In this document: positions 1-64,000 of the stretch, piece by piece
Layout: the number at the start of each line of letters is the position of its first letter
Position numbering within the stretch: position 1 is the first letter of the stretch
NCBI RefSeq assembly: GCF_041361465.1
Contig: NZ_JBGKAC010000001.1
Location: 1,054,001 to 1,118,000, forward strand
Reading direction: 5' to 3'
DNA from: Halobaculum sp. MBLA0143
GTDB taxonomy: Archaea; Halobacteriota; Halobacteria; Halobacteriales; Haloferacaceae
DNA: 64,000 nt
Made by a program: the position numbers and the translations under genes
Notes under the pieces: model-generated
The model's database searches: none
What the model saw: only the letters and a program-made list of their open reading frames with translations
What the model was told of the DNA's origin: nothing

Positions 1-675
1 TCGCCGCGGTACGTGAAACGGGAGGTAGACCGGTACGAGGCGGAACGAGTGTCGAACGACGACACCTACTGGCTCGTGTTCGAACTGCTGTGGCGCGACT
101 TCTTCCAGTTCCAGGTCGCCAAACACGGCGCGACGTTCTTCGAACGGCCGGGGATCAGAGACCGCGAGATCGACTGGGCCGACCCGGAGACGGACCCGAA
201 GGCGGCGAGTCAGTTCCGCCGGTGGTGTGAGGGCGCAACCGGGATCCCGTTCGTGGACGCGAACATGGTCGAGCTGAACCAGACGGGTTACGTGAGCAAC
301 CGGGGCCGCCAGATCGCGGCGAGCTTCCTCGCCAACAACCTCCGGATCGACTGGCGTCGGGGGGCGGCGTACTTCGAACGGCGGCTCGTCGACTACGACC
401 CGGCCTCGAACTACGGCAACTGGGCGTACATCGCCGGCGTCGGCAACGACTCGCGCAACCGCCACTTCGACGTGTCCTCACAGGCGGAGAAGTACGACCC
501 CGACGGGACGTTCGTCCGGCGGTGGCTGCCGGCGCTGTCGGACGTCCCGGCCGACGCCGTCCACGAGCCGTGGACGCTGACGCCCGCCCAGCAGCGTCGC
601 CACGGGGTCGAACTGGGTATCGACTACCCGGAGCCCGTCGTCGACTTAGAGGCGAGCTACGAGAAGCTGCCGTAG
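1..675 (+). CDS. Cryptochrome DASH, 3' part (5' end outside window)
   Basis: This is the C-terminal FAD-binding portion of a DASH-type cryptochrome/photolyase, a blue-light flavoprotein that repairs or binds UV-damaged DNA. The frame is open from base 1, so the gene begins upstream of the window; the GTG at 13 is internal. Family hallmarks are the WLVFELLWRDFF helix, the TGYVSNRGRQ segment, and the NYGNWAYIAGVGNDSR region that forms the FAD pocket. The stop codon at 673-675 directly abuts the stop codon of the convergent proteasome gene with no spacer. The end of the family is present and undamaged; the N-terminal photolyase domain cannot be seen. Confidence 0.93.
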   Translation, partial: SPRYVKREVDRYEAERVSNDDTYWLVFELLWRDFFQFQVAKHGATFFERPGIRDREIDWADPETDPKAASQFRRWCEGATGIPFVDANMVELNQTGYVSNRGRQIAASFLANNLRIDWRRGAAYFERRLVDYDPASNYGNWAYIAGVGNDSRNRHFDVSSQAEKYDPDGTFVRRWLPALSDVPADAVHEPWTLTPAQQRRHGVELGIDYPEPVVDLEASYEKLP

Positions 676-1395
676 CTACAGCAACGCGTCGATGTCTTCT
701 TCCTGAGTGACGTCGACACCGTCGTCGGTGACGACCGCGAGGTTGATTCCGTTGCCGGAGGCGGTGTCGCGTTCCATCGCCGACTGGACTGCGCTGACCG
801 CGACCGTCTCGGCGTCGTCGACGGAGATGCCCTCCTCGTACTGCTGTTCCAACACACCGAGGGCGTACTGGGAGCCGGAGCCGGTCACGGTGTAGTTCTC
901 GTACGTCGTGCCGCCAGCGGCGTCGATGGAGAAGACGTGGCTGCCTTCGCTGTCGACGCCGCCCAGGATCGGCTGGACGATGAAGAAGCCGCCGGAGCGC
1001 AGCAGGTTCGCCGTCAGCGTCGACAGCGCCTCCATGCTCATGTCCTCGCCGCGGCGGGCCTCGTACAGCCGGACCTCGGCCTTCAGCGTCTCGATGAGGT
1101 TCTGTGCGGCGGAGACGGAGCCGGCGATGGTGAGCGCGGCCGTCGGGTGGATCTCCTCCACCTTCTGGACGTTCTTCGAGGAGACCATCGGGCCCAGGGA
1201 GGCACGCATGTCCGTCGCCATCACGACGCCGTCGTCGGCCTTCAGGCCGACCGTGGTGGTGCCGGTCTTCATCTCGCCGGCGTCGTCGGCCGCGGCGCGC
1301 CGCTCCGTGTCTTCGAACTCACCGATCTCCGGGCCGAACACCGTCTGGTCGTCGACGCCCGAGATCAGATCGTCGGAATCGCTAGTCGGTCGCAT
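676..1395 (-). CDS. psmB: Proteasome subunit beta
   Basis: Catalytic beta subunit of the archaeal 20S proteasome, which degrades proteins in the cytoplasm inside a barrel formed with alpha subunits. The 239-residue product has a 45-residue propeptide ending in MKTG, followed by TTTVG, so autocleavage would expose Thr46 as the nucleophile. Asp17 and Lys33 (mature numbering) of the catalytic triad are present in ATDMR and VQKVE. I chose the ATG at 1395 because it matches haloarchaeal PsmB starts and lies about 30 bases below a TATA-like box (1421-1429 on this strand), which fits a leaderless mRNA; an open frame continues upstream without support. Confidence 0.96.
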   Translation of the reverse strand: MRPTSDSDDLISGVDDQTVFGPEIGEFEDTERRAAADDAGEMKTGTTTVGLKADDGVVMATDMRASLGPMVSSKNVQKVEEIHPTAALTIAGSVSAAQNLIETLKAEVRLYEARRGEDMSMEALSTLTANLLRSGGFFIVQPILGGVDSEGSHVFSIDAAGGTTYENYTVTGSGSQYALGVLEQQYEEGISVDDAETVAVSAVQSAMERDTASGNGINLAVVTDDGVDVTQEEDIDALL

Positions 1396-1420
1396 TGACG
1401 CAGAGTAAGTGGGCGCGGCA

Positions 1421-1429
1421 GATAAAAGC
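1421..1429 (-). promoter_or_regulatory. TATA box of psmB
   Basis: Read on the minus strand the sequence is CTTTTATC, centred about 30 bases upstream of the psmB ATG. That spacing would start transcription at or next to the start codon. Confidence 0.6.
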
Positions 1430-1469
1430 GTCCTTCCCGTGGTGACGCCGTCGCCGTGATCGGAGGGCC

Positions 1470-1850
1470 TCACTCCGTCGCCGACTCCGGGTCGGCGTCC
1501 GTGCCGTTCCAGTGGCCGACTGCGAATCCGAACACGCCGAGTCCGAGGCCGAGCGCGACGGCGGCGGGGTAGCCGGGAGGCGCGAGCGCGGCCGCGAGCG
1601 TCGTCCCGCCGAACGTCAGCCCGCCGCCGAACACCCCCGCGGCGAGGCTCGACCCGTTCCGTCGGCCCCAGACGAGCTCCGGGTGACGGGTCACGAGCAG
1701 TCCCGTGGCCGCGTACAGACACCCGACGGCGGCGAGGGTGACGGGGCCAGTGCCGCCGAACACCGGATCACTCTGTCTGGCGAGCCCGGCGACGGCCGTG
1801 GCGGCGCCGCCGACCAGCAGTGCCACTCCGTACTGTCGCGTCGAGGTCAC
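1470..1850 (-). CDS. Small membrane protein of unknown function
   Basis: A 126-residue protein with four likely membrane helices (around residues 6-24, 36-54, 66-86 and 92-112) rich in Gly and Ala, and a short acidic tail. It starts at GTG 1850, a few tens of bases below an AT-rich TATA-like element near 1883. It lies 33 bases downstream of another small membrane-protein gene on the same strand and may share its transcript. No enzyme motif is visible and I do not recognise the family. Confidence 0.65.
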   Translation of the reverse strand: MTSTRQYGVALLVGGAATAVAGLARQSDPVFGGTGPVTLAAVGCLYAATGLLVTRHPELVWGRRNGSSLAAGVFGGGLTFGGTTLAAALAPPGYPAAVALGLGLGVFGFAVGHWNGTDADPESATE

Positions 1851-1883
1851 GGTCGTGACTGACCGACGCCGTCCGCTTGAGAA

Positions 1884-2075
1884 TTACTCCGTGTCTCCGT
1901 CCGTGTGACTGTCGTACGTCTCGTTGGCCCACTCGACGAGCCGGCCGACCGGGAGGACGACCCCGGCCCGGCGGGCCAACAGGGCAAGGGGGAGGGTGAC
2001 GATCCCGAGCAGGACCGTCACCTGGTGGAGTGTGAACGCCGTCGCGCGTCGAACCGTGCTGGTCGCGTTCGTCAT
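1884..2075 (-). CDS. Small one-helix membrane protein
   Basis: A 63-residue protein with one hydrophobic segment (about residues 17-36) and an acidic C-terminus. ATG at 2075 sits roughly 35 bases below a TATA-like element (near 2107-2113, minus strand), supporting real expression. It precedes the 126-aa membrane protein on the same strand. Function unknown. Confidence 0.6.
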   Translation of the reverse strand: MTNATSTVRRATAFTLHQVTVLLGIVTLPLALLARRAGVVLPVGRLVEWANETYDSHTDGDTE

Positions 2076-2359
2076 CTGCCGTAGCCGTCACGGGGGTACG
2101 CCCAGGTATAAGCCCGTCGCCGGCCCAGCCCGAGGCGTCCCGTCGCCGTCCCGCGATTCCGTCGACCTGGCGGCCGGGCGACACGTTCCCGACCGGTCGA
2201 CGGTCCGAGTCGGATACTCCCGCTACGTCGGGTGCGGCCAGTGTGTAAGTTACGAGAATAACGGGCGGCGCGTACGCCCGTGTGACGGGCGAGACCGAAC
2301 CTGTCAGCCGAGCGCACCGAACCGCAAGAGTCGAAAGCCCCACGCTCGAACCGGTGGGT

Positions 2360-2737
2360 ATGAGCAACTACCTCGTCGCGCTGGAGGCTGCGTGGTTGGT
2401 GCGAGACGTGGAGGAGGTCGACGACGCTATCGGAGTCGCAGTCAGCGAGGCCGGTCGCCGTCTCAACGAGGCGGACAAGGAGTACGTCGAGGTGAACGTC
2501 GGGGCGACCCCGTGTCCCGCCTGTGGCGAGCAGTTCGACTCCGCGTTCATCGCCGCCGAGACGGCGCTCGTCGGACTGTTCCTGGAGATCGAGATCTACA
2601 ACGCCGACAGCGAGGAACACGCCGCTCGGATCGCCAAGAGCGAGGTCGGCGGCGCACTCCGAGATATCCCCTTGGAGGTGATCGAGGTGGTGGAAGACCC
2701 CGATCCGGAGCAGGTCCCCGCAGACGAGGCCGCCTGA
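2360..2737 (+). CDS. DUF555 (UPF0212) family protein
   Basis: A 125-residue cytoplasmic protein matching the archaeal DUF555/UPF0212 family, whose function is unknown. The N-terminus MSNYLVALEAAW and the CPACGEQF zinc-knuckle-like motif (residues 53-60) are typical. ATG 2360 was chosen because it gives the family length; the frame is open further upstream but without a conserved start. The acidic C-terminal tail is ordinary for haloarchaea. Confidence 0.9.
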   Translation: MSNYLVALEAAWLVRDVEEVDDAIGVAVSEAGRRLNEADKEYVEVNVGATPCPACGEQFDSAFIAAETALVGLFLEIEIYNADSEEHAARIAKSEVGGALRDIPLEVIEVVEDPDPEQVPADEAA

Positions 2738-2755
2738 CCCCCGTCGAGGCGAACA

Positions 2756-2767
2756 ATTTATAAATTA
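2756..2767 (+). promoter_or_regulatory. TATA box of HTH-CBS regulator
   Basis: The AT-rich ATTTATAAATTA lies about 25 bases before the GTG at 2788, the usual haloarchaeal distance for a leaderless transcript. Confidence 0.6.
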
Positions 2768-2787
2768 CCGGGAGTTATCACACTGTC

Positions 2788-3336
2788 GTGAATCTGCCGA
2801 CACCGGGCGACCTCCTGGAGCGCCGGGAGGAGTTGGAGCTGACACAGAGCGAACTCGCCGAGCGCGCCGGGGTGTCACAGCCGTTGATCGCGCGGATCGA
2901 GGGCGACGACGTCGACCCCCGGCTGTCGACACTCCGCGGCATCGTCGAGGCGTTGGAGGAGGCCGAAGGCGGGGTCGTCCGCGCCGCGGACGTGATGCAC
3001 GAGGGGATCGTCAGCGTGTCGCCCGACGACGCCGTCTCCGACGCAGTCACGACGATGGACTCGGAGGCGTACTCCCAGCTCCCGGTGTTGGACAACGGCG
3101 TCCCCGTCGGGTCGATCTCCTACACGGACGTGAGCCAGGCCGGCGGGGAGACGGACGACGTCGGGTCGTTCCCCGTCAGCGCCGTCATGAGCGAGTCGTT
3201 CCCCAGTGTCGCCCCCGACGCTACGGTCGAGCGCATCCAGAACCTCCTCGACTACTACAAAGCTGTCGTCGTCACGGACGGCGGCACCGCCGTCGGGATC
3301 GTCACGGAGGCGGACCTGGCGACGGCCGTCTCCTGA
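2788..3336 (+). CDS. XRE-type HTH regulator with two CBS domains
   Basis: A 182-residue DNA-binding regulator. Residues 1-60 form an XRE-like helix-turn-helix (LTQSELAERAGVSQPLIARIE), and residues about 66-180 hold a pair of CBS domains (ADVMHEGIVSVSP and VSAVMSESFPSVAP begin each), which in other proteins bind adenosine nucleotides or S-adenosylmethionine. The predicted role is a ligand-sensing transcription factor; the ligand and target are unknown. The GTG start is supported by the TATA box at 2756-2767. It stands alone between DUF555 and a gene-poor stretch. Confidence 0.88.
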   Translation: MNLPTPGDLLERREELELTQSELAERAGVSQPLIARIEGDDVDPRLSTLRGIVEALEEAEGGVVRAADVMHEGIVSVSPDDAVSDAVTTMDSEAYSQLPVLDNGVPVGSISYTDVSQAGGETDDVGSFPVSAVMSESFPSVAPDATVERIQNLLDYYKAVVVTDGGTAVGIVTEADLATAVS

Positions 3337-3846
3337 CACCCGGAACTACGTCCCACTCCGGCGACGAGTAACCTCTCGAGTGACCTGTCCGACGACGGCG
3401 AGAGACAGTTCCCCGGGAGTTACTGTCGGACAAGGTGCGGCGAGGAGAGACACACGACGGACGTGTCGGCGACACTGAGTTCACAGAGCCGACGCAGTTC
3501 GACCCGGCTTCTGTGCCGGTCGGGTTCGACGACGCCAGACCGGTCACTCCTCTGTGATCGCGGCGTGTGCGAAGTCGGCGGCGACCGCGACGGTCGACGG
3601 CGACCGGGGTCGCCGGCTCGGGGCCCCCTTCGGTGCTCGTAGCGCTCGCGACACTCGCCGTCCACCGCCGCCGACCGACGAATAGTTTTACTTTTGTAGA
3701 GTTAAAGAAGAAGTGGTAAACGGTCGGACAGGAGCAGGACGGAATCGGGTTCGGTCCGTCTCTGTCTGGTGATTAGTCACTCCGTCGACAGTCCATCCGT
3801 CTCGACAAGAATTTAGTTACTCTAGTTCTTGTTGGAGACGTACGCA
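3337..3846 (+). other. 510-bp gap: AT-rich promoter region and possible decayed coding
   Basis: No intact gene is convincing here. On the minus strand an 81-codon frame (3665 to 3420) follows a TATA-like box near 3683-3692, but its composition is basic and arginine-rich, unlike local proteins. Two neighbouring minus frames read like pieces of a natural acidic protein ending in ADFAHAAITEE, so a frameshifted remnant is possible. The AT-rich stretch 3680-3830 contains promoter-like elements, including ATTTAGTTAC just before the histidine kinase. Confidence 0.35.
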
Positions 3847-5535
3847 GTGCTCGACATGGGGCTGGCGAACGGCGGGGCAGCGTTCCTCTCGGCGGCGGTG
3901 ACGGCGGCGGCAGTGTGGCTGGCCGTCTCTCGGGGTCGTGGGACAGCCAGCCGGTTGTTCGCCGCGACCGGGGGAGTGATCGTCGTCTGGTCGTTCGCGC
4001 TGGCGGTCGTGAGTCGCTCCGTTCGCCCGTACGCGACGCCCGCGTTTCTGCTGGCGTGGGTGTTGCAGTGGGGGTCGCTGATCGGCTGGTTCGTCTTCCT
4101 CTCGGAGTACGCCGGCGAGAGCCGGTGGCGGCGGCGTCCGGTCGCGGCGACGCTCGCGGGCGTGTTCTGTCTGGCGGCGACGGCCATCCTCACCACACCG
4201 GCCACCCAGCTCGTGTTCGCCGACCTCCAGGTGTCGTCTTCCGGGGGGGTGACGTACGCTCGCGGCCCGGCGTACCCCGTCACCTGGACCGTCGCGTCCG
4301 TCCTGCTCGCGGCCGTGATCCTCCTGTTGGCGCGACTGGCGCTGCGCTCCCGGCGGGAGAGCCGCCGGCAGTCGTTGGTGCTCGCCGCGGCCGTCGTCGC
4401 TCCGGTCGGGCTGGCGCTCCTGCGGGTCGTGAACGTGTTCGGCCCGGGGTGGCTCACCTACCTCGCGGTCGCCAACGCCGTCCAGATGGGGCTCGTCGCC
4501 GTCGGACTGTACGGCGGCGGGCTGTTGCGGCTGTCGCCCGTCACCCGGGCGTCGATCATCACCTCGTTGTCCGACCCGATCCTCGTCGTCTCGGACGACA
4601 CCGTCGTCGACTACAACGAGGCCGCCGCCCGGGTGTTCCCGGACGTGGAGTCCGGAGCGTCGCTGTCGGCCGCCGCCCCGGCGCTGCTGACGGCCGACGA
4701 CGGCCCGCTCGCCGAACGGCTCGCAGACCGGATCGAGCCGGTCGTCGACGGGGAAGAACGGTCGATGGTCGTCTCCCAGTCGGCCGTCGACGACACCACG
4801 ACGGTCGTCAGCCTCCGCGACGTGACGGCCGCGGAGTCGTACGCGGCAGACCTGGAACGCCAGACGGAACAGCTCGACCGGTTCGCCTCCGTCGTCAGCC
4901 ACGACCTCCGGAACCCGTTGGCGGTGATCCGGGGCAACCTGGAGGTGGCTCGCCGGGGGACGGACGACGAGGAACTGAACGAGCGGATCGCGGCCGCAGA
5001 ACGCGCCACCGACCGGATGACACAGATCGTCGAAGACGCCCTCACGCTCGCCCGCGAGGGTGAGGTGGTAGAAGAGACGCAGCCGGTGTCCGTCTCGAAC
5101 GTCGCTCGCGACGCCTGGCGAACGGTCGACACCGGGGCGGCGACGCTGGCGACGCCGACGGACCGAGTCGTCGCGGCCGACGCCGGCCGACTCCGTTCGG
5201 CGTTCGAGAACCTGTTCCGCAACGCCGTCGAACACGCCGCCGAAGGCGGCGACGGGGCGGAGCTGACCGTCACCGTGGACTCGACACCCGCCGGGTTCGC
5301 CGTCGCGGACGACGGCACCGGCGTCGATCAGGGCGACCGCGACACGGTGTTCGAGGAGGGGTACACGACCGGCGAGAACGGCACCGGGCTCGGACTCTCG
5401 ATCGTCCGGTCGGTCGCCCGGGCTCACGGGGCCGAGGTTCGGCTCGTCGAGAGCGACGACGGCGGAGCACGCTTCGAGTTCACCGGATTCCGTGTCGTGG
5501 AAGATCGGTCGTCAGCCGGTGTCGCCGCGGAGTGA
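3847..5535 (+). CDS. Membrane histidine kinase with N-terminal 7TM sensor
   Basis: Sensor kinase of about 562 residues. The first 215 residues contain about seven hydrophobic helices typical of the haloarchaeal 7TM histidine-kinase sensor; residues about 220-330 form a PAS-like domain (DPILVVSDDTVVDYNEAAARVF). The dimerisation/phosphoacceptor box FASVVSHDLRNPL has its His near residue 352, followed by an ATPase domain with N box (ENLFRNAVEH), G1 (ADDGTGV) and G2 (GTGLGLSIV). The partner regulator is not adjacent. The start is uncertain: TTG 3829, GTG 3847 and ATG 3856 are in frame; GTG fits the TATA-like element at about 3811-3819. Confidence 0.9.
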   Translation: MLDMGLANGGAAFLSAAVTAAAVWLAVSRGRGTASRLFAATGGVIVVWSFALAVVSRSVRPYATPAFLLAWVLQWGSLIGWFVFLSEYAGESRWRRRPVAATLAGVFCLAATAILTTPATQLVFADLQVSSSGGVTYARGPAYPVTWTVASVLLAAVILLLARLALRSRRESRRQSLVLAAAVVAPVGLALLRVVNVFGPGWLTYLAVANAVQMGLVAVGLYGGGLLRLSPVTRASIITSLSDPILVVSDDTVVDYNEAAARVFPDVESGASLSAAAPALLTADDGPLAERLADRIEPVVDGEERSMVVSQSAVDDTTTVVSLRDVTAAESYAADLERQTEQLDRFASVVSHDLRNPLAVIRGNLEVARRGTDDEELNERIAAAERATDRMTQIVEDALTLAREGEVVEETQPVSVSNVARDAWRTVDTGAATLATPTDRVVAADAGRLRSAFENLFRNAVEHAAEGGDGAELTVTVDSTPAGFAVADDGTGVDQGDRDTVFEEGYTTGENGTGLGLSIVRSVARAHGAEVRLVESDDGGARFEFTGFRVVEDRSSAGVAAE

Positions 5536-5543
5536 CCGGCGCG

Positions 5544-5870
5544 TTACTCCCCGCCGTCACCCGTCAGGATCTCTACGTCCGTCGCCGGCTCCGACTCGAA
5601 CACGGAGTCGGTCGCTCGCTCTGCCAACGGTCGGTCGTCGGCTTCGCCGTCGTCTCGACGTGTGGTCCCGTCGTCGGCTTCGCCGTCGTCCCGCCGCGTG
5701 GTGTGTTCTCCTTCGGTCGCGGCGTCGTCCCGCCGGGCCCGGGCCCGGGCACGCTCGTCGTGCGGGCGGTCGGCGTCGTCTGTGTCGAGGGCCGAGTCCT
5801 CGCTCTCGCCGAACAGTTCGCGTGCGATCTCTTCGCGGAGGCGGTGTGACGCGGTCGGGCCGATGTGCAT
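5544..5870 (-). CDS. Acidic low-complexity hypothetical protein
   Basis: A 108-residue protein with a helical N-terminus (HRLREEIARELFG) and a strongly charged, disordered remainder containing an imperfect in-frame repeat built on TTRRDDGEADD. Codon and residue use are haloarchaeal. It lies between the 3' end of the 7TM kinase and the 5' end of the MATE gene, on the opposite strand. No function can be given, and the frame could be an artefact of the GC-rich repeat. Confidence 0.45.
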   Translation of the reverse strand: MHIGPTASHRLREEIARELFGESEDSALDTDDADRPHDERARARARRDDAATEGEHTTRRDDGEADDGTTRRDDGEADDRPLAERATDSVFESEPATDVEILTGDGGE

Positions 5871-5959
5871 ACGAGCGACACGCGCTTGAGCCTCCTGAAT
5901 CTGTCCCCGGTTGGCCGGAGCCGACAGCCCCTTTCGGCGCCGGTGCCTGGCAGACGACA

Positions 5960-7372
5960 GTGAGGAGACTCGCGCGGCTCGCGGCGACGGTGGCCGGACT
6001 GCTGTCGGCGGCGAACGTGATCGGTGAGCGGCGGCTCCGGGAGACGGTGGACCTCTCGTGGCCGCGGATCGTCACCGGGTTCGCCATCATGTCGAAACGG
6101 ACGGTGGATCTGGCCATCGTCGGGATCGCGGTCGGAGCGGAGGCGGTCGCGGGGCTGTCCGTCGCGGCCGCCTTCTGGCAGGTTGGGAAGTTCGCCCTGA
6201 TCGGGCTGGCCGGCGGGACGATCTCGCTCGTCTCACAGAACGTCGGGGGCGACGACGAGGGGCGTGCCCGAGAGGCCGTCGCCGCCAGTCTGCTGGCCGC
6301 GACGGCACTCTCGGTCCCGGTCGCGGTCGTCTACGCCGTCGCCGCCGGCCCGCTCGTCGGGCTCGTCGGCGGGGGCGCCGACGCCACCCGCCTGGGAGCG
6401 ACGTACCTCGCCGTCGTCGCCCCCGGGCTCGTGTTCGAGGGGATCAACCTCGTCGCCTCCCGGACGTACGCCGGCGTCGGCGACACGGTGACACCGATGG
6501 GGGTGCGCGCGGCCGGCGCGGCGCTGAACGTCCTCGTCAGCGTCGTGCTCGTGTTCGGCGCCGGACTGGGCGTCCTCGGCGCCGCCGTCGGTACGACCGC
6601 CGCCACGGGCGTCGTCACGCTCGTGTTCGCCTGGGGGCTGTCCGGTCGCTCGTACTTCGGCCGCGGGGCCAGTCCCCTCCCGGTCGGCCTCCGGACCCGG
6701 CCGTCCGTCCCCCTCCTGCGTCAACTCGGCCGGGTGGCGGCGCCGTTGGTCGCCCGCCGGATCGCACAGGGGGTCGTCGTGTTCCCCCTGCTCGCGGTGG
6801 CGGCGACGTTCGGCGAGATCGTGCTCGCGGCGATCGGCGTCGCCAGACAGGTCCGGCAGCTGCTCAACAGCTTCACCTGGGGCTTCTCCGTCGCGGCGTC
6901 GACGCTCGTCGGCCAGGCGCTGGGCGCCGCCGAGGAGACGAGCGCGGTCGCGTACGGCCGCGAGATCGTCAACCTCTCTGCGGTGGTGTACGTGCTCGCG
7001 GCGGCCGTCGTCGCCGTCGCCGCCCGCCCGGTCGCGGCCGTGTTCGTCGACGCCGGCGCCGTCGACACGACCGCCGTCTTCGTCGCCGTCGCGGCGGTGT
7101 CGGCGGTGCCGCTCGGCGTCGACGGCTCCGTCACCGGGACGCTCCGGGGGGCCGGCGACACCCGTGTGCCGTTCGTCGCCGCGCTGGCCGGGCTGTACCT
7201 CGTCGCGCTGCCGTTGGCGTACCTGGGCACCGTGACGACGCTGGGCGCCGTCGGACTGCTCGCGGCGCTGGTGGCCGAGACACTCGTGCCGATGGTCGTC
7301 AACCTCCTGCGATTCCGCCGGCGGACCTGGCTGTCCGTCAGCCGGTCGCTCCGGCCGGACGCCGCCGACTGA
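5960..7372 (+). CDS. MATE family efflux transporter
   Basis: A 470-residue integral membrane protein with about twelve helices arranged as two MatE halves, predicted to export drugs or metabolites in exchange for Na+ or H+. Typical segments include GIAVGAEAVAGLSVAAAFWQVGK in the first half and GFSVAASTLVGQALGA in the second (quoted parts only). The frame is open well upstream, but residues before GTG 5960 are arginine-rich and unlike a membrane protein, so I start at the GTG giving RRLARLAATVAGLL. It ends 6 bases before the convergent KaiC-like gene. Confidence 0.9.
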   Translation: MRRLARLAATVAGLLSAANVIGERRLRETVDLSWPRIVTGFAIMSKRTVDLAIVGIAVGAEAVAGLSVAAAFWQVGKFALIGLAGGTISLVSQNVGGDDEGRAREAVAASLLAATALSVPVAVVYAVAAGPLVGLVGGGADATRLGATYLAVVAPGLVFEGINLVASRTYAGVGDTVTPMGVRAAGAALNVLVSVVLVFGAGLGVLGAAVGTTAATGVVTLVFAWGLSGRSYFGRGASPLPVGLRTRPSVPLLRQLGRVAAPLVARRIAQGVVVFPLLAVAATFGEIVLAAIGVARQVRQLLNSFTWGFSVAASTLVGQALGAAEETSAVAYGREIVNLSAVVYVLAAAVVAVAARPVAAVFVDAGAVDTTAVFVAVAAVSAVPLGVDGSVTGTLRGAGDTRVPFVAALAGLYLVALPLAYLGTVTTLGAVGLLAALVAETLVPMVVNLLRFRRRTWLSVSRSLRPDAAD

Positions 7373-7378
7373 GCCGCG

Positions 7379-8848
7379 TCACTCCCCGGTCGTCCGAGGG
7401 GTCCCCGAGAGAATCCCGTGGAGCCCGGTCAGTGGCTCGCCCAGCGTTACGCCGTCCGCGCCGATCTCGAACCGGCGGAGCGCCCGCTCGAAGTCGCCGG
7501 TGCGTTTCTTCAACACGCCGGCGGCCCGTCGGATCTCCCCGTCTAGCTCCAGGTACCGGACGAACAGGATCGTGTCCGCGAGGTAGCTCACGTCCTCGCC
7601 CGTGCCGGTGAACTCGCCGACGACGCCGTGAGTCTCGTCCGTGAGGAACGTCGTCACGTCGGCGCCGTTGAGGTAGCGACACAGCGCGTGGAGCCGGCTG
7701 CCGAGCTGTTCTTCCCGGCCCTGGAGCGTGACACGGTAGCCGGAGACCCCGTCGATCCCGACGAACTCGGCTCCGCGGTCCTCCACCGCCGTCCGCACCC
7801 GAGTGGCGAACTCCTGAGGGGGGTACGCCAACGGCTCCAGCTCGTGGACCTCCAGCCGTCCGGCCGCCTCCATCTCCGCCACCGGAATGCCGACCGCCTC
7901 CGACCGCTGCCGGAACGACTCGGCGCGTTCCTCGAACAGGTACAGGACGGCGTGTTCACCCCGCTCGGCGGCCGCGGCCGCGAACTGCGTCGCCAGCGTG
8001 GTCTTGCCGGCGCCGGTCGGGCCCGAGAGGATCGTAACGGTGCCACGCTCCACGCCGCCGCCGAGCAGGCCGTCCAACTCCGGCACGCCGCTGGAGACGG
8101 TCTCTAACCCCGCCGACCGGTCCGGCGCCTCCTGGGGAGAGAGCGCCGGGTAGACGGCGACACCGTCCGTGTCGATCCGGTAGGCGTGTTCCCCGTCGGC
8201 CGTGCCGGAGCCCCGGAACTTCGGCACCGAGACGGTGTCGACCGGGCCGGTCGGGTCCAGCGCGATCAGCCCGTCCGTCACGAACTGGAGGTCGTCGATG
8301 GGGGCCGACTCCGTGTTCTGAGCGGTGAACACGGCCGTCGCCCCGCGGTCCGTGAGGTAGCGTGCCAGCCCGAGCGTCTGTTGTCGGAACTGGTAGACGT
8401 CCGGCGTGAGGTACTGCAGTTGGGTGATCGGGTCCACGACCACCCGGTCGGGATCCGTCTCCTCGACGGCCTCCCGGACGGTGTCCCGGAACGTCTCGCT
8501 CTCCACCTCGTCTGGCTCGAACACGTCGTAGGTGCCGTCCTGGCTGAACACCGCCGCCGTCGGCGAGATGTCACAGATCTCGAACGACTCGGCGGCGATA
8601 CCGACCGCCTGGGCGTTGGCGACCATGTCCGCAGGGTCCTCCTCCAGGTTGACAAGCAACGTCGTCTCGTCGTCGTCGGCGCCGTCGAGGAACGACAGCG
8701 CCAACAGCGTCTTGCCGGAGCCCGCCGGCCCGCCGACGACGTAGCTGCGTTCTGCGATCAGCCCGCCACGAGTCACGCGGTCGAGTCCGTCGATCCCGGT
8801 CGACACGCGGTCGAGCCCCCGTTCCGTGTCCGCCTCCGTCTGGGTCAC
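7379..8848 (-). CDS. KaiC-like double RecA-domain ATPase
   Basis: A 489-residue protein with two KaiC/RadA-like ATPase domains. Walker A motifs are GPAGSGKT (residues about 40-47) and GPTGAGKT (about 270); Walker B-like strands end in RVVVDPITQ and EFVGIDGVSG. Haloarchaea carry many such KaiC homologues, often beside histidine kinases, probably in signal transduction rather than a true circadian oscillator. GTG 8848 is about 27 bases from a TATA-like element (8871-8880, minus strand). It is divergent from the LOV-domain sensor gene, so the pair may be co-regulated. Confidence 0.9.
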   Translation of the reverse strand: MTQTEADTERGLDRVSTGIDGLDRVTRGGLIAERSYVVGGPAGSGKTLLALSFLDGADDDETTLLVNLEEDPADMVANAQAVGIAAESFEICDISPTAAVFSQDGTYDVFEPDEVESETFRDTVREAVEETDPDRVVVDPITQLQYLTPDVYQFRQQTLGLARYLTDRGATAVFTAQNTESAPIDDLQFVTDGLIALDPTGPVDTVSVPKFRGSGTADGEHAYRIDTDGVAVYPALSPQEAPDRSAGLETVSSGVPELDGLLGGGVERGTVTILSGPTGAGKTTLATQFAAAAAERGEHAVLYLFEERAESFRQRSEAVGIPVAEMEAAGRLEVHELEPLAYPPQEFATRVRTAVEDRGAEFVGIDGVSGYRVTLQGREEQLGSRLHALCRYLNGADVTTFLTDETHGVVGEFTGTGEDVSYLADTILFVRYLELDGEIRRAAGVLKKRTGDFERALRRFEIGADGVTLGEPLTGLHGILSGTPRTTGE

Positions 8849-8945
8849 GGTTCTACCACGACGCCGTGGGCGTTAACATTTCCCCCGTGTCGCCGCTCTG
8901 GAGGATCGGTAGGTTTCTTGCCCGTAGCCCCGTAGGCTCGTAGAG
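8849..8945. promoter_or_regulatory. Shared divergent promoter region, KaiC-like and LOV sensor
   Basis: This 97-bp spacer separates two divergent start codons. Towards the ATPase the minus strand reads AATGTTAACG about 27 bases upstream of its GTG; towards the sensor, AGGTTTCTTG lies about 30 bases above its ATG. Both fit leaderless transcription. Confidence 0.5.
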
Positions 8946-10712
8946 ATGACAGTCTCGGTCGACGACCTCCTCGTGGTCGCGGCGCCGGGGCGCGACCGGC
9001 GCCTCCTCGCAGACTGGCTCGCCGGCACCGGGAGCTACGGCGTGACGGTGTTGGACCCGACAGACTGTGAGGACGACCTCCCGGAGTACGATGTCGCGGT
9101 GCTCGACGAGACGGCGCTGGAACGGTGTGGCGGGCGGCTGTTGGCCCGGCGACGGGCCGCCGACCCGGTGTACCTCCCGCACCTCCTGGTCGGCGCCACG
9201 GAGCTGCCGGACGACGACGCCGGCCGCGAGCTCGTCGACGACGTGGTGGCGCTGCCGGTGCGCCAGGGTGAGCTAGAGCGTCGTCTGGAGAACCTCCTCC
9301 GGGCCAGACGGACGGCGCTGCGGCTGTCGAACGTGCGCGACCAGTACGAACGGCTGGTCGAACTGACGCCGGAGACGATCCTCCTCGTCCGCGACGGGGA
9401 GATCGTCTACGCCAACGAGACCGGGGCGGAGCTGTTGGGGTTCGACGACGGCGACACGCTGCGGGGTGAACGAGTCACGGAGTTCGTCGTCCCCGACGAC
9501 CGGCCGGCGTTGGAGACGGCGTTGGAGACGGTCGACCGCGACGGCCGGCTGTCGGAGTACCTGGAGGTGACGCTGTCGACGGCGACCGGGCGAGAGCTCC
9601 CGGCCGAGGTGGCCGGCGTCACCGTCACCTACGAGGGGGTTCCGACGGCCCAGTTCCTCGTCCGGGACCTCTCCGAGCAGCGTCGCCGGCGGCAGCGACT
9701 CACGCTGATGAGTCGCGCGGTGGAGGCGGCCGCCCAGGGGATCACCGTCGCGGACGCCCGACGCCCGGACGAGCCGCTCGTGTACGCCAACGAGGCGTTC
9801 GAGCGACTGACCGGCTACGACAGACAGGGGGTGTTGGGACGCAACTGTCGGTTCCTCCAGGGCGAGGGGACGGACCCCGAGACGGTCGCCCGGCTCCGAC
9901 AGGCCATCGACGACGAACGCCCCGTGTCGGTCGAACTGCTCAACTACCGGAAGGACGGGACCCCGTTCTGGAACCGGCTGGACGTCGTCCCGATCCGCAA
10001 CGACGGCGGCGAGGTGACACACTACCTCGGGCTCCAACAGGACGTGACGGAGCGGCGCACCCGAGAGGAACGACTGGCCGTCTTAGACCGTGTGCTCCGG
10101 CACAACATCCGCAACCGCACGAACGTGATCGGCGGCACGGCACGACTGTTGCTGGAGGCGGAACGCGACGGCGACGACGCGAGCGTCGACCAGGCGGCGT
10201 CGCTGGAACGGATCGTCGACGCTTCGGAGGAACTCCAGGCGATCAGCGAACAGGCCCGGGAGTTCCAGACGATCGTCGGCGACGAGGAGAACGAGCGCCA
10301 GCGCGTCGAGCTCACGGACGTACTCGAACGGATCACCGCGGAGGCAACGGGCGTGTTCGAGCTCCACCTCCCCGACGAGCCGGTCGTCGTCTCCGCGCAC
10401 CCGAAGCTGCCGGCGGCGTTGTCGGCCGGGCTGTCGCTCCCGAGCGCGACGACGGAGTCCGGGACGGACCTGCGCGTCGACCTCTCTCGGGAAGACGACA
10501 TGGTCACCCTGTCGGTGACGGACCGTGGCGGGACGATTCCGCAGTCGGACCTGGAGGCGGTCGCGGCCGAACGCGAGACGGCCATCGAGCACTCGCGGGG
10601 CATGGAGCTGTGGGTGGTCCGGTGGACGGTCCTGGCGTCCGACGGGGAGATGACCGTCAGCTTCGACGACGACGACCCGACGGTCCACGTCACGCTCCAC
10701 GCGGCCGAGTAG
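8946..10712 (+). CDS. LOV/PAS sensor with histidine-kinase-like module
   Basis: A 588-residue cytoplasmic sensor. Residues 1-115 resemble a receiver-like fold, about 120-240 a PAS domain, about 245-375 a LOV-type PAS domain. The LOV signature GRNCRFLQ places the photoactive flavin-adduct Cys at residue 301, and YRKDGTPFWNRL and HYLGLQQDVTE follow as in blue-light receptors. The phosphoacceptor box LRHNIRNRTN has His386. The ATPase region is degenerate: the place of the N box reads LSAGLSLPSATT, without the Mg-ATP-binding Asn, and G1 reads TDRGGTIP. It may be a light sensor that no longer phosphorylates itself. Confidence 0.88.
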   Translation: MTVSVDDLLVVAAPGRDRRLLADWLAGTGSYGVTVLDPTDCEDDLPEYDVAVLDETALERCGGRLLARRRAADPVYLPHLLVGATELPDDDAGRELVDDVVALPVRQGELERRLENLLRARRTALRLSNVRDQYERLVELTPETILLVRDGEIVYANETGAELLGFDDGDTLRGERVTEFVVPDDRPALETALETVDRDGRLSEYLEVTLSTATGRELPAEVAGVTVTYEGVPTAQFLVRDLSEQRRRRQRLTLMSRAVEAAAQGITVADARRPDEPLVYANEAFERLTGYDRQGVLGRNCRFLQGEGTDPETVARLRQAIDDERPVSVELLNYRKDGTPFWNRLDVVPIRNDGGEVTHYLGLQQDVTERRTREERLAVLDRVLRHNIRNRTNVIGGTARLLLEAERDGDDASVDQAASLERIVDASEELQAISEQAREFQTIVGDEENERQRVELTDVLERITAEATGVFELHLPDEPVVVSAHPKLPAALSAGLSLPSATTESGTDLRVDLSREDDMVTLSVTDRGGTIPQSDLEAVAAERETAIEHSRGMELWVVRWTVLASDGEMTVSFDDDDPTVHVTLHAAE

Positions 10713-10737
10713 GCCGCCGGCAGTCGTACACGGCCGA

Positions 10738-12444
10738 CTACGCCGCCGGTAGCCGGACGGAGACGGCGGTGCCGCCGCCGTTCGGACGGGTGACCCGGAG
10801 CTCACCGCCCAGTCGCCCGGCCAGCCAGCGGAGCGTCCACAGGCCGACACCGGAGGTGTGCTCGACGGGCGTCTCTCGATCCGAGCGGAGCGCCCGGAGC
10901 TCACCCTCCGGGATTCCGACCCCGTCGTCGGTGACGCTGATCTCGACGGTGTCGCCGTCGCGGCGACAGCCGACGACGACGGTTGGCCGCGGCCCGGCGT
11001 GTTCGACCGCGTTCTCCACCGGGACCTCGACGAGCAACCGCACCGCCTGCGGCGACGCCGAGACGCTGGCGTCCGTACAGTCGAGCCGGAACGTCGCGTC
11101 GCCGTCGTCGTAGCGGTCGACCACCTCCCGGACGGCCGGCGCGAGCTGCGTCGGCGCCGGGTCGTCGGCAGACGCGACCGCCTCTTGGAACGCTCTGATC
11201 CCGTCTGCGACGGAGACGAGGTCCGCCGCGGCCCGTTCGATCGTCTCCGCACGGCTCTGGACCGTCGTCTCGTCACTGTCGTCGTCGCGGAGGAGTTCGG
11301 CGACGCCGTGGACGACGTTGAGCTTGTTGCGGACGTTGTGCCGGAGGACGCGGTTGACGACCGACAGCCGTTGTTCCCGACGCTTCACTCCGGTCACGTC
11401 GCGGGCGACGCCGGCCACGACCGGGTGATCCAGCCCGCCGTCCGCCAACGGGTCGCTCCTGTCGGCGGCGACGCGCTGACCGCGGACCTGGACCCAGGCT
11501 TCCCCCTCGGGTGGGCCGACGCGGCGTAGCTCCAGTTCGAACGGCTCCCCGTCTACCAGACACTCCGACATCGCCCGGCGGAGCCGGCGCCCGCTGTCGT
11601 CGTCGTACTCGTCACAGACCGCGTCGAGCGACACCGTGTCCGGCTGTCGGGCCAGCTGTGTGCCGGCGGTCTGTTCGACCGTGTCCGCGGCCGGGTCGTA
11701 GCGCCAGCCGCCGGTGTCGGCGACCTCTTCGGTGGCGACGAGCCGGCGGATCCGTTCGGTCCGACGCTTGAGGTCCGTCGTGTCCTCGATCCCGACGACC
11801 ACCTTCACCACCTCGCCGTCGTCGTCCGTGATCGGCGCGGAGTTGCTCGACAGCCACCGCCGGTCGCCGTCCGGCCGGACCAGCCAGTGTTCGAAGCCGT
11901 AGACGGGCTCGCCGGTCTCGAACACGCGCGTCACCGGGTGTTCGTCGTTCGCGACCGGGCTGCCGTCGTCGTGTGTGATCTCCCACTCCGGGTCGGTGTA
12001 CGTCCGGGCCGTGATCTCCTCGCGGCGGAGCCCGAGCAGTTCCTGGGCTCGTTCGTTCGCGGTCTCGATCTCACCGTCGGCGCCGACTACGACGACGCCG
12101 ACGGGGCTCGTCGCCAGGATCCGTTCGAGCAGGCCGTCCGACTCCCGCCGGACGCGTCTGGTGTTCCAGACGACACCGTCCCCGTCTGCCGCGGGCGAGA
12201 GCCGGCTCTCGAAGCGCCCGTGGCCGTCGACGCCGTCGTGACGGAACGTCTCCGCCGACTCGTCCAGCGTCGCCAGCGCCGACGCGAACTGGTCCGACGC
12301 CGTCGCCGCCACCACCTCGCAGACGTCCGTGCCCATCGGTTCGGGTTCGTGTGGCGCCGCGTCCTCGTCGACTGTCGTCAGCACTCGCTCGACCTGCCCG
12401 TCGACGTCGAGCAGGAGCACAGCCCCGTCCGTGGGCGTCGTCAC
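10738..12444 (-). CDS. PAS-domain histidine kinase
   Basis: Soluble sensor kinase of about 568 residues, converging on the LOV sensor with a 25-bp gap. An N-terminal signal-input segment is followed by PAS domains (ILATSPVGVVVVGADGEIET; a second around RLVATEEVADTGGWRYDP), then the His box LRHNVRNKLNVVHG and an intact ATPase domain: N box VENAVEH, G1 TDDGVGIP and G2 SGVGLWTLRW. The phosphoacceptor box type is the same as in the adjacent LOV sensor. I use GTG 12444 (VTTPTDGAVLLLDVDG); GTG 12483 is also possible. Upstream in-frame residues are arginine-rich and not credible. Confidence 0.87.
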   Translation of the reverse strand: MTTPTDGAVLLLDVDGQVERVLTTVDEDAAPHEPEPMGTDVCEVVAATASDQFASALATLDESAETFRHDGVDGHGRFESRLSPAADGDGVVWNTRRVRRESDGLLERILATSPVGVVVVGADGEIETANERAQELLGLRREEITARTYTDPEWEITHDDGSPVANDEHPVTRVFETGEPVYGFEHWLVRPDGDRRWLSSNSAPITDDDGEVVKVVVGIEDTTDLKRRTERIRRLVATEEVADTGGWRYDPAADTVEQTAGTQLARQPDTVSLDAVCDEYDDDSGRRLRRAMSECLVDGEPFELELRRVGPPEGEAWVQVRGQRVAADRSDPLADGGLDHPVVAGVARDVTGVKRREQRLSVVNRVLRHNVRNKLNVVHGVAELLRDDDSDETTVQSRAETIERAAADLVSVADGIRAFQEAVASADDPAPTQLAPAVREVVDRYDDGDATFRLDCTDASVSASPQAVRLLVEVPVENAVEHAGPRPTVVVGCRRDGDTVEISVTDDGVGIPEGELRALRSDRETPVEHTSGVGLWTLRWLAGRLGGELRVTRPNGGGTAVSVRLPAA

Positions 12445-12814
12445 TGTCCTCGAAACGGGGTCGATGGTCGCCCGCGACGCCACGACGACCCCGCAGTCGT
12501 CGACGTCCCCCAGTCTGTCCGTCCCATTCCGTGTCCCTGATTCACACGGGTGGGCTTGAATCCTCCGGCTACCCGAGTGACCTCGGCCAAGAGCGAGAGC
12601 AGGTCGGCCGGGCCGGCCGTGCCGGCAACACGCCCAGGGCCGCCGACGGGGGCGTCGATCCACCTCCGGGCTGGCTCGCCTCCGCGCTCGCCGTCCGGGT
12701 CCGCGTCGACTGTCGTCGGTGGCCTCGACTGTCGTCGGCGCCGTCGACTGTGCGTGCGGGCGGAGCCGGCGGAACAGAACGAATAAACGCCCGGCGAGCC
12801 TCGTGACCGATCTG
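12445..12814 (+). other. 370-bp gap between kinase and primase genes
   Basis: No gene is supported. Short direct repeats around TCGACTGTCGTCGG occur at about 12706-12750. The 3' end carries the primase promoter, with GAATAAACG at 12781-12789 about 27 bases before the priS ATG. Confidence 0.5.
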
Positions 12815-14002
12815 ATGGAGCGTCGCACGAGATCCTACCTCGCCGGGCGGTTCGGCGACTACTACCGGGGGCGGACGGTGACGCCGCCGCCGGACGCAGA
12901 CCACCGCGAGTGGGGTCACATCCCGTTCACCGGCGGCGAGGGGACGACGATGGTCCGCCACCAGTCGTTGTTGGACGTGGCCGGCGGTCCGGCGGAGCTG
13001 GGGTCGTTCCTCGCGCGGGAGACACCCAGACACGTCTACTTCTCGGCGGCGCGGTACGACGACCCCAGCAACCGGACGATGGCGGACAAAGGGTGGCAGG
13101 GGGCGGATCTCGTGTTCGACTTGGACGCCGACCACCTCCCGGGCGTCGATCCGGAGACGACGAGCTACCCGGCGATGCTCCACGCCTGCAAGGAGGCCCT
13201 CCAGGACCTGTTGGACGTGCTCGTCCGGGACTTCGGCTTCCGCGACGACCAACTGCAGGTCGTGTTCTCCGGCGGCCGCGGCTACCACGTCCACGTCCGG
13301 GACGACAGCGTCGCCGGTCTGGACTCCGAGGCCCGCCGGGAGATCGTCGACTACGTTCGCGGGCTGGGACTCGACGAGGACGGGCTGATCGAGAAACGAC
13401 CCAACGAGCGTGGCACCCTCCAGAAGACGCTGCGGGCAGAGGGCGGCTGGGGGCGACGGGTCCACGACCGGCTCCTGTCGTACACCGAGCGGCTGCGGGA
13501 ACTACCGGAGGAGGCGGCGTTGGCGGAGCTCCAAGAGCTGGACGGTGTCGGCGAGAAGACGGCCCGGACGATCTACGGCGTGCTCCAGAACAACCCGGAG
13601 GGGGTCCGAGCGGGCAACGTGGAACTCGGCCCCGGCGCGGGGACGCTGGTCCGGGCGCTGGCGGATCGCGTGGTAGACGAGGAGACGGCACCGATCGACG
13701 AGCCGGTGACGACGGACGTGCGGCGGCTGATCCGGCTGCCCGGCAGCCTCCACGGCGGCACGGGGTTCGTCGTCCGGCGGCTGGACCGCGACGCGGTGGC
13801 CGACTTCGAGCCGACACGAGACGCCGTCGCCGACCGCTTTCGGGGCCAACGGATCATGATCGACGTGACCGATCCCGGTCCGGTTCCGGTGGGTGCGGAC
13901 GCCGACGACAGCTTTACAATCGCCGAGGGGACACGTTCAGTCCGCGAGTTCGTCGGCGTGTTCCTGCTGGCGCGGGGCCGCGCCGAGAAGACGGCGGAGT
14001 GA
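12815..14002 (+). CDS. priS: DNA primase small (catalytic) subunit
   Basis: The 395-residue catalytic subunit of the archaeal/eukaryal-type primase, which makes RNA or DNA primers together with PriL at replication forks. The N-terminal ERRTRSYLAGRFGDYY, the metal-binding DLDADH (FDLDAD, near residue 110) and the SGGRGYHVHV motif (near residue 155) are the family's catalytic signatures. ATG 12815 matches homologues and the TATA element at 12781-12789; an in-frame GTG lies at 12803. It is followed 54 bases later by the GINS gene, a pairing known from haloarchaea, consistent with a replication operon. Confidence 0.95.
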   Translation: MERRTRSYLAGRFGDYYRGRTVTPPPDADHREWGHIPFTGGEGTTMVRHQSLLDVAGGPAELGSFLARETPRHVYFSAARYDDPSNRTMADKGWQGADLVFDLDADHLPGVDPETTSYPAMLHACKEALQDLLDVLVRDFGFRDDQLQVVFSGGRGYHVHVRDDSVAGLDSEARREIVDYVRGLGLDEDGLIEKRPNERGTLQKTLRAEGGWGRRVHDRLLSYTERLRELPEEAALAELQELDGVGEKTARTIYGVLQNNPEGVRAGNVELGPGAGTLVRALADRVVDEETAPIDEPVTTDVRRLIRLPGSLHGGTGFVVRRLDRDAVADFEPTRDAVADRFRGQRIMIDVTDPGPVPVGADADDSFTIAEGTRSVREFVGVFLLARGRAEKTAE

Positions 14003-14056
14003 CCCGAGCGACACGACAGAGACGACAGCGACACCACAGACGACACGACACCGACG

Positions 14057-15301
14057 ATGGATCTCGAGGAGCTACGGAGTGTTCGAGAACAGGAGCGGCG
14101 GACGGACAGCCTCCAGCACCTCCGTGACTCCTTCTACGACGACGCCGTCGACTACGTTCGGGACCTGAAACGCGAGCGGAGCCGCCGGGCCGAGGCCGCC
14201 GGCGACCCGTACACCGACGAGGCGATGCGGCTGACCGACGAGATCGACACCGCAGAGGAGGTGATCGAGTCGCTGTACGAGCGCCGCCGCGGGAAGGTGG
14301 TGAAGCTCGCCTCCTTCGCCGCCGCCGGGATGCCCGCCGAGGAGGACGGGATGACGGACCAGGAACGCGAGATGTTCGCGGACGTGGTCGAACGGATCGA
14401 GGCGAACGAGGCGTCCGTCCTCGGGCGCCTGGAGACGGAGTCTGCAGACGCCGCCCTGTCGGAGGCGACGGCCGGCGCCGCCGAGTCGACGGGCCCGGAA
14501 GCGACTGGGCCCGCCGACCCGGCAGAGAGGGACGAATCGACGGTGATCGGCGAGCCGACTGGGGCAGACGATCCGACTACGCCCGGCGAGTCGGCCGGGG
14601 CAGACGATCCGACTACGCCCGGCGAGTCGGCCGGGGCAGACGATCCGACTGCGCCAGAGTCGACAGCCTCCGAGACGGCGTCAGACCCCGCCGCGACCCA
14701 GACGGCCACGGGGGGGACGGAGCCGGCCGACGACGGCAGCGTGTTGGCGGACGCGATGGGCGGGCCGACGGAGTCGTCCGTGGACGGCCCGACGGCCGCC
14801 GACGACGCGTCTGCGACGGAGCCGTCCGCGGACAGTGCGCCTGCGACGGAGTCGTCTGCAGACGGCCCGACGACGACAGAGACTGACCGGCCTGCCGCCG
14901 AGGCTGCGGCCGCTGCCGGGTCGCCGGAGGCTGCTCACGGCGACGACACGTCGGTGACGAGCTCCGACGCCTCCGTGGCACCGGGGACCGACTCCGGCGC
15001 CACCCCGACGGGTGACCCGTCGCCTGCGTCCGATCCGGAGCCGCAGACACCCTCGGCGGACGACCCGGTGCCGCAGACACCCTCGGCGGACGACCCAGGG
15101 GAAGCGACCGACGAGGCGGCCGGCGACGAGACGGCGGTCGTCGCAGACGACGACCGCGAGACCGTCCGGGTGACGAGCGACGTGGGCGAGGTGTTCGGAG
15201 TGGACGACCGCGCGTACGACCTCCGGGCGTCGGACGTGGTGCGGCTCCCGCGGGCGGTCGCAGAGCCGTTGGTCGACCGTGGCGCCGCGGAGCCGCTGTG
15301 A
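14057..15301 (+). CDS. GINS complex subunit Gins51 with expanded linker
   Basis: Replication factor of the GINS complex, which joins MCM helicase and primase/polymerase at the fork. Residues 1-135 form the helical A domain (MDLEELRSVREQER through MFADVVERIEANE); the last about 50 residues (RVTSDVGEVFGVDDRAYDLR...) are the small B domain. Between them lies an unusually long acidic, Pro/Thr/Ser/Ala-rich linker of roughly 230 residues, containing 36-base direct repeats (14561-14650) coding for GADDPTTPGESA units and 30-base repeats near 15040-15100. Its position after priS supports the assignment. Confidence 0.9.
   Translation: MDLEELRSVREQERRTDSLQHLRDSFYDDAVDYVRDLKRERSRRAEAAGDPYTDEAMRLTDEIDTAEEVIESLYERRRGKVVKLASFAAAGMPAEEDGMTDQEREMFADVVERIEANEASVLGRLETESADAALSEATAGAAESTGPEATGPADPAERDESTVIGEPTGADDPTTPGESAGADDPTTPGESAGADDPTAPESTASETASDPAATQTATGGTEPADDGSVLADAMGGPTESSVDGPTAADDASATEPSADSAPATESSADGPTTTETDRPAAEAAAAAGSPEAAHGDDTSVTSSDASVAPGTDSGATPTGDPSPASDPEPQTPSADDPVPQTPSADDPGEATDEAAGDETAVVADDDRETVRVTSDVGEVFGVDDRAYDLRASDVVRLPRAVAEPLVDRGAAEPL
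14561..14650 (+). repeat. 36-base in-frame tandem repeat in the GINS linker
   Basis: Two full copies and half of a third copy of a 36-base unit beginning GGGGCAGACGATCCGACTAC. The unit is a multiple of three and extends only the disordered linker, so the reading frame is kept. Confidence 0.85.
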
Positions 15302-15352
15302 GCCGGCGGGCGAAGCGTCGGCCATAAGTAGGCCGGTACAGTTGTTGCGGGT

Positions 15353-15730
15353 ATGACGGACCAGAGCGGACGCAGGAAGCGCAAGCGAACGGGTGGGCGA
15401 CGCGTGCCCTCCAGCGACAAACAGGCGAACCAGCGCGGCCGCGAGCCCGCCGAGACGACCGTCGACGAGGAACGGATCCAGACTGTCGACACTCGCGGCA
15501 ACGGCCAGAAGGTGCGGGCGCTGTCGACCGACACCGCCCAGGTGGCCGTCGACGGCGACACGGAGACCGCCGAGATCGAGAACGTCGTCGAGAACCCGGC
15601 GAACGTCAACTACGTCCGCCGGAACATCGTCACGAAAGGCGCCGTGATCGAGACCAGCGCGGGGCGCGCCCGCGTCACCTCCCGACCGGGCCAGAGCGGC
15701 CAAGTCAACGCCGTCCTGACCGAGGAGTAA
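15353..15730 (+). CDS. rps8e: 30S ribosomal protein S8e
   Basis: A 125-residue ribosomal protein of the archaeal/eukaryal small subunit. The basic N-terminus RKRKRTGGRR and the NPANVNYVRRNIVTKGAVI segment are diagnostic. ATG 15353 lies about 27 bases below the TATA-like element CCATAAGTA (15322-15330), which fits leaderless translation. It follows the priS-GINS pair on the same strand but has its own promoter. Confidence 0.96.
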   Translation: MTDQSGRRKRKRTGGRRVPSSDKQANQRGREPAETTVDEERIQTVDTRGNGQKVRALSTDTAQVAVDGDTETAEIENVVENPANVNYVRRNIVTKGAVIETSAGRARVTSRPGQSGQVNAVLTEE

Positions 15731-15877
15731 CGTCGCCGTCTTCTCGCGGGTCGTCTCGTCGGTGGTGGTGGGCGTCGGAGACGCCGGTCTCGCTCGGGAC
15801 GCGAACGATATCTCCCGAGAGTGTCGTGACAGTACACTGCAGGAGTGTACGTAGCCACGCGCGTATCTCTATCGAGC

Positions 15878-16981
15878 GTGAGCGAAACCAACGGTACGGA
15901 GCCGGGACCGACGACCAGACGGAGTGTACTATCGGTTCTCGCGTCAGCGTCTGCGCTGTCGGCGGTTCCAAGCACAGTCGGCGCGACAGAACGAACGAAG
16001 CGCGTCCCGAAGTACCTGAGCGGCGGTGAGGTCGTCGAGTGGATGGAGGCCCTTCGCCGCTGGGACCGCCAGTACGACCGCGCGAGCAGACTGCTCCGCC
16101 AGTTCGACAGAGAACACTTCGGGAACCGTCCCGAGATCTTCACGACCGGGCTCGTCCGGAGCGACAGGAGTACGGGGAGCCGAACGGCTTCGAGATTGAG
16201 GTGACGTACGACGCTGGGGCCGGTCGACCGAACGTCCCGACGGAGGTCTCGGGTCTCCCAGTCCGCCAGGAGCCACAGGAGGCGGCACCTGTCCAGCAGG
16301 CCTGCAACAGCGGGGACTTCGACAGGTACGGTGGGGGAATCAACGTGCTCGACTATCTTGAGGCTGACCTGAACGGTACCGCAGGCTACCGCGTCGTCGA
16401 CGGCAACGGGAACGAGTACATGGTCTCTGCGGCACACATCTTCGGCGACTGTGAGATCGAGTCCTTCGACGAAGCCTACCAACAGAACGAGGGGGTGGGG
16501 TCAATCGTCGGTGGCGTGTACGAGAAGGACTTCGTCGTGTTCGACGACAGCGCCGGGAACGCCGACATCGAGAACGCCATCCGGGAGCCCGACGGGACGG
16601 AGCGACCGATTGCCGGGTGTGCGAGCCGTGAAGAGATCAGTAACCGTGTCTCCAACCCAGTCGACGGGTACAGTAAGGTCGGAGTCTAGCGGTAAAGAGA
16701 CCGGGGAGATCGGCACGAACCTGACTGTCGACCGTCTCTGTGAAAGCACGAGGGACACCACAATCGAGGGGAGTAGCAACACGGTTGCGGGCGACTCGGG
16801 TGGGCCGTACTACTCGACCGAGAACGGAGATGCGTACCTTCTCGGGCACCACTCGGTCGGTGCCACCATCGGTTCCTCGGGATTCCAGTGCGGAGAGGAG
16901 GTAACTGTCAGACTACGGAGTATCGGACTACCCTGTCACTGGGTGGCAGCGAAGACACAGTACTCTATCGTCTCCAACTGA
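15878..16981 (+). pseudogene. Tat-exported trypsin-like serine protease, two frameshifts
   Basis: Three overlapping frames together spell one secreted chymotrypsin-fold protease. Frame A (from GTG 15878) has a twin-arginine signal (TTRRSVLSVLASASA) and a helical pro-region. Near 16165-16180 the reading moves by one base deletion to frame B, which holds the His motif SAAHIFGDC and KDFVVFDDS with the likely Asp. Frame B stops at 16687-16689; one inserted base near there returns to frame A, giving the catalytic Ser motif GDSGGPYY and an end at 16981. All three triad residues survive but no single frame makes them. It is a recent pseudogene, or carries sequencing errors. Confidence 0.75.
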
Positions 16982-16983
16982 GC

Positions 16984-17481
16984 CTACTGTTGGACGACTG
17001 TTCCGTCGGAGATCGCAACCGGGAGACGGGTCGAGTGCTCTCTTCTGTTCGTCTCCACCGTCACGGTGATGCTACTGGGACAGTTCCCGACCAGTTCAGA
17101 GAGCGAAACCGACGGCTCTCCGACGACGTTACCCTCTTCGTCGTACGTCGTGTCGTGAGAGACACCGACAACTTTCCCGAACGGAAGACCGACAATACCT
17201 CTCGTCGGGCCAGGGTCCGCCTCCTCGACAGGACGCTCGAGTACGTAGTTCACTGCTGCGGGTGTGGAGAACTCTGCTGTGCTCTCCCAGGATTCACTCC
17301 CGTACCGCTCAAACGATATCTCGTCTGCTCGCTCTCCACCGGGGGAAACGACGACTTCTGCCGAGTTGCCGCGTGCCCGTGTCCAGTTGGGATCGAGTAG
17401 AGTGTCTACTCGCCAGTGGTAACCCAAAATTCCAACGGGAATCGAACCGATACCACCGAGCACCAACTCCCGTCTGTTCAC
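16984..17481 (-). CDS. Tat-signal secreted protein of unknown function
   Basis: A 165-residue protein beginning MNRRELVLGGIGSIPVG, a twin-arginine-like signal, followed by a beta-rich domain without cysteines in a lipobox position. It converges on the broken protease gene with only two bases between stop codons, so the two may have been acquired together, perhaps as protease and inhibitor or substrate (inference only). The upstream TACTATATTA, near 17495-17506 on the minus strand, is a good TATA-like promoter. Base composition is less GC-rich than the surroundings. Confidence 0.65.
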   Translation of the reverse strand: MNRRELVLGGIGSIPVGILGYHWRVDTLLDPNWTRARGNSAEVVVSPGGERADEISFERYGSESWESTAEFSTPAAVNYVLERPVEEADPGPTRGIVGLPFGKVVGVSHDTTYDEEGNVVGEPSVSLSELVGNCPSSITVTVETNRREHSTRLPVAISDGTVVQQ

Positions 17482-17639
17482 GAGCTACGTAGTGTCTAAT
17501 ATAGTAAAAGAATTTGTTAATTCGTCTCGAAGCTCTACTGTCACTGCTACTATCCGATCCCTCCCGATCGCAGTAGAGATCTGAGTAGACACGACGCCCA
17601 CCGCGGTATTGAAGACGACCGGCCCACTCCCCTCCGAGC

Positions 17640-18176
17640 GTGAGCGACGACGACGCGCCGGCGCGGTACGACAGACTGGAGCGACACGAGACGGCGGGCG
17701 ACCGCAACTCGCTGTGGCACTGGCGAGAGGCCAAGAGCCTGTTCGAGGTGGCGCGCAACTACGTGGTGACGTGGCTCGTCAGGGTGTCGCCGAGCCTGAC
17801 GCTGAAGAACAGACTGCTGTTGGCGCTGGGGGTCACCGTCGGCGAGGGGGTGTCGTGGGGGTTGGAGGCGACGCCAGACGTGTTCTGGCCCGAACGGATC
17901 ACGCTGGGCGACGACGTGATCGTGGGGTACGACGCGACGATCCTCTGTCACGAGTTCCTCCAGTCGGAGTACCGCGTCGGCGACGTGGTCGTGGGCGACC
18001 GGGCGATGATCGGCGCCGGTGCGGTGATCCTGCCCGGCGTCGAGATCGGCGCGGACGCGCAGGTGGCGGCCAACTCGTTGGTGACGGAGGACGTGCCGCC
18101 GGAGACGACCGTCGCGGGGGTGCCGGCGGAGCCGGTCGGCCGCGACGAGGACGGCGAGGGCGGCGGCGCGGAGTAG
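17640..18176 (+). CDS. Hexapeptide-repeat acyltransferase
   Basis: A 178-residue left-handed beta-helix acetyl/acyltransferase of the maltose/galactoside acetyltransferase type. Hexapeptide turns are visible from about residue 88 on (ITLGDDVIVGYDATI, VGDRAMIGAGAVILPGVEIGADAQVAANSLV shortened), ending in the usual VAGVPAEPVG. The N-terminal part may be amphipathic helices at the membrane. GTG 17640 is chosen by a TATA-like element near 17605. The acceptor substrate cannot be told from sequence. Confidence 0.86.
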   Translation: MSDDDAPARYDRLERHETAGDRNSLWHWREAKSLFEVARNYVVTWLVRVSPSLTLKNRLLLALGVTVGEGVSWGLEATPDVFWPERITLGDDVIVGYDATILCHEFLQSEYRVGDVVVGDRAMIGAGAVILPGVEIGADAQVAANSLVTEDVPPETTVAGVPAEPVGRDEDGEGGGAE

Positions 18177-18185
18177 CCCGCCTGC

Positions 18186-19007
18186 TCACTGCCGGACGCG
18201 AGCGACGCCGTCGCGCACGGCCCGACGGTTGGGGACGAGGTACACCATCTCGTCCGTCTCGACGTGGGTGACGAACACGTCGATCTCCTGGACGACCCCC
18301 TCCACGTCGCCGATCTGGACCCGGTCGCCGATTCCGTACGGCTGGGTCAACAGGAGGTACAGCCCGGCGGAGCCGGACGCGAGGAGGTCACGGAGGGCGA
18401 CGGCGGACAACACGACGGCGGCCGCGAGGTAGCCGCCCAACAGGACGATCAGCGCGGTCGTGGCGACGCCGATCTGCGCGAGCGCGATCAGGGCGGCGAC
18501 GTAGACGACGCTCCACTTCGTCAACAACGGGAGCAGCCCCACCTCCGGGATCTTGACACCCCGGAGTCGTTCGTCGACGAGCAGTCCGGTCTTGTCGCCG
18601 ACGATCAGCCCGGCGACGAGCACGAGCACGGCGACGAACACCCGCGGGAGGAAGGCGACGGCGACGCCCCAGAGGGCGGTGACGGACTCGACGCCGGCGG
18701 TCGTGAGCCCGACGACGACGAACACCAGGAACACGAAGTACCCGCTGAGACGCGCGAGGATCGTCACGGTGGAGACGCCGAACCCGCGGACGGTGCGTTC
18801 GAACGCCGTCCCCTCGATGCTCTCGGAGACCCCCAGCCGTTCGAGCAGTCTGCGGTTGAACGAGACGACGGCGTAGCTCACGACCGCCCCGACGGCGAGG
18901 ACCACCGCCAACACGACGACCTGGAACGGGAGCAGCCGGAGGATTCGATCGATCGTCTCCAACTGAGCCGGGGCGGCCGCCGTGGCCGCGGCGGTGTGTG
19001 TCGCCAT
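18186..19007 (-). CDS. MscS-family mechanosensitive ion channel
   Basis: A 273-residue membrane protein with an N-terminal helix set, a central pair of helices and a compact MscS beta domain near the C-terminus (LTQPYGIGDRVQIGDVEGVVQEI, quoted in part, then LVPNRRAV). It lacks the long cytoplasmic cage of E. coli MscS. It begins 3 bases after the stop of the diadenylate cyclase gene, so the two are almost certainly co-transcribed. That suggests a link between c-di-AMP and osmotic release of solutes, as c-di-AMP controls osmolyte and K+ channels in bacteria. Confidence 0.88.
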   Translation of the reverse strand: MATHTAAATAAAPAQLETIDRILRLLPFQVVVLAVVLAVGAVVSYAVVSFNRRLLERLGVSESIEGTAFERTVRGFGVSTVTILARLSGYFVFLVFVVVGLTTAGVESVTALWGVAVAFLPRVFVAVLVLVAGLIVGDKTGLLVDERLRGVKIPEVGLLPLLTKWSVVYVAALIALAQIGVATTALIVLLGGYLAAAVVLSAVALRDLLASGSAGLYLLLTQPYGIGDRVQIGDVEGVVQEIDVFVTHVETDEMVYLVPNRRAVRDGVARVRQ

Positions 19008-19010
19008 CTG

Positions 19011-19820
19011 TCAGTACTCCTCCGGATCCAGCTCCAACACGAGTTCACCGCTCTTGAACGCTCGCACGAGCCCGTCAGACTCCGACAGAGCGATCGAGAC
19101 GGCGTTCGTGTCGCGGGTGATCGCGGCCGCGGCCATGTGGCGCGCGCCCAGCCCCTTCGGGATGTCGACCCCCTCGGCGGCGGGTTCGAGGTAGCGGTAC
19201 GAGGAGACGATCTTGCCGGAGTCGGAGATGACGAACGCGCCGTCCAGCCGGGAGAACTCCTTGAGCATCACGTCCACGATGGGGTCGCCGACGTGGACGT
19301 GGCTCTTCTCGAAGGGGTTGTACGACAACGGCCGGGACTTGTTCATCGCCTTGCCGGCGTCGCCGACGACGAACAACGCCCCGACGGGCTTGCCCTTCTG
19401 ACCCTTCTTTCCGAGCTCGATCGCCACCTCGAACACGTCGCGGATCACCTCCGACTCCGCCCGCGAGTTGACGAACAGATCGTAGATTCCGGACTGCATC
19501 GACTCCTCGACGGTGACACGGACGGTCGCGTCCGGGCTGTCGGTGAACACGCCCAGCACGCAGAGGATCGTCTGGCCGGTGGAGACGAGTCCGCGGTTCA
19601 TCGCGCCCTCGATTCCGAAGCGGATCCGGTCGCGCACGTCCCGGAATCGGAGCGGCAGCTCGACGAACGACTCCGCACCGACATCGTCCGACGGGGCGAC
19701 GACGACCGGCTCCTCGTCGGCGTCCCGGAAGTCGTCGTACAGCGACTGTGCCGGCGAGAAGAGGAACACCTCGTCGACATCGGTGAGGATGTCCGCGAGG
19801 AGGTCCGGAGAATTCATCAT
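19011..19820 (-). CDS. dacZ: Diadenylate cyclase
   Basis: A 269-residue DisA_N-domain enzyme that makes cyclic di-AMP from two ATP, matching the archaeal DacZ of Haloferax. The catalytic DGA motif is in RLDGAFVISDSG and the second motif in GLGARHMAAAAITRDT. The N-terminal about 110 residues form the additional alpha/beta domain typical of archaeal DacZ. It is the first gene of a tight pair with an MscS channel. ATG 19820 gives MMNSPDLLADIL; the downstream ATG 19817 is also possible. Confidence 0.92.
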   Translation of the reverse strand: MMNSPDLLADILTDVDEVFLFSPAQSLYDDFRDADEEPVVVAPSDDVGAESFVELPLRFRDVRDRIRFGIEGAMNRGLVSTGQTILCVLGVFTDSPDATVRVTVEESMQSGIYDLFVNSRAESEVIRDVFEVAIELGKKGQKGKPVGALFVVGDAGKAMNKSRPLSYNPFEKSHVHVGDPIVDVMLKEFSRLDGAFVISDSGKIVSSYRYLEPAAEGVDIPKGLGARHMAAAAITRDTNAVSIALSESDGLVRAFKSGELVLELDPEEY

Positions 19821-20049
19821 ACCACACCCTCCGGGGCGGCCGACAAATCGTTTGCGGGAGCGTCAGACGCTTGTGGGGCGATCACACGCCACACTCGACA
19901 CGATCGAGGGCAGACGAGCGGCCGTCCGGGACGACCGACCGAGCGCCCCCCGTCGGTCGTTAGACGAGCGAGCCGGGCAGACGAACGAGTCGGACGGGCG
20001 GGCGAGACCGGAAACCTTCTTGTCACCGAGTCACCTACGGACTGACAGA

Positions 20050-20937
20050 ATGAGCACACCGACGCAGCGACGGGTGGAGTCGCTCGTCTCCGGCGACCCG
20101 GAGATGCGCGACGCCGTCCAGACGGTGTTGGACGCCGCCGCCAACGGCGAGGTCCAGTGGGTGGAGGTGCGCGACGACATCTCCAGTGGCCAGTGGGGCC
20201 GTCTGATCGAGAAAGGGGTCTTGGAAGACGGGGAGTCCGGGTTCACCCTCGCCGACCGTGACGCCGTCGAGGAGGCGCTGTCGGACGACGACGACGGGGC
20301 GGAGATCGACGGCGAGGCTGCCTCCTGGACCACCTACGACAAGCTCGCGGCCGTCGGCACCGGCGCCTTCTTCGTCGGCTACGCGTACGCGCCAGTCCGG
20401 AACGTCGTCGGCGGCGCGATGGACACGGTGTTGGGACCGCTCCAGGCGACGCTCCCCTTCTACGCCGTGGTGATGGTGATCGCGGTGTTCACCGGGCTGT
20501 ACTCCACGCTCCTGCGGGCGAACCTGATGGACATGGACCGGATGTCCGCCTACCAGGAGAAGATGCAGGAGATCCAAGACCGCCGGAAGGCCGCCAAGGA
20601 ACGCGGCGACGACGAGGCGCTCCAACAGATCCAGGAAGAACAGATGGACGCGATGGGCGACCAGCTCGGGATGTTCAAAGAACAGTTCCGCCCGATGGTG
20701 TGGATCATGTTCCTGACCATCCCGGCGTTCCTGTGGATGTACTGGAAGGTCGGCATCCGCGGGGCCGCCTCCCACGGGGAGTTCTCGGCGGTGGTCATGC
20801 CGCTCGTCGGCGAGGTGACGTGGACCGCGTCCGTCGTCGGCCCGATCCAGACGTGGATCGTCTGGTACTTCCTGTGTTCGATGGCGTTCACCCAGCTGGT
20901 CCAGAAGGGCCTGAACGTCCAGATGTCGCCGACCTGA
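20050..20937 (+). CDS. EMC3/TMCO1 (DUF106) family membrane insertase-like protein
   Basis: A 295-residue protein of the DUF106 group, archaeal relatives of the Oxa1/YidC/EMC3 membrane-insertion superfamily. It has an N-terminal regulatory-looking cytoplasmic part (about 100 residues), then a helix, a positively charged coiled-coil hairpin (MSAYQEKMQEIQDRRKAAKE), and two or three C-terminal helices (MVWIMFLTIPAFLWMYWKV). ATG 20050 fits homologues; residues before it are shadow sequence. Role: insertion of membrane proteins, by family inference. Confidence 0.88.
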   Translation: MSTPTQRRVESLVSGDPEMRDAVQTVLDAAANGEVQWVEVRDDISSGQWGRLIEKGVLEDGESGFTLADRDAVEEALSDDDDGAEIDGEAASWTTYDKLAAVGTGAFFVGYAYAPVRNVVGGAMDTVLGPLQATLPFYAVVMVIAVFTGLYSTLLRANLMDMDRMSAYQEKMQEIQDRRKAAKERGDDEALQQIQEEQMDAMGDQLGMFKEQFRPMVWIMFLTIPAFLWMYWKVGIRGAASHGEFSAVVMPLVGEVTWTASVVGPIQTWIVWYFLCSMAFTQLVQKGLNVQMSPT

Positions 20938-21163
20938 TCGGCGGTCTCGCCGTCGTCTCCGTCGCCGCAGTTCGGGTTCACTCGCGCTTCGAGTCGGGCA
21001 CTACCGACGACGATCACACGGGCGAGCCACAGCTCTCCGGACGCGTCTCGGTTCGGGTCGGCCGCCGACGAGAGACGGCGGCGGCGGCACAGAACTCGGG
21101 TGGGTCTCGTGGCGGTCCGGCGCCACCGTCAGTTTCACCTTACCGAGTCACCAGACACGGACG

Positions 21164-21643
21164 ATGACCGACCGCAGCGGCACGGACGCGGCGACGGAGC
21201 GGCGGAAGCTCCGCCCGGACCGGGAGACGGCCGACGACGGGCCGGTGGGCGAGGCGCTCGTCGACGGCTTCGACGCCGCCTCGGAGACGCTGCTCGCGTC
21301 GATTCCGTTCCTCACCGCGACGGCGATCCGCGACGACGCGGCCTACTCCTTCCTCGTCGTGTTCGCGCTCGCGGGACTCGCCGTCGGGCTGGCGACCGTC
21401 CGCGGGGACAGAGTCGAGCGACTCCCGCCGTGGCCGCCCAACACGGCCCGGAGTCTGGTCGTTCGGGTGGGGTGGTACAACCTCGCGCTCCCAGTGACAG
21501 TCTGGATCGCCGGCAACGCCGCAGTCGGCCCCGGCGAGGTGGCCTGGGCCGACGGGCCAGTGTTCGTGCCCGCGGCCGTCGCGGCGGTCGTCGCCGCGCT
21601 CGCGGGACTGGCGGTGCCGTCGTTGGTCGCGCGTGTTCGGTGA
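21164..21643 (+). CDS. Haloarchaeal membrane protein of unknown function
   Basis: A 159-residue protein with a charged N-terminus (about 45 residues), and three or four hydrophobic helices from residue 46 (SIPFLTATAIRDD, YSFLVVFALAGLAVGLA, then two more). It ends 46 bases before menB on the same strand. No functional motif is evident. Confidence 0.7.
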   Translation: MTDRSGTDAATERRKLRPDRETADDGPVGEALVDGFDAASETLLASIPFLTATAIRDDAAYSFLVVFALAGLAVGLATVRGDRVERLPPWPPNTARSLVVRVGWYNLALPVTVWIAGNAAVGPGEVAWADGPVFVPAAVAAVVAALAGLAVPSLVARVR

Positions 21644-21688
21644 GACCGGACGGCAACGCTTTTCGCTCGGCCGGCCCGCCGGTGGTGT

Positions 21689-22624
21689 ATGCCAGATTCG
21701 CCGACGGACGAGGTCTCGGCGTTGTTCGACCCGGATCGGTGGGAGGCGGTCGCGCCCGGCGAGTTCGACGACGTGACCTACCACCGCGGGACGGACACGG
21801 ACGCCGTCAGAGTCGCCTTCGACCGCCCGGAGGTCCGCAACGCCTTCCGTCCGGGGACGGTCGACGAACTGTACGCCGCCCTGGACCACGCTCGCAAACA
21901 GGCAGACGTGGGCTGTGTGCTCCTGACCGGCAACGGGCCGTCGCCCGACGACGGCGGCTGGGCGTTCTGTGCCGGCGGCGACCAGTCCGTCCGCGGGGAG
22001 TCCGGCTACGAGTACCGTGGCGACGACGAGGCCGAGGACACGGACGACGAACTCGTCCGGGAGGCGAAGGCGGGGCGGCTCCACGTCCTGGAGATCCAAC
22101 GGCTGATCCGGTTCATGCCGAAGCCGGTGATCGCGGTCGTGCCGGGGTGGGCCGTCGGCGGCGGCCACTCGCTGCACGTCGTCTGTGACATGACACTCGC
22201 CAGCGACGAGCACGCGAAGTTCCTCCAGACGGACCCGGACGTCGCCAGCTTCGACGGCGGCTTCGGCTCCGCGTACCTCGCGCGTCAGGTGGGCCAGAAG
22301 AAGGCCAGAGAGATCTTCTTCCGCGGGAAGACCTACTCCGCCGCCGAGGCCGCAGACATGGGGATGGTCAACGAGGCGATCCCCCACGAGGAGCTGGAGG
22401 ACGTGGCCCTGGAGTGGGCCGACGAGGTGGCGAGCAAGTCTCCGACCGCGATCCGGATGCTGAAGTACGCCTTCAACATGGCCGACGACGGCATGGTCGG
22501 TCAACAGCTGTTCGCCGGCGAGGCGACCCGGCTCGCGTACGACACCGCCGAGGCGCGCGAGGGCCGTGACGCCTTCCTGGAGGGCCGCGACCCGGACTTC
22601 TCACAGTTCCCGTGGCACTACTGA
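21689..22624 (+). CDS. menB: 1,4-dihydroxy-2-naphthoyl-CoA synthase
   Basis: A 311-residue crotonase-fold enzyme that closes the second ring of naphthoate in menaquinone synthesis, the haloarchaeal respiratory quinone. Diagnostic sequence includes FDRPEVRNAFRPGTVDEL, AFCAGGDQSVRG and PGWAVGGGHSLHVVCD, plus the C-terminal FSQFPWHY. Length and ends agree with MenB rather than a generic enoyl-CoA hydratase. No other men genes lie within this window. A TATA-like CTTTTCGC lies about 30 bases upstream. Confidence 0.95.
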   Translation: MPDSPTDEVSALFDPDRWEAVAPGEFDDVTYHRGTDTDAVRVAFDRPEVRNAFRPGTVDELYAALDHARKQADVGCVLLTGNGPSPDDGGWAFCAGGDQSVRGESGYEYRGDDEAEDTDDELVREAKAGRLHVLEIQRLIRFMPKPVIAVVPGWAVGGGHSLHVVCDMTLASDEHAKFLQTDPDVASFDGGFGSAYLARQVGQKKAREIFFRGKTYSAAEAADMGMVNEAIPHEELEDVALEWADEVASKSPTAIRMLKYAFNMADDGMVGQQLFAGEATRLAYDTAEAREGRDAFLEGRDPDFSQFPWHY

Positions 22625-22633
22625 GAGGAAGGG

Positions 22634-22902
22634 TCAACGGAGTAGAGAGACGCAGCAAACGTGACTGAACTCTTCACGGACGGGTCCGCCGACCTCGGTC
22701 ACCTCGACGGAGAAGCGGTCGAGGACTCGGCGGGCGTCGGCGGCGAGCTTCGCTCCACCGTCGCGGTCGTCGACGACGCCGACGCTTCGCCGTTCGAGGG
22801 GTAGCCGTCGCAGCCCGTTCTCGCTTCGTTGGAACCCCCGCCAGCGTCAGATCCCTCCAGCGTCGCATCTGGCGACGCCGGAGCACTCTCGATTTTGGCC
22901 AA
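22634..22902 (-). pseudogene. Possible frameshifted coding remnant
   Basis: In the gap between menB and the ZIP gene, the minus strand starts at ATG 22902 (MAKIESAPASPDATLEG) and a second minus frame continues with natural-looking sequence (LERRSVGVVDDRDGGAKLAA, later RFSVEVTEVGGPVREEF) to a stop at 22634. No single frame spans both, so this could be a decayed gene. I do not recognise the family, and the evidence is only that both segments look like haloarchaeal protein. The remaining about 110 bp to the ZIP start hold its promoter. Confidence 0.3.
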
Positions 22903-22908
22903 CCAAAA
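22893..22908. promoter_or_regulatory. Palindromic operator candidate upstream of ZIP transporter
   Basis: TTTTGGCCAACCAAAA has perfect 6-base arms (TTTTGG/CCAAAA) around a 4-base centre and runs straight into a TATA-like stretch (AAAAAATATCTTA, 22905-22917). A repressor bound here would block TBP. The site sits before a metal transporter gene, so a metal-responsive regulator is a reasonable inference; the sequence is not identical to the DtxR/SirR consensus I know. Confidence 0.5.
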
Positions 22909-23014
22909 AATATCTTACGTAGACCACAAACATCTTTGCCGAGACTCGTCTACGTCGAGACATGACTCGAGAGACGGAGGCTCGGTGCCGTGTGCTCGGA
23001 GGTGGTTCGGCGTG

Positions 23015-23911
23015 GTGACGGCCGCGGAGCTCACGTTCGTCGGTGTCGCGGGGCTCGTGACGGCGCTGGCGACGGGCATCGGCGCGGTGCCGTTCTTCCT
23101 GTTCGACGAGATCGGTGACCGGTGGAACGTGGCCCTGTGGGGGTTGGCGTCCGGGATCATGCTCGCCGCCTCCGGGTTCGGACTGGTCGTCGAGGGGCTG
23201 GCTGCCTCGAACGGGTTCCCGACGCTGTTGCTCGCCGGCCTCGGGGCGGGCGTGGTGCTCGTGGTCGTCGCCGACGCCGTGCTCGAACGGGTCGAGATCG
23301 GCGACGACACGGGTGAGCCGTCGGGTGCGCCCGCGACGGAGGCGGACACGGCCGAGCGCACCGACGGCGGACAGCCGAACGCAGACGTGCCGCTGGCGTC
23401 ACGGGCCGTCGCCGACGGTGACGCCCGCAAGCTCCTGTTGATCCTGGGCATCCTGACGGTCCACTCCTTCCCGGAGGGGGTCGCGGTCGGCGTCTCCTTC
23501 GCCGACGTGGGGTTGGAGGGCGGCGTGCCGATCCTCGGCGTCACCGTCCCGTTGCTGGCGGTGTTCATGACCGTCGCCATCTCGATCCACAACGTCCCCG
23601 AGGGGGTGGCGGTGTCGATCCCGCTGCGGTCGATGGGCGTCGGGGAGACGCGGATGGTCGGCGCCGCAGTGTTGTCCTCGTTGCCACAGCCGATCGGCGC
23701 CGTGATCGCGTTCCTGTTCGTCTCCTGGGCGCGGGCGTTCCTCCCGTTCGGGTTCGGGTTCGCCGCCGGCGCGATGGTGTTCCTCGTCCTGACGGAGTTC
23801 CTGCCGGAGGCGCTGGAGATCGGCGCGGATCTGGAGGGCGACGGGTACCGCGAGCTCGTCGCCGGGCTCGTCGCCGGCGTGGCTTCGATGCTGCCGTTGC
23901 TGTTGTACTGA
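23015..23911 (+). CDS. ZIP family metal (zinc) transporter
   Basis: A protein of about 298 residues with eight predicted helices, importing Zn2+ or other divalent metals. The metal-site helices IV and V carry HSFPEGVAVGVSF and HNVPEGVAVSIPL. A loop rich in acidic residues lies between helices III and IV. Start choice is uncertain: GTG 23012, GTG 23015 and GTG 22985 are all in frame. An ATG at 22962 is in another frame and gives an 18-codon ORF, so the transcript from the TATA box at 22905-22917 would have a leader of about 70 bases. A palindromic operator candidate overlaps the promoter. Confidence 0.9.
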   Translation: MTAAELTFVGVAGLVTALATGIGAVPFFLFDEIGDRWNVALWGLASGIMLAASGFGLVVEGLAASNGFPTLLLAGLGAGVVLVVVADAVLERVEIGDDTGEPSGAPATEADTAERTDGGQPNADVPLASRAVADGDARKLLLILGILTVHSFPEGVAVGVSFADVGLEGGVPILGVTVPLLAVFMTVAISIHNVPEGVAVSIPLRSMGVGETRMVGAAVLSSLPQPIGAVIAFLFVSWARAFLPFGFGFAAGAMVFLVLTEFLPEALEIGADLEGDGYRELVAGLVAGVASMLPLLLY

Positions 23912-23961
23912 CTGGAGCCGAAAGGACGCGGTTTATCACCGCGCCGGTCCGACCGCCAGGC

Positions 23962-24486
23962 ATGAGCCAACGCAACGACATCCCGCCGAAGACCGTCGGC
24001 GTGGAGCTCCGCGAGGAGGGGGTCGCCGTGGAGTACCTCGACGGGCGGGTGACCCTGTACCGGGGTGTCCCCGAGACCGTCACCGGGCGGCTCACCGCCG
24101 GCCCGGGGAGGGACGTCCACGTCCTCGTCACGGACCCGACGGAGACGGAGGGGGTGATGCTGTACGTGAACGACCTGAAGACGGCCGGCGAGATTCTGGC
24201 CGACACCGGCGTCGGCCGAGTGATCCTCGCCGAAGACGAGACGGAGAGTCTGTTCCCGGGCGTCACCGCGACCCGGCTGTCCGGCCAGCGGACCGCGATC
24301 TCCGCCGACCCCGAGGTCGCTCGCGGTCGCGTGTTCGTCTTCCTGGAAGACCAGTGGTCGGAGGACAGCTACGAGTTCGTCGCCGACGCCGACACGGAGA
24401 CGGACACCGAGCCGTCGCCGGCGGAGACCGACCCCGACGACGACGAGACCGACGACGGCTGGATCGACGACCCCGTCGTCGACTGA
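23962..24486 (+). CDS. Haloarchaeal DUF5796-like protein
   Basis: A 174-residue cytoplasmic protein with a conserved-looking N-terminal domain (PPKTVGVELREEGVAVEYLDG) and an acidic disordered tail. It resembles the haloarchaeal DUF5796 family as I remember it; function unknown. It follows the ZIP gene by 50 bases on the same strand. Confidence 0.7.
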   Translation: MSQRNDIPPKTVGVELREEGVAVEYLDGRVTLYRGVPETVTGRLTAGPGRDVHVLVTDPTETEGVMLYVNDLKTAGEILADTGVGRVILAEDETESLFPGVTATRLSGQRTAISADPEVARGRVFVFLEDQWSEDSYEFVADADTETDTEPSPAETDPDDDETDDGWIDDPVVD

Positions 24487-24488
24487 CC

Positions 24489-24626
24489 TTACTGGAGGTA
24501 GGAGGGGTCGTCGTTGCTCGTGCAGTTCGACTCGTGTCGCTCGGCGTCGTCCGCGTTGTCGAACAGGAGGCCACACTCCTCACACTGGAACCAGGTCATG
24601 TCCTCCCGTTCCGTCTCTGTCACCAT
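24489..24626 (-). CDS. Small zinc-finger protein (DUF7128-like)
   Basis: A 45-residue protein, MVTETEREDMTWFQCEECGL at its start, with a single C2HC-type zinc finger: Cys-x2-Cys near residues 15-18, then His and Cys about 13-17 residues later, and a DDPSYLQ end. Small proteins of this pattern are widespread in haloarchaea. The ATG is at 24624-24626 and the stop at 24489-24491, just after the convergent DUF5796-like gene. A role in nucleic-acid or protein binding is inferred from the finger only. Confidence 0.75.
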   Translation of the reverse strand: MVTETEREDMTWFQCEECGLLFDNADDAERHESNCTSNDDPSYLQ

Positions 24627-24711
24627 GTTTGGCCGTGAAGACGCCCAGAGTAAAGACGTTCCGGGCAGTCGGAAACTCGGCGCTTATCACCGTGGGTCAC
24701 GGAGTCGTCGT

Positions 24712-25191
24712 ATGGCAGTTTACCGGAAGGAGACGCGGATCGCGGCCCCGTTGTCCGAGGTGTGGGAGTTCCACTCACAGATCTCCGGGTTGGAGGCGCT
24801 CACGCCCGGGTTCCTCGGGCTCACGGTCGACCGTATCCTCGGCCCGGACGGGGAGCCGAACCCGGCGGTGTTGGAGACCGGCTCCCGGATCGAGATGGCG
24901 CTCCAGCCGCTCGGCGTCGGGCCGCGCCAGCGTTGGATCGCCGAGATCTCCAGCCGCGACCACGACGGCGACACCGCACAGTTCGTCGACACGATGGCCG
25001 AGGGCCCGTTGCCGACCTGGCGTCACAGCCACAGCTTCCGCGCGGACGGCGACGAGACGGTGATGCTAGACGAAGTGACGTACGAACTGCCGGGCGGCCG
25101 CGTCGGGGCGGCGCTGGGGCCGCTCGGCGGCGTCGGCTTCGAGCCGATGTTCCAGTACCGCCACTGGAAGACCAGACGACTGTTGGAGTGA
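24712..25191 (+). CDS. SRPBCC (START-like) family protein
   Basis: A 159-residue polyketide-cyclase/START-like hydrophobic-pocket protein. It begins VYRKETRIAAPLSEVWEFHS, the usual first strand and helix, and ends GFEPMFQYRHWKTRRLLE. Such proteins bind lipophilic ligands; the ligand is unknown. ATG 24712 is the first credible start; the frame upstream overlaps the zinc-finger gene antisense. Confidence 0.86.
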   Translation: MAVYRKETRIAAPLSEVWEFHSQISGLEALTPGFLGLTVDRILGPDGEPNPAVLETGSRIEMALQPLGVGPRQRWIAEISSRDHDGDTAQFVDTMAEGPLPTWRHSHSFRADGDETVMLDEVTYELPGGRVGAALGPLGGVGFEPMFQYRHWKTRRLLE

Positions 25192-25192
25192 G

Positions 25193-26731
25193 CTACGTCT
25201 CGAACTCGAAGCGGGCGCCGCCGTCGGCCGACTCCGTCGCCTCCACCTGCCAGCCGTGTGCCTCCGCGACCGTCGAGACGATGGCCAGGCCGAGCCCGGC
25301 GCCGTCGTCTTCGGTCGTGTTGCCCCACTCGAACAGCTCCGGCGAGCCGCCGTCGGGCAGTCCCGGCCCGTCGTCGGCGACGTAGAAGCCGGCGTCGTGG
25401 TCGTCGACGGTGATCTCGACGCCGGAGCCGCCGTGTTCGACGGCGTTGCGGAACAGGTTCTCGAACACGGACGCCAGTCGTCCCTCGTCGGCCGACACCT
25501 CGCCGCCGGACTCGACAGCGAGGGCCGCGTCTCTGGTGTCGACACGCGACCACGCCTCTCTGGCGACCTGTTCGACCGCGACCGGCTCCGTGTCGCCGAT
25601 GTCGCTGCCGTCGCGGGCGAGGGTCAACACGTCGTCGATCAGCTGCTCCATCCGGTCTAAGGCGTCGGCGACCCGGTCGAACCCCTCTTCGTGGCCGTCG
25701 CGGGCGAGGTCGAGCCAGCCGTCCGCGACCGCCAACGGGTTGCGGAGGTCGTGGCTGACGACGGAGGCGAACTGCTCTAATCGCTCGTTCTGGCGGCGGA
25801 GCTGTCGTTGCTGGCGACGGCGCTCCACCGCACGGGTGACCAGCTCCGACACCGTCTCGATCAGATCCACCTCCTCGTCGGACCACACCCGGCCGGCCGG
25901 GTCGTCGAACACCGTGACGCCGATCACTCGGAACCCAGAAGAGAGCATCGGCGCGACGACACCGGAACGGCCCCGAGGCTCGACCACCTCGCGCGCGCTG
26001 GGGTGGGTGCCGGGGTCGCCGTACTGGACGGTCTCGAACCGGCTCGTCCGCTCCAGCCACTCCGCGTGGTGGTCCTCGTCGAGCCGCGTCGGCAACGGGT
26101 CGTCGACGTCGTCGGCCGTCCAGTCGTGTGCGCGTTCGTACGCCGTCTCCTCGCCGATGTACGTCGCCGCCCGGCCGACGTCCATGAACTCCGCGACCGT
26201 CTGGAGCGTGAACGTCACCTTCGTGTCCAACTCGTCGGGCGTCGCGGACATCAGGTTCGTCGCCGCGTCCAGGGCGATCTCGCGGAGCCCGGCGCGGTAC
26301 TGGAGGTGGCCGTCCGTGTCGCCGGCGGCCGAGCGGCGCCCTTGGACGGCGTTGCGTACCCGCTCTGCCAGCAGCCGGATCGTCTCCGGGTCCCCCTCCT
26401 TGGCCATGTAGTCCGTCACCCCCGCTCGGAACGCGTCGCGGGCGGTCTCCTCGCCGCCGCGGGCGGTGAACAGGACGAACGGCAGCGCGGAGTGGCGCTC
26501 CCGAATCTCGTCCAACAGGTCCAGCCCGTCCCGCCCGGGCATGTCGTAGTCGGAGACGACACAGTCGACGGACTCCGTCGCCAACACGTCCAACGCCTCC
26601 GTCACCCCCTCCGCGAGAGTGACGGACAACGCCGGCTCTCCGTCGTCACCCTCCAGCCAGTACTGCACGAGGTCGGCGAACTCCGGTTCGTCGTCCACGT
26701 AGAGAACACTCACCGCCCCCGTGCCGGCCAT
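25193..26731 (-). CDS. Hybrid receiver-GAF-histidine kinase
   Basis: A 512-residue soluble signalling protein. Residues 1-120 are a receiver (DD at 13-14, phosphoacceptor Asp61 in CVVSDYDMPG), then a linker, a GAF domain at about 150-290, a His box FASVVSHDLRNPLAV, and an intact ATPase domain (ENLFRNAVEH, ADDGPGLPDG, GAGLGLAIV). Receiver-first kinases of this kind relay from another kinase. ATG 26731 gives MAGTGAVSVLYVDDEP; upstream in-frame residues are not receiver-like. Confidence 0.9.
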   Translation of the reverse strand: MAGTGAVSVLYVDDEPEFADLVQYWLEGDDGEPALSVTLAEGVTEALDVLATESVDCVVSDYDMPGRDGLDLLDEIRERHSALPFVLFTARGGEETARDAFRAGVTDYMAKEGDPETIRLLAERVRNAVQGRRSAAGDTDGHLQYRAGLREIALDAATNLMSATPDELDTKVTFTLQTVAEFMDVGRAATYIGEETAYERAHDWTADDVDDPLPTRLDEDHHAEWLERTSRFETVQYGDPGTHPSAREVVEPRGRSGVVAPMLSSGFRVIGVTVFDDPAGRVWSDEEVDLIETVSELVTRAVERRRQQRQLRRQNERLEQFASVVSHDLRNPLAVADGWLDLARDGHEEGFDRVADALDRMEQLIDDVLTLARDGSDIGDTEPVAVEQVAREAWSRVDTRDAALAVESGGEVSADEGRLASVFENLFRNAVEHGGSGVEITVDDHDAGFYVADDGPGLPDGGSPELFEWGNTTEDDGAGLGLAIVSTVAEAHGWQVEATESADGGARFEFET

Positions 26732-26831
26732 ATCAACATTCGTGTGACAGCCGAACAAAAACACACCGACTCGCCTATCGTCCGTGATACCGGTGGATCG
26801 TCGACCCACGCCGTCCGACGGGAGCCACAGA

Positions 26832-27776
26832 TCAGTCGGGGTCGTCCGCAGCGGCGCGTTCCCGGGCAGTGACGGCGATCCCGGCGAGCACGATCACGCC
26901 GCCGACGGCCGTCACCGGGGTCGGCACCTCCGCCAGCAACAACGCCGCCAACACCGTGCTGCCGACCGGTTCGCCGACCAACGAGACGGACACCACGCTC
27001 GACTCGACGTGTGCCAGCGCCCAGTTGACCACCGTGTGGCCGACGAGCCCCGGCCCGACGGCCATCCCGACGAACAACAGCCACTCCCGACGGGCGTACC
27101 CCAGCAGGGGGTGGCCGCGGGCGACGGCGGCGCCGAGCAGCACCACCGTACAGACGCCGTAGACGACGACCACGTACGGCACGACGGGGAACCGTTGACG
27201 CAGCGACCGCCCGGCCAACACGTACACCGTGTAACAGACGGCGCCGACGAGCGCCAGCGCGTTGCCGAACGTCGGTCGCGGGCCGACGGCCGTCCCGCCG
27301 ACGAGCGCGTCGCCCCCGGCCAACAACACGGTCCCGACGAGCGCGACGACGATCCCGGCGACCGTCCGGGCGGTCACCCGTTCGTCCAACAACGCCCACG
27401 CGCCGACGGCGACGAAGATCGGCTGCGACTGGACGAGCGTGACGCTCGCGGCGACGCTCGTCCACCGCAGGCTCTCGAACCAGGCGGCGAAGTGGAGCGC
27501 CAACGCCGCCCCGGAGACGACCGCGACCGCCAGATCGCGGCCCCGGAGCCGCCGGAACGCCCGGCGGTCGGCAGACCGACCGACCGCCAACGGAACGAGC
27601 AGGAGTGTCGTGAACAACACGCGGTAGAACGCTTTCACCAGACTCGGCGCCCGGCTCCACTCCACGAGGATGGCGCTCGTCGACACCGCGAGCACGGCGA
27701 CCGAAAGCGCCGTAAGCGGCGGCACCCGCTCGGCGACGGCCGCGAGACGCCCCTCCGAGGCGGTGGTCACGGTCAC
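26832..27776 (-). CDS. EamA (DMT superfamily) transporter
   Basis: A 314-residue protein with ten membrane helices forming two EamA repeats, an exporter of the drug/metabolite family. The second repeat shows GLVGHTVVNWALAHVESSVVSVSLVGEPV (quoted in part), the common EamA signature. The substrate cannot be assigned. A short hydrophilic tail follows helix ten. Confidence 0.88.
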   Translation of the reverse strand: MTVTTASEGRLAAVAERVPPLTALSVAVLAVSTSAILVEWSRAPSLVKAFYRVLFTTLLLVPLAVGRSADRRAFRRLRGRDLAVAVVSGAALALHFAAWFESLRWTSVAASVTLVQSQPIFVAVGAWALLDERVTARTVAGIVVALVGTVLLAGGDALVGGTAVGPRPTFGNALALVGAVCYTVYVLAGRSLRQRFPVVPYVVVVYGVCTVVLLGAAVARGHPLLGYARREWLLFVGMAVGPGLVGHTVVNWALAHVESSVVSVSLVGEPVGSTVLAALLLAEVPTPVTAVGGVIVLAGIAVTARERAAADDPD

Positions 27777-27843
27777 CGTCGGGCGGGCGGCGACAAAACT
27801 CCGACGGAGCCGGCGGACTACTCTGCCGGGTGGCCCGCGTCAG

Positions 27844-28100
27844 GTGGCGTCACTCGCGTCGGGTAGCGTCGCTCGCGCCGGGTAGCGTCGCTCGCGTCGG
27901 GTCGTCCAGTCCGTGTCGTCTGCGACGGCCTGCGTCGTCTGGGTCGGGTCGCACCGTCTGCGTCGAGCCGCACCACCTGCGTCGAGCCGCACCACCTGCG
28001 TCGAGCCGCACCGTCCGCGTCAGTCTACGCCGTCTGCGTCGGTCCGCGCCATCTAGGTCGGGTCCCGCTGTCCGGCCGGTCTGCCCCGTCCGCACCAGCC
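27844..28100 (+). repeat. 19-base minisatellite
   Basis: Intergenic array of degenerate 19-base units. Three copies of GTAGCGTCGCTCGCGTCGG type fill 27844-27900. After a divergent part, 27961-28017 has three copies of CGTCGAGCCGCACCACCTG type, and further decayed units reach about 28100. The period is not a multiple of three and all frames over it are arginine/proline-rich, so it is non-coding. It fills most of the 337-bp gap between the EamA gene and the FAD-oxidoreductase gene. Confidence 0.8.
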
Positions 28101-28113
28101 CACCTCGTCTCCG

Positions 28114-28716
28114 TCAGTCGGCGTCGTCCGTCTCCGCCTCGTCGACGACGGCCGCCATCGCCGCCTCGGCGTCCGCCGGCGTGTCGAAGTCGTGGAAGTG
28201 CTCCCCCTTCTCCCGGGTGAGCACGTTCAGCGCGGCCGCGGCGCCGTCGCCGGCGGAGATCACCGCCTGCCACTCCTCGGCCCGCACCATCGCCCCGGTG
28301 GCGTACGCCCCCGAGACGGAGGTCTCCATCGTCACGTCCACCGTCACGACCCCGTCGTCGTCCGTCTCACACCCCAACGCCGTCGCCAGGTCGCGGTCGG
28401 CACCGGTCGCCAGGATCACGTAGTCCGCGACGTGTGTCTCCTCGTCGGTCGTTACCTCGAACGCGCCGTCCGTCTCCGTCACGTCCGTCACCTCGGCCTC
28501 GCGGCGCTCGGCCCCGACGTCGTCCACTTGGTCGCGGGCGACCGACAGGAAGCTCTCACCGTCGACGGAGTTCACCCCGAGGTAGTTGAACAGGTGTGCG
28601 CTGTGCAGCCAGGTGCCGTCCGTGTCGAAGACGGTGGTCGCCAGGCCGTTCTTGGCCGTGAACAACGCCGCCGACAGTCCGGCCGGTCCGCCGCCGACAA
28701 CCGCGACGTGTGTCAT
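28114..28716 (-). CDS. FAD-dependent NAD(P)/thioredoxin-reductase-like oxidoreductase
   Basis: A 200-residue flavoprotein with an N-terminal Rossmann FAD motif (VAVVGGGPAGLSAALFTAKNG), a second conserved ILATGADRD segment, and a C-terminal ATGAMVRAEEWQAVISAGDG motif typical of thioredoxin-reductase-like FAD domains. It lacks the redox CxxC and a full NAD domain, so it is a short, single-domain member whose electron partner is unknown. ATG at 28716 was preferred to the long upstream open frame. Confidence 0.86.
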   Translation of the reverse strand: MTHVAVVGGGPAGLSAALFTAKNGLATTVFDTDGTWLHSAHLFNYLGVNSVDGESFLSVARDQVDDVGAERREAEVTDVTETDGAFEVTTDEETHVADYVILATGADRDLATALGCETDDDGVVTVDVTMETSVSGAYATGAMVRAEEWQAVISAGDGAAAALNVLTREKGEHFHDFDTPADAEAAMAAVVDEAETDDAD

Positions 28717-28766
28717 GTGTCGCTGTGACGCGACCCGGCGGCATAAGCCCGACGACGGCCCCGCCG

Positions 28767-28925
28767 TCACTTCCCGTCCAGCTCTCGGGCGACGACGTTC
28801 TCCTGAATCTCGCTGGTGGTTGGGTGATCTGGCGTCGCGGTAGAACCGTTCGACTTCGTGGTCGTTCACCGAGTCCACGCCGCCGTGGAGTCGGACAGCG
28901 GTGTCGGTCACGTCGGCGGTCACGC
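28767..28925 (-). pseudogene. Acyl-CoA dehydrogenase C-terminal remnant
   Basis: The minus strand carries the last about 50 codons of an acyl-CoA dehydrogenase: TAVRLHGG followed by HEVERFYRDA in one frame, then a frameshift and EIQENVVARELDGK with a stop at 28767-28769. The remainder of the gene is missing. It is a decayed fragment left between the oxidoreductase and the small EamA gene. Confidence 0.7.
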
Positions 28926-28997
28926 GGGGGTTCTCGGGGGTGAGCCCCCGTGACTCGACTCCGAACGCTTCTTCGCCGGCCCCGTGCAACGCCCGAC

Positions 28998-29423
28998 GTG
29001 AACTACCTTCCGTACGCCGTGGTCGCGCTGTTGGCGTACTCGTTCGTGCCCCCGTTGATGCGGCAGGGCACCGCCGGGGCGGGCGCGGTGCCGAGCAACG
29101 TCGCAGTCTTGGTGTCGAACGGGATCTTGATCGTCGTCGCGCTCGGGCTGATGGCCGTCCAGGGTGAGTCCGTGGGGCCACACCTCCGGAAGCCGGAGAT
29201 GCGGTACGTCCTCGCGGGCGGCGCGTTCCTGGCGGTCGGGATCCTCGCGTACTACCGGGCGCTGTCGCTCGGCCCCGTCTCCGTCGTCACCCCGGTGTTC
29301 GGGACGTTCCTCGTCCTGTCGTCCGTCGTCGGGATCACCATCCTCCAGGAGTCGTTCACGCCGCGGAAGGCGCTGGGAATCGCGCTCGCGGCGGTCGCGG
29401 TCGTGCTCGTCGCCGGCGAGTGA
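28998..29423 (+). CDS. Half-size EamA-like membrane protein
   Basis: A 141-residue protein with four or five helices, equal to one EamA repeat (NYLPYAVVALLAYSFVPPLM ... SLGPVSVVTPVFGTFLVLSSV). Half-size members work as dimers. GTG 28998 gives the natural N-terminus; residues encoded upstream are arginine-rich. Substrate unknown. Confidence 0.8.
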   Translation: MNYLPYAVVALLAYSFVPPLMRQGTAGAGAVPSNVAVLVSNGILIVVALGLMAVQGESVGPHLRKPEMRYVLAGGAFLAVGILAYYRALSLGPVSVVTPVFGTFLVLSSVVGITILQESFTPRKALGIALAAVAVVLVAGE

Positions 29424-29537
29424 GCTCCGGCGACGAACGGCACAGACCCCCGGAGCGACCCCGCACGGGAGCCGACGGCACAACAGTACGGGAGACGGAG
29501 AGAAAGGGTGAAACCTCGACTCCCACTACATCGGGGT

Positions 29538-31715
29538 ATGAGTGCCGAGACGATCGAGATGACCGTCCGCGACGCGGAAAAGCGGGACGCGAGCCGAGGA
29601 ATCGCCCGCGTCCCGCCGGCGACGATGTCACGGTTGGGCGTGCTCTCCGGTGAGACGGCGATCATCGAGGGGGACCGCGAGACGGTCGTGAAAGTGTGGC
29701 CGGGTGGCACCGGCGTCGACGACGGAGAGATCAGGATCGACGGCGACACCCGGACGAACGCGGGCGTCCGGATCGGGGAACGGGTCACCGTCAGGCCACA
29801 GTCCGTCAGCGACGCCGAGGCGGTGGCCCTGGAGGCGCCGGCCACGCTCGCGAACGTCGACATCGACGAGGAGACGCTCCGGCGGGCCGCCAAACGCGAC
29901 CTGGAGGGCAGGCCCGTCACTGCGGGCGAGCAGATCCGACTCCAACACCTCGGCGGCAACGTGTTCGTCGTGGAGGACACGGTGCCGGAGGGTGCCGTCC
30001 GGGTGACGGAGTCGACGGAAGTCCGTATCCACCGCTCCGACGGCGAGGAGACGGCGACGGCCGCCGACACGGAGTCGGGCGACCGGCGTCCGGAGCCGAC
30101 GACCCAGACCGGCAGGGAGGCGGCCGACCACCGCCGGACGGTCACCTACGAGGACATCGGTGGGTTAGACGAGGAACTGGATCTCGTCCGAGAGACGATC
30201 GAACTGCCGTTGGCGGAGCCGGAGGTGTTCGCCCGGCTCGGGATCGAGCCGCCGAAGGGGGTACTCCTCTTCGGCCCGCCCGGCACCGGGAAGACGCTGA
30301 TCGCCGAGGCGGTCGCCAACGAGGTGGACGCGGAGTTCATCTCCGTCTCCGGGCCGGAGATCACCTCGAAGTACAAAGGCGAGAGCGAGGAACGCCTCCG
30401 GGAGCTGTTCCGGGAGGCCGACGAGAACGCCCCGAGTATCGTCTTCTTCGACGAGATCGACTCCATCGCCGGCCAACGCGACGACGGCGGCGACATGGAG
30501 AATCGGATGGTCGGCCAGCTGCTGTCGCTGATGGACGGGTTGGACGCCAGCGAGGACGTGATCGTCATCGGGGCGACGAACCGCGCGGACGCGCTAGATC
30601 CTGCACTGCGGCGTGGCGGCCGGTTCGACCGCGAGATCGAGATCGGTGTCCCGGGCGAGACGGGCCGTCGAGAGATCTTCGAGGTCCACACCCGCCGGAT
30701 GCCGGTCGCGGACGACGTGGACCTAGACCGGCTGGCGGCCCGGACACACGGGTTCGTCGGCGCGGACGTGGACTCGCTGACGACGGAGGCGGCGCTGACG
30801 GCGCTGCGGCGCGCCCGCCGCGACGACAGCGACGTGGACCTGGGTGACGTGACAGTCACCCGGGCGGACTTCGAGTCGGCGATGGCGGAGGTGGAGCCGT
30901 CGGCGATGCGGGAGTACGTCGCCGAGCAGCCGACGACCACCTTCGACGACGTGGGCGGGCTGGCGGACGCGAAGCAGGCGTTAGAGCGGGCGGTCACCTG
31001 GCCGTTGGAGTACGGTCCGTTGTTCGAGACGGCCGGCGCCGACCCGCCGACCGGGGTGCTGCTCCACGGCCCGCCCGGCACCGGGAAGACGATGTTGGCT
31101 CGCGCCATCGCCGGCGAGTCAGAGGTGAACTTCATCCAGGTCGCGGGGCCGGAGCTGTTGGACCGCTACGTCGGCGAGTCGGAGAAGGCCGTCCGAGAGG
31201 TGTTCGAGCGCGCCCGCCAGGCCGCCCCGAGTATCGTCTTCTTCGACGAGATCGACGGGATCGCGGGCGACCGAGAGCTCGGCGGCGGCTCCGGCGTCGG
31301 CGAACGGGTGGTCTCACAGCTGTTGACCGAGCTGGACCGCGCCGGCGACGACCCCAACCTGGCCGTGCTCGCGGCCACCAACCGGAAGGAGTCGTTGGAC
31401 GACGCACTCCTCCGGCCCGGGCGGCTGGAGCGACACGTCGAGGTGCCACGCCCGGACGAGGCCGCCCGCGAGGCGATCCTCCGGGTCCACACCGCCGACA
31501 CGCCGATCGCCGACGACGTGGACGTGGCCGAGATCGCGGCCGCGACGGACGGCTACTCCGGCGCGGACCTCACGGCCGTCGCCCGCGAGGCGACGATGCG
31601 AGCGGTCGAACGGGTCGCCGGCGCCTACGCCGCCGACGCCAACGACCACGCCGACGAGATCTCCGTCACCCGCGAGGACTTCGAGACCGCCTTGGACGTG
31701 GTCTCCCCGTCCTGA
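29538..31715 (+). CDS. Cdc48/VAT-type AAA ATPase
   Basis: A 725-residue unfoldase with the Cdc48 plan: an N-terminal double-psi barrel domain (residues about 5-190, LANVDIDEETLRRAAKRDL-like region), D1 AAA with Walker A GPPGTGKT from residue 246 and Walker B IVFFDEIDSIA, and D2 with Walker A from residue 511 and FFDEIDGIA. It segregates and unfolds proteins, likely feeding the proteasome. ATG 29538 matches family starts. A charged insert lies between the N domain and D1. Confidence 0.94.
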   Translation: MSAETIEMTVRDAEKRDASRGIARVPPATMSRLGVLSGETAIIEGDRETVVKVWPGGTGVDDGEIRIDGDTRTNAGVRIGERVTVRPQSVSDAEAVALEAPATLANVDIDEETLRRAAKRDLEGRPVTAGEQIRLQHLGGNVFVVEDTVPEGAVRVTESTEVRIHRSDGEETATAADTESGDRRPEPTTQTGREAADHRRTVTYEDIGGLDEELDLVRETIELPLAEPEVFARLGIEPPKGVLLFGPPGTGKTLIAEAVANEVDAEFISVSGPEITSKYKGESEERLRELFREADENAPSIVFFDEIDSIAGQRDDGGDMENRMVGQLLSLMDGLDASEDVIVIGATNRADALDPALRRGGRFDREIEIGVPGETGRREIFEVHTRRMPVADDVDLDRLAARTHGFVGADVDSLTTEAALTALRRARRDDSDVDLGDVTVTRADFESAMAEVEPSAMREYVAEQPTTTFDDVGGLADAKQALERAVTWPLEYGPLFETAGADPPTGVLLHGPPGTGKTMLARAIAGESEVNFIQVAGPELLDRYVGESEKAVREVFERARQAAPSIVFFDEIDGIAGDRELGGGSGVGERVVSQLLTELDRAGDDPNLAVLAATNRKESLDDALLRPGRLERHVEVPRPDEAAREAILRVHTADTPIADDVDVAEIAAATDGYSGADLTAVAREATMRAVERVAGAYAADANDHADEISVTREDFETALDVVSPS

Positions 31716-31815
31716 CAGCCGCCTGAAGAGAGTATTGGCTGTTAGTGATCTGGTTGTACCCCTCTCGATGCTGTTAGAACGTCGTGTAAGGTGGTACCAC
31801 GACACACAGTGTTGT

Positions 31816-32661
31816 ATGGACACGATGTCGGAGACGACGGCAGTCGCGTCGACGGTCGTCGGCGACGACGGTCACGACGGTGTCGCGCGCGAACGACTCC
31901 ACGCGGCAGACGGGGTCGAGCTGTTCGCGGTCGGGCTGACGGGCGACCGAGGGTGGCGGCCGACCCGCGAGGCGCCGGCGTACGGCTACGTGCTGCGGGG
32001 GCCGGTGGCGCTCCGCTGGGAGTCGGCCTCGCGGACCGTCGCCGGCGACGAGTTCTTCCAGGTGCCGGCGGGGGCGCCGCCGGTCGTCACCGCGCCGACC
32101 GACCAGCCGGCGACGCTGCTCGTCGCCTTCGACCGGACGGAGACGGACGGGGCCCCGCCCGACCGGCCGCGACGGGCCGCTCGGAGCGACGTGGTCGCGT
32201 CGGCGGGCGGGCAGACGGTGTCGGCGAGGACTGCCGTCCCCGGCCACGAGCCGTCGGCACCGGCGGCCGGCGACTCACGAGCGCGGGCGGACGCCGTGTG
32301 TGTCGCCGGTCGGGACTCGTTCGCCTCCGCGGGCGAACTGTCGAACGTCCGCCGACACACGCCGTTCCCGGACCAGCCCGTGCGGATGGTGCGTGGCCAC
32401 TCGGAGGGGGAGATCGTCTCCGAGTGGCACCACCACGCGGACAACCACGTGTTCGGGTTCGTCCTCGCGGGCGACGGCTACGTGGAGTGGGGTCGCGGCG
32501 AGGGTGAACGACTGTTCGTCGAGGCCGGCGAGTGTTTCCACGTCCCCGCCGGCTTCGTCCACCGCGACCGCAGCGACAGCCCCGACTCACAGGAGTTCGT
32601 GCTCTGGCTCACCGGCTCCGACCCCCGGACCGTCACCGACGGCGTCGACTGTCGAGACTGA
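31816..32661 (+). CDS. Bicupin domain protein
   Basis: A 281-residue protein with two cupin barrels. The first (about residues 20-110, ELFAVGLTGDRGW ... GYVLRGPVALRWES ... FFQVPAGAPPVV) lacks metal-binding histidines. The second (about 180-270) has the full set in WHHHADNHVFGFVLAGDGYVEWG (quoted in part) and CFHVPAGFVHRD, so it probably binds metal. Reaction unknown; dioxygenase, isomerase or sensor roles are all possible. ATG 31816 or 31825 may be the start. Confidence 0.8.
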   Translation: MDTMSETTAVASTVVGDDGHDGVARERLHAADGVELFAVGLTGDRGWRPTREAPAYGYVLRGPVALRWESASRTVAGDEFFQVPAGAPPVVTAPTDQPATLLVAFDRTETDGAPPDRPRRAARSDVVASAGGQTVSARTAVPGHEPSAPAAGDSRARADAVCVAGRDSFASAGELSNVRRHTPFPDQPVRMVRGHSEGEIVSEWHHHADNHVFGFVLAGDGYVEWGRGEGERLFVEAGECFHVPAGFVHRDRSDSPDSQEFVLWLTGSDPRTVTDGVDCRD

Positions 32662-32693
32662 TCGTCCGACTCGCCGGACCCCGACCGTCCGGG

Positions 32694-32876
32694 TTACGCC
32701 TCTGCGTCTACGTCGCCGAAGGGGAGGAAGCTGCCGTTGATGTCCCACTCGTGAATACAGTACGCCACGCCGGACTCGTCTGCGACCCGCCAGGAGGTCG
32801 CCGCCTCGTCCCACCGCTCTCGTCGACCGCACCGTTCACAGTGTCGCTCGTCCGGGTGTCTGACGCTCGGTGACAT
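32694..32876 (-). CDS. HEWD family small zinc-ribbon protein
   Basis: A 60-residue haloarchaeal protein with CERCGRRERW and a third Cys followed by IHEWDINGSFLPFGD, the hallmark of the HEWD family. Function unknown; the paired cysteines suggest a zinc knuckle. A TATA-like ATTTATTC sits about 35 bases upstream (near 32908-32916, minus strand). Confidence 0.85.
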   Translation of the reverse strand: MSPSVRHPDERHCERCGRRERWDEAATSWRVADESGVAYCIHEWDINGSFLPFGDVDAEA

Positions 32877-33054
32877 TAGTTACCACGCCTATAGGACTAC
32901 TTCGTGAATAAATCTTGCTAAGGAGTCGAGCCGGCACGGTCGCTCGCGGCTGTCGGACGATCACCGCAGACGACTGTTCGGTACGGCAGCCGGCGGCCGC
33001 GCTCGAACACTGTCGACGGTCCGTACGGCAGCTTCGGTCGGAGCCGGAGCCCGA

Positions 33055-35325
33055 CTACACTGACGGTCGGCCGTCGGCCTCGACCAGCGCGAGGACGCGC
33101 CCGCCGGCGGCGCCGGCGAACAGCCAGCCGTCCGTCGCGGCGGGGTCGGTCGCCACGCGGCCGTCGTACCGCCACAGCGGGTCGCCGTCGTGAGAGAAGC
33201 CACGGAGCGACCGCGTGTCCAGTCCCCTGACGATCAGACACTCCGGGGTCGCCGTCACGCTCGTCGCGTTGCCGACGGTCCGTGACCACCGCCGGCGGCC
33301 GTCGGCGACGGAGACGGCGGTCAAGCGTCCGTCCGCGACCGTGTACGCGGTGCCGTCGTGGACCGCCGGCGCCACGTTCGTCGACCCGCTCGGGTGTCGC
33401 CACAGCTCCGTCCCGTCGGCGAGCCGGAACGCTCGCAGGCTCGACCCCAGCGAGAGGACGACCCGACCGTCGCCGACCGCGGCCGTCGACTGCACCCGGT
33501 AGTCGTCGCCGGTCACGCGCCACCGTTCGCTCCCGTCTGCCGTCTCGAAGGCGTACAGCTGGCCGTTGGCGCCGGCGACGACCGCGCCGTCCCCGACGGT
33601 CGGCACGCCGGGGAGGAACGGCTCCGGCCGGGTCGCGGTCCACAGCGTCTCGCCGGTCGTCGCCGACAGCACCGTCAGCGTCTCCGAGAAGGTGCCCAGG
33701 AACACCCGGCCGTCGGCGACGGTCGGCGAGCGGGGTGTCCCGCCGACCGACCGGCGCCAGACAACGCGTCCGGTGTCGGCCGCCAGCCCGACCGCCGAGC
33801 CGGCGCGCGTGCCGACGATCACGAGTCGTCTGCCGTCGTCGGCGGCCGTCACCGCGGGCGTCCCGCCGACCGCGCCGTCCAGTTGGGTCCGCCACTCGAC
33901 GCGGCCGGTGTCGGCCGCGAGCGCGGACACGACCCCGTCGGCGCCGCCGACGTAGACGCGGTTGCCGACGACCGCCGGGGTCACCGCGACGCCGCCGGCG
34001 TCGCCGGTCGCCCGCCACCGCCGTTCGCCGTCCGCGAGCCCCACTGCGGTGTCACCGGCCGTGACGACACCGTCCGCGACCGCGGGCGTGCCGGCGACCG
34101 GGGCCGTCCACTGCCGTTCACCCCCTGGCCCGACGGCGTGGAGGGTCCCGTCGACGCCGAGCAACAGTCGGTCCGCCGTCGCTCGGAACGGCACGGTGCT
34201 CGGTGGCCCGCTCGTGAAGTTCCAGGTGCCGCGGTAGCGTCGCCGCCACCGTCGGCGGCCGTCGTCGGAGCGGTGGGCCGACAGCGTCACCCGGAGCCGG
34301 ATCACGTCCGTCGGCGGCGGCGTCGGCGTGTCCGACCCCGCTGCGGTCCGGTCGCCGGGTGACGACGACAGGTCCGTCTCCAGGCTCGTGGCCGCGACGC
34401 CGAAGCGGCCGACCGCTGGCGGCGCGGCGACCGGCGCCGGGGTCGTCGTCTGCCACTCCAGACGCCCGTCTGTGGCCGACAGCGACACCAGCGTGTCGCC
34501 GCCGGCGACGGCGACGGAGCCGTCGCCGACTGCCGGTCGCCACAGTCCGGACTGCCTGCCGTCGTCCGGCGCCGCCCCGGGGAACGGGCGTCGCCACGCC
34601 GTCCCCTCGCTCCCGACGGCGGCGACCGCCGGCTCACCCTCTCGGCGGACGCCGACCGCGACCGGGTCGCCCGGCGCCGCGGCCGTCTCGACGGTCCCCT
34701 CGGGTGCCGCCCGCCACCGTCGCTCCCCGGTCGCGGCCGTCAGGGCGAGTACGCCGTCGGCGGTGGCGACGAGGACGCGCTCGCCGACGGCCGTCAGTCC
34801 GACGACGGACGCCCCGAACCCGCGGCGCCACAGCGGGTCGCCGTCGTCGGGCGACAACGCCGTCACCCGGGATCCGTCGGTGACGACCGCCGCCGACGGC
34901 GTCGCCGCCGGACACACCGCGGGGTCGACCGGGGCGGAATCGATCCACGCCAGCCGGCCGTCCGACAGTCGTCGGGCGTACACCGTGTCTGCCGCCGCTG
35001 GGACGACGGCGATTCCGCCCCCAGCCGCCGATGGCCCGCCGGTCGTCACCGCCGTCGGCCGGCTCCAGGCGACGGTCGGCGCCGTCGTCGGCCCGCTGTC
35101 GCCCGTACCGGTGTTTCCCGCGTCCCCGCGGTAGCTCTGCCAGTCGCCGTCGCGTGGCGTCGGGGTCGGCTCCGGCGTCGGCTCGCCCGTCGGCGAGTAG
35201 GGCTCGTCGACGGCGGTCGTCCCCTCGCGGGCCTCACAGCCGGCGAGCCCGGCCAGCGCCGCGGCCGCCCCCAGCCGCAGAAGCGCGCGTCGACTCCGTG
35301 TCACGCCCGAGTCGTCCAACGTCAC
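33055..35325 (-). CDS. PQQ-repeat beta-propeller lipoprotein
   Basis: A 756-residue exported protein. The Tat signal SRRALLRLGAAAALAGLAGC ends in a lipobox, so it is probably lipid-anchored outside the membrane. A Pro/Thr-rich spacer is followed by two or more propellers with many WRR/W..GTPxVADG-like PQQ repeats (TPAVTAADDGRRLV, TGRVEWRTQLDGAV and similar). PQQ ligands need not be bound; many archaeal members are structural, BamB-like proteins. It sits alone on the minus strand. Confidence 0.88.
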   Translation of the reverse strand: MTLDDSGVTRSRRALLRLGAAAALAGLAGCEAREGTTAVDEPYSPTGEPTPEPTPTPRDGDWQSYRGDAGNTGTGDSGPTTAPTVAWSRPTAVTTGGPSAAGGGIAVVPAAADTVYARRLSDGRLAWIDSAPVDPAVCPAATPSAAVVTDGSRVTALSPDDGDPLWRRGFGASVVGLTAVGERVLVATADGVLALTAATGERRWRAAPEGTVETAAAPGDPVAVGVRREGEPAVAAVGSEGTAWRRPFPGAAPDDGRQSGLWRPAVGDGSVAVAGGDTLVSLSATDGRLEWQTTTPAPVAAPPAVGRFGVAATSLETDLSSSPGDRTAAGSDTPTPPPTDVIRLRVTLSAHRSDDGRRRWRRRYRGTWNFTSGPPSTVPFRATADRLLLGVDGTLHAVGPGGERQWTAPVAGTPAVADGVVTAGDTAVGLADGERRWRATGDAGGVAVTPAVVGNRVYVGGADGVVSALAADTGRVEWRTQLDGAVGGTPAVTAADDGRRLVIVGTRAGSAVGLAADTGRVVWRRSVGGTPRSPTVADGRVFLGTFSETLTVLSATTGETLWTATRPEPFLPGVPTVGDGAVVAGANGQLYAFETADGSERWRVTGDDYRVQSTAAVGDGRVVLSLGSSLRAFRLADGTELWRHPSGSTNVAPAVHDGTAYTVADGRLTAVSVADGRRRWSRTVGNATSVTATPECLIVRGLDTRSLRGFSHDGDPLWRYDGRVATDPAATDGWLFAGAAGGRVLALVEADGRPSV

Positions 35326-35358
35326 CGGCGTAAGCCTTGTGTGGTCGGGGGTGTCGGC

Positions 35359-36372
35359 TCACCCGCCGAGGGCGATCCGCTCGCCCGTCTCGATCCCGGA
35401 GGCGAGCGCGGCGTGGACGCGCGCCTCGCCGGCGACCCAGTCGCCGGCAGGGTAGAGCCCGGCCTCGGCGGCGGCCCGGCGGGGTCCGGGCAGCAGTTGG
35501 TCCTCCACGAGTGCGTGTTCCCAGCAGACGGCGTCCGCCCACGCCGGCGCCGCCAGCCACGGCTCGCCGATCACCTCGCTCGCGGCGTCCGCGAGCCGTC
35601 CGGCCGCCCACGCCGGGTCTGCGTCGGCGTGTGTCGCCGACCACTCGTGGCCGCCCTGGGCGATCACCACCTCACCGTCCGGGACGTGGCCGGGCTTGCA
35701 CGACTCTCGGGAGAACCACGAGGCTCTGGTGCCGTCCGCGGTGCAGACGAGCGCGTAGTAGGGTCGGTCCAGCTCGCGGTCGTACCCCAGCGCGGCGCTC
35801 CAGACGGTCGCGTACGACACGTCGCGGGCGGCCGCGACCAACTGCTCGCGGGCGGGGTCGTCCCAGTCGGAGCGGGCCAGCAGTTCCGCGGTGGTCGGCG
35901 CCGGCGGCGTCACGACGACGGCGTCGAACCGGCCGGTCGCGGGGTCGGCGTCGGCGCGCCACCCGTCGGCCGTCCGGACGAGTCGCCGGACCGGCGCGCC
36001 CGTGTGGACGGTCGCGTCGGCGGCGTCCAACAGCCGGCCGACGAGCGCCTGGACCCCCTCCGGTGTCGACCACTTCGCCTCGTCGTCGTCTCGGCCGGGT
36101 GACACCGTCCCGGTCTCGTCGAAGGTGTCCACCGGCGGCGGCGTGTCCGTCGGCGACGCGGCCTCTCGGAGGAACGTCGCCGGGCGCTCTGCCGTGTCTC
36201 TGACGTAGTTCGCGCCGTAGTCGTACACGACGCCGTCGTGCGTCGCGGACGCGGCACGACCGCCGACTCGGTCGCGCGCCTCGAACACGACCGTCTCCGC
36301 GTCCGTCGCCGCCAGCGTGTAGGCGGCGCCGGCGGCCGCCGCACCGGCGCCGACGACTGCGACTCGTGTCAC
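35359..36372 (-). CDS. Renalase-like FAD amine oxidase / NAD(P)-binding oxidoreductase
   Basis: A 337-residue flavoenzyme. The N-terminal dinucleotide motif is VAVVGAGAAAAGAAYTL, followed by FEARDRVGGRAAS and YDYGANYVRD, as in the renalase/amine-oxidase group. The C-terminal FAD loop is LYPAGDWVAGEARVHAALASG. GTG 36372 is the true start; the much longer open frame before it is the reverse complement of the neighbouring repeat-containing gene. Substrate unknown. Confidence 0.87.
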   Translation of the reverse strand: MTRVAVVGAGAAAAGAAYTLAATDAETVVFEARDRVGGRAASATHDGVVYDYGANYVRDTAERPATFLREAASPTDTPPPVDTFDETGTVSPGRDDDEAKWSTPEGVQALVGRLLDAADATVHTGAPVRRLVRTADGWRADADPATGRFDAVVVTPPAPTTAELLARSDWDDPAREQLVAAARDVSYATVWSAALGYDRELDRPYYALVCTADGTRASWFSRESCKPGHVPDGEVVIAQGGHEWSATHADADPAWAAGRLADAASEVIGEPWLAAPAWADAVCWEHALVEDQLLPGPRRAAAEAGLYPAGDWVAGEARVHAALASGIETGERIALGG

Positions 36373-36468
36373 AGGGTCGACAGGGTCGTCTCGGGGGTAA
36401 ACGACGGTGGCCGTCCCGGCGCGTGGGAACGCCGCCAGCCCCTTCCGGACGCGCCCCCAGAAACGGAC

Positions 36469-37068
36469 GTGAGCGAGCGACAGACGCGACGGCTCCGCGA
36501 CCGGGGCCACGAAGCGGCCGGCGACTGTCAGTTCTGTGGCCAACGGGTCGGTCCCGACGAGACTGTCCCGGTAACTGTCGACCGCGACGGCGACAGACGC
36601 CAGGAGACGTTCTGTCGGTACTGCGCCGAGTCCGTGTTCGGCGACGCCGACGCCGTCAGCCTCGGCGACGACTCGCGTGCGGCCGGCGACGCCACGGACG
36701 GTGTGACAGTCCGCCGAACGGACACGGACGGTGCGACAGTCCGCCGAACGGACACGGACGGTGCGACAGTCCGCCGAACGGACACGGACGGTGCGACAGT
36801 CCGCCGAACGGACACGGGCGACGACGGGCTCGTCCCGCCCGCGCCGGACCTCGGGGAGGGCACGGGCCGGGGTGTCGGTGGGACGATTCTGGCGTACCAC
36901 CGGGCCAGCCTGGCGTTCCTCTGGCGGATCCACGAGAGTCAACTCCGGATCACCGAGCGGGTGTTCGAGGAGGTAGACGTTGAGACGCTGCTCCTAGTCG
37001 GGTTCGTCCTGACGGCGGTGACGGCCTGGATCGGTATCGGCGCCGCGGCGTTGGTCGCGCTGGCGTAG
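36469..37068 (+). CDS. Zinc-finger protein with 10-residue repeats and C-terminal membrane anchor
   Basis: A 199-residue protein. The N-terminus has CQFCGQR and, 30 residues on, FCRYCAESVF, a four-Cys zinc knuckle. Residues about 77-116 consist of four near-identical copies of DGATVRRTDT. The C-terminal 30 residues form one transmembrane helix (LLLVGFVLTAVTAWIGIGAAALVAL, quoted in part). It ends with its stop adjacent to the stop of the next, convergent gene. Function unknown; a membrane-tethered zinc domain on a flexible stalk is the simplest reading. Confidence 0.72.
   Translation: MSERQTRRLRDRGHEAAGDCQFCGQRVGPDETVPVTVDRDGDRRQETFCRYCAESVFGDADAVSLGDDSRAAGDATDGVTVRRTDTDGATVRRTDTDGATVRRTDTDGATVRRTDTGDDGLVPPAPDLGEGTGRGVGGTILAYHRASLAFLWRIHESQLRITERVFEEVDVETLLLVGFVLTAVTAWIGIGAAALVALA
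36697..36816 (+). repeat. 30-base in-frame tandem repeat, four copies
   Basis: Four adjacent units starting GACGGTGYGACAGTCC. Copies 2-4 are identical; copy 1 differs by one base (T for C at position 8). The lack of divergence argues for recent expansion by slippage. Confidence 0.92.
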
Positions 37069-37578
37069 CTACTCCGTCTCCGACAGCGCCTCCCGCAGTC
37101 GGTCTTGGACGGTCGGCGGCTGGGCGGCGATCCGGTCGCGGGCGTCCGCGAGCACGGTCGTCGACAGCGCGAGGATACCCAGGGCGGGGTCGTCCTCGCG
37201 GAACGCCGACGGCGCGGCGTCACGCACTCTGATCCACCCTCGGCCGGCAGTCTCCGTCTGGAGGTACGCCGCCCGCGACCGCGCGGTCAGTGCCGCCGCC
37301 CGGTCGAACGACGTGACGACGGGCGTCACCCCGTCGAGGTGTGGCGCCGCGATGGCGCCCAAGTCCGTCTCGAGGGCGTCTTCCGTCTCGCCGAGGAACT
37401 GCTCTAAGTCACCTCGTGCGGCCGCGACGGCCGTCAACAGTCCCACCGGGACGCCGTCGGCGTCGTCGTCACAGGCGACGACGGTGATCCCCTCGTCGAC
37501 CAACACTCCGCCGTAGGTGACCCGTGCGGTCCGGAGGTCGTCGGCGACCGCGGCGCGGTCCGTCCAGTCGTCGGTCAC
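37069..37578 (-). CDS. Hypothetical haloarchaeal protein, 169 aa
   Basis: A soluble alpha/beta protein (VTYGGVLVDEGITVVACDDD; SFDRAAALTARSRAAYLQTE). It overlaps the upstream 101-aa gene by four bases (ATGA), so the two are translationally coupled. No family recognised. Confidence 0.7.
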   Translation of the reverse strand: MTDDWTDRAAVADDLRTARVTYGGVLVDEGITVVACDDDADGVPVGLLTAVAAARGDLEQFLGETEDALETDLGAIAAPHLDGVTPVVTSFDRAAALTARSRAAYLQTETAGRGWIRVRDAAPSAFREDDPALGILALSTTVLADARDRIAAQPPTVQDRLREALSETE

Positions 37579-37880
37579 GACGGGTGCCCGTCACAGCAGA
37601 CAGTGTAGCCGACCCGTTCTGCCGCGAGTTCCGTCGCACGGTCGGTGACGGCCGCGGCCGACGCGAACGGGCCGTGTTTCCCGACGGTGTCGCCGTCGAC
37701 GACGACCGCGAGCGTCCACCGGCGGTCGCCGTCCGGCCCCTCGCGCGGCTCGACGCGGAGCCGCCGGTCCGACAGGACGGCGACGACCGCGGTCCCGTCG
37801 CGTCGGAGTGTCGCGTCCAGTCGGTCGCCGAGTGTGTCGGCGACCCCGGTAGCGGCCGCCGTCACGGTGTCGGTGGTCAC
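37575..37880 (-). CDS. Hypothetical haloarchaeal protein, 101 aa
   Basis: A small soluble protein with a beta-rich middle (AVVAVLSDRRLRVEPRE; RRWTLAVVVDGDTVGKHGPF) and two adjacent Cys near the C-terminus (YTVCCDGHPS). GTG 37880 is used because earlier residues in the frame are not protein-like. It is the first gene of a coupled pair with the 169-aa protein. Function unknown. Confidence 0.65.
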   Translation of the reverse strand: MTTDTVTAAATGVADTLGDRLDATLRRDGTAVVAVLSDRRLRVEPREGPDGDRRWTLAVVVDGDTVGKHGPFASAAAVTDRATELAAERVGYTVCCDGHPS

Positions 37881-38051
37881 GACTACACTCCGGGCGCGAG
37901 ACTGGTAGCGGTTTCGGCGAAGCCGGCCGGCGGCTCCGGACTCGTGACTCTGCTGTCCGCCCGCCAGACGACCGCGTACCCGTGCGAGACGGCACCACGA
38001 CCCGTGCATCGGCAGGTTTACCCTCGGAGATGCCCACAATTCGAACGCACT

Positions 38052-38450
38052 ATGACCGACATCGAATCCACCACCGTGAACGAGGCGGGGTTCAGCGCGA
38101 CGAGTCAGGCCGGCGACTTCAACATCGACACGGACGCGACCGGGGAGACCGGGCCGGACCCGAACGCAGTGTTAGTGTCGGACTACGCCGCGTGCTTCAC
38201 GTACGCCTTCCGTGCGGGCGCCCAGCGTAACGGCTTCGACGACCTGGGCAAGCTCCAGACGGACGCGGAGGCCGACCTGAACGACGAGGACGACCTCACG
38301 GGGATCCGGTTCACACTCCACGCCGAGGCCGACCTGACGGACGACGAGGCAGAGGAGCTGCTCGGCTACGCCGAGGAGATCTGCCACGTCCACGCCGCGC
38401 TGAAGGAGTCGCTGTACGCCGACGTGACCGTCAACGCCGGCGCCTTCTGA
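38052..38450 (+). CDS. OsmC family peroxidase-like protein
   Basis: A 132-residue OsmC/Ohr-fold protein that reduces organic hydroperoxides through two Cys, here in YAACFTYAFRAG and EEICHVHAALK. The Arg expected in the active site may be one of several near the first Cys. The gene is followed by msrA on the same strand, so the two oxidative-stress genes are neighbours but about 100 bases apart with separate promoters. Confidence 0.88.
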   Translation: MTDIESTTVNEAGFSATSQAGDFNIDTDATGETGPDPNAVLVSDYAACFTYAFRAGAQRNGFDDLGKLQTDAEADLNDEDDLTGIRFTLHAEADLTDDEAEELLGYAEEICHVHAALKESLYADVTVNAGAF

Positions 38451-38553
38451 GCGACAGACGACGACGCCGCACGGCTTCCGTTTCTTTCGGGCACGCCACC
38501 TCGGTAGCGGCGGGTGCGAGGGGCTTAACCGCTCGGCTCTCCTACCCTGAGAC

Positions 38554-39096
38554 GTGACAGAGACCGAGACCGCCACCCTCGCCGGTGGCTGCTTCTGGTG
38601 TGTCGAGGCGGCGTTCAAGGAGCTCGCGGGCGTCCACGAGGCGGAGTCCGGCTACACCGGCGGCCACGCCACGGACCCGAGCTACGAGGCGGTCTGCCGG
38701 GAGGAGACCGGCCACGCCGAGGCCGTCCAGGTGACGTACGACCCCGACGAGATCGCGTACCCGGAGATCCTGCGGGTGTTCTTCACGATCCACAACCCGA
38801 CGACGGTGAACCGACAGGGGCCGGACGTGGGTGAGCAGTACCGCTCTGCCGTCTTCTACCACGACGACGAGCAACGCGAGATCGTCGAGTCGTTCGTCGA
38901 GGAGCTGGAGGCCGAAGGAGCGTACGAGGACCCGATCGTCACGGAGATCGAGCCGTTGGAGGAGTGGTACACCGCGGAGCCGTACCACCAGGACTACTAC
39001 GAGAACAACCCGAACGACCGGTACTGCCAGTTCAACGCCGACCCGAAGATCCGGAAGGTGCGCGAGAAGTTCGGCGAGCAGTTGGCGACGAACTGA
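38554..39096 (+). CDS. msrA: Peptide-methionine (S)-S-oxide reductase
   Basis: A 180-residue enzyme that repairs oxidised methionine. The active-site GGCFWCVEAAF is at residues about 11-21, with GYTGGHATDPSYE and the HNPTTVNRQGPDVGEQYRS segment (quoted in part) following. GTG 38554 lies about 27 bases after a TATA-like GGCTTAACC. Resolving cysteines appear near residue 49 (AVCREETGH) and in DRYCQFN. Confidence 0.95.
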   Translation: MTETETATLAGGCFWCVEAAFKELAGVHEAESGYTGGHATDPSYEAVCREETGHAEAVQVTYDPDEIAYPEILRVFFTIHNPTTVNRQGPDVGEQYRSAVFYHDDEQREIVESFVEELEAEGAYEDPIVTEIEPLEEWYTAEPYHQDYYENNPNDRYCQFNADPKIRKVREKFGEQLATN

Positions 39097-39364
39097 GAGC
39101 GATCTGACGGTCAGTCTGGTTCGTCTCGGAACCGTCCGGCTCCCGGCTCTGCCGGGGGCCAGGTCGACGGGTTCGAAGTCGTCGTCTGCCCCGACGATCA
39201 GTTTCGCTCCCGCCTCGCTGGCCGTCGGACAGCCTCCCGGCGGCGCGGACTGACCGCCGCGGCACGATCCGGTGCCCGACCTCTCTCGGACGAATCGCGG
39301 CGCGACAGCCGAAACGGTGGTAACTTGTACGGCTCGGCACAGGCGTAATCGAGTGCAACCACGA

Positions 39365-40768
39365 GTGACCGACTCGCCCGTCGCGTTCGGGACGACGGTC
39401 CTGGCGAACCTCTCGCCGCTCGCGGGCGTGGCGTTCCTCGGGTGGGACGCAGACACACTCGCGTTCGTGTACACGGTCGAGGTGGTGTTCGCGGTGTCGT
39501 TCGCCGGGGTGAAGGCCCTGTTCGCCCGGCAGCCGCCGGCGTACGACGACTCGGAGTCGGACGAACGGACGCTCGACGACACGGGTGAGGGGGGTCCGAC
39601 CGGCCCGGGTGATCTGGTCCGGAGACGCGGGAGCGTGCGGGTCGCCGCGTGGCTCCCACCCGTGTACCCCCGGAACGTGCCGTTCGTCGCCGACTGGTTC
39701 CTGGTGACACTGGTGTTCGCGGCGCTCCTGCCCGCGTTCCTGGCGCGGGTGGTCGACCCGCTCGGGGAGTTCGTCGGTCCGGCGACGGCGCTGTGTGTGG
39801 TCTCGCTGGTCGTCTCGCACGTCCTCGCGGCCAGACAGCGGTACTTCCGGCGGCGGCAGTACGAGACTGTCTCTGCCCGGGGTGTCGTCAGGGTGCCGGT
39901 ACAGGAGGCCGCGGTCGTGCTCGGCGTGGTGGCGGTCGCCGGGGTCGAACTGACCGCGACCGGGTTCGTCGTCGTCGCCGTCGCGGTCAAGACCCTCGTC
40001 GACTGTGGGCAGTACCGCGACGGCGGGCTGTTCGGCTACTTCACGACGCCGTCGGCGGACAGGTCACTCCGGACGGTCGACGATCCGGACGCGCCCGCGA
40101 CCGAGGAGATCCGTCCGGATCGGCGGGCCGTGCTGACGAACGGCCTCCTCGCGGGCGCGTCGAAGGCGCTCGGGGTCGCGCCGCTGTACCTGTTCTTCTG
40201 GCTGGGGGTCCTGCTCCTCTCGGACGGCGGTCCCGTCGACGTGACCGCCGTGACCGTGCTCTCGTTCGTGATCGCGCCGGTGATCGTCGCCGGGCTGGAG
40301 ACGACGGAGTACACCCTCACGCACGGGTGGCTGTCGTACCGACGGTGCGACGGGACGGTCGTCGCGCACGACGAACTCACGGACACGGCACAGTGGGCGA
40401 CACCGGTCGGTGGGTTCCGGCGTGCGGAGTTGGCCGACGGCCGGCTCGCCGACCGGGTGTTCGACACGCAGACGCTCACGCTGGTGTCGACGGAGGTCGA
40501 CGAGGAGCTGTGTCTCGCACACGTCCGGTCGGCGGCCCGAGCGGCCGTCGCCTTCGAACTGCCGTTGGCGACGACCGCGTACGAGCCGTTCCGGTCGCGG
40601 TTCGCCGCCGTGGTGGTGACGCTGGCGGTCGTCACCGTCGCCGCCGAGGTGGCGGTCGCGTTCACCGTCTCCGGAGAGGTGTGGGAGAGCCTCCTCGTGG
40701 TGTTGCTCCCGTTCGTCGTCCCGACGACGGTGTTCGGGTTCCAGCGACTGTGGGCGCGAGCGTACTGA
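39365..40768 (+). CDS. DUF6498-like membrane protein
   Basis: A 467-residue integral membrane protein with about ten helices. It starts VTDSPVAFGTTVLANLSPLA, typical of haloarchaeal DUF6498-type proteins, and has a hydrophilic domain near residues 315-400. Function unknown. Start is GTG 39365 or GTG 39353; the TATA-like TAACTTGT near 39331 favours the former. The 268 bases before it show no gene, though the minus strand at about 39150-39230 reads like a fragment (SEAGAKLIVGADDDFEPVDL). Confidence 0.75.
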   Translation: MTDSPVAFGTTVLANLSPLAGVAFLGWDADTLAFVYTVEVVFAVSFAGVKALFARQPPAYDDSESDERTLDDTGEGGPTGPGDLVRRRGSVRVAAWLPPVYPRNVPFVADWFLVTLVFAALLPAFLARVVDPLGEFVGPATALCVVSLVVSHVLAARQRYFRRRQYETVSARGVVRVPVQEAAVVLGVVAVAGVELTATGFVVVAVAVKTLVDCGQYRDGGLFGYFTTPSADRSLRTVDDPDAPATEEIRPDRRAVLTNGLLAGASKALGVAPLYLFFWLGVLLLSDGGPVDVTAVTVLSFVIAPVIVAGLETTEYTLTHGWLSYRRCDGTVVAHDELTDTAQWATPVGGFRRAELADGRLADRVFDTQTLTLVSTEVDEELCLAHVRSAARAAVAFELPLATTAYEPFRSRFAAVVVTLAVVTVAAEVAVAFTVSGEVWESLLVVLLPFVVPTTVFGFQRLWARAY

Positions 40769-40943
40769 CGACGGCGTCGGTCGGTCGCGCACACTGGGGT
40801 CGCGGCGGGCGGCGTCCGTGCAGCGGGCCTCGTCGGGGCGTCGTGGTGGACGTCTGCAGAGTCCGTGACAAAAGTACTAAATCGACGCCCGAAGCAACGC
40901 TAGTAACCACGACGGGGGCCGTGGTGGCTCCCACCCGACCACA

Positions 40944-43900
40944 ATGACACGGCAGTCACCATCTTACCGCACGAATCGGAACCTGTTCTCCAACCACTAC
41001 CTCTCGAATCGGCTGCGGGAGACGGACCAGTGGACCGAGCCGGAGACCGCGGCGGTTCGGGACGCCTACGAGGAGATTCGCGGGCTGTACGAGGACCGTG
41101 CCCACCGCGTGGACGACTACAGCGAGGCACAGTTGGAAGAGGAGTTCATCAAGCCGGTGTTCGACGCGCTCGGAATCCAGTACAACGTCCAGCAGACGGT
41201 CAGCGACGTGAACCGGCGACCGGACTACGGCTTCTTCGAGACGGCAGCGGCGGCAGACGTGGCGTTCGACCGCGAGGACCCCTACGCGGAGGCGGTCGCG
41301 GTCGCGGACGCGAAGTTCTGGGGGCGGAAGCTGGACACCCGGGGGGACAAACTCCGGGAGTTCGAGAACCCCAGCTACCAGATCCACGTCTACCTCGAAG
41401 AGACGGCGGCGTCGTGGGCGGTGCTCACGAACGGGCGGCAGTGGCGGCTGTACTACGGCCCGACGAGCCACCGGCTGGACTCCTACTACGAGATCGACCT
41501 GCCGGAACTGCTGTCACGCGTCGCCGAGGGCGGGGAGGGGAGTCTGGAGGCGTTCCGGGAGTTCTACCTGTTCTTCCGACACGAGGCGTTCGTGCCGGAC
41601 GAGCGTGGCGACTGCTTCCTGGACGACGTGTACGAGCAGTCGAACCGGTTCTCCGAGGAGTTGGGGGCGGACCTCCAGGACAACATCTACGAGGCGATTC
41701 GGGTGTTGGCGGCGGGGTTCCTCGACACGAACGACGATCTCGACAGAGACGATCTCGACGACGAGACGTTGGATCTGATCCACGACAGTTCGCTGATCTA
41801 CCTCTACCGGCTGATCTTCGTCCTGTACGCGGAAAGCGAGGAACGGGATCTGCTCCCGACGGACAACGAGGTGTACGAGTCGCAGTTCAGCCTGAACAGT
41901 CGCAAGGAGACGGTCGCGGCGGAGTTGGACGCGACGGGGACGGCGTACCACGACTGGCAGACGCGGCTGTGGGAGGAGTTGGACGACCTGTTCACGCTGA
42001 TCGACCAGGGGAGCGAGGCGATGGGGATCCCGCCCGAGAGTCTCCAGGTGCCGGCGTACAACGGCGGGCTGTTCGACACGGACCCGGGGGCCGACGCGGA
42101 CGAGGAGTCGCGGTTCCTGGCGACCCACGAGGTGGACGACTCGCATCTGGCGCGGGTGATCGACCTGTTGAGCCGCCAGGAGACGGGTGACGGCGCGGGT
42201 GCGAGCCCAGGAGCGGGCACGGACGCGGAGGCGGGCGCAGTCGGCAGTCCGGAGAAGACGTTCGTCGACTACTCCTCGTTGGACGTGCGGCAGTTGGGGA
42301 GTATCTACGAGGGACTCCTGGAGTACGAGCTGAATCTGGCGAGCGAGCCGAAGACGCTCGACGACGACGGCGACAGCGAGACGTACGAGTCGGCCGGCGC
42401 GGACGCCGCGGACGAGGAGATCGTCGTGGAGCCGGGTGAGGTGTATCTCACGACGGACTCGGGCGAGCGGAAGTCGACGGGGTCGTACTACACGCCGGAG
42501 TACGTGGTGGAGTACATCGTCGAGGAGACGCTGGGGCCGCAGGTGGACGCGATCCGCGAGGAGCTGTTGGACGAGCACGTCGACGCGACGGGCGACCGGG
42601 GGTTCGCGGAGCGGTTCACCGAGGAGATCCTGGATCTGACCGTGCTCGATCCGGCGATGGGGAGCGGCCACTTCCTGGTGAACGCGGTGGACTACCTCGC
42701 GCGGGAGATCATCGACGCCCGCGAGAAGCAGGATCGGCAGGCGGTCGACGACGACCGCGCCGAGGACATCGAGATCACGACCGACGACGGTGAGCGCCGC
42801 GACATCAACTGGGCGCGTCGCCAGGTGGCCAAGCAGTGTCTGTACGGCGTGGACGTGAACCCGTTGGCGACGGAGTTGGCGAAGGTGTCGCTGTGGCTCC
42901 GCACGCTCGCGGCCGGCAAGCCGCTCGCGTTCCTGGACCACCACCTGAAGACGGGCAACTCCCTCGTCGGGTCGAACATCTACGAGGTGTTGTCGAACGG
43001 GGACAGTGGGCAGGCGACGCTGGACGACTTCCGGGCGGCGCGGACGCGGACGCTGTCGCACGTCCAGGGGCTGATGGCGGATCTCGTCGACATCGAGAAC
43101 GACGATCTGGCGAGCATCAAGCAGATGCAGGCGACGTACGAGGAGATGCGCTCGGACCCCCTGTACCGCCGGTTGTTCGAGCTGGCGAACGTCCACACCG
43201 CCGAGCGGTTCGGCCTGGACGTGCCCGACGACGCCTACCGGAGGATGGCCGGCGCGATCGAGTCCGAAGCCGAGTGGAACGAGACTGTGACCGGTGAGGA
43301 CTGGTTCGTCTCCGCGCAGGCGATGGCCGACGAGGAACTGTTCTTCCACTGGGAACTGGAGTTCCCCGAGGTGTTCGTGAACGGTGACGGACGGGCTGGG
43401 GGGTTCGACGCCGTGATCGGGAATCCGCCGTGGGGTGCATCCATCTCTAAGCCCACGAAGGATTACATAGCCGAACAACTCAGCCTGAACCCATCTGCGA
43501 GTGATACATTCGCTGCGTTCACGAAGCTGTCTGGAAATCTCGACTGTGAAGACGCTCGGTTTGGAATGATCCTGCCGAGTGGGTGGCAGACCTCTGATAA
43601 ATACGCAGAGTTCAGAGAGTGGACGGTCGAGAACTACAGTCTGTCAAAGATCGTGAACTTACCGTACGACGTGTTCAGCGAAGCGTACGTAGACACTTCG
43701 ATATTTGTTCTCGACAGACAGGCCAGCAGAAAAACCGAAGGTGAAGTCGGAGTAATAAATTACGGAAGGAAAGAACGGGTGAACGAGATTGACAACGACG
43801 AGGACGGCTTGGAAGCTGTCGACTACAGTCGTTGGTTCGCGGAGGCACTAGATCCAGAAGACGAGTTCGAGTTTATATCGTATCTGCCGCCGAGAGAGCT

Positions 43901-45164
43901 GAGTGTAGAAGAAAAAGTAGCAGAACGTGGAGTCCCCCTGAGAGAGATCGCCGACGTGCAGCGTGGCATCACGCCGTTCGATCTCGCTAAAGAACCCGGA
44001 CAAAATCGTTCCCCAGCGCTTGACGGCGATCTTCGTCGATACAGATACACGTTCACCGGGAACAGCTACGTTGAGTATCACGAAGACATTGCAGAGTACA
44101 AGCCAGAGCGGTATTTCCAGGGAGACCGGCTCATTCTTCGAGAACTGATTAGCCGACAGTTCCGGCTACAGCTTGCTCGCACCGATCAGGACTTTGTGAC
44201 GAACAAGTCCTATCAGAGTATTCTACTCGAAGACGAGAGTTACCGCCTGGGCTATCTGCTCGGTGTGTTGAACTCGAAGCTCTTGTCGTTTTACCACATC
44301 AAACAGTCTGCTGTTGCCCTCAGAGACGACTTCCCGAAGATCGTTCTGTCAGAGACGAGGAGCCTGCCAATCCCCGAAATTACAGACGAAGAATCGAGTG
44401 AAATCTCTGTGGACCCGTCTCAGGTGCAGTTTGACTCCGAAACGGAAGAGATCAAGCTGAACGGAGACACGACGGTGAGTGTCGGCACAACGCAGGAGAC
44501 ACAGAGAGTGATCTCCGAACTGACGACTCACCTGATGGATTTGAGATCCAACTACGAGGCGCTGAATCTCGATCTGGAGTCGTATCTCGGTGAGTACCGA
44601 ACTGGGCCTACTGTAGACGATCTCGGCTTCGTACAGATCTGCGAGGGGAAGTCATTAATCAAGGAGACGACGGAGCAACGGCCGAATCTCATGGCAGGGA
44701 GAGCCGTAGTTAATGTCGAGAGCGACAACTCTGTCGAAATTAAAATCTCTGGAAGATTCAAGCCAGACGACGACCGCGACGTGGAGACTGACCAGTGGGG
44801 GTACACGGAGTCTAAGCCAATTCCCGCCCTACGAATCACTGACCTGACCCAGAACGAGGCTCTGCTGTTGAAGAATTTCGTCCCGGTGGCGGTCGACAGA
44901 GGACTATCGAACTTCCGGAAGGAGGCAGCTAAGTCGATCTCTCTCGTGGACCGACTACTGAGACTAGAACTGCCGGAGATGAATGATGTCCGTGAGAGAG
45001 TAGAGCGCTACTCCGAGGTCGCTGCCCGGGGGGAAGAACTGAAGACACAAATCGTAGGAATTGACGATCTGTTGGATCAGATCGTCTACAGGCTGTTTGG
45101 GTTGTCCGCTGACGAGATCGCGGTCGTCGAAGACAGCATAGTGACCAGAAAGCTCACAGAGTGA
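40944..45164 (+). CDS. Type IIG restriction-modification enzyme (Eco57I-like)
   Basis: A 1406-residue single-chain nuclease-methyltransferase. The N-terminal nuclease has a PD-(D/E)xK pattern: PDYGFF with Asp94, then VADAKFW with Asp122 and Lys124. After a helical region come the adenine methylase motifs: STGSYYTPEYVVEYIVEETL, LDPAMGSGHFLVN (about residue 568) and NPPW (827-830). The C-terminal about 575 residues carry the target-recognition domain (RGVPLREIADVQRGITP). GC content and codon use change abruptly one codon after NPPW: before it is haloarchaeal GC-rich, after it much more AT-rich. No separate methylase or specificity gene is nearby. Confidence 0.9.
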   Translation: MTRQSPSYRTNRNLFSNHYLSNRLRETDQWTEPETAAVRDAYEEIRGLYEDRAHRVDDYSEAQLEEEFIKPVFDALGIQYNVQQTVSDVNRRPDYGFFETAAAADVAFDREDPYAEAVAVADAKFWGRKLDTRGDKLREFENPSYQIHVYLEETAASWAVLTNGRQWRLYYGPTSHRLDSYYEIDLPELLSRVAEGGEGSLEAFREFYLFFRHEAFVPDERGDCFLDDVYEQSNRFSEELGADLQDNIYEAIRVLAAGFLDTNDDLDRDDLDDETLDLIHDSSLIYLYRLIFVLYAESEERDLLPTDNEVYESQFSLNSRKETVAAELDATGTAYHDWQTRLWEELDDLFTLIDQGSEAMGIPPESLQVPAYNGGLFDTDPGADADEESRFLATHEVDDSHLARVIDLLSRQETGDGAGASPGAGTDAEAGAVGSPEKTFVDYSSLDVRQLGSIYEGLLEYELNLASEPKTLDDDGDSETYESAGADAADEEIVVEPGEVYLTTDSGERKSTGSYYTPEYVVEYIVEETLGPQVDAIREELLDEHVDATGDRGFAERFTEEILDLTVLDPAMGSGHFLVNAVDYLAREIIDAREKQDRQAVDDDRAEDIEITTDDGERRDINWARRQVAKQCLYGVDVNPLATELAKVSLWLRTLAAGKPLAFLDHHLKTGNSLVGSNIYEVLSNGDSGQATLDDFRAARTRTLSHVQGLMADLVDIENDDLASIKQMQATYEEMRSDPLYRRLFELANVHTAERFGLDVPDDAYRRMAGAIESEAEWNETVTGEDWFVSAQAMADEELFFHWELEFPEVFVNGDGRAGGFDAVIGNPPWGASISKPTKDYIAEQLSLNPSASDTFAAFTKLSGNLDCEDARFGMILPSGWQTSDKYAEFREWTVENYSLSKIVNLPYDVFSEAYVDTSIFVLDRQASRKTEGEVGVINYGRKERVNEIDNDEDGLEAVDYSRWFAEALDPEDEFEFISYLPPRELSVEEKVAERGVPLREIADVQRGITPFDLAKEPGQNRSPALDGDLRRYRYTFTGNSYVEYHEDIAEYKPERYFQGDRLILRELISRQFRLQLARTDQDFVTNKSYQSILLEDESYRLGYLLGVLNSKLLSFYHIKQSAVALRDDFPKIVLSETRSLPIPEITDEESSEISVDPSQVQFDSETEEIKLNGDTTVSVGTTQETQRVISELTTHLMDLRSNYEALNLDLESYLGEYRTGPTVDDLGFVQICEGKSLIKETTEQRPNLMAGRAVVNVESDNSVEIKISGRFKPDDDRDVETDQWGYTESKPIPALRITDLTQNEALLLKNFVPVAVDRGLSNFRKEAAKSISLVDRLLRLELPEMNDVRERVERYSEVAARGEELKTQIVGIDDLLDQIVYRLFGLSADEIAVVEDSIVTRKLTE

Positions 45165-45287
45165 GTACCTCAGAACGGATAGTTCACTACATAAATATAG
45201 CAGGTAGACTGCTGTCCACCTGTCCGTTCGCGCAACACGCGACTCACCAATTCTTTCGAATATAGCCTAAACTCTCTAAAACGGTAA

Positions 45288-45297
45288 GATATAAAAG
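45288..45297 (+). promoter_or_regulatory. Strong TATA box before structured leader
   Basis: GATATAAAAG, in an AT-rich stretch (45180-45300) downstream of the restriction enzyme, predicts transcription to begin near 45315-45320, exactly where an RNA three-way junction starts. Confidence 0.65.
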
Positions 45298-45317
45298 CCA
45301 ACGAGACCACAGTCTAA

Positions 45318-45389
45318 GTACGACACGCGGGCGTCGTCACTGCAAAAGTGGCGAGGGTGCCCTTAACACCCTCACCCTGCGTGTCGTGC
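45318..45389 (+). ncRNA. Three-way-junction RNA leader (candidate riboswitch or sRNA)
   Basis: A 14-bp closing stem pairs 45318-45331 with 45376-45389 (two G-U wobbles). Inside are two hairpins: 45334-45341 with 45347-45354 (loop GCAAA), and 45355-45359 with 45367-45371, extendable to 7 bp, with the 7-base loop CCCTTAA. The RNA starts about where the TATA box predicts. It ends 14 bases before the ATG of a 150-aa protein gene. A further 7-bp hairpin (45422-45428/45435-45441) lies inside that gene's first codons. Structured 5' leaders are rare in mostly leaderless haloarchaea. It could also be an independent small RNA. Confidence 0.55.
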
Positions 45390-45403
45390 GCGGCTCACAC
45401 GAC

Positions 45404-45856
45404 ATGTGTTCGAACGATTCTCCGTCACAAAAGCGTGACGGCACGGCCGAGCCCGACGTATCGACCGACATCTCCCGGCAGCGACTGCAGTCCGACTACG
45501 GCGCGTCCATCGACAGCCTGCGCGACACCCGCCTCCCGGAGACCAGGATCGAGGAGTTGGTGACACTCTGTGTCGAGACCCAACAGCGACTCGACCACGG
45601 CCGGGGCGACGGCGAGCAGACGCTGACGCTCGTCGCGGCCGTCGGGGAGGCGATGGCGGACCTGGAGGCAGCGACCGTCGTCGACGAGTCGGAACTGCCG
45701 GAGTCGCGGGCGCTGGAGACCGGCGTCCCCGCAGAGGAGTACGTCCTCACCCCGACCGAGCGCGACGAGGCACTCGCCGCCCTCTCGTCGCTGCTGCACA
45801 CGGCCGTCGAGACCCCGCCGGCGTCGCCGGCGACGACCGCCGGCGCGGCGGACTGA
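45404..45856 (+). CDS. Acidic protein of unknown function after structured leader
   Basis: A 150-residue soluble protein. Its N-terminus CSNDSPSQKRDGTAEP is disordered; from about residue 25 it is helical and acidic (LQSDYGASIDSLRDTRLPET, VTLCVETQQRLDHGRGDGEQ, TPTERDEALAALSSLLHTAV). Start ATG 45404, with an in-frame GTG at 45386. No family recognised. Its DNA is GC-rich, unlike the AT-rich DNA just before, so it may be native sequence next to an insertion. Confidence 0.65.
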   Translation: MCSNDSPSQKRDGTAEPDVSTDISRQRLQSDYGASIDSLRDTRLPETRIEELVTLCVETQQRLDHGRGDGEQTLTLVAAVGEAMADLEAATVVDESELPESRALETGVPAEEYVLTPTERDEALAALSSLLHTAVETPPASPATTAGAAD

Positions 45857-45988
45857 CCGCCGCGCGGCTCGCGGTCCCGCGCTCCTCCCTCGCGGTTTCT
45901 CTTCGCACCGACGCTGACGCTCGACCGACGCGACGGTAGTGAGTGACACGGTGTTCGGCGGGGGTCGCCTGCCCGACGATCAGAAAAA

Positions 45989-45997
45989 GATTTATAA
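45989..45997 (+). promoter_or_regulatory. TATA box with purine-rich BRE
   Basis: GATTTATAACC is preceded by CAGAAAAA, a good archaeal BRE-TATA pair. It predicts a transcription start near 46020, with no protein-coding frame following. Confidence 0.6.
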
Positions 45998-46019
45998 CCT
46001 TTGGCGTCTTATCGTCATA

Positions 46020-46205
46020 TCCGAGCGCTGGTGCGGGCGTTGAGAGCCCGTCTCATCGTCCCTGCCGAGAGGTAAGACGCGAGACCGAACGAAGCTTTGA
46101 AATTCGACTCACACGCTTGCCCTTCCGGGTGAGCACAAGGGTTTGCGACGCCGCACTGGATAGGTCTCGCGGGAAAACGGGGACGAGGGCGGGAACACGC
46201 ACACC
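46020..46205 (+). ncRNA. Candidate structured non-coding RNA of about 185 nt
   Basis: The region after the TATA box folds extensively. Stem A (46056-46064 with 46178-46186) encloses stem B (46078-46086 with 46163-46171, nine perfect pairs CGCGAGACC/GGTCTCGCG), with an asymmetric internal loop holding CCGAGAGG and GGAAAA. A 5' hairpin pairs 46034-46038 with 46046-46050. Inside stem B an irregular hairpin spans 46114-46147 (CGC/GCG and CCCTT/AAGGG). The ends may close through GTGCG (46031-46035) and CGCAC (46199-46203). It does not show the conserved RNase P or SRP RNA motifs that I know. It converges on the orphan gene. Confidence 0.5.
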
Positions 46206-46212
46206 TTGCTGT

Positions 46213-47013
46213 CTACGAAATCCGCTCAGCGGCAGCAGCGTATTCGTTCCGCCACAACCAGTTCTTAACCCGCCGCGTGCTGTTTGTCTGTAGCAATTCT
46301 CCGCTATTGCTCCCGAAGCAGCCATTAAACCAGGCTTTTGCCCGCGTTGACTGTTTATTTGCCAGTCTCTCTTCACGAGTGGGAACCTGGTAGCTGTGCC
46401 GACCGGCTCCAACTTTGTTGTACACTTCCCAAAACCGATCTCCGTTGTCACTGGCTGCTGTCCACAGCTCGCACTCCTCTTGTAGGTCGCTGCTAGTGAT
46501 CTCGCAATCTCTGGCAATTGCAGCCGCGAGTAGATCCGCAAAGTACGACTGTGGGTAATAAGACTCGGACCTGTGGCAGGGAACCGCGGGCGTGTCCCTG
46601 ATACGCAGTGTCTTCAGTGCCCTTCCAAGCCGTTCTGCCTGTCTCTCGTCACCATCGGCAATCACCGCGGTTGCCGACTCGAACGGATTGAGTTTGTTGT
46701 ATAGGACTGCTGAGTGCGCAGCCTCCGCCTGTAAGTCCTGATTGGGGGGCTCTGTGCAGCGACCGATAGCAATTCTTCCCGGGAATCGCCTGATCAGCTC
46801 ACCCACAGGGACCTCGTTCAGGTTGAGTTGACGGGACTTCGTGGCGAACGGCTTGTACTGCTCGTTTTGTTCGTCACAACAGATGTTGAGCAGTTGCGCT
46901 TCCTGCTCTCGTGTCACCGCAACACCGACTGTGACCAAGGTTCCGCTTTCTTCTGTCGCGTCGAAGGCAACCGACCTCTTGTACTCGTCACCGCCGATCA
47001 GCAACGAATTCAT
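46213..47013 (-). CDS. Low-GC orphan protein, possibly RNase H-like
   Basis: A 266-residue protein whose DNA is visibly poorer in GC than its neighbours, and which has more Asn, Gln and Cys than typical haloarchaeal proteins, suggesting transfer. Early beta strands around SVAFDATEESGTLVTVGVAV, a middle VIADGDERQAERLGRALK and a later SYFADLLAAAIARD give Asp spacing reminiscent of RNase H-fold families such as DUF3800; this is a weak inference. ATG 47013 is preferred over TTG 47058. It converges with the candidate ncRNA. Confidence 0.65.
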   Translation of the reverse strand: MNSLLIGGDEYKRSVAFDATEESGTLVTVGVAVTREQEAQLLNICCDEQNEQYKPFATKSRQLNLNEVPVGELIRRFPGRIAIGRCTEPPNQDLQAEAAHSAVLYNKLNPFESATAVIADGDERQAERLGRALKTLRIRDTPAVPCHRSESYYPQSYFADLLAAAIARDCEITSSDLQEECELWTAASDNGDRFWEVYNKVGAGRHSYQVPTREERLANKQSTRAKAWFNGCFGSNSGELLQTNSTRRVKNWLWRNEYAAAAERIS

Positions 47014-47179
47014 CTGAATACGATGTAAGTACGTCTCCAAACACAAGACATCTTTCAACTGGGGAGAGGGCCGCCCAGAAAGCTGTTCTACGACCGTAGA
47101 ATCAAGCCGACGCTCGTCGCCGGTCCAACTGCTGTCCCCATCGGTTGAACGGTGTCAACAGCCGCGCTACTTGTCCCGC

Positions 47180-48046
47180 TCACTCGTACGTGTTCACCAT
47201 CCCGTCGTCGTGCAGCAGGTCCGCGCCGTTCAGGTGAGCGGCGTGCTCGGAGAAGCCGTACACGAACTGGTTGGCCACCTCCACCGGTTCCATCAGCTCC
47301 GACGCGCGGGCCTGCCCGAGCATCACGTCCTCCACGACCTCGTCGACGGAGATGCCGCGTTGTTCGGCGGTGTCGGGGATCTGGTCGGTGACGAGCGGCG
47401 TCTTCACGTAGCCGGTGGACACGGAGAAGGCGCGGAAGTCGCCGTCGCTCTCGGCCGCCAGCGAGTTCGTCAGCCCGCGGACGCCGAACTTGGCGACGTT
47501 GTACGCCACCTTGTCGGCAGTGACGTAGTGGCCGTGGACGGACGCCATGTTCCCGACCGCGCAGTCGTGGTCGTGTTCGCGGAAGTCGGGGACACACAGC
47601 TTCGCCAGCAGCGTCGGCGCCCGGACCATGACCGCCTGGAGCAGGTCGTAGTCGTCCATCGGGAACGACTCCACGGGCGCGACGTGTTGGAGCCCGGCGA
47701 CGTTCGCCAGGAACGTCACCTCGCCGTGGTCGCGGGCGGTCTCGACGGCCGCGCGTACGGCGTCGTCGTCCGTCAGGTCCGTCTCGACGGCGTGGAACGG
47801 CCCGGGGAACGAACAGTCGGCGACGCGGTCGGCCGTCTCGGCGAGCCCGTCGGCGTCCACGTCGACGCCGACGACGCCGAGCCCGTTCGCGGCCGCGGCG
47901 AGCGCGACCGCCCGGCCGATCCCGGAGGCCGCCCCGGTGACGAGACAGACGTTGCCGTCGTGGAAACGGTCGTCGTCCAACACGAGCGGGTCCTCCGGGC
48001 CGATCTCCGGCGGCGTCACACGGTCGTCGGTGTCAGGTTCGGTCAC
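47180..48046 (-). CDS. SDR family dehydrogenase (3-hydroxybutyrate dehydrogenase-like)
   Basis: A 288-residue short-chain dehydrogenase. It has the cofactor motif TGAASGIG near residue 37, NVAGLQHV, the catalytic Ser in NMASVHGHYV and YNVAK with Tyr and Lys. Sequence such as FHDGNVCLVTGAAS and STGYVKTPLVTDQI suggests D-3-hydroxybutyrate dehydrogenase. It would oxidise a hydroxyacid with NAD. It is the first clearly GC-rich gene after the accessory island. Confidence 0.85.
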   Translation of the reverse strand: MTEPDTDDRVTPPEIGPEDPLVLDDDRFHDGNVCLVTGAASGIGRAVALAAAANGLGVVGVDVDADGLAETADRVADCSFPGPFHAVETDLTDDDAVRAAVETARDHGEVTFLANVAGLQHVAPVESFPMDDYDLLQAVMVRAPTLLAKLCVPDFREHDHDCAVGNMASVHGHYVTADKVAYNVAKFGVRGLTNSLAAESDGDFRAFSVSTGYVKTPLVTDQIPDTAEQRGISVDEVVEDVMLGQARASELMEPVEVANQFVYGFSEHAAHLNGADLLHDDGMVNTYE

Positions 48047-48107
48047 GCCTCTCGGTGGGGGAGACCGGGAGTAATAACCGGTGGTTAACGTGTGAACACG
48101 CGCGGCG

Positions 48108-49046
48108 TCACGCCCGGCTGCCGACGATCGCGACCCGGTCCGTCCCCGGGACTGGCTCGTGGTCGACGGTGTCGAACCCCGCCGCCCGGAGCCAGTCGCC
48201 GACCGTCTCCGGCGCGGGCACGTCCCCGTTGCCGGCCGCCAGACTCCGGACGGCGGCGGCGGTCGCGGCCGGCCCCTCGAACCGGTCGACGACGACCAGC
48301 CGTCCGTCGTCGGCGACGTACTCCGCGAGCGCCTCGACGGTCGCGGCCGCCTCCGTCTCCCGCATCGCCGTCACGTCGTCCGCGAGGAAGCCGATGTCGA
48401 ACGTCCAGTTGAGCTCCGACACCGGCCCGGCGAACACGTCCAGCCCGCGGCTCTCCGCCAACGGCCGGACGGCCTCGATCACCTCGCTGGACTCGACGAG
48501 GGTGGCCTCCAGCCCGCGCTCGCGGAACTCGGCGGCGTACGCCCCCGCGCCGCCACACACGTCGACCACCGACGCCGCCTCCGGGTGGCTCCGCAGCGCC
48601 GCCGTGACGACCGCCCGCCGTGTCGCCTCCGACACCGTCTCGCCGGCCCCCACCTGGTTGTCGTTCCAGTCGTCCGGCAGCGTCGGCGGGACGCCCGTCT
48701 CCATCGTCTCCGGCAGCGCGACGAGCGTGTCGAGCACGTCGAGTCTGTGCGGGAGGTCGCCGACGGACCGTGGGTCGCGCTTCGTCAACAGTCCGAGCGC
48801 GCCGTTCGTCGGCTCGTACTCCCCGTCGATCCGACGGAGCACACCCATCTCGGCGAGCACGCGCCCGGTGACGCGAGCGCTGGGCTCCGTCACGTCTGCG
48901 GCTGCCGCCGCCTCCGCCGGCGTGCCGGCCGACTCCAGGTACGCCGCGAGCAGGCCCGTCTCCCGGGCGGCCCGGACACACAGCAGTCGTGCCAGTTCCG
49001 TGTCGTCTGCGAGTGACACGTCCGATCTCAGCGAGTCGAGAGACAT
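48108..49046 (-). CDS. O-methyltransferase-type SAM methyltransferase
   Basis: A 312-residue methyltransferase with a winged-helix/dimerisation N-terminus (residues 1-100) and a class I Rossmann domain with SAM motif VVDVCGGAGAYAAEF. ATG 49046 is used. It starts 8 bases after the stop of the PIMT-fusion gene, indicating one transcript. Acceptor unknown. Confidence 0.83.
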   Translation of the reverse strand: MSLDSLRSDVSLADDTELARLLCVRAARETGLLAAYLESAGTPAEAAAAADVTEPSARVTGRVLAEMGVLRRIDGEYEPTNGALGLLTKRDPRSVGDLPHRLDVLDTLVALPETMETGVPPTLPDDWNDNQVGAGETVSEATRRAVVTAALRSHPEAASVVDVCGGAGAYAAEFRERGLEATLVESSEVIEAVRPLAESRGLDVFAGPVSELNWTFDIGFLADDVTAMRETEAAATVEALAEYVADDGRLVVVDRFEGPAATAAAVRSLAAGNGDVPAPETVGDWLRAAGFDTVDHEPVPGTDRVAIVGSRA

Positions 49047-49054
49047 AACGTTGC

Positions 49055-50506
49055 TCACTCGTCGCCGGCCATCGTCACGAACCGGACGTCGCCGTGTTCC
49101 TCCCGGCGGACGCCGCCCGACTCGACGTGGAGCCGGACGAGCTGCTGTGAGCCGGTGCCGACCGGAGCGACGACCCGACCGCCGGGTCGAACTTGGTCGA
49201 TCACCGCCTGCGGGACGACCGGCGGCGCACACGTCAGGTAGGCGGCGTCGTACGGGGCGTGCTCCGCCCACCCCTCGTGACCGTCGCCCACCCGGACCCG
49301 CACGTCACGGCCGACTCTGTCGAACCGCTCGCGGGCGGCCCGCGCCAGCTCCTCGCGGTACTCCACGGAGTAGACGGGCCCACGGTCGACGACCGCAGCC
49401 GTCACGGCAGCGTGGTAGCCGCAGCCGGTGCCGATCTCCAACACCCGGTCGCCGGCCGACAGCCCCAACAGGTCCGTGATCCACGCGACGGCGTGGGGCG
49501 CACTGATCGTCTGACCGGCGTCGATGGGACGCGGGCGGTCGGCGTACGCCGCCGCGACGGACTCGTCGGGGAGGAACTCGTGGCGCGGCACGGACCGCAA
49601 CGCCGTGACCGTCTCCGGTCGCTCCACCCGATCCAGCCGCTGGAGCCGCGCGACCATCCGTTCCCGCGCGACATCCGGGTCCACGCGCTCGCGTACGTCG
49701 CCCCGGCCGAAAAACTCCACCCCCTGGCTCGTCGCGTCACCGTACGCCTGCCGCGCCCGCACGTCTCCGTCCGCGTCCCGGACGATCACTACGTCACCCC
49801 CGTTGTTCCACACGGGGGTCGACCGGTTCCAGTACCGGTGTCTGGGGCCGTCGCGTCCCCGCCCGGTGTGGAGGGTGACGGTCTCGCCGCCGGCGACGAC
49901 TGCACGCGACGGGAACCGGTAGCGGTGACCGTCCGCGTCCGCGACCGTCCAGTTGCCGACCTGGAGCGGCCGTCGACCGGGGTTGTGGAAGACGACGAAC
50001 TCCCGACCGAGGTTCTCGCGTTCCGTCCCCGGGGCGTCCGCCTGGATCGTGAGGATCACCACCCCAGGGCCGCGGTCGGGTGTCGGTGTCGCCGACGAGG
50101 TGGACCGAGGCGGAGGCGTCGTCGACGGCGTGAACCGGGGCGGAGGCGTCGTCGACGAGGCGGGTGTCGCGGTCGTCGGCGTGGCCGTCGCGGTCGCAGT
50201 GACCGTCGGCCGTCTCGTCTGTGTCGGTGACAGTGTCGCCACTGTGGGGAGTGGGGTGTCCGTCCCGCCGACGGTCGCGGCGGTCGCGCTCGGCGACACC
50301 GGGGTCGGGGTCCGGGCGTCCAACACGTCCGCAGAGACGGTCGTCGTGTCCGGCGTGTCGGCCGAGACGGGGGGTGGCTCTGGGGTCAGCAGTTGCGTGC
50401 CGGCGACACCGACGAGCGTGGCGACGACGGCGACGAGGAAGAGTCGTCGCCACTCGGGGGCGAGCGCGTCCGGGAGCCGGTCTGTGCTGTCTGGCACGCC
50501 CTCCAC
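49055..50506 (-). CDS. Lamin-tail domain fused to protein-L-isoaspartate methyltransferase
   Basis: A 483-residue protein with an unusual plan: cytoplasmic basic N-terminus, one membrane helix (about 22-39), a Thr/Pro/Ser-rich stalk (about 42-145), a lamin-tail (LTD) domain (about 148-257, REFVVFHNPGRRPLQVGNWTV), then a complete PIMT-like enzyme (about 275-483; RSVPRHEFLP, GQTISAPHAVAWITDLL, SAM motif VLEIGTGCGYHAAV). Positive charges before the helix predict the rest lies outside the cell, where SAM is absent. An internal Met284 could begin a separate cytoplasmic PIMT. It could also be two genes joined by a lost stop. Confidence 0.82.
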   Translation of the reverse strand: MEGVPDSTDRLPDALAPEWRRLFLVAVVATLVGVAGTQLLTPEPPPVSADTPDTTTVSADVLDARTPTPVSPSATAATVGGTDTPLPTVATLSPTQTRRPTVTATATATPTTATPASSTTPPPRFTPSTTPPPRSTSSATPTPDRGPGVVILTIQADAPGTERENLGREFVVFHNPGRRPLQVGNWTVADADGHRYRFPSRAVVAGGETVTLHTGRGRDGPRHRYWNRSTPVWNNGGDVVIVRDADGDVRARQAYGDATSQGVEFFGRGDVRERVDPDVARERMVARLQRLDRVERPETVTALRSVPRHEFLPDESVAAAYADRPRPIDAGQTISAPHAVAWITDLLGLSAGDRVLEIGTGCGYHAAVTAAVVDRGPVYSVEYREELARAARERFDRVGRDVRVRVGDGHEGWAEHAPYDAAYLTCAPPVVPQAVIDQVRPGGRVVAPVGTGSQQLVRLHVESGGVRREEHGDVRFVTMAGDE

Positions 50507-50539
50507 TGGTTCCGTTCCGGTACTTGAACGTCGGGGTCG

Positions 50540-51700
50540 CTACGACTGCCGGTAGATCAGGTTGCGTTGGATCTCGTTGGCGCCCTCGTAGATCACCGGG
50601 ATCCGAACGTCACGGTACACCCGTGAAATACGGTTCTCCAACAGGATCGACCGGCCGCCGTGGAGCTGCATCCCCCGCTCGGCGCAGTCGACGGCCGTCT
50701 CCGTCGACTTCATCTTCGCCATCGCGGCCCACAGCCCGGACTGCTCCCCGTGTTCCACCTTCTCGGCGGCCCGCCAGTTGAGCGAGCGGGCGGCCTCGAA
50801 CTCCGTCCGCATGTCCGCGAGGTCGTGTTGGACCGCCTGGAACTCGGAGACGTTGCGGCCGAAGGCGTTGCGCCCGTGGACGAAGTCCCACGCCTCCTCG
50901 ACGGCAGCCGCGGCGAGCCCGATTCCGTGGCCGCCGACGACGACGCGCCCGTGGTTGAAGAAGTCCGCGAGCGCGTAGAAGCCGGAGCCCTCCGGCCCTA
51001 CCCGATTCTCCTCGGGGACGAAACAGTCGTCGAAGACGATGTGGGCCTGCTTCGACGCGCGCATCCCCATCTTCTCCGGGATGTGTTCGGCCTCGTAGCC
51101 GTCGCGGTCCGTCTCCACGACGAACAACGAGTAGTTGCCGTAGCGGTCCTCGGAGTCGCCGGTCTTGGCGTAGACGGTGAGCCAGTCCGCCTCGACGCCG
51201 TTGCCGACCCAGTACTTCTCGCCGGTGATCTCGTAGCCGCCCTCCACCTTCTCCGCCGCCGTCGTCATCCCGGCCAGGTCCGAGCCGGTCTCCGGCTCGG
51301 AGACGGCCAGCCCCGACAGCTGCTCGCCGGCCGCGACCGGCGGGAGGTACTCCTGTTTGAGCTCCTCGGAGCCGTACGTCTCGACGAGCTCCGTCCCGAA
51401 CGACGCCAGCATCAGCGTCAGCCCGATGCCGGCGTCCGCGCGGTAGAACTCCTCGGCCATCGCCAGGATCTGTTCCAGGTCGAACCCGCGACCGCCGTAC
51501 TCCTCGGGGATGTCCGCGGCGACGAGTCCGGCCTCCTGCCCCGCCTCCAACACCTCCCAGGGGTAGTCACCGGCGTCGTAGTAGTCGGCGGCGACCGGGG
51601 CGATCTCCTCGTCTGCGAACTCGCGGGCCTCTCGCTTCACGCCGCGGGCGTGTTCGGGGACGACCGACTCGTCTAACAGATTCAGTTCCGTGTCTGGCAT
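50540..51700 (-). CDS. Acyl-CoA dehydrogenase
   Basis: A 386-residue FAD enzyme that introduces a 2,3-double bond into acyl-CoA. Signatures: LAVSEPETGSDLAGM, the FFNHGRVVVGGHGIGLA region, LHGGRSILLENRISRVYRD and IYEGANEIQRNLI. The catalytic Glu is expected in the YEGANEIQ motif (Glu present). ATG 51700 agrees with homologues. It precedes the PIMT fusion by 33 bases on the same strand. Confidence 0.93.
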   Translation of the reverse strand: MPDTELNLLDESVVPEHARGVKREAREFADEEIAPVAADYYDAGDYPWEVLEAGQEAGLVAADIPEEYGGRGFDLEQILAMAEEFYRADAGIGLTLMLASFGTELVETYGSEELKQEYLPPVAAGEQLSGLAVSEPETGSDLAGMTTAAEKVEGGYEITGEKYWVGNGVEADWLTVYAKTGDSEDRYGNYSLFVVETDRDGYEAEHIPEKMGMRASKQAHIVFDDCFVPEENRVGPEGSGFYALADFFNHGRVVVGGHGIGLAAAAVEEAWDFVHGRNAFGRNVSEFQAVQHDLADMRTEFEAARSLNWRAAEKVEHGEQSGLWAAMAKMKSTETAVDCAERGMQLHGGRSILLENRISRVYRDVRIPVIYEGANEIQRNLIYRQS

Positions 51701-51777
51701 ACGTTCACAGACGCACGCGGGGCTCTTGAACTGTCTGGAACCCCCGACGACGGACTCGGAGTTTCCGCAGTGCGGGA

Positions 51778-52239
51778 CTACCCCTCCGCCTGGAGGATGT
51801 AGTCGCCGTCCGTCTCCTCGCGGAGTTCGTCCAGGTAGTCGTGGGCCTCGTCGAGAATGTCGCGTGGCCCGTCCTGGGTGATCGTGTTGACCGCCTGGTC
51901 GTAGTCGCGCCACTGGAGGTCGCGGTGTTCGTTCGACAGCTCCGCCGACGCCTCGTACGAGTGGGCGATGAACAGGTGGACGGTCTTGTGGATCGTGTTG
52001 CCGCCCGCCTCGAACACGTAGTCGTACTCCTCGCGGAACCCGTCGATCAGACGGAAGTTCTCGATGCCGGCCTCCTCTTTCACCTCCCGAATCGCAGTCT
52101 GCTGGAGCTCCTCTTCCCCCTCGACCCCGCCCTTCGGGAACTCCCAGTCCCCGGGCCGGCTCTTCAGGAGGAGGTACTCCCGGCGGCCGCGAGTGTCGCG
52201 GAAGAGGATGGCTCCAGCGCTCGTCGCTTCGACTGACAT
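51778..52239 (-). CDS. Nudix hydrolase, Ap4A-type
   Basis: A 153-residue bis(5'-nucleosyl)-tetraphosphatase-like Nudix protein. The Nudix box is GGVEGEEELQQTAIREVKEE followed by AGI, with all catalytic Glu. The N-terminal VEATSAGAILFRDTRGRREY and following FPKGG are typical of diadenosine tetraphosphate hydrolases. It removes dinucleoside polyphosphates. ATG 52239. Confidence 0.9.
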   Translation of the reverse strand: MSVEATSAGAILFRDTRGRREYLLLKSRPGDWEFPKGGVEGEEELQQTAIREVKEEAGIENFRLIDGFREEYDYVFEAGGNTIHKTVHLFIAHSYEASAELSNEHRDLQWRDYDQAVNTITQDGPRDILDEAHDYLDELREETDGDYILQAEG

Positions 52240-52368
52240 TACCCCACGGTACGGAACAGCCTGTTAAATGAATGTCGGAGGCGAGAGGTGTCCATCGCCA
52301 CGACGACGGCTCACACGGCCGGCCCGGGTAGGTGTGCTTTTCCCCTCGCACGACTTCGCTCCTGTCAG

Positions 52369-52692
52369 ATGACGTTCGTCACCAAGCTCCGCTTCCAGAG
52401 CGGGGACCGCGACGCGCTGGACGACACCGTCGACGAGTTGGTCGAGATGCTCCGCCGGAAGGGTGTCAAGTGCAAGGGGCCACACACTCACCCTTCGGAC
52501 CTCGTCCGGGTGCCGCTCCACGGTGATCTCGCGCCCGACAGCGAGGTCGACACCTGGGCCTACGAGGTGTACCGACGCGAACTGGAGATCCACGGCAGCG
52601 ACGACATCGCCGGCCAGGTCGGCCACATGGACTTCCACGACGCGGTCCACGTCGAGATCGAGATCGACCAGAAGACACCGATGGGAACCTGA
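52369..52692 (+). CDS. uS10-like ribosomal protein paralogue
   Basis: A 107-residue protein with the S10 fold (TFVTKLRFQSGDRDALDDTV, KGPHTHPSDLVRVPLHGD). It is not the main RpsJ but a haloarchaeal uS10/mL48-family paralogue. It is 3 bases from the downstream riboflavin-pathway reductase gene, so the pair forms an operon. Its own role is not known. Confidence 0.82.
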   Translation: MTFVTKLRFQSGDRDALDDTVDELVEMLRRKGVKCKGPHTHPSDLVRVPLHGDLAPDSEVDTWAYEVYRRELEIHGSDDIAGQVGHMDFHDAVHVEIEIDQKTPMGT

Positions 52693-52695
52693 GGC

Positions 52696-53364
52696 GTGTA
52701 CGTCCACGTCAACGCCGCCGTCTCCGTCGACGGGAAGCTGTCGACGCCGCGCCGCGAACAGGTCCGGATCTCCGGCCCCGAGGACTTCGACCGCGTGGAC
52801 GAGATCCGGGCGGAGGCTGACGCCGTCGCGGTCGGTGTCGGCACCGTCCTCGCGGACGACCCGCGGCTCGGGTTAGACGACAGCGACCGTGCCGCCGCGC
52901 GCCGCGAAGCCGGCCGACCGCCGGCGCCCGCCCGGGTCGTGTTCGACTCTCGCGCCCGGACGCCGTCGGACGCCAGGCTGCTCGCGGGCGACGCCGAGAC
53001 GTACGTCCTGGCGAGCGAGGCGGCCCCGACGGCCGACCGAGAGCGACTCCGGGCGGCGGGGGCGACGGTGCTCGTCGCCGGCGAAGAACAGACGGCACCG
53101 CAGCCCGCACTCGCCGCGCTGGCCGATCACGGCGTCGACCGTCTGATGGTCGAGGGCGGCGGGGAGCTGATCTTCTCGTTGTTCGACGCCGGCGTCGTCG
53201 ACGAGCTGACCGTGTACGTCGGGTCGCTCGTGATCGGCGGCCGAGACGCCCCCACACTCGCCGACGGCGAGGGGTTCGTCGACCGGGCGTCGTTCCCCGA
53301 GCTCGCGCTCCAGGCGGTCGACCGACTGGACGACGGGGTCGTCCTCTCGTACGCCGTCGAGTAG
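52696..53364 (+). CDS. arfC: 2,5-diamino-6-ribosylaminopyrimidinone 5'-phosphate reductase
   Basis: A 222-residue RibD/DHFR-fold reductase of archaeal riboflavin (and F420/FO) synthesis. It shows YVHVNAAVSVDGKLSTPRRE, the pocket GVGTVLADDPRL, VVFDSRARTPSDARLL and the MVEGGGELIFSLFDAGVVDE cofactor loop. The reaction is NADPH reduction of the ribosyl side chain to ribityl. GTG 52696 directly follows the S10-like gene. Confidence 0.9.
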   Translation: MYVHVNAAVSVDGKLSTPRREQVRISGPEDFDRVDEIRAEADAVAVGVGTVLADDPRLGLDDSDRAAARREAGRPPAPARVVFDSRARTPSDARLLAGDAETYVLASEAAPTADRERLRAAGATVLVAGEEQTAPQPALAALADHGVDRLMVEGGGELIFSLFDAGVVDELTVYVGSLVIGGRDAPTLADGEGFVDRASFPELALQAVDRLDDGVVLSYAVE

Positions 53365-53428
53365 TCGCTCGTGTACGGCCGGCTCACACACCGTCGCCTG
53401 TTAATACCCTCCCTCACGTAGCGGCAGT

Positions 53429-53761
53429 ATGAGCAGCGTAGCCGACACGAGTGAGCCGATTCACGTCGACACGACCGACCAGTTCCACGATCTGATCGCC
53501 GAGCACCCGACGGTCGTGGTCGACTACTACGCCGACTGGTGTGGCCCGTGCAAGATGCTGGAGCCGACGGTCGCCGAACTGGCGGCGGAGACGGACGCGG
53601 TCGTCCTGAAGCTGGACATCGAGGCCCACCAGGAGCTGGCCAGCGAGGCGAGCGTGCGGTCGATCCCGACGATCCAGTTCCTGGCCGACGGCGAGGAGTC
53701 CGAGCGGCTCGTCGGCGTCCACGACAAGTCCGAGCTCGTCGAGGCGGTCGAGTCGCTGTAG
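53429..53761 (+). CDS. Thioredoxin
   Basis: A 110-residue thioredoxin with the redox motif YADWCGPCKML (Cys at about 38 and 41) and the cis-Pro loop VRSIPTIQFLADG. It reduces cytoplasmic disulfides. A TATA-like TTAATACCC (53401-53409) lies about 25 bases before the ATG. Confidence 0.94.
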   Translation: MSSVADTSEPIHVDTTDQFHDLIAEHPTVVVDYYADWCGPCKMLEPTVAELAAETDAVVLKLDIEAHQELASEASVRSIPTIQFLADGEESERLVGVHDKSELVEAVESL

Positions 53762-53797
53762 TCGCGTTCGAGGTGCCGTCGTCGTTCTCCCCGTCTC

Positions 53798-54694
53798 TCA
53801 CTCCCGAGTGACGGCGAGCAGTTCCTCGTGTGCTCGCCCGTTCGAGGCGACGAGCCCGGTCGCGCCCGGCGTCCAGCGGTCGCCGCCGGCGTCGGTGACG
53901 CGCCCGCCGGCGAGCCGGACGAGGTGGACGCCCGCGACCGTGTCCCAGTCGTTCAGTTCGACGGTGGAGACGGCAGCGTGGAGCTGTCCCGACGCGACGC
54001 CCGCGAGCACGAGCTGTGCACACCCCAGCCGCCGGAGGTCGCCGAACCGTGTGAGCAACGGCTCCGCGACGGCCGCGAACGCGGCGCGATCGCTCGCGCT
54101 CGGGCCGAACAACGGGTTGACGAGGAACTGTCCCGGGTCAGACTCCGCCGTGACGGACAGTCTCGTTCGGTCGGTGTCGCCCGCGGCGTCGCTGGTGTCG
54201 CCCGCGGCGTCGCTGGTGTCGCTGACGGCGCTGTGAGCGCCGCCGGGAGCGTCGCCGTCGTCACCTTCGACGGCAGTGACACCGGCGGGCTCGCGCCAGG
54301 CGGTCGTCTCGTCGGCGACGTAGGCGTCGTTCAGCGCGGGGGCGACGGTGGCGGCAGCGACCGGCTCCCCGTCGACGACGCGCGCGACGCTCGTCGCCCA
54401 GACGGGGTGGCCGCCGACGAAGTTGACCGTGCCGTCGATGGGGTCGACGACCCACGCCGGGCTGGACGCCGGAACCCGGTCGGGCGCCGAGCCCTCCTCG
54501 CCGACCACCGGCTCTGCGGGGTAGTCGGCGGCGAGTCGGTCGGTCACGACACGCTGGGCGGCACGGTCGGCAGCGGTGACGCTGTCGACGCCGTCGCCTT
54601 TGCGCTCGGCGTCCAGGTCGGCACGGAACCCAGCCGAGGCTCGGGCGGCGCCGGCCCGGGCGGCGGCCAGACAGTCGCGGGTGTGGTCGTCCAT
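53798..54694 (-). CDS. Inositol monophosphatase / FBPase-family phosphatase
   Basis: A 298-residue Mg2+-dependent sugar phosphatase. Metal-site motifs are VVGEEGS, WVVDPIDGTVNFVGGHPVWA and DWDTVAGVHLVRLAGG. A short insert with a SDAAGDT duplication (about residues 155-175) is seen between the two lobes. ATG 54694 gives DDHTRDCLAAARAGA; the frame continues upstream without similarity. Substrate may be inositol phosphate or fructose-1,6-bisphosphate. Confidence 0.88.
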   Translation of the reverse strand: MDDHTRDCLAAARAGAARASAGFRADLDAERKGDGVDSVTAADRAAQRVVTDRLAADYPAEPVVGEEGSAPDRVPASSPAWVVDPIDGTVNFVGGHPVWATSVARVVDGEPVAAATVAPALNDAYVADETTAWREPAGVTAVEGDDGDAPGGAHSAVSDTSDAAGDTSDAAGDTDRTRLSVTAESDPGQFLVNPLFGPSASDRAAFAAVAEPLLTRFGDLRRLGCAQLVLAGVASGQLHAAVSTVELNDWDTVAGVHLVRLAGGRVTDAGGDRWTPGATGLVASNGRAHEELLAVTRE

Positions 54695-54782
54695 CGGGTC
54701 GTCCGTGTGTCGGCTGTGGGGTAGCTCCGTCGGTCCCGGCGTGTCGGGGGAGTTTTGTTCACGGGGCATCTACCGAAGACCC

Positions 54783-55451
54783 GTGACACGAGACGCTCCA
54801 TCTACGACACGGCGTGACTGGCTCGCTGCGGTCGCGGCCGGTGGCACGCTGGCGACGGCCGGCTGTCTCGGCGGTGGCGGCGGCAGTGCCGGCGGTAGTA
54901 CCTCGTACGGCTGTGGAGACGGCGGCGAGACGGTGTCCGAGGCCGGACAGCCGGCGCTGGGGCCGACGGACGCCGCCGTGACGGTCCAGGTGTGGGAGGA
55001 CTTCTCCTGTCCCCACTGTGCCACTTGGAGCACGGAGCACTTCCCGCAGCTGCGCGAGGAGTACCTGGGCGACGGCCAGGTACGGTACGAACACCACGAT
55101 TTCCCGATTCCGGTGCGCGACTGGGCGTGGGGGACGGCGAGTGCCAGCCGCGCGGTGTACGAGGCGACCGACGGGGCGACCTTCTTCGACTTCGTGAAGC
55201 GAGTGTACGAGCAACAGAGCGACTACAGTCTCCAGGTGGTCGGCGACGCCGCAGACGCCGCCGGCGTGGATCCGTGTACGGCAGTCGAGGCCGCCCGCGG
55301 GGACACCTACCGGCCAGTGATCGAGGCCGACAAACAGACCGGGCTCGACACCGGAGTGGAGGGGACGCCGGCCGTGTTCGTGAACGGGCAGGCCGTCTCC
55401 GGCGAACGGACGTTCGAGAACGTGGCGCCGGTGATCGACGACGCGCTGTAG
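54783..55451 (+). CDS. DsbA-like thioredoxin-domain lipoprotein
   Basis: A 222-residue exported protein. The Tat signal TTRRDWLAAVAAGGTLATAGC ends in a lipobox, then a Gly/Ser linker. The DsbA-type domain carries FSCPHCATWSTEH with the redox CPHC pair and the cis-Pro in VEGTPAVFVNGQ. It likely forms or isomerises disulfides outside the cell, perhaps on proteins such as the Cys-rich peptide 2.4 kb downstream (inference). GTG 54783. Confidence 0.9.
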   Translation: MTRDAPSTTRRDWLAAVAAGGTLATAGCLGGGGGSAGGSTSYGCGDGGETVSEAGQPALGPTDAAVTVQVWEDFSCPHCATWSTEHFPQLREEYLGDGQVRYEHHDFPIPVRDWAWGTASASRAVYEATDGATFFDFVKRVYEQQSDYSLQVVGDAADAAGVDPCTAVEAARGDTYRPVIEADKQTGLDTGVEGTPAVFVNGQAVSGERTFENVAPVIDDAL

Positions 55452-55543
55452 TCGACGCCGGTGGTCGACGGCCCGACACGGCCGTGTCGACCCCCGAACG
55501 CGCGAGGTTTTTGTCTGCGGAGTCGTGATTCCGGGGTGAGGGT

Positions 55544-56131
55544 ATGACCGACGATCAGTCGGAGACGACCGAGGGGGAAGGGGGGCACGACGACGGCGAC
55601 ACAGAGCCCGACGGCGGGCCGCGCGAGGGGCTCCGAGACGCCGCAGAGCGGTTCGGCGAGACGGCTACGTCGGCCGCCGACGGCTTCGACGAACGGCTCG
55701 TCGACCTCCTGGCGTGGGTGTTGGACACGGAGACACGGGCGCGGATCTACGCGTTCCTGCGACAGTCGCCGGGGTCGACCAGCGACGAGGTGGCAGACGG
55801 GACGGATCTGTACCCCAGCACCGTCCGAGAGGCGTTGGCGGAGCTACACGACGACGGGTTCGTCACTCGGGGGAAACGGGCGTCGACGGGCGCGGGCAAC
55901 AACCCGTACGAGTACGAGGCGATCCCCCCGGCGGAACTCGTCGACAGCGTCGTCGACGAGGTGCAGTCGGGGCTGAACACGGTGTTCAACCTGGACGAGC
56001 GGCTGTCGCGCGGCGACACGAACGGGGTGTCGGAGCCGGTGCGGATCACGGTCGAGACGGACCGCGACGGGGGCGTCGACCGCGTCGGGACGGACCCGCC
56101 GGAGGGAGACGACGACGAGGGCCGAACGTGA
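55544..56131 (+). CDS. Winged-helix transcriptional regulator
   Basis: A 195-residue protein: an acidic disordered N-terminus (1-50), a winged-helix domain at about 58-125 (TETRARIYAFLRQSPGSTSD, YPSTVREALAELHDDGFVTR), then a helical and an acidic tail. It belongs to the broad ArsR/TrmB-like group of haloarchaeal regulators. Target unknown. It precedes coaD on the same strand. Confidence 0.85.
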   Translation: MTDDQSETTEGEGGHDDGDTEPDGGPREGLRDAAERFGETATSAADGFDERLVDLLAWVLDTETRARIYAFLRQSPGSTSDEVADGTDLYPSTVREALAELHDDGFVTRGKRASTGAGNNPYEYEAIPPAELVDSVVDEVQSGLNTVFNLDERLSRGDTNGVSEPVRITVETDRDGGVDRVGTDPPEGDDDEGRT

Positions 56132-56172
56132 CGGAACGCCCGTTTTAAGTTCGACCGTCACATCCCGCGAGT

Positions 56173-56664
56173 ATGGACGTGGCGCTGGGTGGGACGTTCG
56201 ATCCGATCCACGACGGTCACCGTGCGTTGTTCGCTCGGGCGTTCGAGCTCGGGGACGTGACTGTCGGGCTCACCGCCGACGAGTTGGCGCCGGAGACGCG
56301 TCACACGGAACGGTACGTCGAGCCGTTCGCGGAGCGGCGCCGCGCGTTGGACGCGGAGCTGTCGTCGTTCGCGGCCGACCACGACCGGGAGTACACGGTC
56401 CGAGAGCTGACGGAGCCGACGGGAATCGCGGTCGAGCCGCAGTTCGACGTGCTCGTGGTGTCGCCGGAGACGGCAGACGGCGGCGAACGGATCAACGAGA
56501 TCCGGGAGTCACGCGGGCTGGACCCGCTCCGAATCGAGGTGGTGGATCACGTTCCTGCCGAAGACGGCGACCGGATCTCTTCGACTCGGGTCGTCCGCGG
56601 CGAGATCGACGAACACGGCAACCTCACGCCCGACCGCGAGGGTCGGTCGGCGACACGAGAGTAA
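56173..56664 (+). CDS. coaD: Phosphopantetheine adenylyltransferase
   Basis: A 163-residue nucleotidyltransferase of coenzyme A synthesis, archaeal type. The HxGH site is in GGTFDPIHDGHRALF, and the C-terminal phosphate loop is ISSTRVVRGEI. A TATA-like CGTTTTAAG lies about 30 bases upstream. It stops one base short of the convergent TFB-like gene. Confidence 0.93.
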   Translation: MDVALGGTFDPIHDGHRALFARAFELGDVTVGLTADELAPETRHTERYVEPFAERRRALDAELSSFAADHDREYTVRELTEPTGIAVEPQFDVLVVSPETADGGERINEIRESRGLDPLRIEVVDHVPAEDGDRISSTRVVRGEIDEHGNLTPDREGRSATRE

Positions 56665-56665
56665 C

Positions 56666-56974
56666 TCACCACTCCGGCGGCTCGAACCCGGCGTCGTCGA
56701 GCAGTTCCTTCCAGTGTTGTTGGACGGACAGCCGTGTCACCCCCATCGCGTCGGCGACGGCGGTCTGGGGTCGCTGAGCGCCGGCGACGAGCGCGCCGGC
56801 GTACAACGCGGCCGCGGCGACGGCGGGCTTCGACCGCTCGGCGTCGGGGACGTTCGTGAGGAACAGCTCCGTCGCGTTCGACCGCGCCGTCGCCGGCAGG
56901 TCCAACGACTCTGCCGCCTGGCGCAGTCTGGCGAGGTGTTCCTCCTCGTCCACCTCGTCTCTGGCTCGGTACAC
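56666..56974 (-). CDS. TFIIB-like cyclin-fold protein
   Basis: A 102-residue protein equal to one cyclin repeat of transcription factor B: LDLPATARSNATELFLTNVP and SKPAVAAAALYAGALVAG, ending with a helix-turn-helix-like AVADAMGVTRLSVQQHWKEL. It lacks the zinc ribbon and the first cyclin repeat, so it is not a full TFB; such mini-TFB-like proteins occur in haloarchaea. GTG 56974 is the best start. Confidence 0.75.
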   Translation of the reverse strand: MYRARDEVDEEEHLARLRQAAESLDLPATARSNATELFLTNVPDAERSKPAVAAAALYAGALVAGAQRPQTAVADAMGVTRLSVQQHWKELLDDAGFEPPEW

Positions 56975-57099
56975 AGCTACACGTACGGGCGAACTCGGGA
57001 AGAACTGTCGGCTGCCGAGGCAGAAACGGTGCGGACCTACAGAAGAAGAAATAAGTGTGGCGAAGGTGCACACACGGGCTACGGGGAGCACGACAGTAG

Positions 57100-57252
57100 A
57101 TGGCACACGGCGCAGACGGCACGACACGAGACTGGCGACAGACAGCACTGGTAGTGTTAGTGGCGCTCGGCTTCACCGTCTCCTTCGGCGGTGCGGGACT
57201 GGCGTTCGCGAGCGGCGGCGCGGGGGTCTGGCTGCCGTTACTGGGCGCCTGA
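57100..57252 (+). CDS. Small one-helix membrane protein, 50 aa
   Basis: ATG 57100 opens a 50-codon frame: a polar start (MAHGADGTTRDWRQ), then a hydrophobic helix (TALVVLVALGFTVSFGGAGL) and a Gly-rich tail. An AT-rich, TATA-like AAATAAGT lies about 50 bases upstream. Too short for firm judgement; function unknown. Confidence 0.45.
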   Translation: MAHGADGTTRDWRQTALVVLVALGFTVSFGGAGLAFASGGAGVWLPLLGA

Positions 57253-57566
57253 CGACGCCCGTCTGGTTCTCGGAGTCGGTGAGCCCCGAACCCGGAGTCC
57301 CCTCGTCCGACGTGCGCGGTGTGACGGCAGTCGGTCCAGTCGGAGACGACCTGCCACGTCGTCCACTCTGTCGCGCACCCGCGTGGGGGCGTGGCCGCTT
57401 CGAGGCGACCTGCCGGGAGACGTTCGCCGCCGCCGACGCGGACGAACGCCTCACGCGCCACAGTCTGGCCACCGAGACACAGACGACGTCGACGACTCTC
57501 TGAGGGGCCCGACCAGGTGACGCCCCACCGTCACACACTGCCCGATTCGTTTCGATGTTTCCAACT

Positions 57567-57591
57567 GATCGTGCGCGGACTCACTCGTGAC
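57567..57591 (+). repeat. Upstream copy of module-duplication repeat
   Basis: Twenty-five bases, GATCGTGCGCGGACTCACTC then GTGAC, recur at 59083-59107 with two mismatches, 1516 bases away. Each copy lies upstream of a Cys-rich peptide sequence, so it marks the boundary of a tandem duplication. Confidence 0.75.
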
Positions 57592-57780
57592 GCTCCGTAA
57601 CGGAAACCGCCCGGTACGTCCCGCCGGCGTCTCCGTCCCGTGGCTCGATTATCTTCGCCGGCAGGGCGGTCGACCACGTCTCCGTCGAAGAGAATACTGT
57701 GAGAAAAGGCGAAAGAAAAGCTATCGAGAATTCTTTGTCCTAATCTATAACACGTCTATTCCACACAGAAATAGCCGTAA

Positions 57781-57790
57781 CTAATATATG
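57781..57790 (+). promoter_or_regulatory. TATA box of the Cys-rich peptide gene
   Basis: CTAATATATG lies about 28 bases before ATG 57814, predicting a leaderless transcript. A second TATA-like TCTATAACAC is at 57744-57753. Confidence 0.65.
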
Positions 57791-57813
57791 CTGACGCGTA
57801 TATCTCCGAGTGC

Positions 57814-58359
57814 ATGTCGGAAGACAACAGCAGCGGTCGGAAGCGCAGAGACATCCTGAAGGCACTGCCCGTGGCGACAGTCGGCGTCCCCATGGCCTCC
57901 GGCGTCGGTGCGGCACTGCCGGACACCAGCGAGACGTCCGACGAACGGCTGACGCGGGAAGAGAAGGCCCGACAGGAGGGGTACGACTGGAACGAGGACT
58001 GGATCAACCAGGACATGATCGGCGAGAGCTCGGTCGAGACCACCGAGACGTTCACCAAAGACCAGACGAACTGTCTGGGCATCGACGCGACCATCGCCGG
58101 CATCGACTTCACGCTGGAGGTGTGCTTCTCGCCGTGTGAAGCCGAGCTCACCGTGACGGTGTTCGGTCAGTCGGAGTCGACGACGGTGACCTGCTCGGAG
58201 TACTGCAGGAGCCTCTCGCTCAACGGCGGGGCGGCGTACATCGACATCGAGGTCTGCTTCAACTGGGACCGGAACTGTGTGGACCTCGAGGCCGAGGGCT
58301 GTGTCTGGGAGATCACCAGCTGGAACTGCGACACGACGAACATCTCCGCCTGCGCCTAA
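57814..58359 (+). CDS. Tat-exported cysteine-rich peptide precursor (halocin-like)
   Basis: A 181-residue precursor. The twin-arginine signal RKRRDILKALPVATVGVPMA occupies residues 9-28, then an acidic pro-region to about residue 85. The C-terminal about 95 residues hold all ten Cys (87, 104, 108, 127, 131, 148, 155, 163, 172, 180), enough for five disulfides, in beta-rich sequence (TLEVCFSPCEAELTVTVFGQ, then CSEYC ... GGAAYIDIEVCFNWDRNC). Architecture recalls halocin C8 precursors (Tat signal, pro-part, Cys-rich mature peptide), but the sequence differs. It is followed by a small membrane protein gene, and the pair is duplicated downstream. Confidence 0.8.
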   Translation: MSEDNSSGRKRRDILKALPVATVGVPMASGVGAALPDTSETSDERLTREEKARQEGYDWNEDWINQDMIGESSVETTETFTKDQTNCLGIDATIAGIDFTLEVCFSPCEAELTVTVFGQSESTTVTCSEYCRSLSLNGGAAYIDIEVCFNWDRNCVDLEAEGCVWEITSWNCDTTNISACA

Positions 58360-58445
58360 CCGAGCAGCCTCCTGCTCGGGTCGGCCGGCAGAGTTCAGTC
58401 CGTTCGACCACGGCAGCCCGGGCCGGCCGGTGCGGCCGCCCGACG

Positions 58446-58452
58446 TTTTTTT
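58446..58452 (+). terminator. Poly-T terminator
   Basis: Seven consecutive T followed by CTCTC, after a GC-rich stretch 87 bases below the peptide gene stop, is a plausible archaeal terminator that would separate the peptide and membrane-protein transcripts. Confidence 0.45.
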
Positions 58453-58497
58453 CTCTCGACGAGCAGACCGTTCTTCTGTCTCTGCAACAAGCAAGAA

Positions 58498-58506
58498 TGC
58501 TTATAT
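58498..58506 (+). promoter_or_regulatory. TATA box of the first membrane protein
   Basis: TGCTTATAT is centred about 28 bases before ATG 58531 and selects that start over ATG 58513. Confidence 0.6.
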
Positions 58507-58530
58507 GGATGAATGATAAACAGCTATGGC

Positions 58531-58965
58531 ATGGACCCAAGCGAATCGACACAGCAGAGTGGAGATCAGAGATGGCGGTACGGTGTCGTCGGCGGACTGC
58601 TCGCCGCCCCGTCGGTGGCTCTCAGCTACTGGCAGACGGGGTCGGAGGTGTCGGTCGTCTCGGTCGCGCTCGTCGCCCTCCTCGTCGGGTACGTGGCGAA
58701 ACGTCGCTCGGCGTACGGTGACGGAATCGGGGCTCGCGTCGGTGTGGTCGGTGGACTGCCGATCCTCTGGGCGAGCTACGACTTCGCGGTGTCCAGCGTC
58801 GGGCTGTCGAACCCGTCGTGGTTCACGGGGGCGAGCCTCGTGCTCCTCGGCGGCTTCACGATCGTCGGGTTCGGAATGGCCGGGTTGCTCGGAGAAGTCG
58901 GCGCGAGAGTCGGCGGGTGGCTGGCCGATCGGACCAGTCGGAGCCGTCGTGTCGCTCACAGCTAA
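58531..58965 (+). CDS. Four-helix membrane protein, candidate immunity protein (copy 1)
   Basis: A 144-residue protein with four predicted helices (about 15-34, 39-56, 68-89, 97-123), a Gly-rich pattern and a basic end. It starts MDPSES..., collinear with the paralogue at 59401 (MEPYES...), and shares SYW-x-TGSEVSV, LGYVA/LVGYVA, GAR-x-G, PILW-x-SYD, SNP-x-WFT and LLGE. It has loose similarity to small haloarchaeal DUF5518-type proteins. Its place after a secreted Cys-rich peptide suggests self-protection or peptide export; this is inference. Confidence 0.75.
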   Translation: MDPSESTQQSGDQRWRYGVVGGLLAAPSVALSYWQTGSEVSVVSVALVALLVGYVAKRRSAYGDGIGARVGVVGGLPILWASYDFAVSSVGLSNPSWFTGASLVLLGGFTIVGFGMAGLLGEVGARVGGWLADRTSRSRRVAHS

Positions 58966-59082
58966 CCGAGTAGACGATACGTTCGACGACGTGTCGCCCG
59001 CCGGTGTCCGGCGACTCGGGCCAACGGCCGGCGCTTACGACGCCGTCTCGGAGGAGTCCGACGCGCCGAACTCCTCCCGACC

Positions 59083-59107
59083 GACCGTGCGCGGACTCGC
59101 TCGTGAC
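59083..59107 (+). repeat. Downstream copy of module-duplication repeat
   Basis: Matches 57567-57591 at 23 of 25 positions. Only 38 bases separate it from the Cys-rich coding remnant, against about 600 in copy 1, which maps a deletion of about 560 bases. Confidence 0.75.
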
Positions 59108-59139
59108 CCACAGCACTCGATCGGACACCGAGCCGCTCG

Positions 59140-59370
59140 GTGCCCTGTTCGGAGGCGTGTGAAAGTTGCTCAGTCGACGTCGGTGCGGCTACCCTCGACA
59201 TCCAGCTGTGCCTAAGCCGGGACAAACGATGTCTGGAGTACGAAGCCGAGGGACGTGTGTGGTCTGTTGGTAGCGGGGGCTGTGAAACAGTGGGCGCTGC
59301 TGTCTGTATCCGACTGAGCCTCTATCACGGATTTGCCTCCGCTAGGATGTGGTGGAAAAATGCAAAATAA
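59140..59370 (+). pseudogene. Truncated second copy of the Cys-rich peptide gene
   Basis: The frame aligns with the last 55 residues of the intact precursor: CSEAC / CSEYC, GAATLDIQLC / GAAYIDIEVC, YEAEGRVW / LEAEGCVW and final Cys. Signal peptide, pro-region and promoter are missing, one Cys is replaced by Arg, and the C-terminus reads on into about 20 unrelated residues. It is a decayed duplicate. Confidence 0.75.
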
Positions 59371-59400
59371 CTTGTACAGGGGACTGAGAGTTCACGCACG

Positions 59401-59841
59401 ATGGAACCGTACGAGTCAGAACAGCCGAGGAGAAGCCACGTCGGCAAGTACAGCGTCGTCGGGGGTGTACTCTCTGCCGTGCTCGTAGCGACTAGCTACT
59501 GGGAGACCGGATCTGAGGTGTCTGTCACCCCAATTCTCTTCGTCACGCTCGCACTGGGGTACGTGGCAGAGCACCGATCGAGTTACACACGTGAGGTCGG
59601 TGCCCGCGCCGGGTTGATCGGGGGAACTCCGATCCTCTGGGGGAGTTACGACCTCGCGGTGTCTATCGTCGAGTTCTCGAACCCGACGTGGTTCACACCG
59701 GTGAGTCTCGCCTCTCTCGCTGGGTTCGTGCTTCTTATCTTCGGAGCGACGGCGTTGCTCGGGGAGCTCGGCGGGAGGACCGGGCGCTGGTTGGCCGAAC
59801 ACCGTGGCACCGAGTCGCGTACAGCCCACGGTCACCAGTAG
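59401..59841 (+). CDS. Four-helix membrane protein, candidate immunity protein (copy 2)
   Basis: A 146-residue paralogue of the 58531 protein with the same helix plan and conserved blocks (GSEVSV, GYVAEHRSSY, GGTPILWGSYDLAVS, SNPTWFTPVSL, LLGELGGRTGRWLAE). A TATA-like AAAATAAC at about 59363-59370 sits roughly 30 bases upstream. It remains intact although its partner peptide gene has decayed, which is what an orphan immunity gene would look like. Confidence 0.75.
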   Translation: MEPYESEQPRRSHVGKYSVVGGVLSAVLVATSYWETGSEVSVTPILFVTLALGYVAEHRSSYTREVGARAGLIGGTPILWGSYDLAVSIVEFSNPTWFTPVSLASLAGFVLLIFGATALLGELGGRTGRWLAEHRGTESRTAHGHQ

Positions 59842-60052
59842 CGTACAGCCTCGTCCCAGGGGGGCGTGTGGTTCGAGCCTACGACAGTTCACCGGGTCGT
59901 CACCACCGATCCCGTTCGTCGAACTGTAAGTACTTCTCTCTGACTGCTGTGATTTCCTCGTAACGTTACTTCGCACTGTCACGTAGTACTTTTGTACCTC
60001 TGGCCGTTTCTCCGGCGTGTAGACGGCACACAGTTACCTGTGACCAGCCGGA

Positions 60053-60137
60053 GCGCGGGTAGCCAAGCTAGGCCAACGGCGCAGCGCTTAGGACGCTGTC
60101 TCGTAGGAGTCCGCCGGTTCGAATCCGGTCCCGCGCA
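60053..60137 (+). tRNA. tRNA-Leu (UAG)
   Basis: The cloverleaf is complete: acceptor GCGCGGG (60053-60059) pairs with CCCGCGC (60130-60136), discriminator A60137; D stem GCC/GGC; anticodon stem CAGCG/CGCTG with loop CTTAGGA, anticodon TAG; long variable arm with CTC/GAG stem; T stem and loop GCCGG-TTCGAAT-CCGGT. The long variable arm and anticodon identify leucine (CUA codons). CCA is not encoded. The 3' part is copied four times downstream. Confidence 0.92.
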
Positions 60138-60510
60138 GTGAGGAGCGAAGCGACGAACGAGCAGGAGCCGATTCGAACCAGGGAGCGAACGAAGTGAGCG
60201 ACCGTGGTTCGAATCCGGTCCCGCGCAGTGAACGAACGCAGCGACGAACGAGCAGGAGCCGATTCGAACCTGGGAACGAACGAAGTGAGCGACCGTGGTT
60301 CGAATCCGGTCCCGCGCAGTGAACAAACGCAGCGACAAACGACAGGAACGAATCCGAACCGGGGAACGGACGAAGTGAGCGACCGTGGTTCGAATCCGGT
60401 CCCGCGCAGTGAACGAACGCAGCGACAAACGGACAGGAACGAATCCGAACCAGGGAGCGAACGAAGTGAGCGACCGTGGTTCGAATCCGATCCCACACGA
60501 TCTCCGAGGA
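60113..60510 (+). repeat. 90-base tandem array derived from the tRNA-Leu 3' end
   Basis: After the tRNA, the T-arm and acceptor 3' sequence (GGTTCGAATCCGGTCCCGCG then CA) recurs with CCCGCGCA at 60130, 60220, 60311 and 60401, and in a decayed form (TCCCACACGA) at 60491. The period is 90-91 bases. Each unit also has a conserved AACGAAGTGAGCGACCGTGG block and GATTCGAACC, the exact reverse complement of GGTTCGAATC, so each unit can form an inverted repeat. Large open frames here are repeats in disguise. Confidence 0.9.
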
Positions 60511-60819
60511 GCTACGGGCAGGAGCGGACTCGCACCGACTGTTCTCACTCCCCGGACTGTCTCCACTCGACCGAGCACCCAGCGAGAGGCTCGGCCGGGG
60601 AGTGCGAGACTCGGGGTGAACGGGAGTGAGACGGTCCGTGGGCACCCGTTCGCTCGGTCCTCCGGAACTCGCTCGCGTCCACTCTGCTGTATCCGCCCCG
60701 CCTGGTTCCCGTCGCTCGCGTCCGCGCTCTCGCACCACACGACGACACGCCCGGCGAACACACCCCTGGCGACCCTGCCACCCCCGACGTTTTATACACG
60801 AGAGCGACACAGGGGGCGT
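60511..60819 (+). other. 309-bp gap between the array and the nucleotidyltransferase gene
   Basis: No gene seen. The region has mixed composition without a natural reading frame. The last 35 bases contain the promoter GTTTTATACACG. Confidence 0.5.
60789..60797 (+). promoter_or_regulatory. TATA box of the nucleotidyltransferase gene
   Basis: GTTTTATAC lies about 28 bases upstream of GTG 60820, placing the transcription start on the start codon. Confidence 0.65.
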
Positions 60820-61929
60820 GTGACGACGGCGCCAGGGTTACGACGAGCGCTCGCGGCGACCGAACGCGACGTGGGGTGTCGCGTCCTCGCGGCCAGGGAC
60901 ACGGGGAGTCGGTCGCGGGGGCTCGCGGGGCCGGACAGCGACCACGACGTGCAGGTGGTGTACGTCCAGCCGTCGGTACGGTACGTCACCCTGGCGGGGT
61001 ACGTGGAGTCGGTGGAGCCGGCGACGGAGCCGCCGTTGGAGCTGTCGGGGTGGAACGTGCGCCGGTTCGCGGAGCTGTTGTCGTCGTCGAACCCGGCGGC
61101 GGTAGCGTTCCTGACGAGCCCGGTGCGACACCGGACGTACGAGCCGCTCGCGGCGTTGGAGACGGCGGTCGCGGAGGGTGTGGACCCAGTGGGGTTGTAC
61201 CACCACTACCGCTCACTGGCGCGCAACCAGTACCGGAAGTACCTCCAGCGGACGCTCCTCGACGGCGACGACCCGGTGTGGGTAATCGAGGACGAAGACG
61301 CAGACGGCTACACGGTGCGACCGTACGACCCGGACGGGAACGGGGCGAAGGGTGGTGGCGGAGGCGACGCCGAGAACGGCGACGCGGACGGCCCCGGGGG
61401 CGACACCCCCACCCCGGCGACGGAACGACTGTCGAAGCCGACGCGCTACCGGGAGTCGACTGTCGACCGGAGCGTCAAGCGAACGCTCCACGTCCTGCGG
61501 GCCGGGCTGGCAGCGCGGTATGTGCTCGCACACCACGCGCCGTCACCGGCGTCGTTCGCGGCGCTCGTGGACGCGGCGGCGACGCTGCCGACTCCGAGCG
61601 CGGCGGAGGCTGGAGCGGCCGTCGGCGAACAGACGCCCGAGGATCCGCCGGGGGCGCGAGGCGTCGACCGGGAGTGGGTCGCGGCCGCGCGACGGCTGGC
61701 GGAGCGCAAACGGGCAGGCGAGGGGTCGGCGACGGTGACGGGCGTCGTCGGGCCGGCGATCGTCCCGCCGGAGCGGGTGGACTACGCGGCCCACGGTGGT
61801 GACAGACCGGAGGTGGCGGCGATCGACCGGTTCCTAGAGCGGGCGGTCGCGGACGCGCCGCGGGGGACCACGACAGACGCGACAGACGCACCGGACACGA
61901 CACACCCGACCGACGGGCGACAGCAGTGA
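60820..61929 (+). CDS. Pol-beta-superfamily nucleotidyltransferase (YcgL/RlaP type)
   Basis: A 369-residue protein with the nucleotidyltransferase site GSRSRGLAGPDSDHDVQVVYV (quoted in part), G-S then D-x-D, near residues 24-40. Typical following segments are LSGWNVRRFAELLSSSNPAAV and YHHYRSLARNQYRKYL. Inserts of acidic, Gly-rich low complexity (about 165-200, 255-285) and a Thr/Asp tail are haloarchaeal additions. Members of this family are thought to act on RNA or nucleotides. Position beside a tRNA and its 3'-end array is suggestive, not proof, of a tRNA-related role. Confidence 0.82.
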   Translation: MTTAPGLRRALAATERDVGCRVLAARDTGSRSRGLAGPDSDHDVQVVYVQPSVRYVTLAGYVESVEPATEPPLELSGWNVRRFAELLSSSNPAAVAFLTSPVRHRTYEPLAALETAVAEGVDPVGLYHHYRSLARNQYRKYLQRTLLDGDDPVWVIEDEDADGYTVRPYDPDGNGAKGGGGGDAENGDADGPGGDTPTPATERLSKPTRYRESTVDRSVKRTLHVLRAGLAARYVLAHHAPSPASFAALVDAAATLPTPSAAEAGAAVGEQTPEDPPGARGVDREWVAAARRLAERKRAGEGSATVTGVVGPAIVPPERVDYAAHGGDRPEVAAIDRFLERAVADAPRGTTTDATDAPDTTHPTDGRQQ

Positions 61930-62335
61930 CCGGGCCGTACACGACCGGCGGAGTCGGGGGGTTCTCACCGCGAGTGGAGTAGAGGGACACACCAGTGGCG
62001 ACCGAGTCGGCCGGTCGGCGACGACAGGCGAAGCGGTCGTGACCGTCGTCGAGGCGGACGAGCGACTCTACGATCGTCTCGGCGATCGGTGGCACGGACG
62101 ACGAGGGCCGCGGAGAGACTGTGACGGCCGCCCGCGACGGACTCGGTCACGCGTTCGCCGCCGCCGCCGCCCACCTGGCCGGCGACCGCGAACTAGAGCC
62201 TGTGGCGCCGGTGGGCGACGCCACCGACGGCTCGCCGGCCGACCCAGACAGTCCAGCGGCGTGGCGAGGCCGTGAGCCGGGCGAGAGGTGGTCGAACCGC
62301 ACGTTTATGCAGTTCGGACCGGGACGGGAGTGCGT
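61930..62335 (+). other. 406-bp gap with weak frames
   Basis: Plus-strand fragments from GTG 62039 (MTVVEADERLYDRLGDRW) and GTG 62121 (VTAARDGLGHAFAAAAAHLA) look partly natural but lie in different frames, so a decayed small gene is possible. The TATA-like CGTTTATGC at 62302-62310 belongs to the following kinase. Confidence 0.35.
62302..62310 (+). promoter_or_regulatory. TATA box of PAS kinase
   Basis: CGTTTATGC is about 30 bases upstream of ATG 62336, supporting that start and a leaderless message. Confidence 0.6.
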
Positions 62336-63391
62336 ATGGCAGAATCCGGGTCCGGCACGGACGAGGGGCGCGTGCCGACCGACAGCCTCGACGACGCCGT
62401 CGACCGGGAGTTCTTCCGTTCGCTCGTGGAGAACGGTTCCGACGCCATCGTGACCGTCGACGCGGACAGTCAGATCAGGTACGCCAACGACTCCGTCGAA
62501 CGGATCTTCGGCTACGAGCCCGAGGAGCTGATCGGCGAGCCGCTGACGACGATCATGCCCGAGCGGTTCCGCGACAGCCACTTCGCGGCGATGGGGGCGT
62601 ACCTCGACACCGGCGACCGGACGATAGACTGGAACGGGATCGAACTCCCGGCACGTCACCGCGACGGCCACGAGGTCCCCCTGTCGATCACGTTCGAGGA
62701 ACACACCCACCACGGTGAGCAGTTGTTCTCCGGGATCATGCGGGACGTGTCCGAGCGGGTCGAACGCGAGCGGAAGCTGGAGCGGCAGAACGAGCGGTTA
62801 GAACGGTTCGCCGGGATCGTCAGCCACGACCTCCGGAGCCCGCTACAAGAGGCACGGGCCGCCACCGTGATCGCTCGGAACGGCGACGAGTCCGCTCTCG
62901 AGGAGTTAGACGACATCTACGACCGGATGGCGGAGCTGATCGACGACGTGTTGACGCTGGCGAAACAGGGCCGGACGGTCGGGGAGACGGAGTCGGTGTC
63001 GCTGTCGACGGTGGCGACGAGCGCCTGGCGGACGGCCGGCACCGAGACGGCGACACTGTCCGTCACGGACACGAGACTGGAGGCCGACCCCGAGCGACTC
63101 CGGACACTGTTGGAGAACCTGTTTCGCAACGCCGTCGAACACGGCGGCGAGACGGTGACGGTGACGGTGGAGCCGACGGCGGAGGGGTTCGCCGTGGCAG
63201 ACGACGGCACGGGCTTCGACGACCCGCCCGACGAGGCGTTGTTCGACTACGGCCACACGGCCTCGGAGGACGGCACTGGGTTCGGGCTCAGCATCGTCCG
63301 GGACGTAGCGGAGGCACACGGCTGGAGCGTTCGGGTGGAGTCGTCGGCAGCCGGCGGCGCGCGGGTCGTGATCGAAACGGAGGACCGATGA
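62336..63391 (+). CDS. PAS histidine kinase
   Basis: A 351-residue soluble sensor kinase: PAS domain at about 27-140 (LVENGSDAIVTVDADSQIRY, IFGYEPEELIGEPLTTIMPE), coiled segment, His box FAGIVSHDLRSPLQEA, and ATPase domain with N box ENLFRNAVEH, G1 ADDGTGF and G2 GTGFGLSIV. Its stop overlaps the start of the downstream response-regulator gene (ATGA), so the two form a translationally coupled two-component pair. Confidence 0.9.
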   Translation: MAESGSGTDEGRVPTDSLDDAVDREFFRSLVENGSDAIVTVDADSQIRYANDSVERIFGYEPEELIGEPLTTIMPERFRDSHFAAMGAYLDTGDRTIDWNGIELPARHRDGHEVPLSITFEEHTHHGEQLFSGIMRDVSERVERERKLERQNERLERFAGIVSHDLRSPLQEARAATVIARNGDESALEELDDIYDRMAELIDDVLTLAKQGRTVGETESVSLSTVATSAWRTAGTETATLSVTDTRLEADPERLRTLLENLFRNAVEHGGETVTVTVEPTAEGFAVADDGTGFDDPPDEALFDYGHTASEDGTGFGLSIVRDVAEAHGWSVRVESSAAGGARVVIETEDR

Positions 63392-64000
63392 CTGACACCG
63401 ACACGGAGACTGACGGACGCACAGGCGACGAGCGACCGAGCGTGCTGGCGGTCGACGACCGAGAGCGGGTGGCCCGGTCGTTCGAGATCTGGCTCGGCGA
63501 CAGCTACGACGTGGCGACCGCGCTGGACGGAGAGACCGCCCTCGAACTGGTCGACGGGACGACGGACGTGGTCCTGTTGGACCGACACATGCCGGGGCTG
63601 TCCGGCGACGAGGTGTTGACCACGATCCGCGAGCGAGGGTTCGGCTGCCGGGTGGCGATGGTCACTGGAGTGAACCCGGACTTCGACATCCTGGAGATGC
63701 CGTTCGACGAGTACCTCCAGAAGCCGTTAGACGAGACGGAGCTCCGCGAGACGGTGGCACGGCTGGTGAGGCTCCGGGCGTTCGACGACGAGGTCGAGGA
63801 ACTGTACGCGCTGAGCCGCAAGCGGGCGACGCTGGAGGCGGCCAAGAGCTCCGCGACGCTCGAGGCCAACCCGGAGTACGTCGCTCTCTGCGAGCGCCAG
63901 ACGGAGTTGGCGGCAGAGTTGGACGACGCCGTGGCGGCCGCGGACACGGAGACGCTCGGGACGCTGCTCCCGGACGGATCGGAGCGTCCCGACGAGCGCC
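63388..64000 (+). CDS. HalX-domain response regulator, 3' end outside window
   Basis: Receiver domain at about residues 18-130 with DD at 23-24, phosphoacceptor Asp65 in VVLLDRHMPG, and the switch Lys in YLQKPLDE. A HalX domain follows (about 138-200, DEVEELYALSRKRATLEAAK), a haloarchaeal C-terminal module of unknown action. The frame is open at base 64000, so the last residues are missing. It is coupled to the PAS kinase by a four-base overlap. Confidence 0.92.
   Translation, partial: MTDTDTETDGRTGDERPSVLAVDDRERVARSFEIWLGDSYDVATALDGETALELVDGTTDVVLLDRHMPGLSGDEVLTTIRERGFGCRVAMVTGVNPDFDILEMPFDEYLQKPLDETELRETVARLVRLRAFDDEVEELYALSRKRATLEAAKSSATLEANPEYVALCERQTELAAELDDAVAAADTETLGTLLPDGSERPDER

Follow-up and report, generated by a model that had tools for sequence, protein, structure and literature searches.

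The sequences of only a few halocins are known, and halocin C8 is the one for which immunity is best worked out. In the halocin C8 family (TIGR04449; ProC8/HalI, of Natrinema and relatives), immunity is part of the precursor itself, as HalI (PMC11509114). Another antagonistic precursor from haloarchaea, HmHapP/HFX_0892, is activated by a protease (PMC12893001), its active part being an alpha-helical N-terminus freed by halolysin. The window studied here, meaning the whole stretch of 64,000 nucleotides analysed from Halobaculum sp. MBLA0143 (G000:C1:1054001-1118000), holds a gene for a Tat-exported Cys-rich precursor, a gene for a small membrane protein after it, and a second, partly broken copy of this pair. 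We think it reasonably likely that the locus represents an undescribed family of haloarchaeal secreted, putatively antagonistic peptides with putative membrane immunity partners. The window peptide is a probable halocin-like new family that stands outside halocin C8 and has a putative separate immunity partner in the membrane.

The precursor gene (57814-58359, forward strand) was delimited from the sequence and from homologue searches and encodes 181 aa, with a signal at approximately residues 1-34, an acidic pro-region at approximately 35-84 and a ten-Cys domain at approximately 85-181 (nt 58066-58356). The signal is of the twin-arginine type, KRRDILK (KRRDILKALPVATVGVPMASGVGAA), and the ten cysteines are all found within residues 87-180, in the last 97 residues or so, in line with the initial annotation, which had described a Tat precursor with ten cysteines in its C-terminal part. 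Finding at least 10 Cys in 98 residues has a chance of about 1e-8 to 3e-7 at Cys frequencies of 0.8-1.2%. The start of the feature had been set at 57567, a position that is not coding and falls inside a 31-nt direct repeat. The C-terminal domain is acidic, about 10.7 kDa in size and predicted to be strand-rich, with eight beta-strands in residues 86-180 of a weak structure model (mean pLDDT 55). A fold search with this model returned generic beta folds only (no E-value below 0.001; best Z 8.0), and nothing is claimed from it, because the matches are generic and the model is of low confidence. The precursor had no match in Pfam, NCBIfam, PADLOC or solved structures apart from a sub-threshold Tat-signal match in NCBIfam, and the PHROGs match was marginal (E 0.066). 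The pro-region of about 50 residues matched nothing in Pfam, the Halocin 8-like N-terminal domain PF22862 included. The suggestion that the peptide family is undescribed is thus upheld, as it has no Pfam or NCBIfam model. An exported protein of another kind is predicted about 2.4 kb upstream (54576-55451), a lipoprotein with a thioredoxin-like CPHC motif that could form disulfides in exported proteins.

Halocin C8 shares with the window peptide the Tat export, the pro-region and a C-terminal Cys-rich domain of similar size. However, the C8 peptide is Gly-rich and hydrophobic whereas the window peptide is predicted to be strand-rich, and the C8 immunity lies inside the precursor whereas a separate membrane protein is proposed here. 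Membership of the peptide in the C8 family (TIGR04449) was rejected, since an hmmscan search with an E-value limit of 10 did not return the C8 model, which agrees with what had been noted from the sequence. HmHapP/HFX_0892, compared by description only, is likewise a secreted haloarchaeal precursor, with an antagonistic activity that is putative for the window peptide; its active helical N-terminus differs from the Cys-rich, strand-rich C-terminal domain of the window peptide.

A further parallel is seen in the gene arrangement, as C8-like loci often have a small membrane gene directly downstream, like the window pair. Elsewhere in the same genome there is a C8-like gene (TIGR04449, E 1.5e-11; G000:C1:330049-330258; L062 904-1716), followed 10 nt later by a gene (L062 1727-2125) for a 132-aa protein that has four hydrophobic segments and matches no family. 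A small gene with at least two hydrophobic segments was found directly downstream in 15 of the 30 C8-like loci compared to 2 of the 76 controls (P 2e-8), a value that is generous because the controls were picked by codon-position composition, the segments were counted with a simple hydropathy rule and some of the loci are near-identical copies (L070-L072, L065/L066). The downstream genes of the C8-like loci (L064-L092) have 2-4 segments and belong to several sequence types; larger multi-pass proteins come after some of them. In L067, L068, L073 and L074, where the peptide is closest to classical halocin C8, the small membrane gene downstream is absent, which fits the C8 immunity being within the precursor (PMC11509114). 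The halocin C8 loci contained no DUF5518 protein, the type found in the window, and the membrane partners there are therefore analogous and not demonstrated homologues.

The membrane genes of the window are both clear members of DUF5518 (PF17647), scoring over its gathering cut-off of 27 bits. The first (58531-58965, forward strand; Pfam E 2.4e-10, 41 bits) encodes a putative immunity protein of 144 aa, and the second (59401-59841, forward strand; E 1.5e-13, 51.3 bits) is intact and encodes 146 aa. A 144-aa four-helix membrane protein after the precursor had been reported from the sequence, and the structure model likewise has four helices, at low confidence (pLDDT 50). Neither of the weak models of peptide and membrane protein (mean pLDDT 55 and 50) gave an informative fold match. 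The two DUF5518 copies are 53% identical, and their dN/dS of about 0.39 points to purifying selection. A TATA-like box at 58501-58506 (forward strand) is centred at -27 of the start at 58531, which is why this start was preferred over the longer ORF start at 58513; its function is presumed. Another TATA-like box, assigned to the peptide gene by consensus, lies at 57782-57789 (forward strand) and is centred at -28 of a leaderless start, and between the two genes there is a run of seven T (58446-58452, forward strand), which may be an archaeal terminator. Judged from sequence, these elements suggest separate leaderless transcripts for the peptide and the first membrane gene.

DUF5518, a family of no known function, is for the most part encoded away from secreted peptides, whereas the copies in the window adjoin one. 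The domain occurs in 142 of the 148 genomes of the window's family, at 1-13 copies per genome; the two found in the host genome (3.58 Mb, two contigs) are both in the window. At the other DUF5518 loci examined, a comparable Tat/Cys-rich gene was not found, and one had a lipoprotein-like neighbour (L011). As a peptide of this kind is mostly missing beside DUF5518, most DUF5518 proteins do something else, and a domain that is near-universal in haloarchaea and seldom has such a neighbour does not as such define an immunity family. Immunity is a possible role for a subset of DUF5518 only and not its general role.

Homologues of the peptide are rare and patchy, occurring in 10 (the window's included) of the about 440 haloarchaeal genomes examined, and the other nine all belong to one other family of the same order. 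A single-sequence search led to G162 (31% over residues 9-175, E 5.7e-9), and profile searches to G408, G223, G215, G168 and G194 and next to G427, G429 and G210; the order-level search gave no further genomes. For members of the window's own family that were not in the class and order samples, the search used the single sequence only. In the wider alignment of homologues the number of cysteines ranges from 4 to 10, and two are invariant. Of the weak class-level matches, L020 (G408) and L037 (G194) are relatives by profile search. Others were rejected: L010 and L022 are located in other genes, L009, L021, L023 and L024 match the signal region only, judged by query range, and for L036 and L038 there is overlap with other genes.

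When the peptide loci were searched with a DUF5518 profile, with Pfam as confirmation, a DUF5518 gene was seen beside the peptide twice in the window and also downstream of it in G162 and upstream of it in G215, on the same strand in both, and in divergent orientation at a distance of 207 nt in G427. The ten peptide-bearing genomes have about 37 DUF5518 genes, giving a chance of about 0.3% for one to lie within 1.5 kb of a locus. The adjacency in 4 of 7 distinct loci then has a chance of about 2e-9; if the window is left out, that for 3 of 6 is about 5e-7. It is thus exceedingly improbable that the neighbourhood arose by chance, the peptide being one of many Tat proteins, even with a domain as common as DUF5518 is. 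The expectation that the two genes co-occur as neighbours therefore holds for the window, G162, G215 and G427, and does not extend to the G194/G210 and G408/G223 homologues, where an adjacent small membrane gene of DUF5518 type was not found: the former stand alone at near-normal GC, and the latter adjoin an ABC-2 permease gene. G168, whose contig ends at the locus, counts neither for nor against a partner.

The partner can also be of another kind. In G429, the peptide gene is followed about 80 nt downstream, in the place of DUF5518, by a gene for an unrelated 125-aa hydrophobic protein, which has no match in Pfam, NCBIfam or PHROGs. G163 and G429 are colinear around the peptide site and share this hydrophobic membrane gene at 85.7% nucleotide identity, while a 1.47-kb stretch that includes the peptide gene of G429 is absent in G163, next to transposase remnants. 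The membrane gene kept in G163 has a dN/dS of about 0.44, and a second homologue in G163 is also without a peptide. The second unit of the window has the same pattern, with the peptide broken and DUF5518 intact. A reverse search from the G429-type membrane protein led to a copy in G419, downstream of a Tat-signal secreted protein in low-GC DNA; this secreted protein was not significantly similar to the peptide family profile.

Losing or breaking the peptide while keeping the partner is a pattern that fits a toxin plus immunity, although drift or transposon activity can likewise lead to the loss of one gene of two. The membrane protein had been proposed as either an immunity or an export partner. 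Of these the partner swap and the orphan partners favour immunity, since the Tat pathway supplies export, and the export part of the proposal is less favoured. We regard it as rather improbable that the membrane protein serves the peptide in processing or export, for example as a protease-like, release or anchoring factor: adjacency alone would be equally compatible with such a role, but export needs are already served by Tat, intact partner genes persist without the peptide (the second unit of the window, G163), a non-homologous protein replaces DUF5518 in G429, and the DUF5518 alignment, in which glycines and a proline are conserved, has no obvious catalytic residues.

The surroundings of the pair suggest mobility. 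Outside the window, the GC content drops sharply at the pair loci, over 1.5-2 kb, to 34-51% compared to 60-65% in the regions around them; the dip of the window is milder, the segment with the two pairs having 63% GC compared to 69% for the window and ending at a tRNA-Leu gene (60053-60137, forward strand), which borders this AT-richer island in the GC profile. The cassette of G427 is flanked by a 299-bp direct repeat (90%; L048 4739-5035 and 6566-6864) that covers part of an acetyltransferase gene, and that of G429 by transposase remnants. The GC dips and the flanking repeat suggest that the peptide and membrane genes move as a unit. Two other features of the window may be noted, a tandem array directly after the tRNA-Leu (60116-60494; 91-nt unit, 4.2 copies, each with the tRNA-Leu 3' end) and the most AT-rich stretch (43251-46751; 51-57% GC), a possible further mobile island.

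Within the window itself, a degenerate tRNA-Leu gene fragment lies between the two pairs (59031-59070, forward strand), identical to the tRNA at 60053-60137 in 33 of 40 positions, whereas the best of 200 shuffles reached 27/40. Copies of the 31-nt direct repeat stand ahead of the first pair (57561-57591) and of the second (59077-59107) and are identical in 27 of 31 positions (87%), which exceeds all shuffles (maximum 21/31). The tRNA fragment and the repeats give the two units the look of a tRNA-associated insert that was duplicated and of which the second copy has decayed. A second related pair, consisting of a remnant and an intact membrane gene at 59401, had been recognized in the initial annotation, and both are confirmed; translation is unlikely to start from the GTG at 59140, because neither the remnant frame nor the upstream 180 nt encodes a recognisable signal peptide. 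We place the remnant, a 5'-truncated peptide gene and probable pseudogene, at 59143-59370 (forward strand); it aligns with residues 115-180 of the precursor (41% identity, E 2.6e-13). In frame, its dN to the precursor is 0.47 and its dS 1.29, which is saturated and was not used. With a tRNA gene adjoining and the tRNA fragment and direct repeats at hand, the pair could be thought to belong to a virus or plasmid, for example as a superinfection exclusion or addiction module. This is very unlikely, as single-sequence searches yielded no relatives in plasmid, phage or viral contig collections, and the lack of a PADLOC match and the marginal PHROGs match also speak against it. Genome contigs searched in the same way likewise yielded none.

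It is likewise unlikely, though less so, that the locus is an ordinary accessory surface pair, in which the secreted peptide has an envelope, adhesion or signalling role and the membrane protein serves it as receptor or anchor. Killing by the peptide is something that we infer, an acidic strand-rich domain of this size resembles many surface domains, and homologues standing alone at near-normal GC, as in G194/G210, would suit such a role. Against this stand the toxin-like dynamics of the locus, that is, the partner swap, the orphan partners, the cassette islands and the parallel with the halocin C8 loci.

In the explanation that we favour, a secreted antagonistic peptide with a protective membrane protein, the locus would be a small, horizontally moving two-gene cassette that is duplicated here. 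The precursor, carrying the signal seen in its sequence, would be exported folded via the Tat pathway, and its C-terminal domain of about 97 residues, acidic, disulfide-rich and probably all-beta, may be released or held on the surface and would attack the envelope of related haloarchaea. The DUF5518 protein, with its approximately four membrane helices, would shield or block the target in the membrane of the producer. The genes of the first pair may each be driven from their own leaderless promoter, as the TATA positions suggest, which would allow expression of the immunity gene by itself. The second copy has visibly lost the front of its peptide gene, and its membrane gene has stayed intact.

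More tentatively, and with somewhat more doubt than confidence, haloarchaea may have a general two-gene design of antagonism, in which Tat-exported Cys-rich or strand-rich precursors are combined with exchangeable small polytopic membrane immunity proteins (DUF5518 and several unrelated families), and which moves as AT-rich cassettes and leaves orphan immunity genes behind. Besides C8 there would be another peptide family, unrelated to it and with a membrane partner of its own, and half of the sampled C8-like loci have a small membrane gene directly downstream. If true, these would provide concrete candidates for immunity determinants that are still missing for archaeal antimicrobials, and some DUF5518 proteins would have their first possible role.
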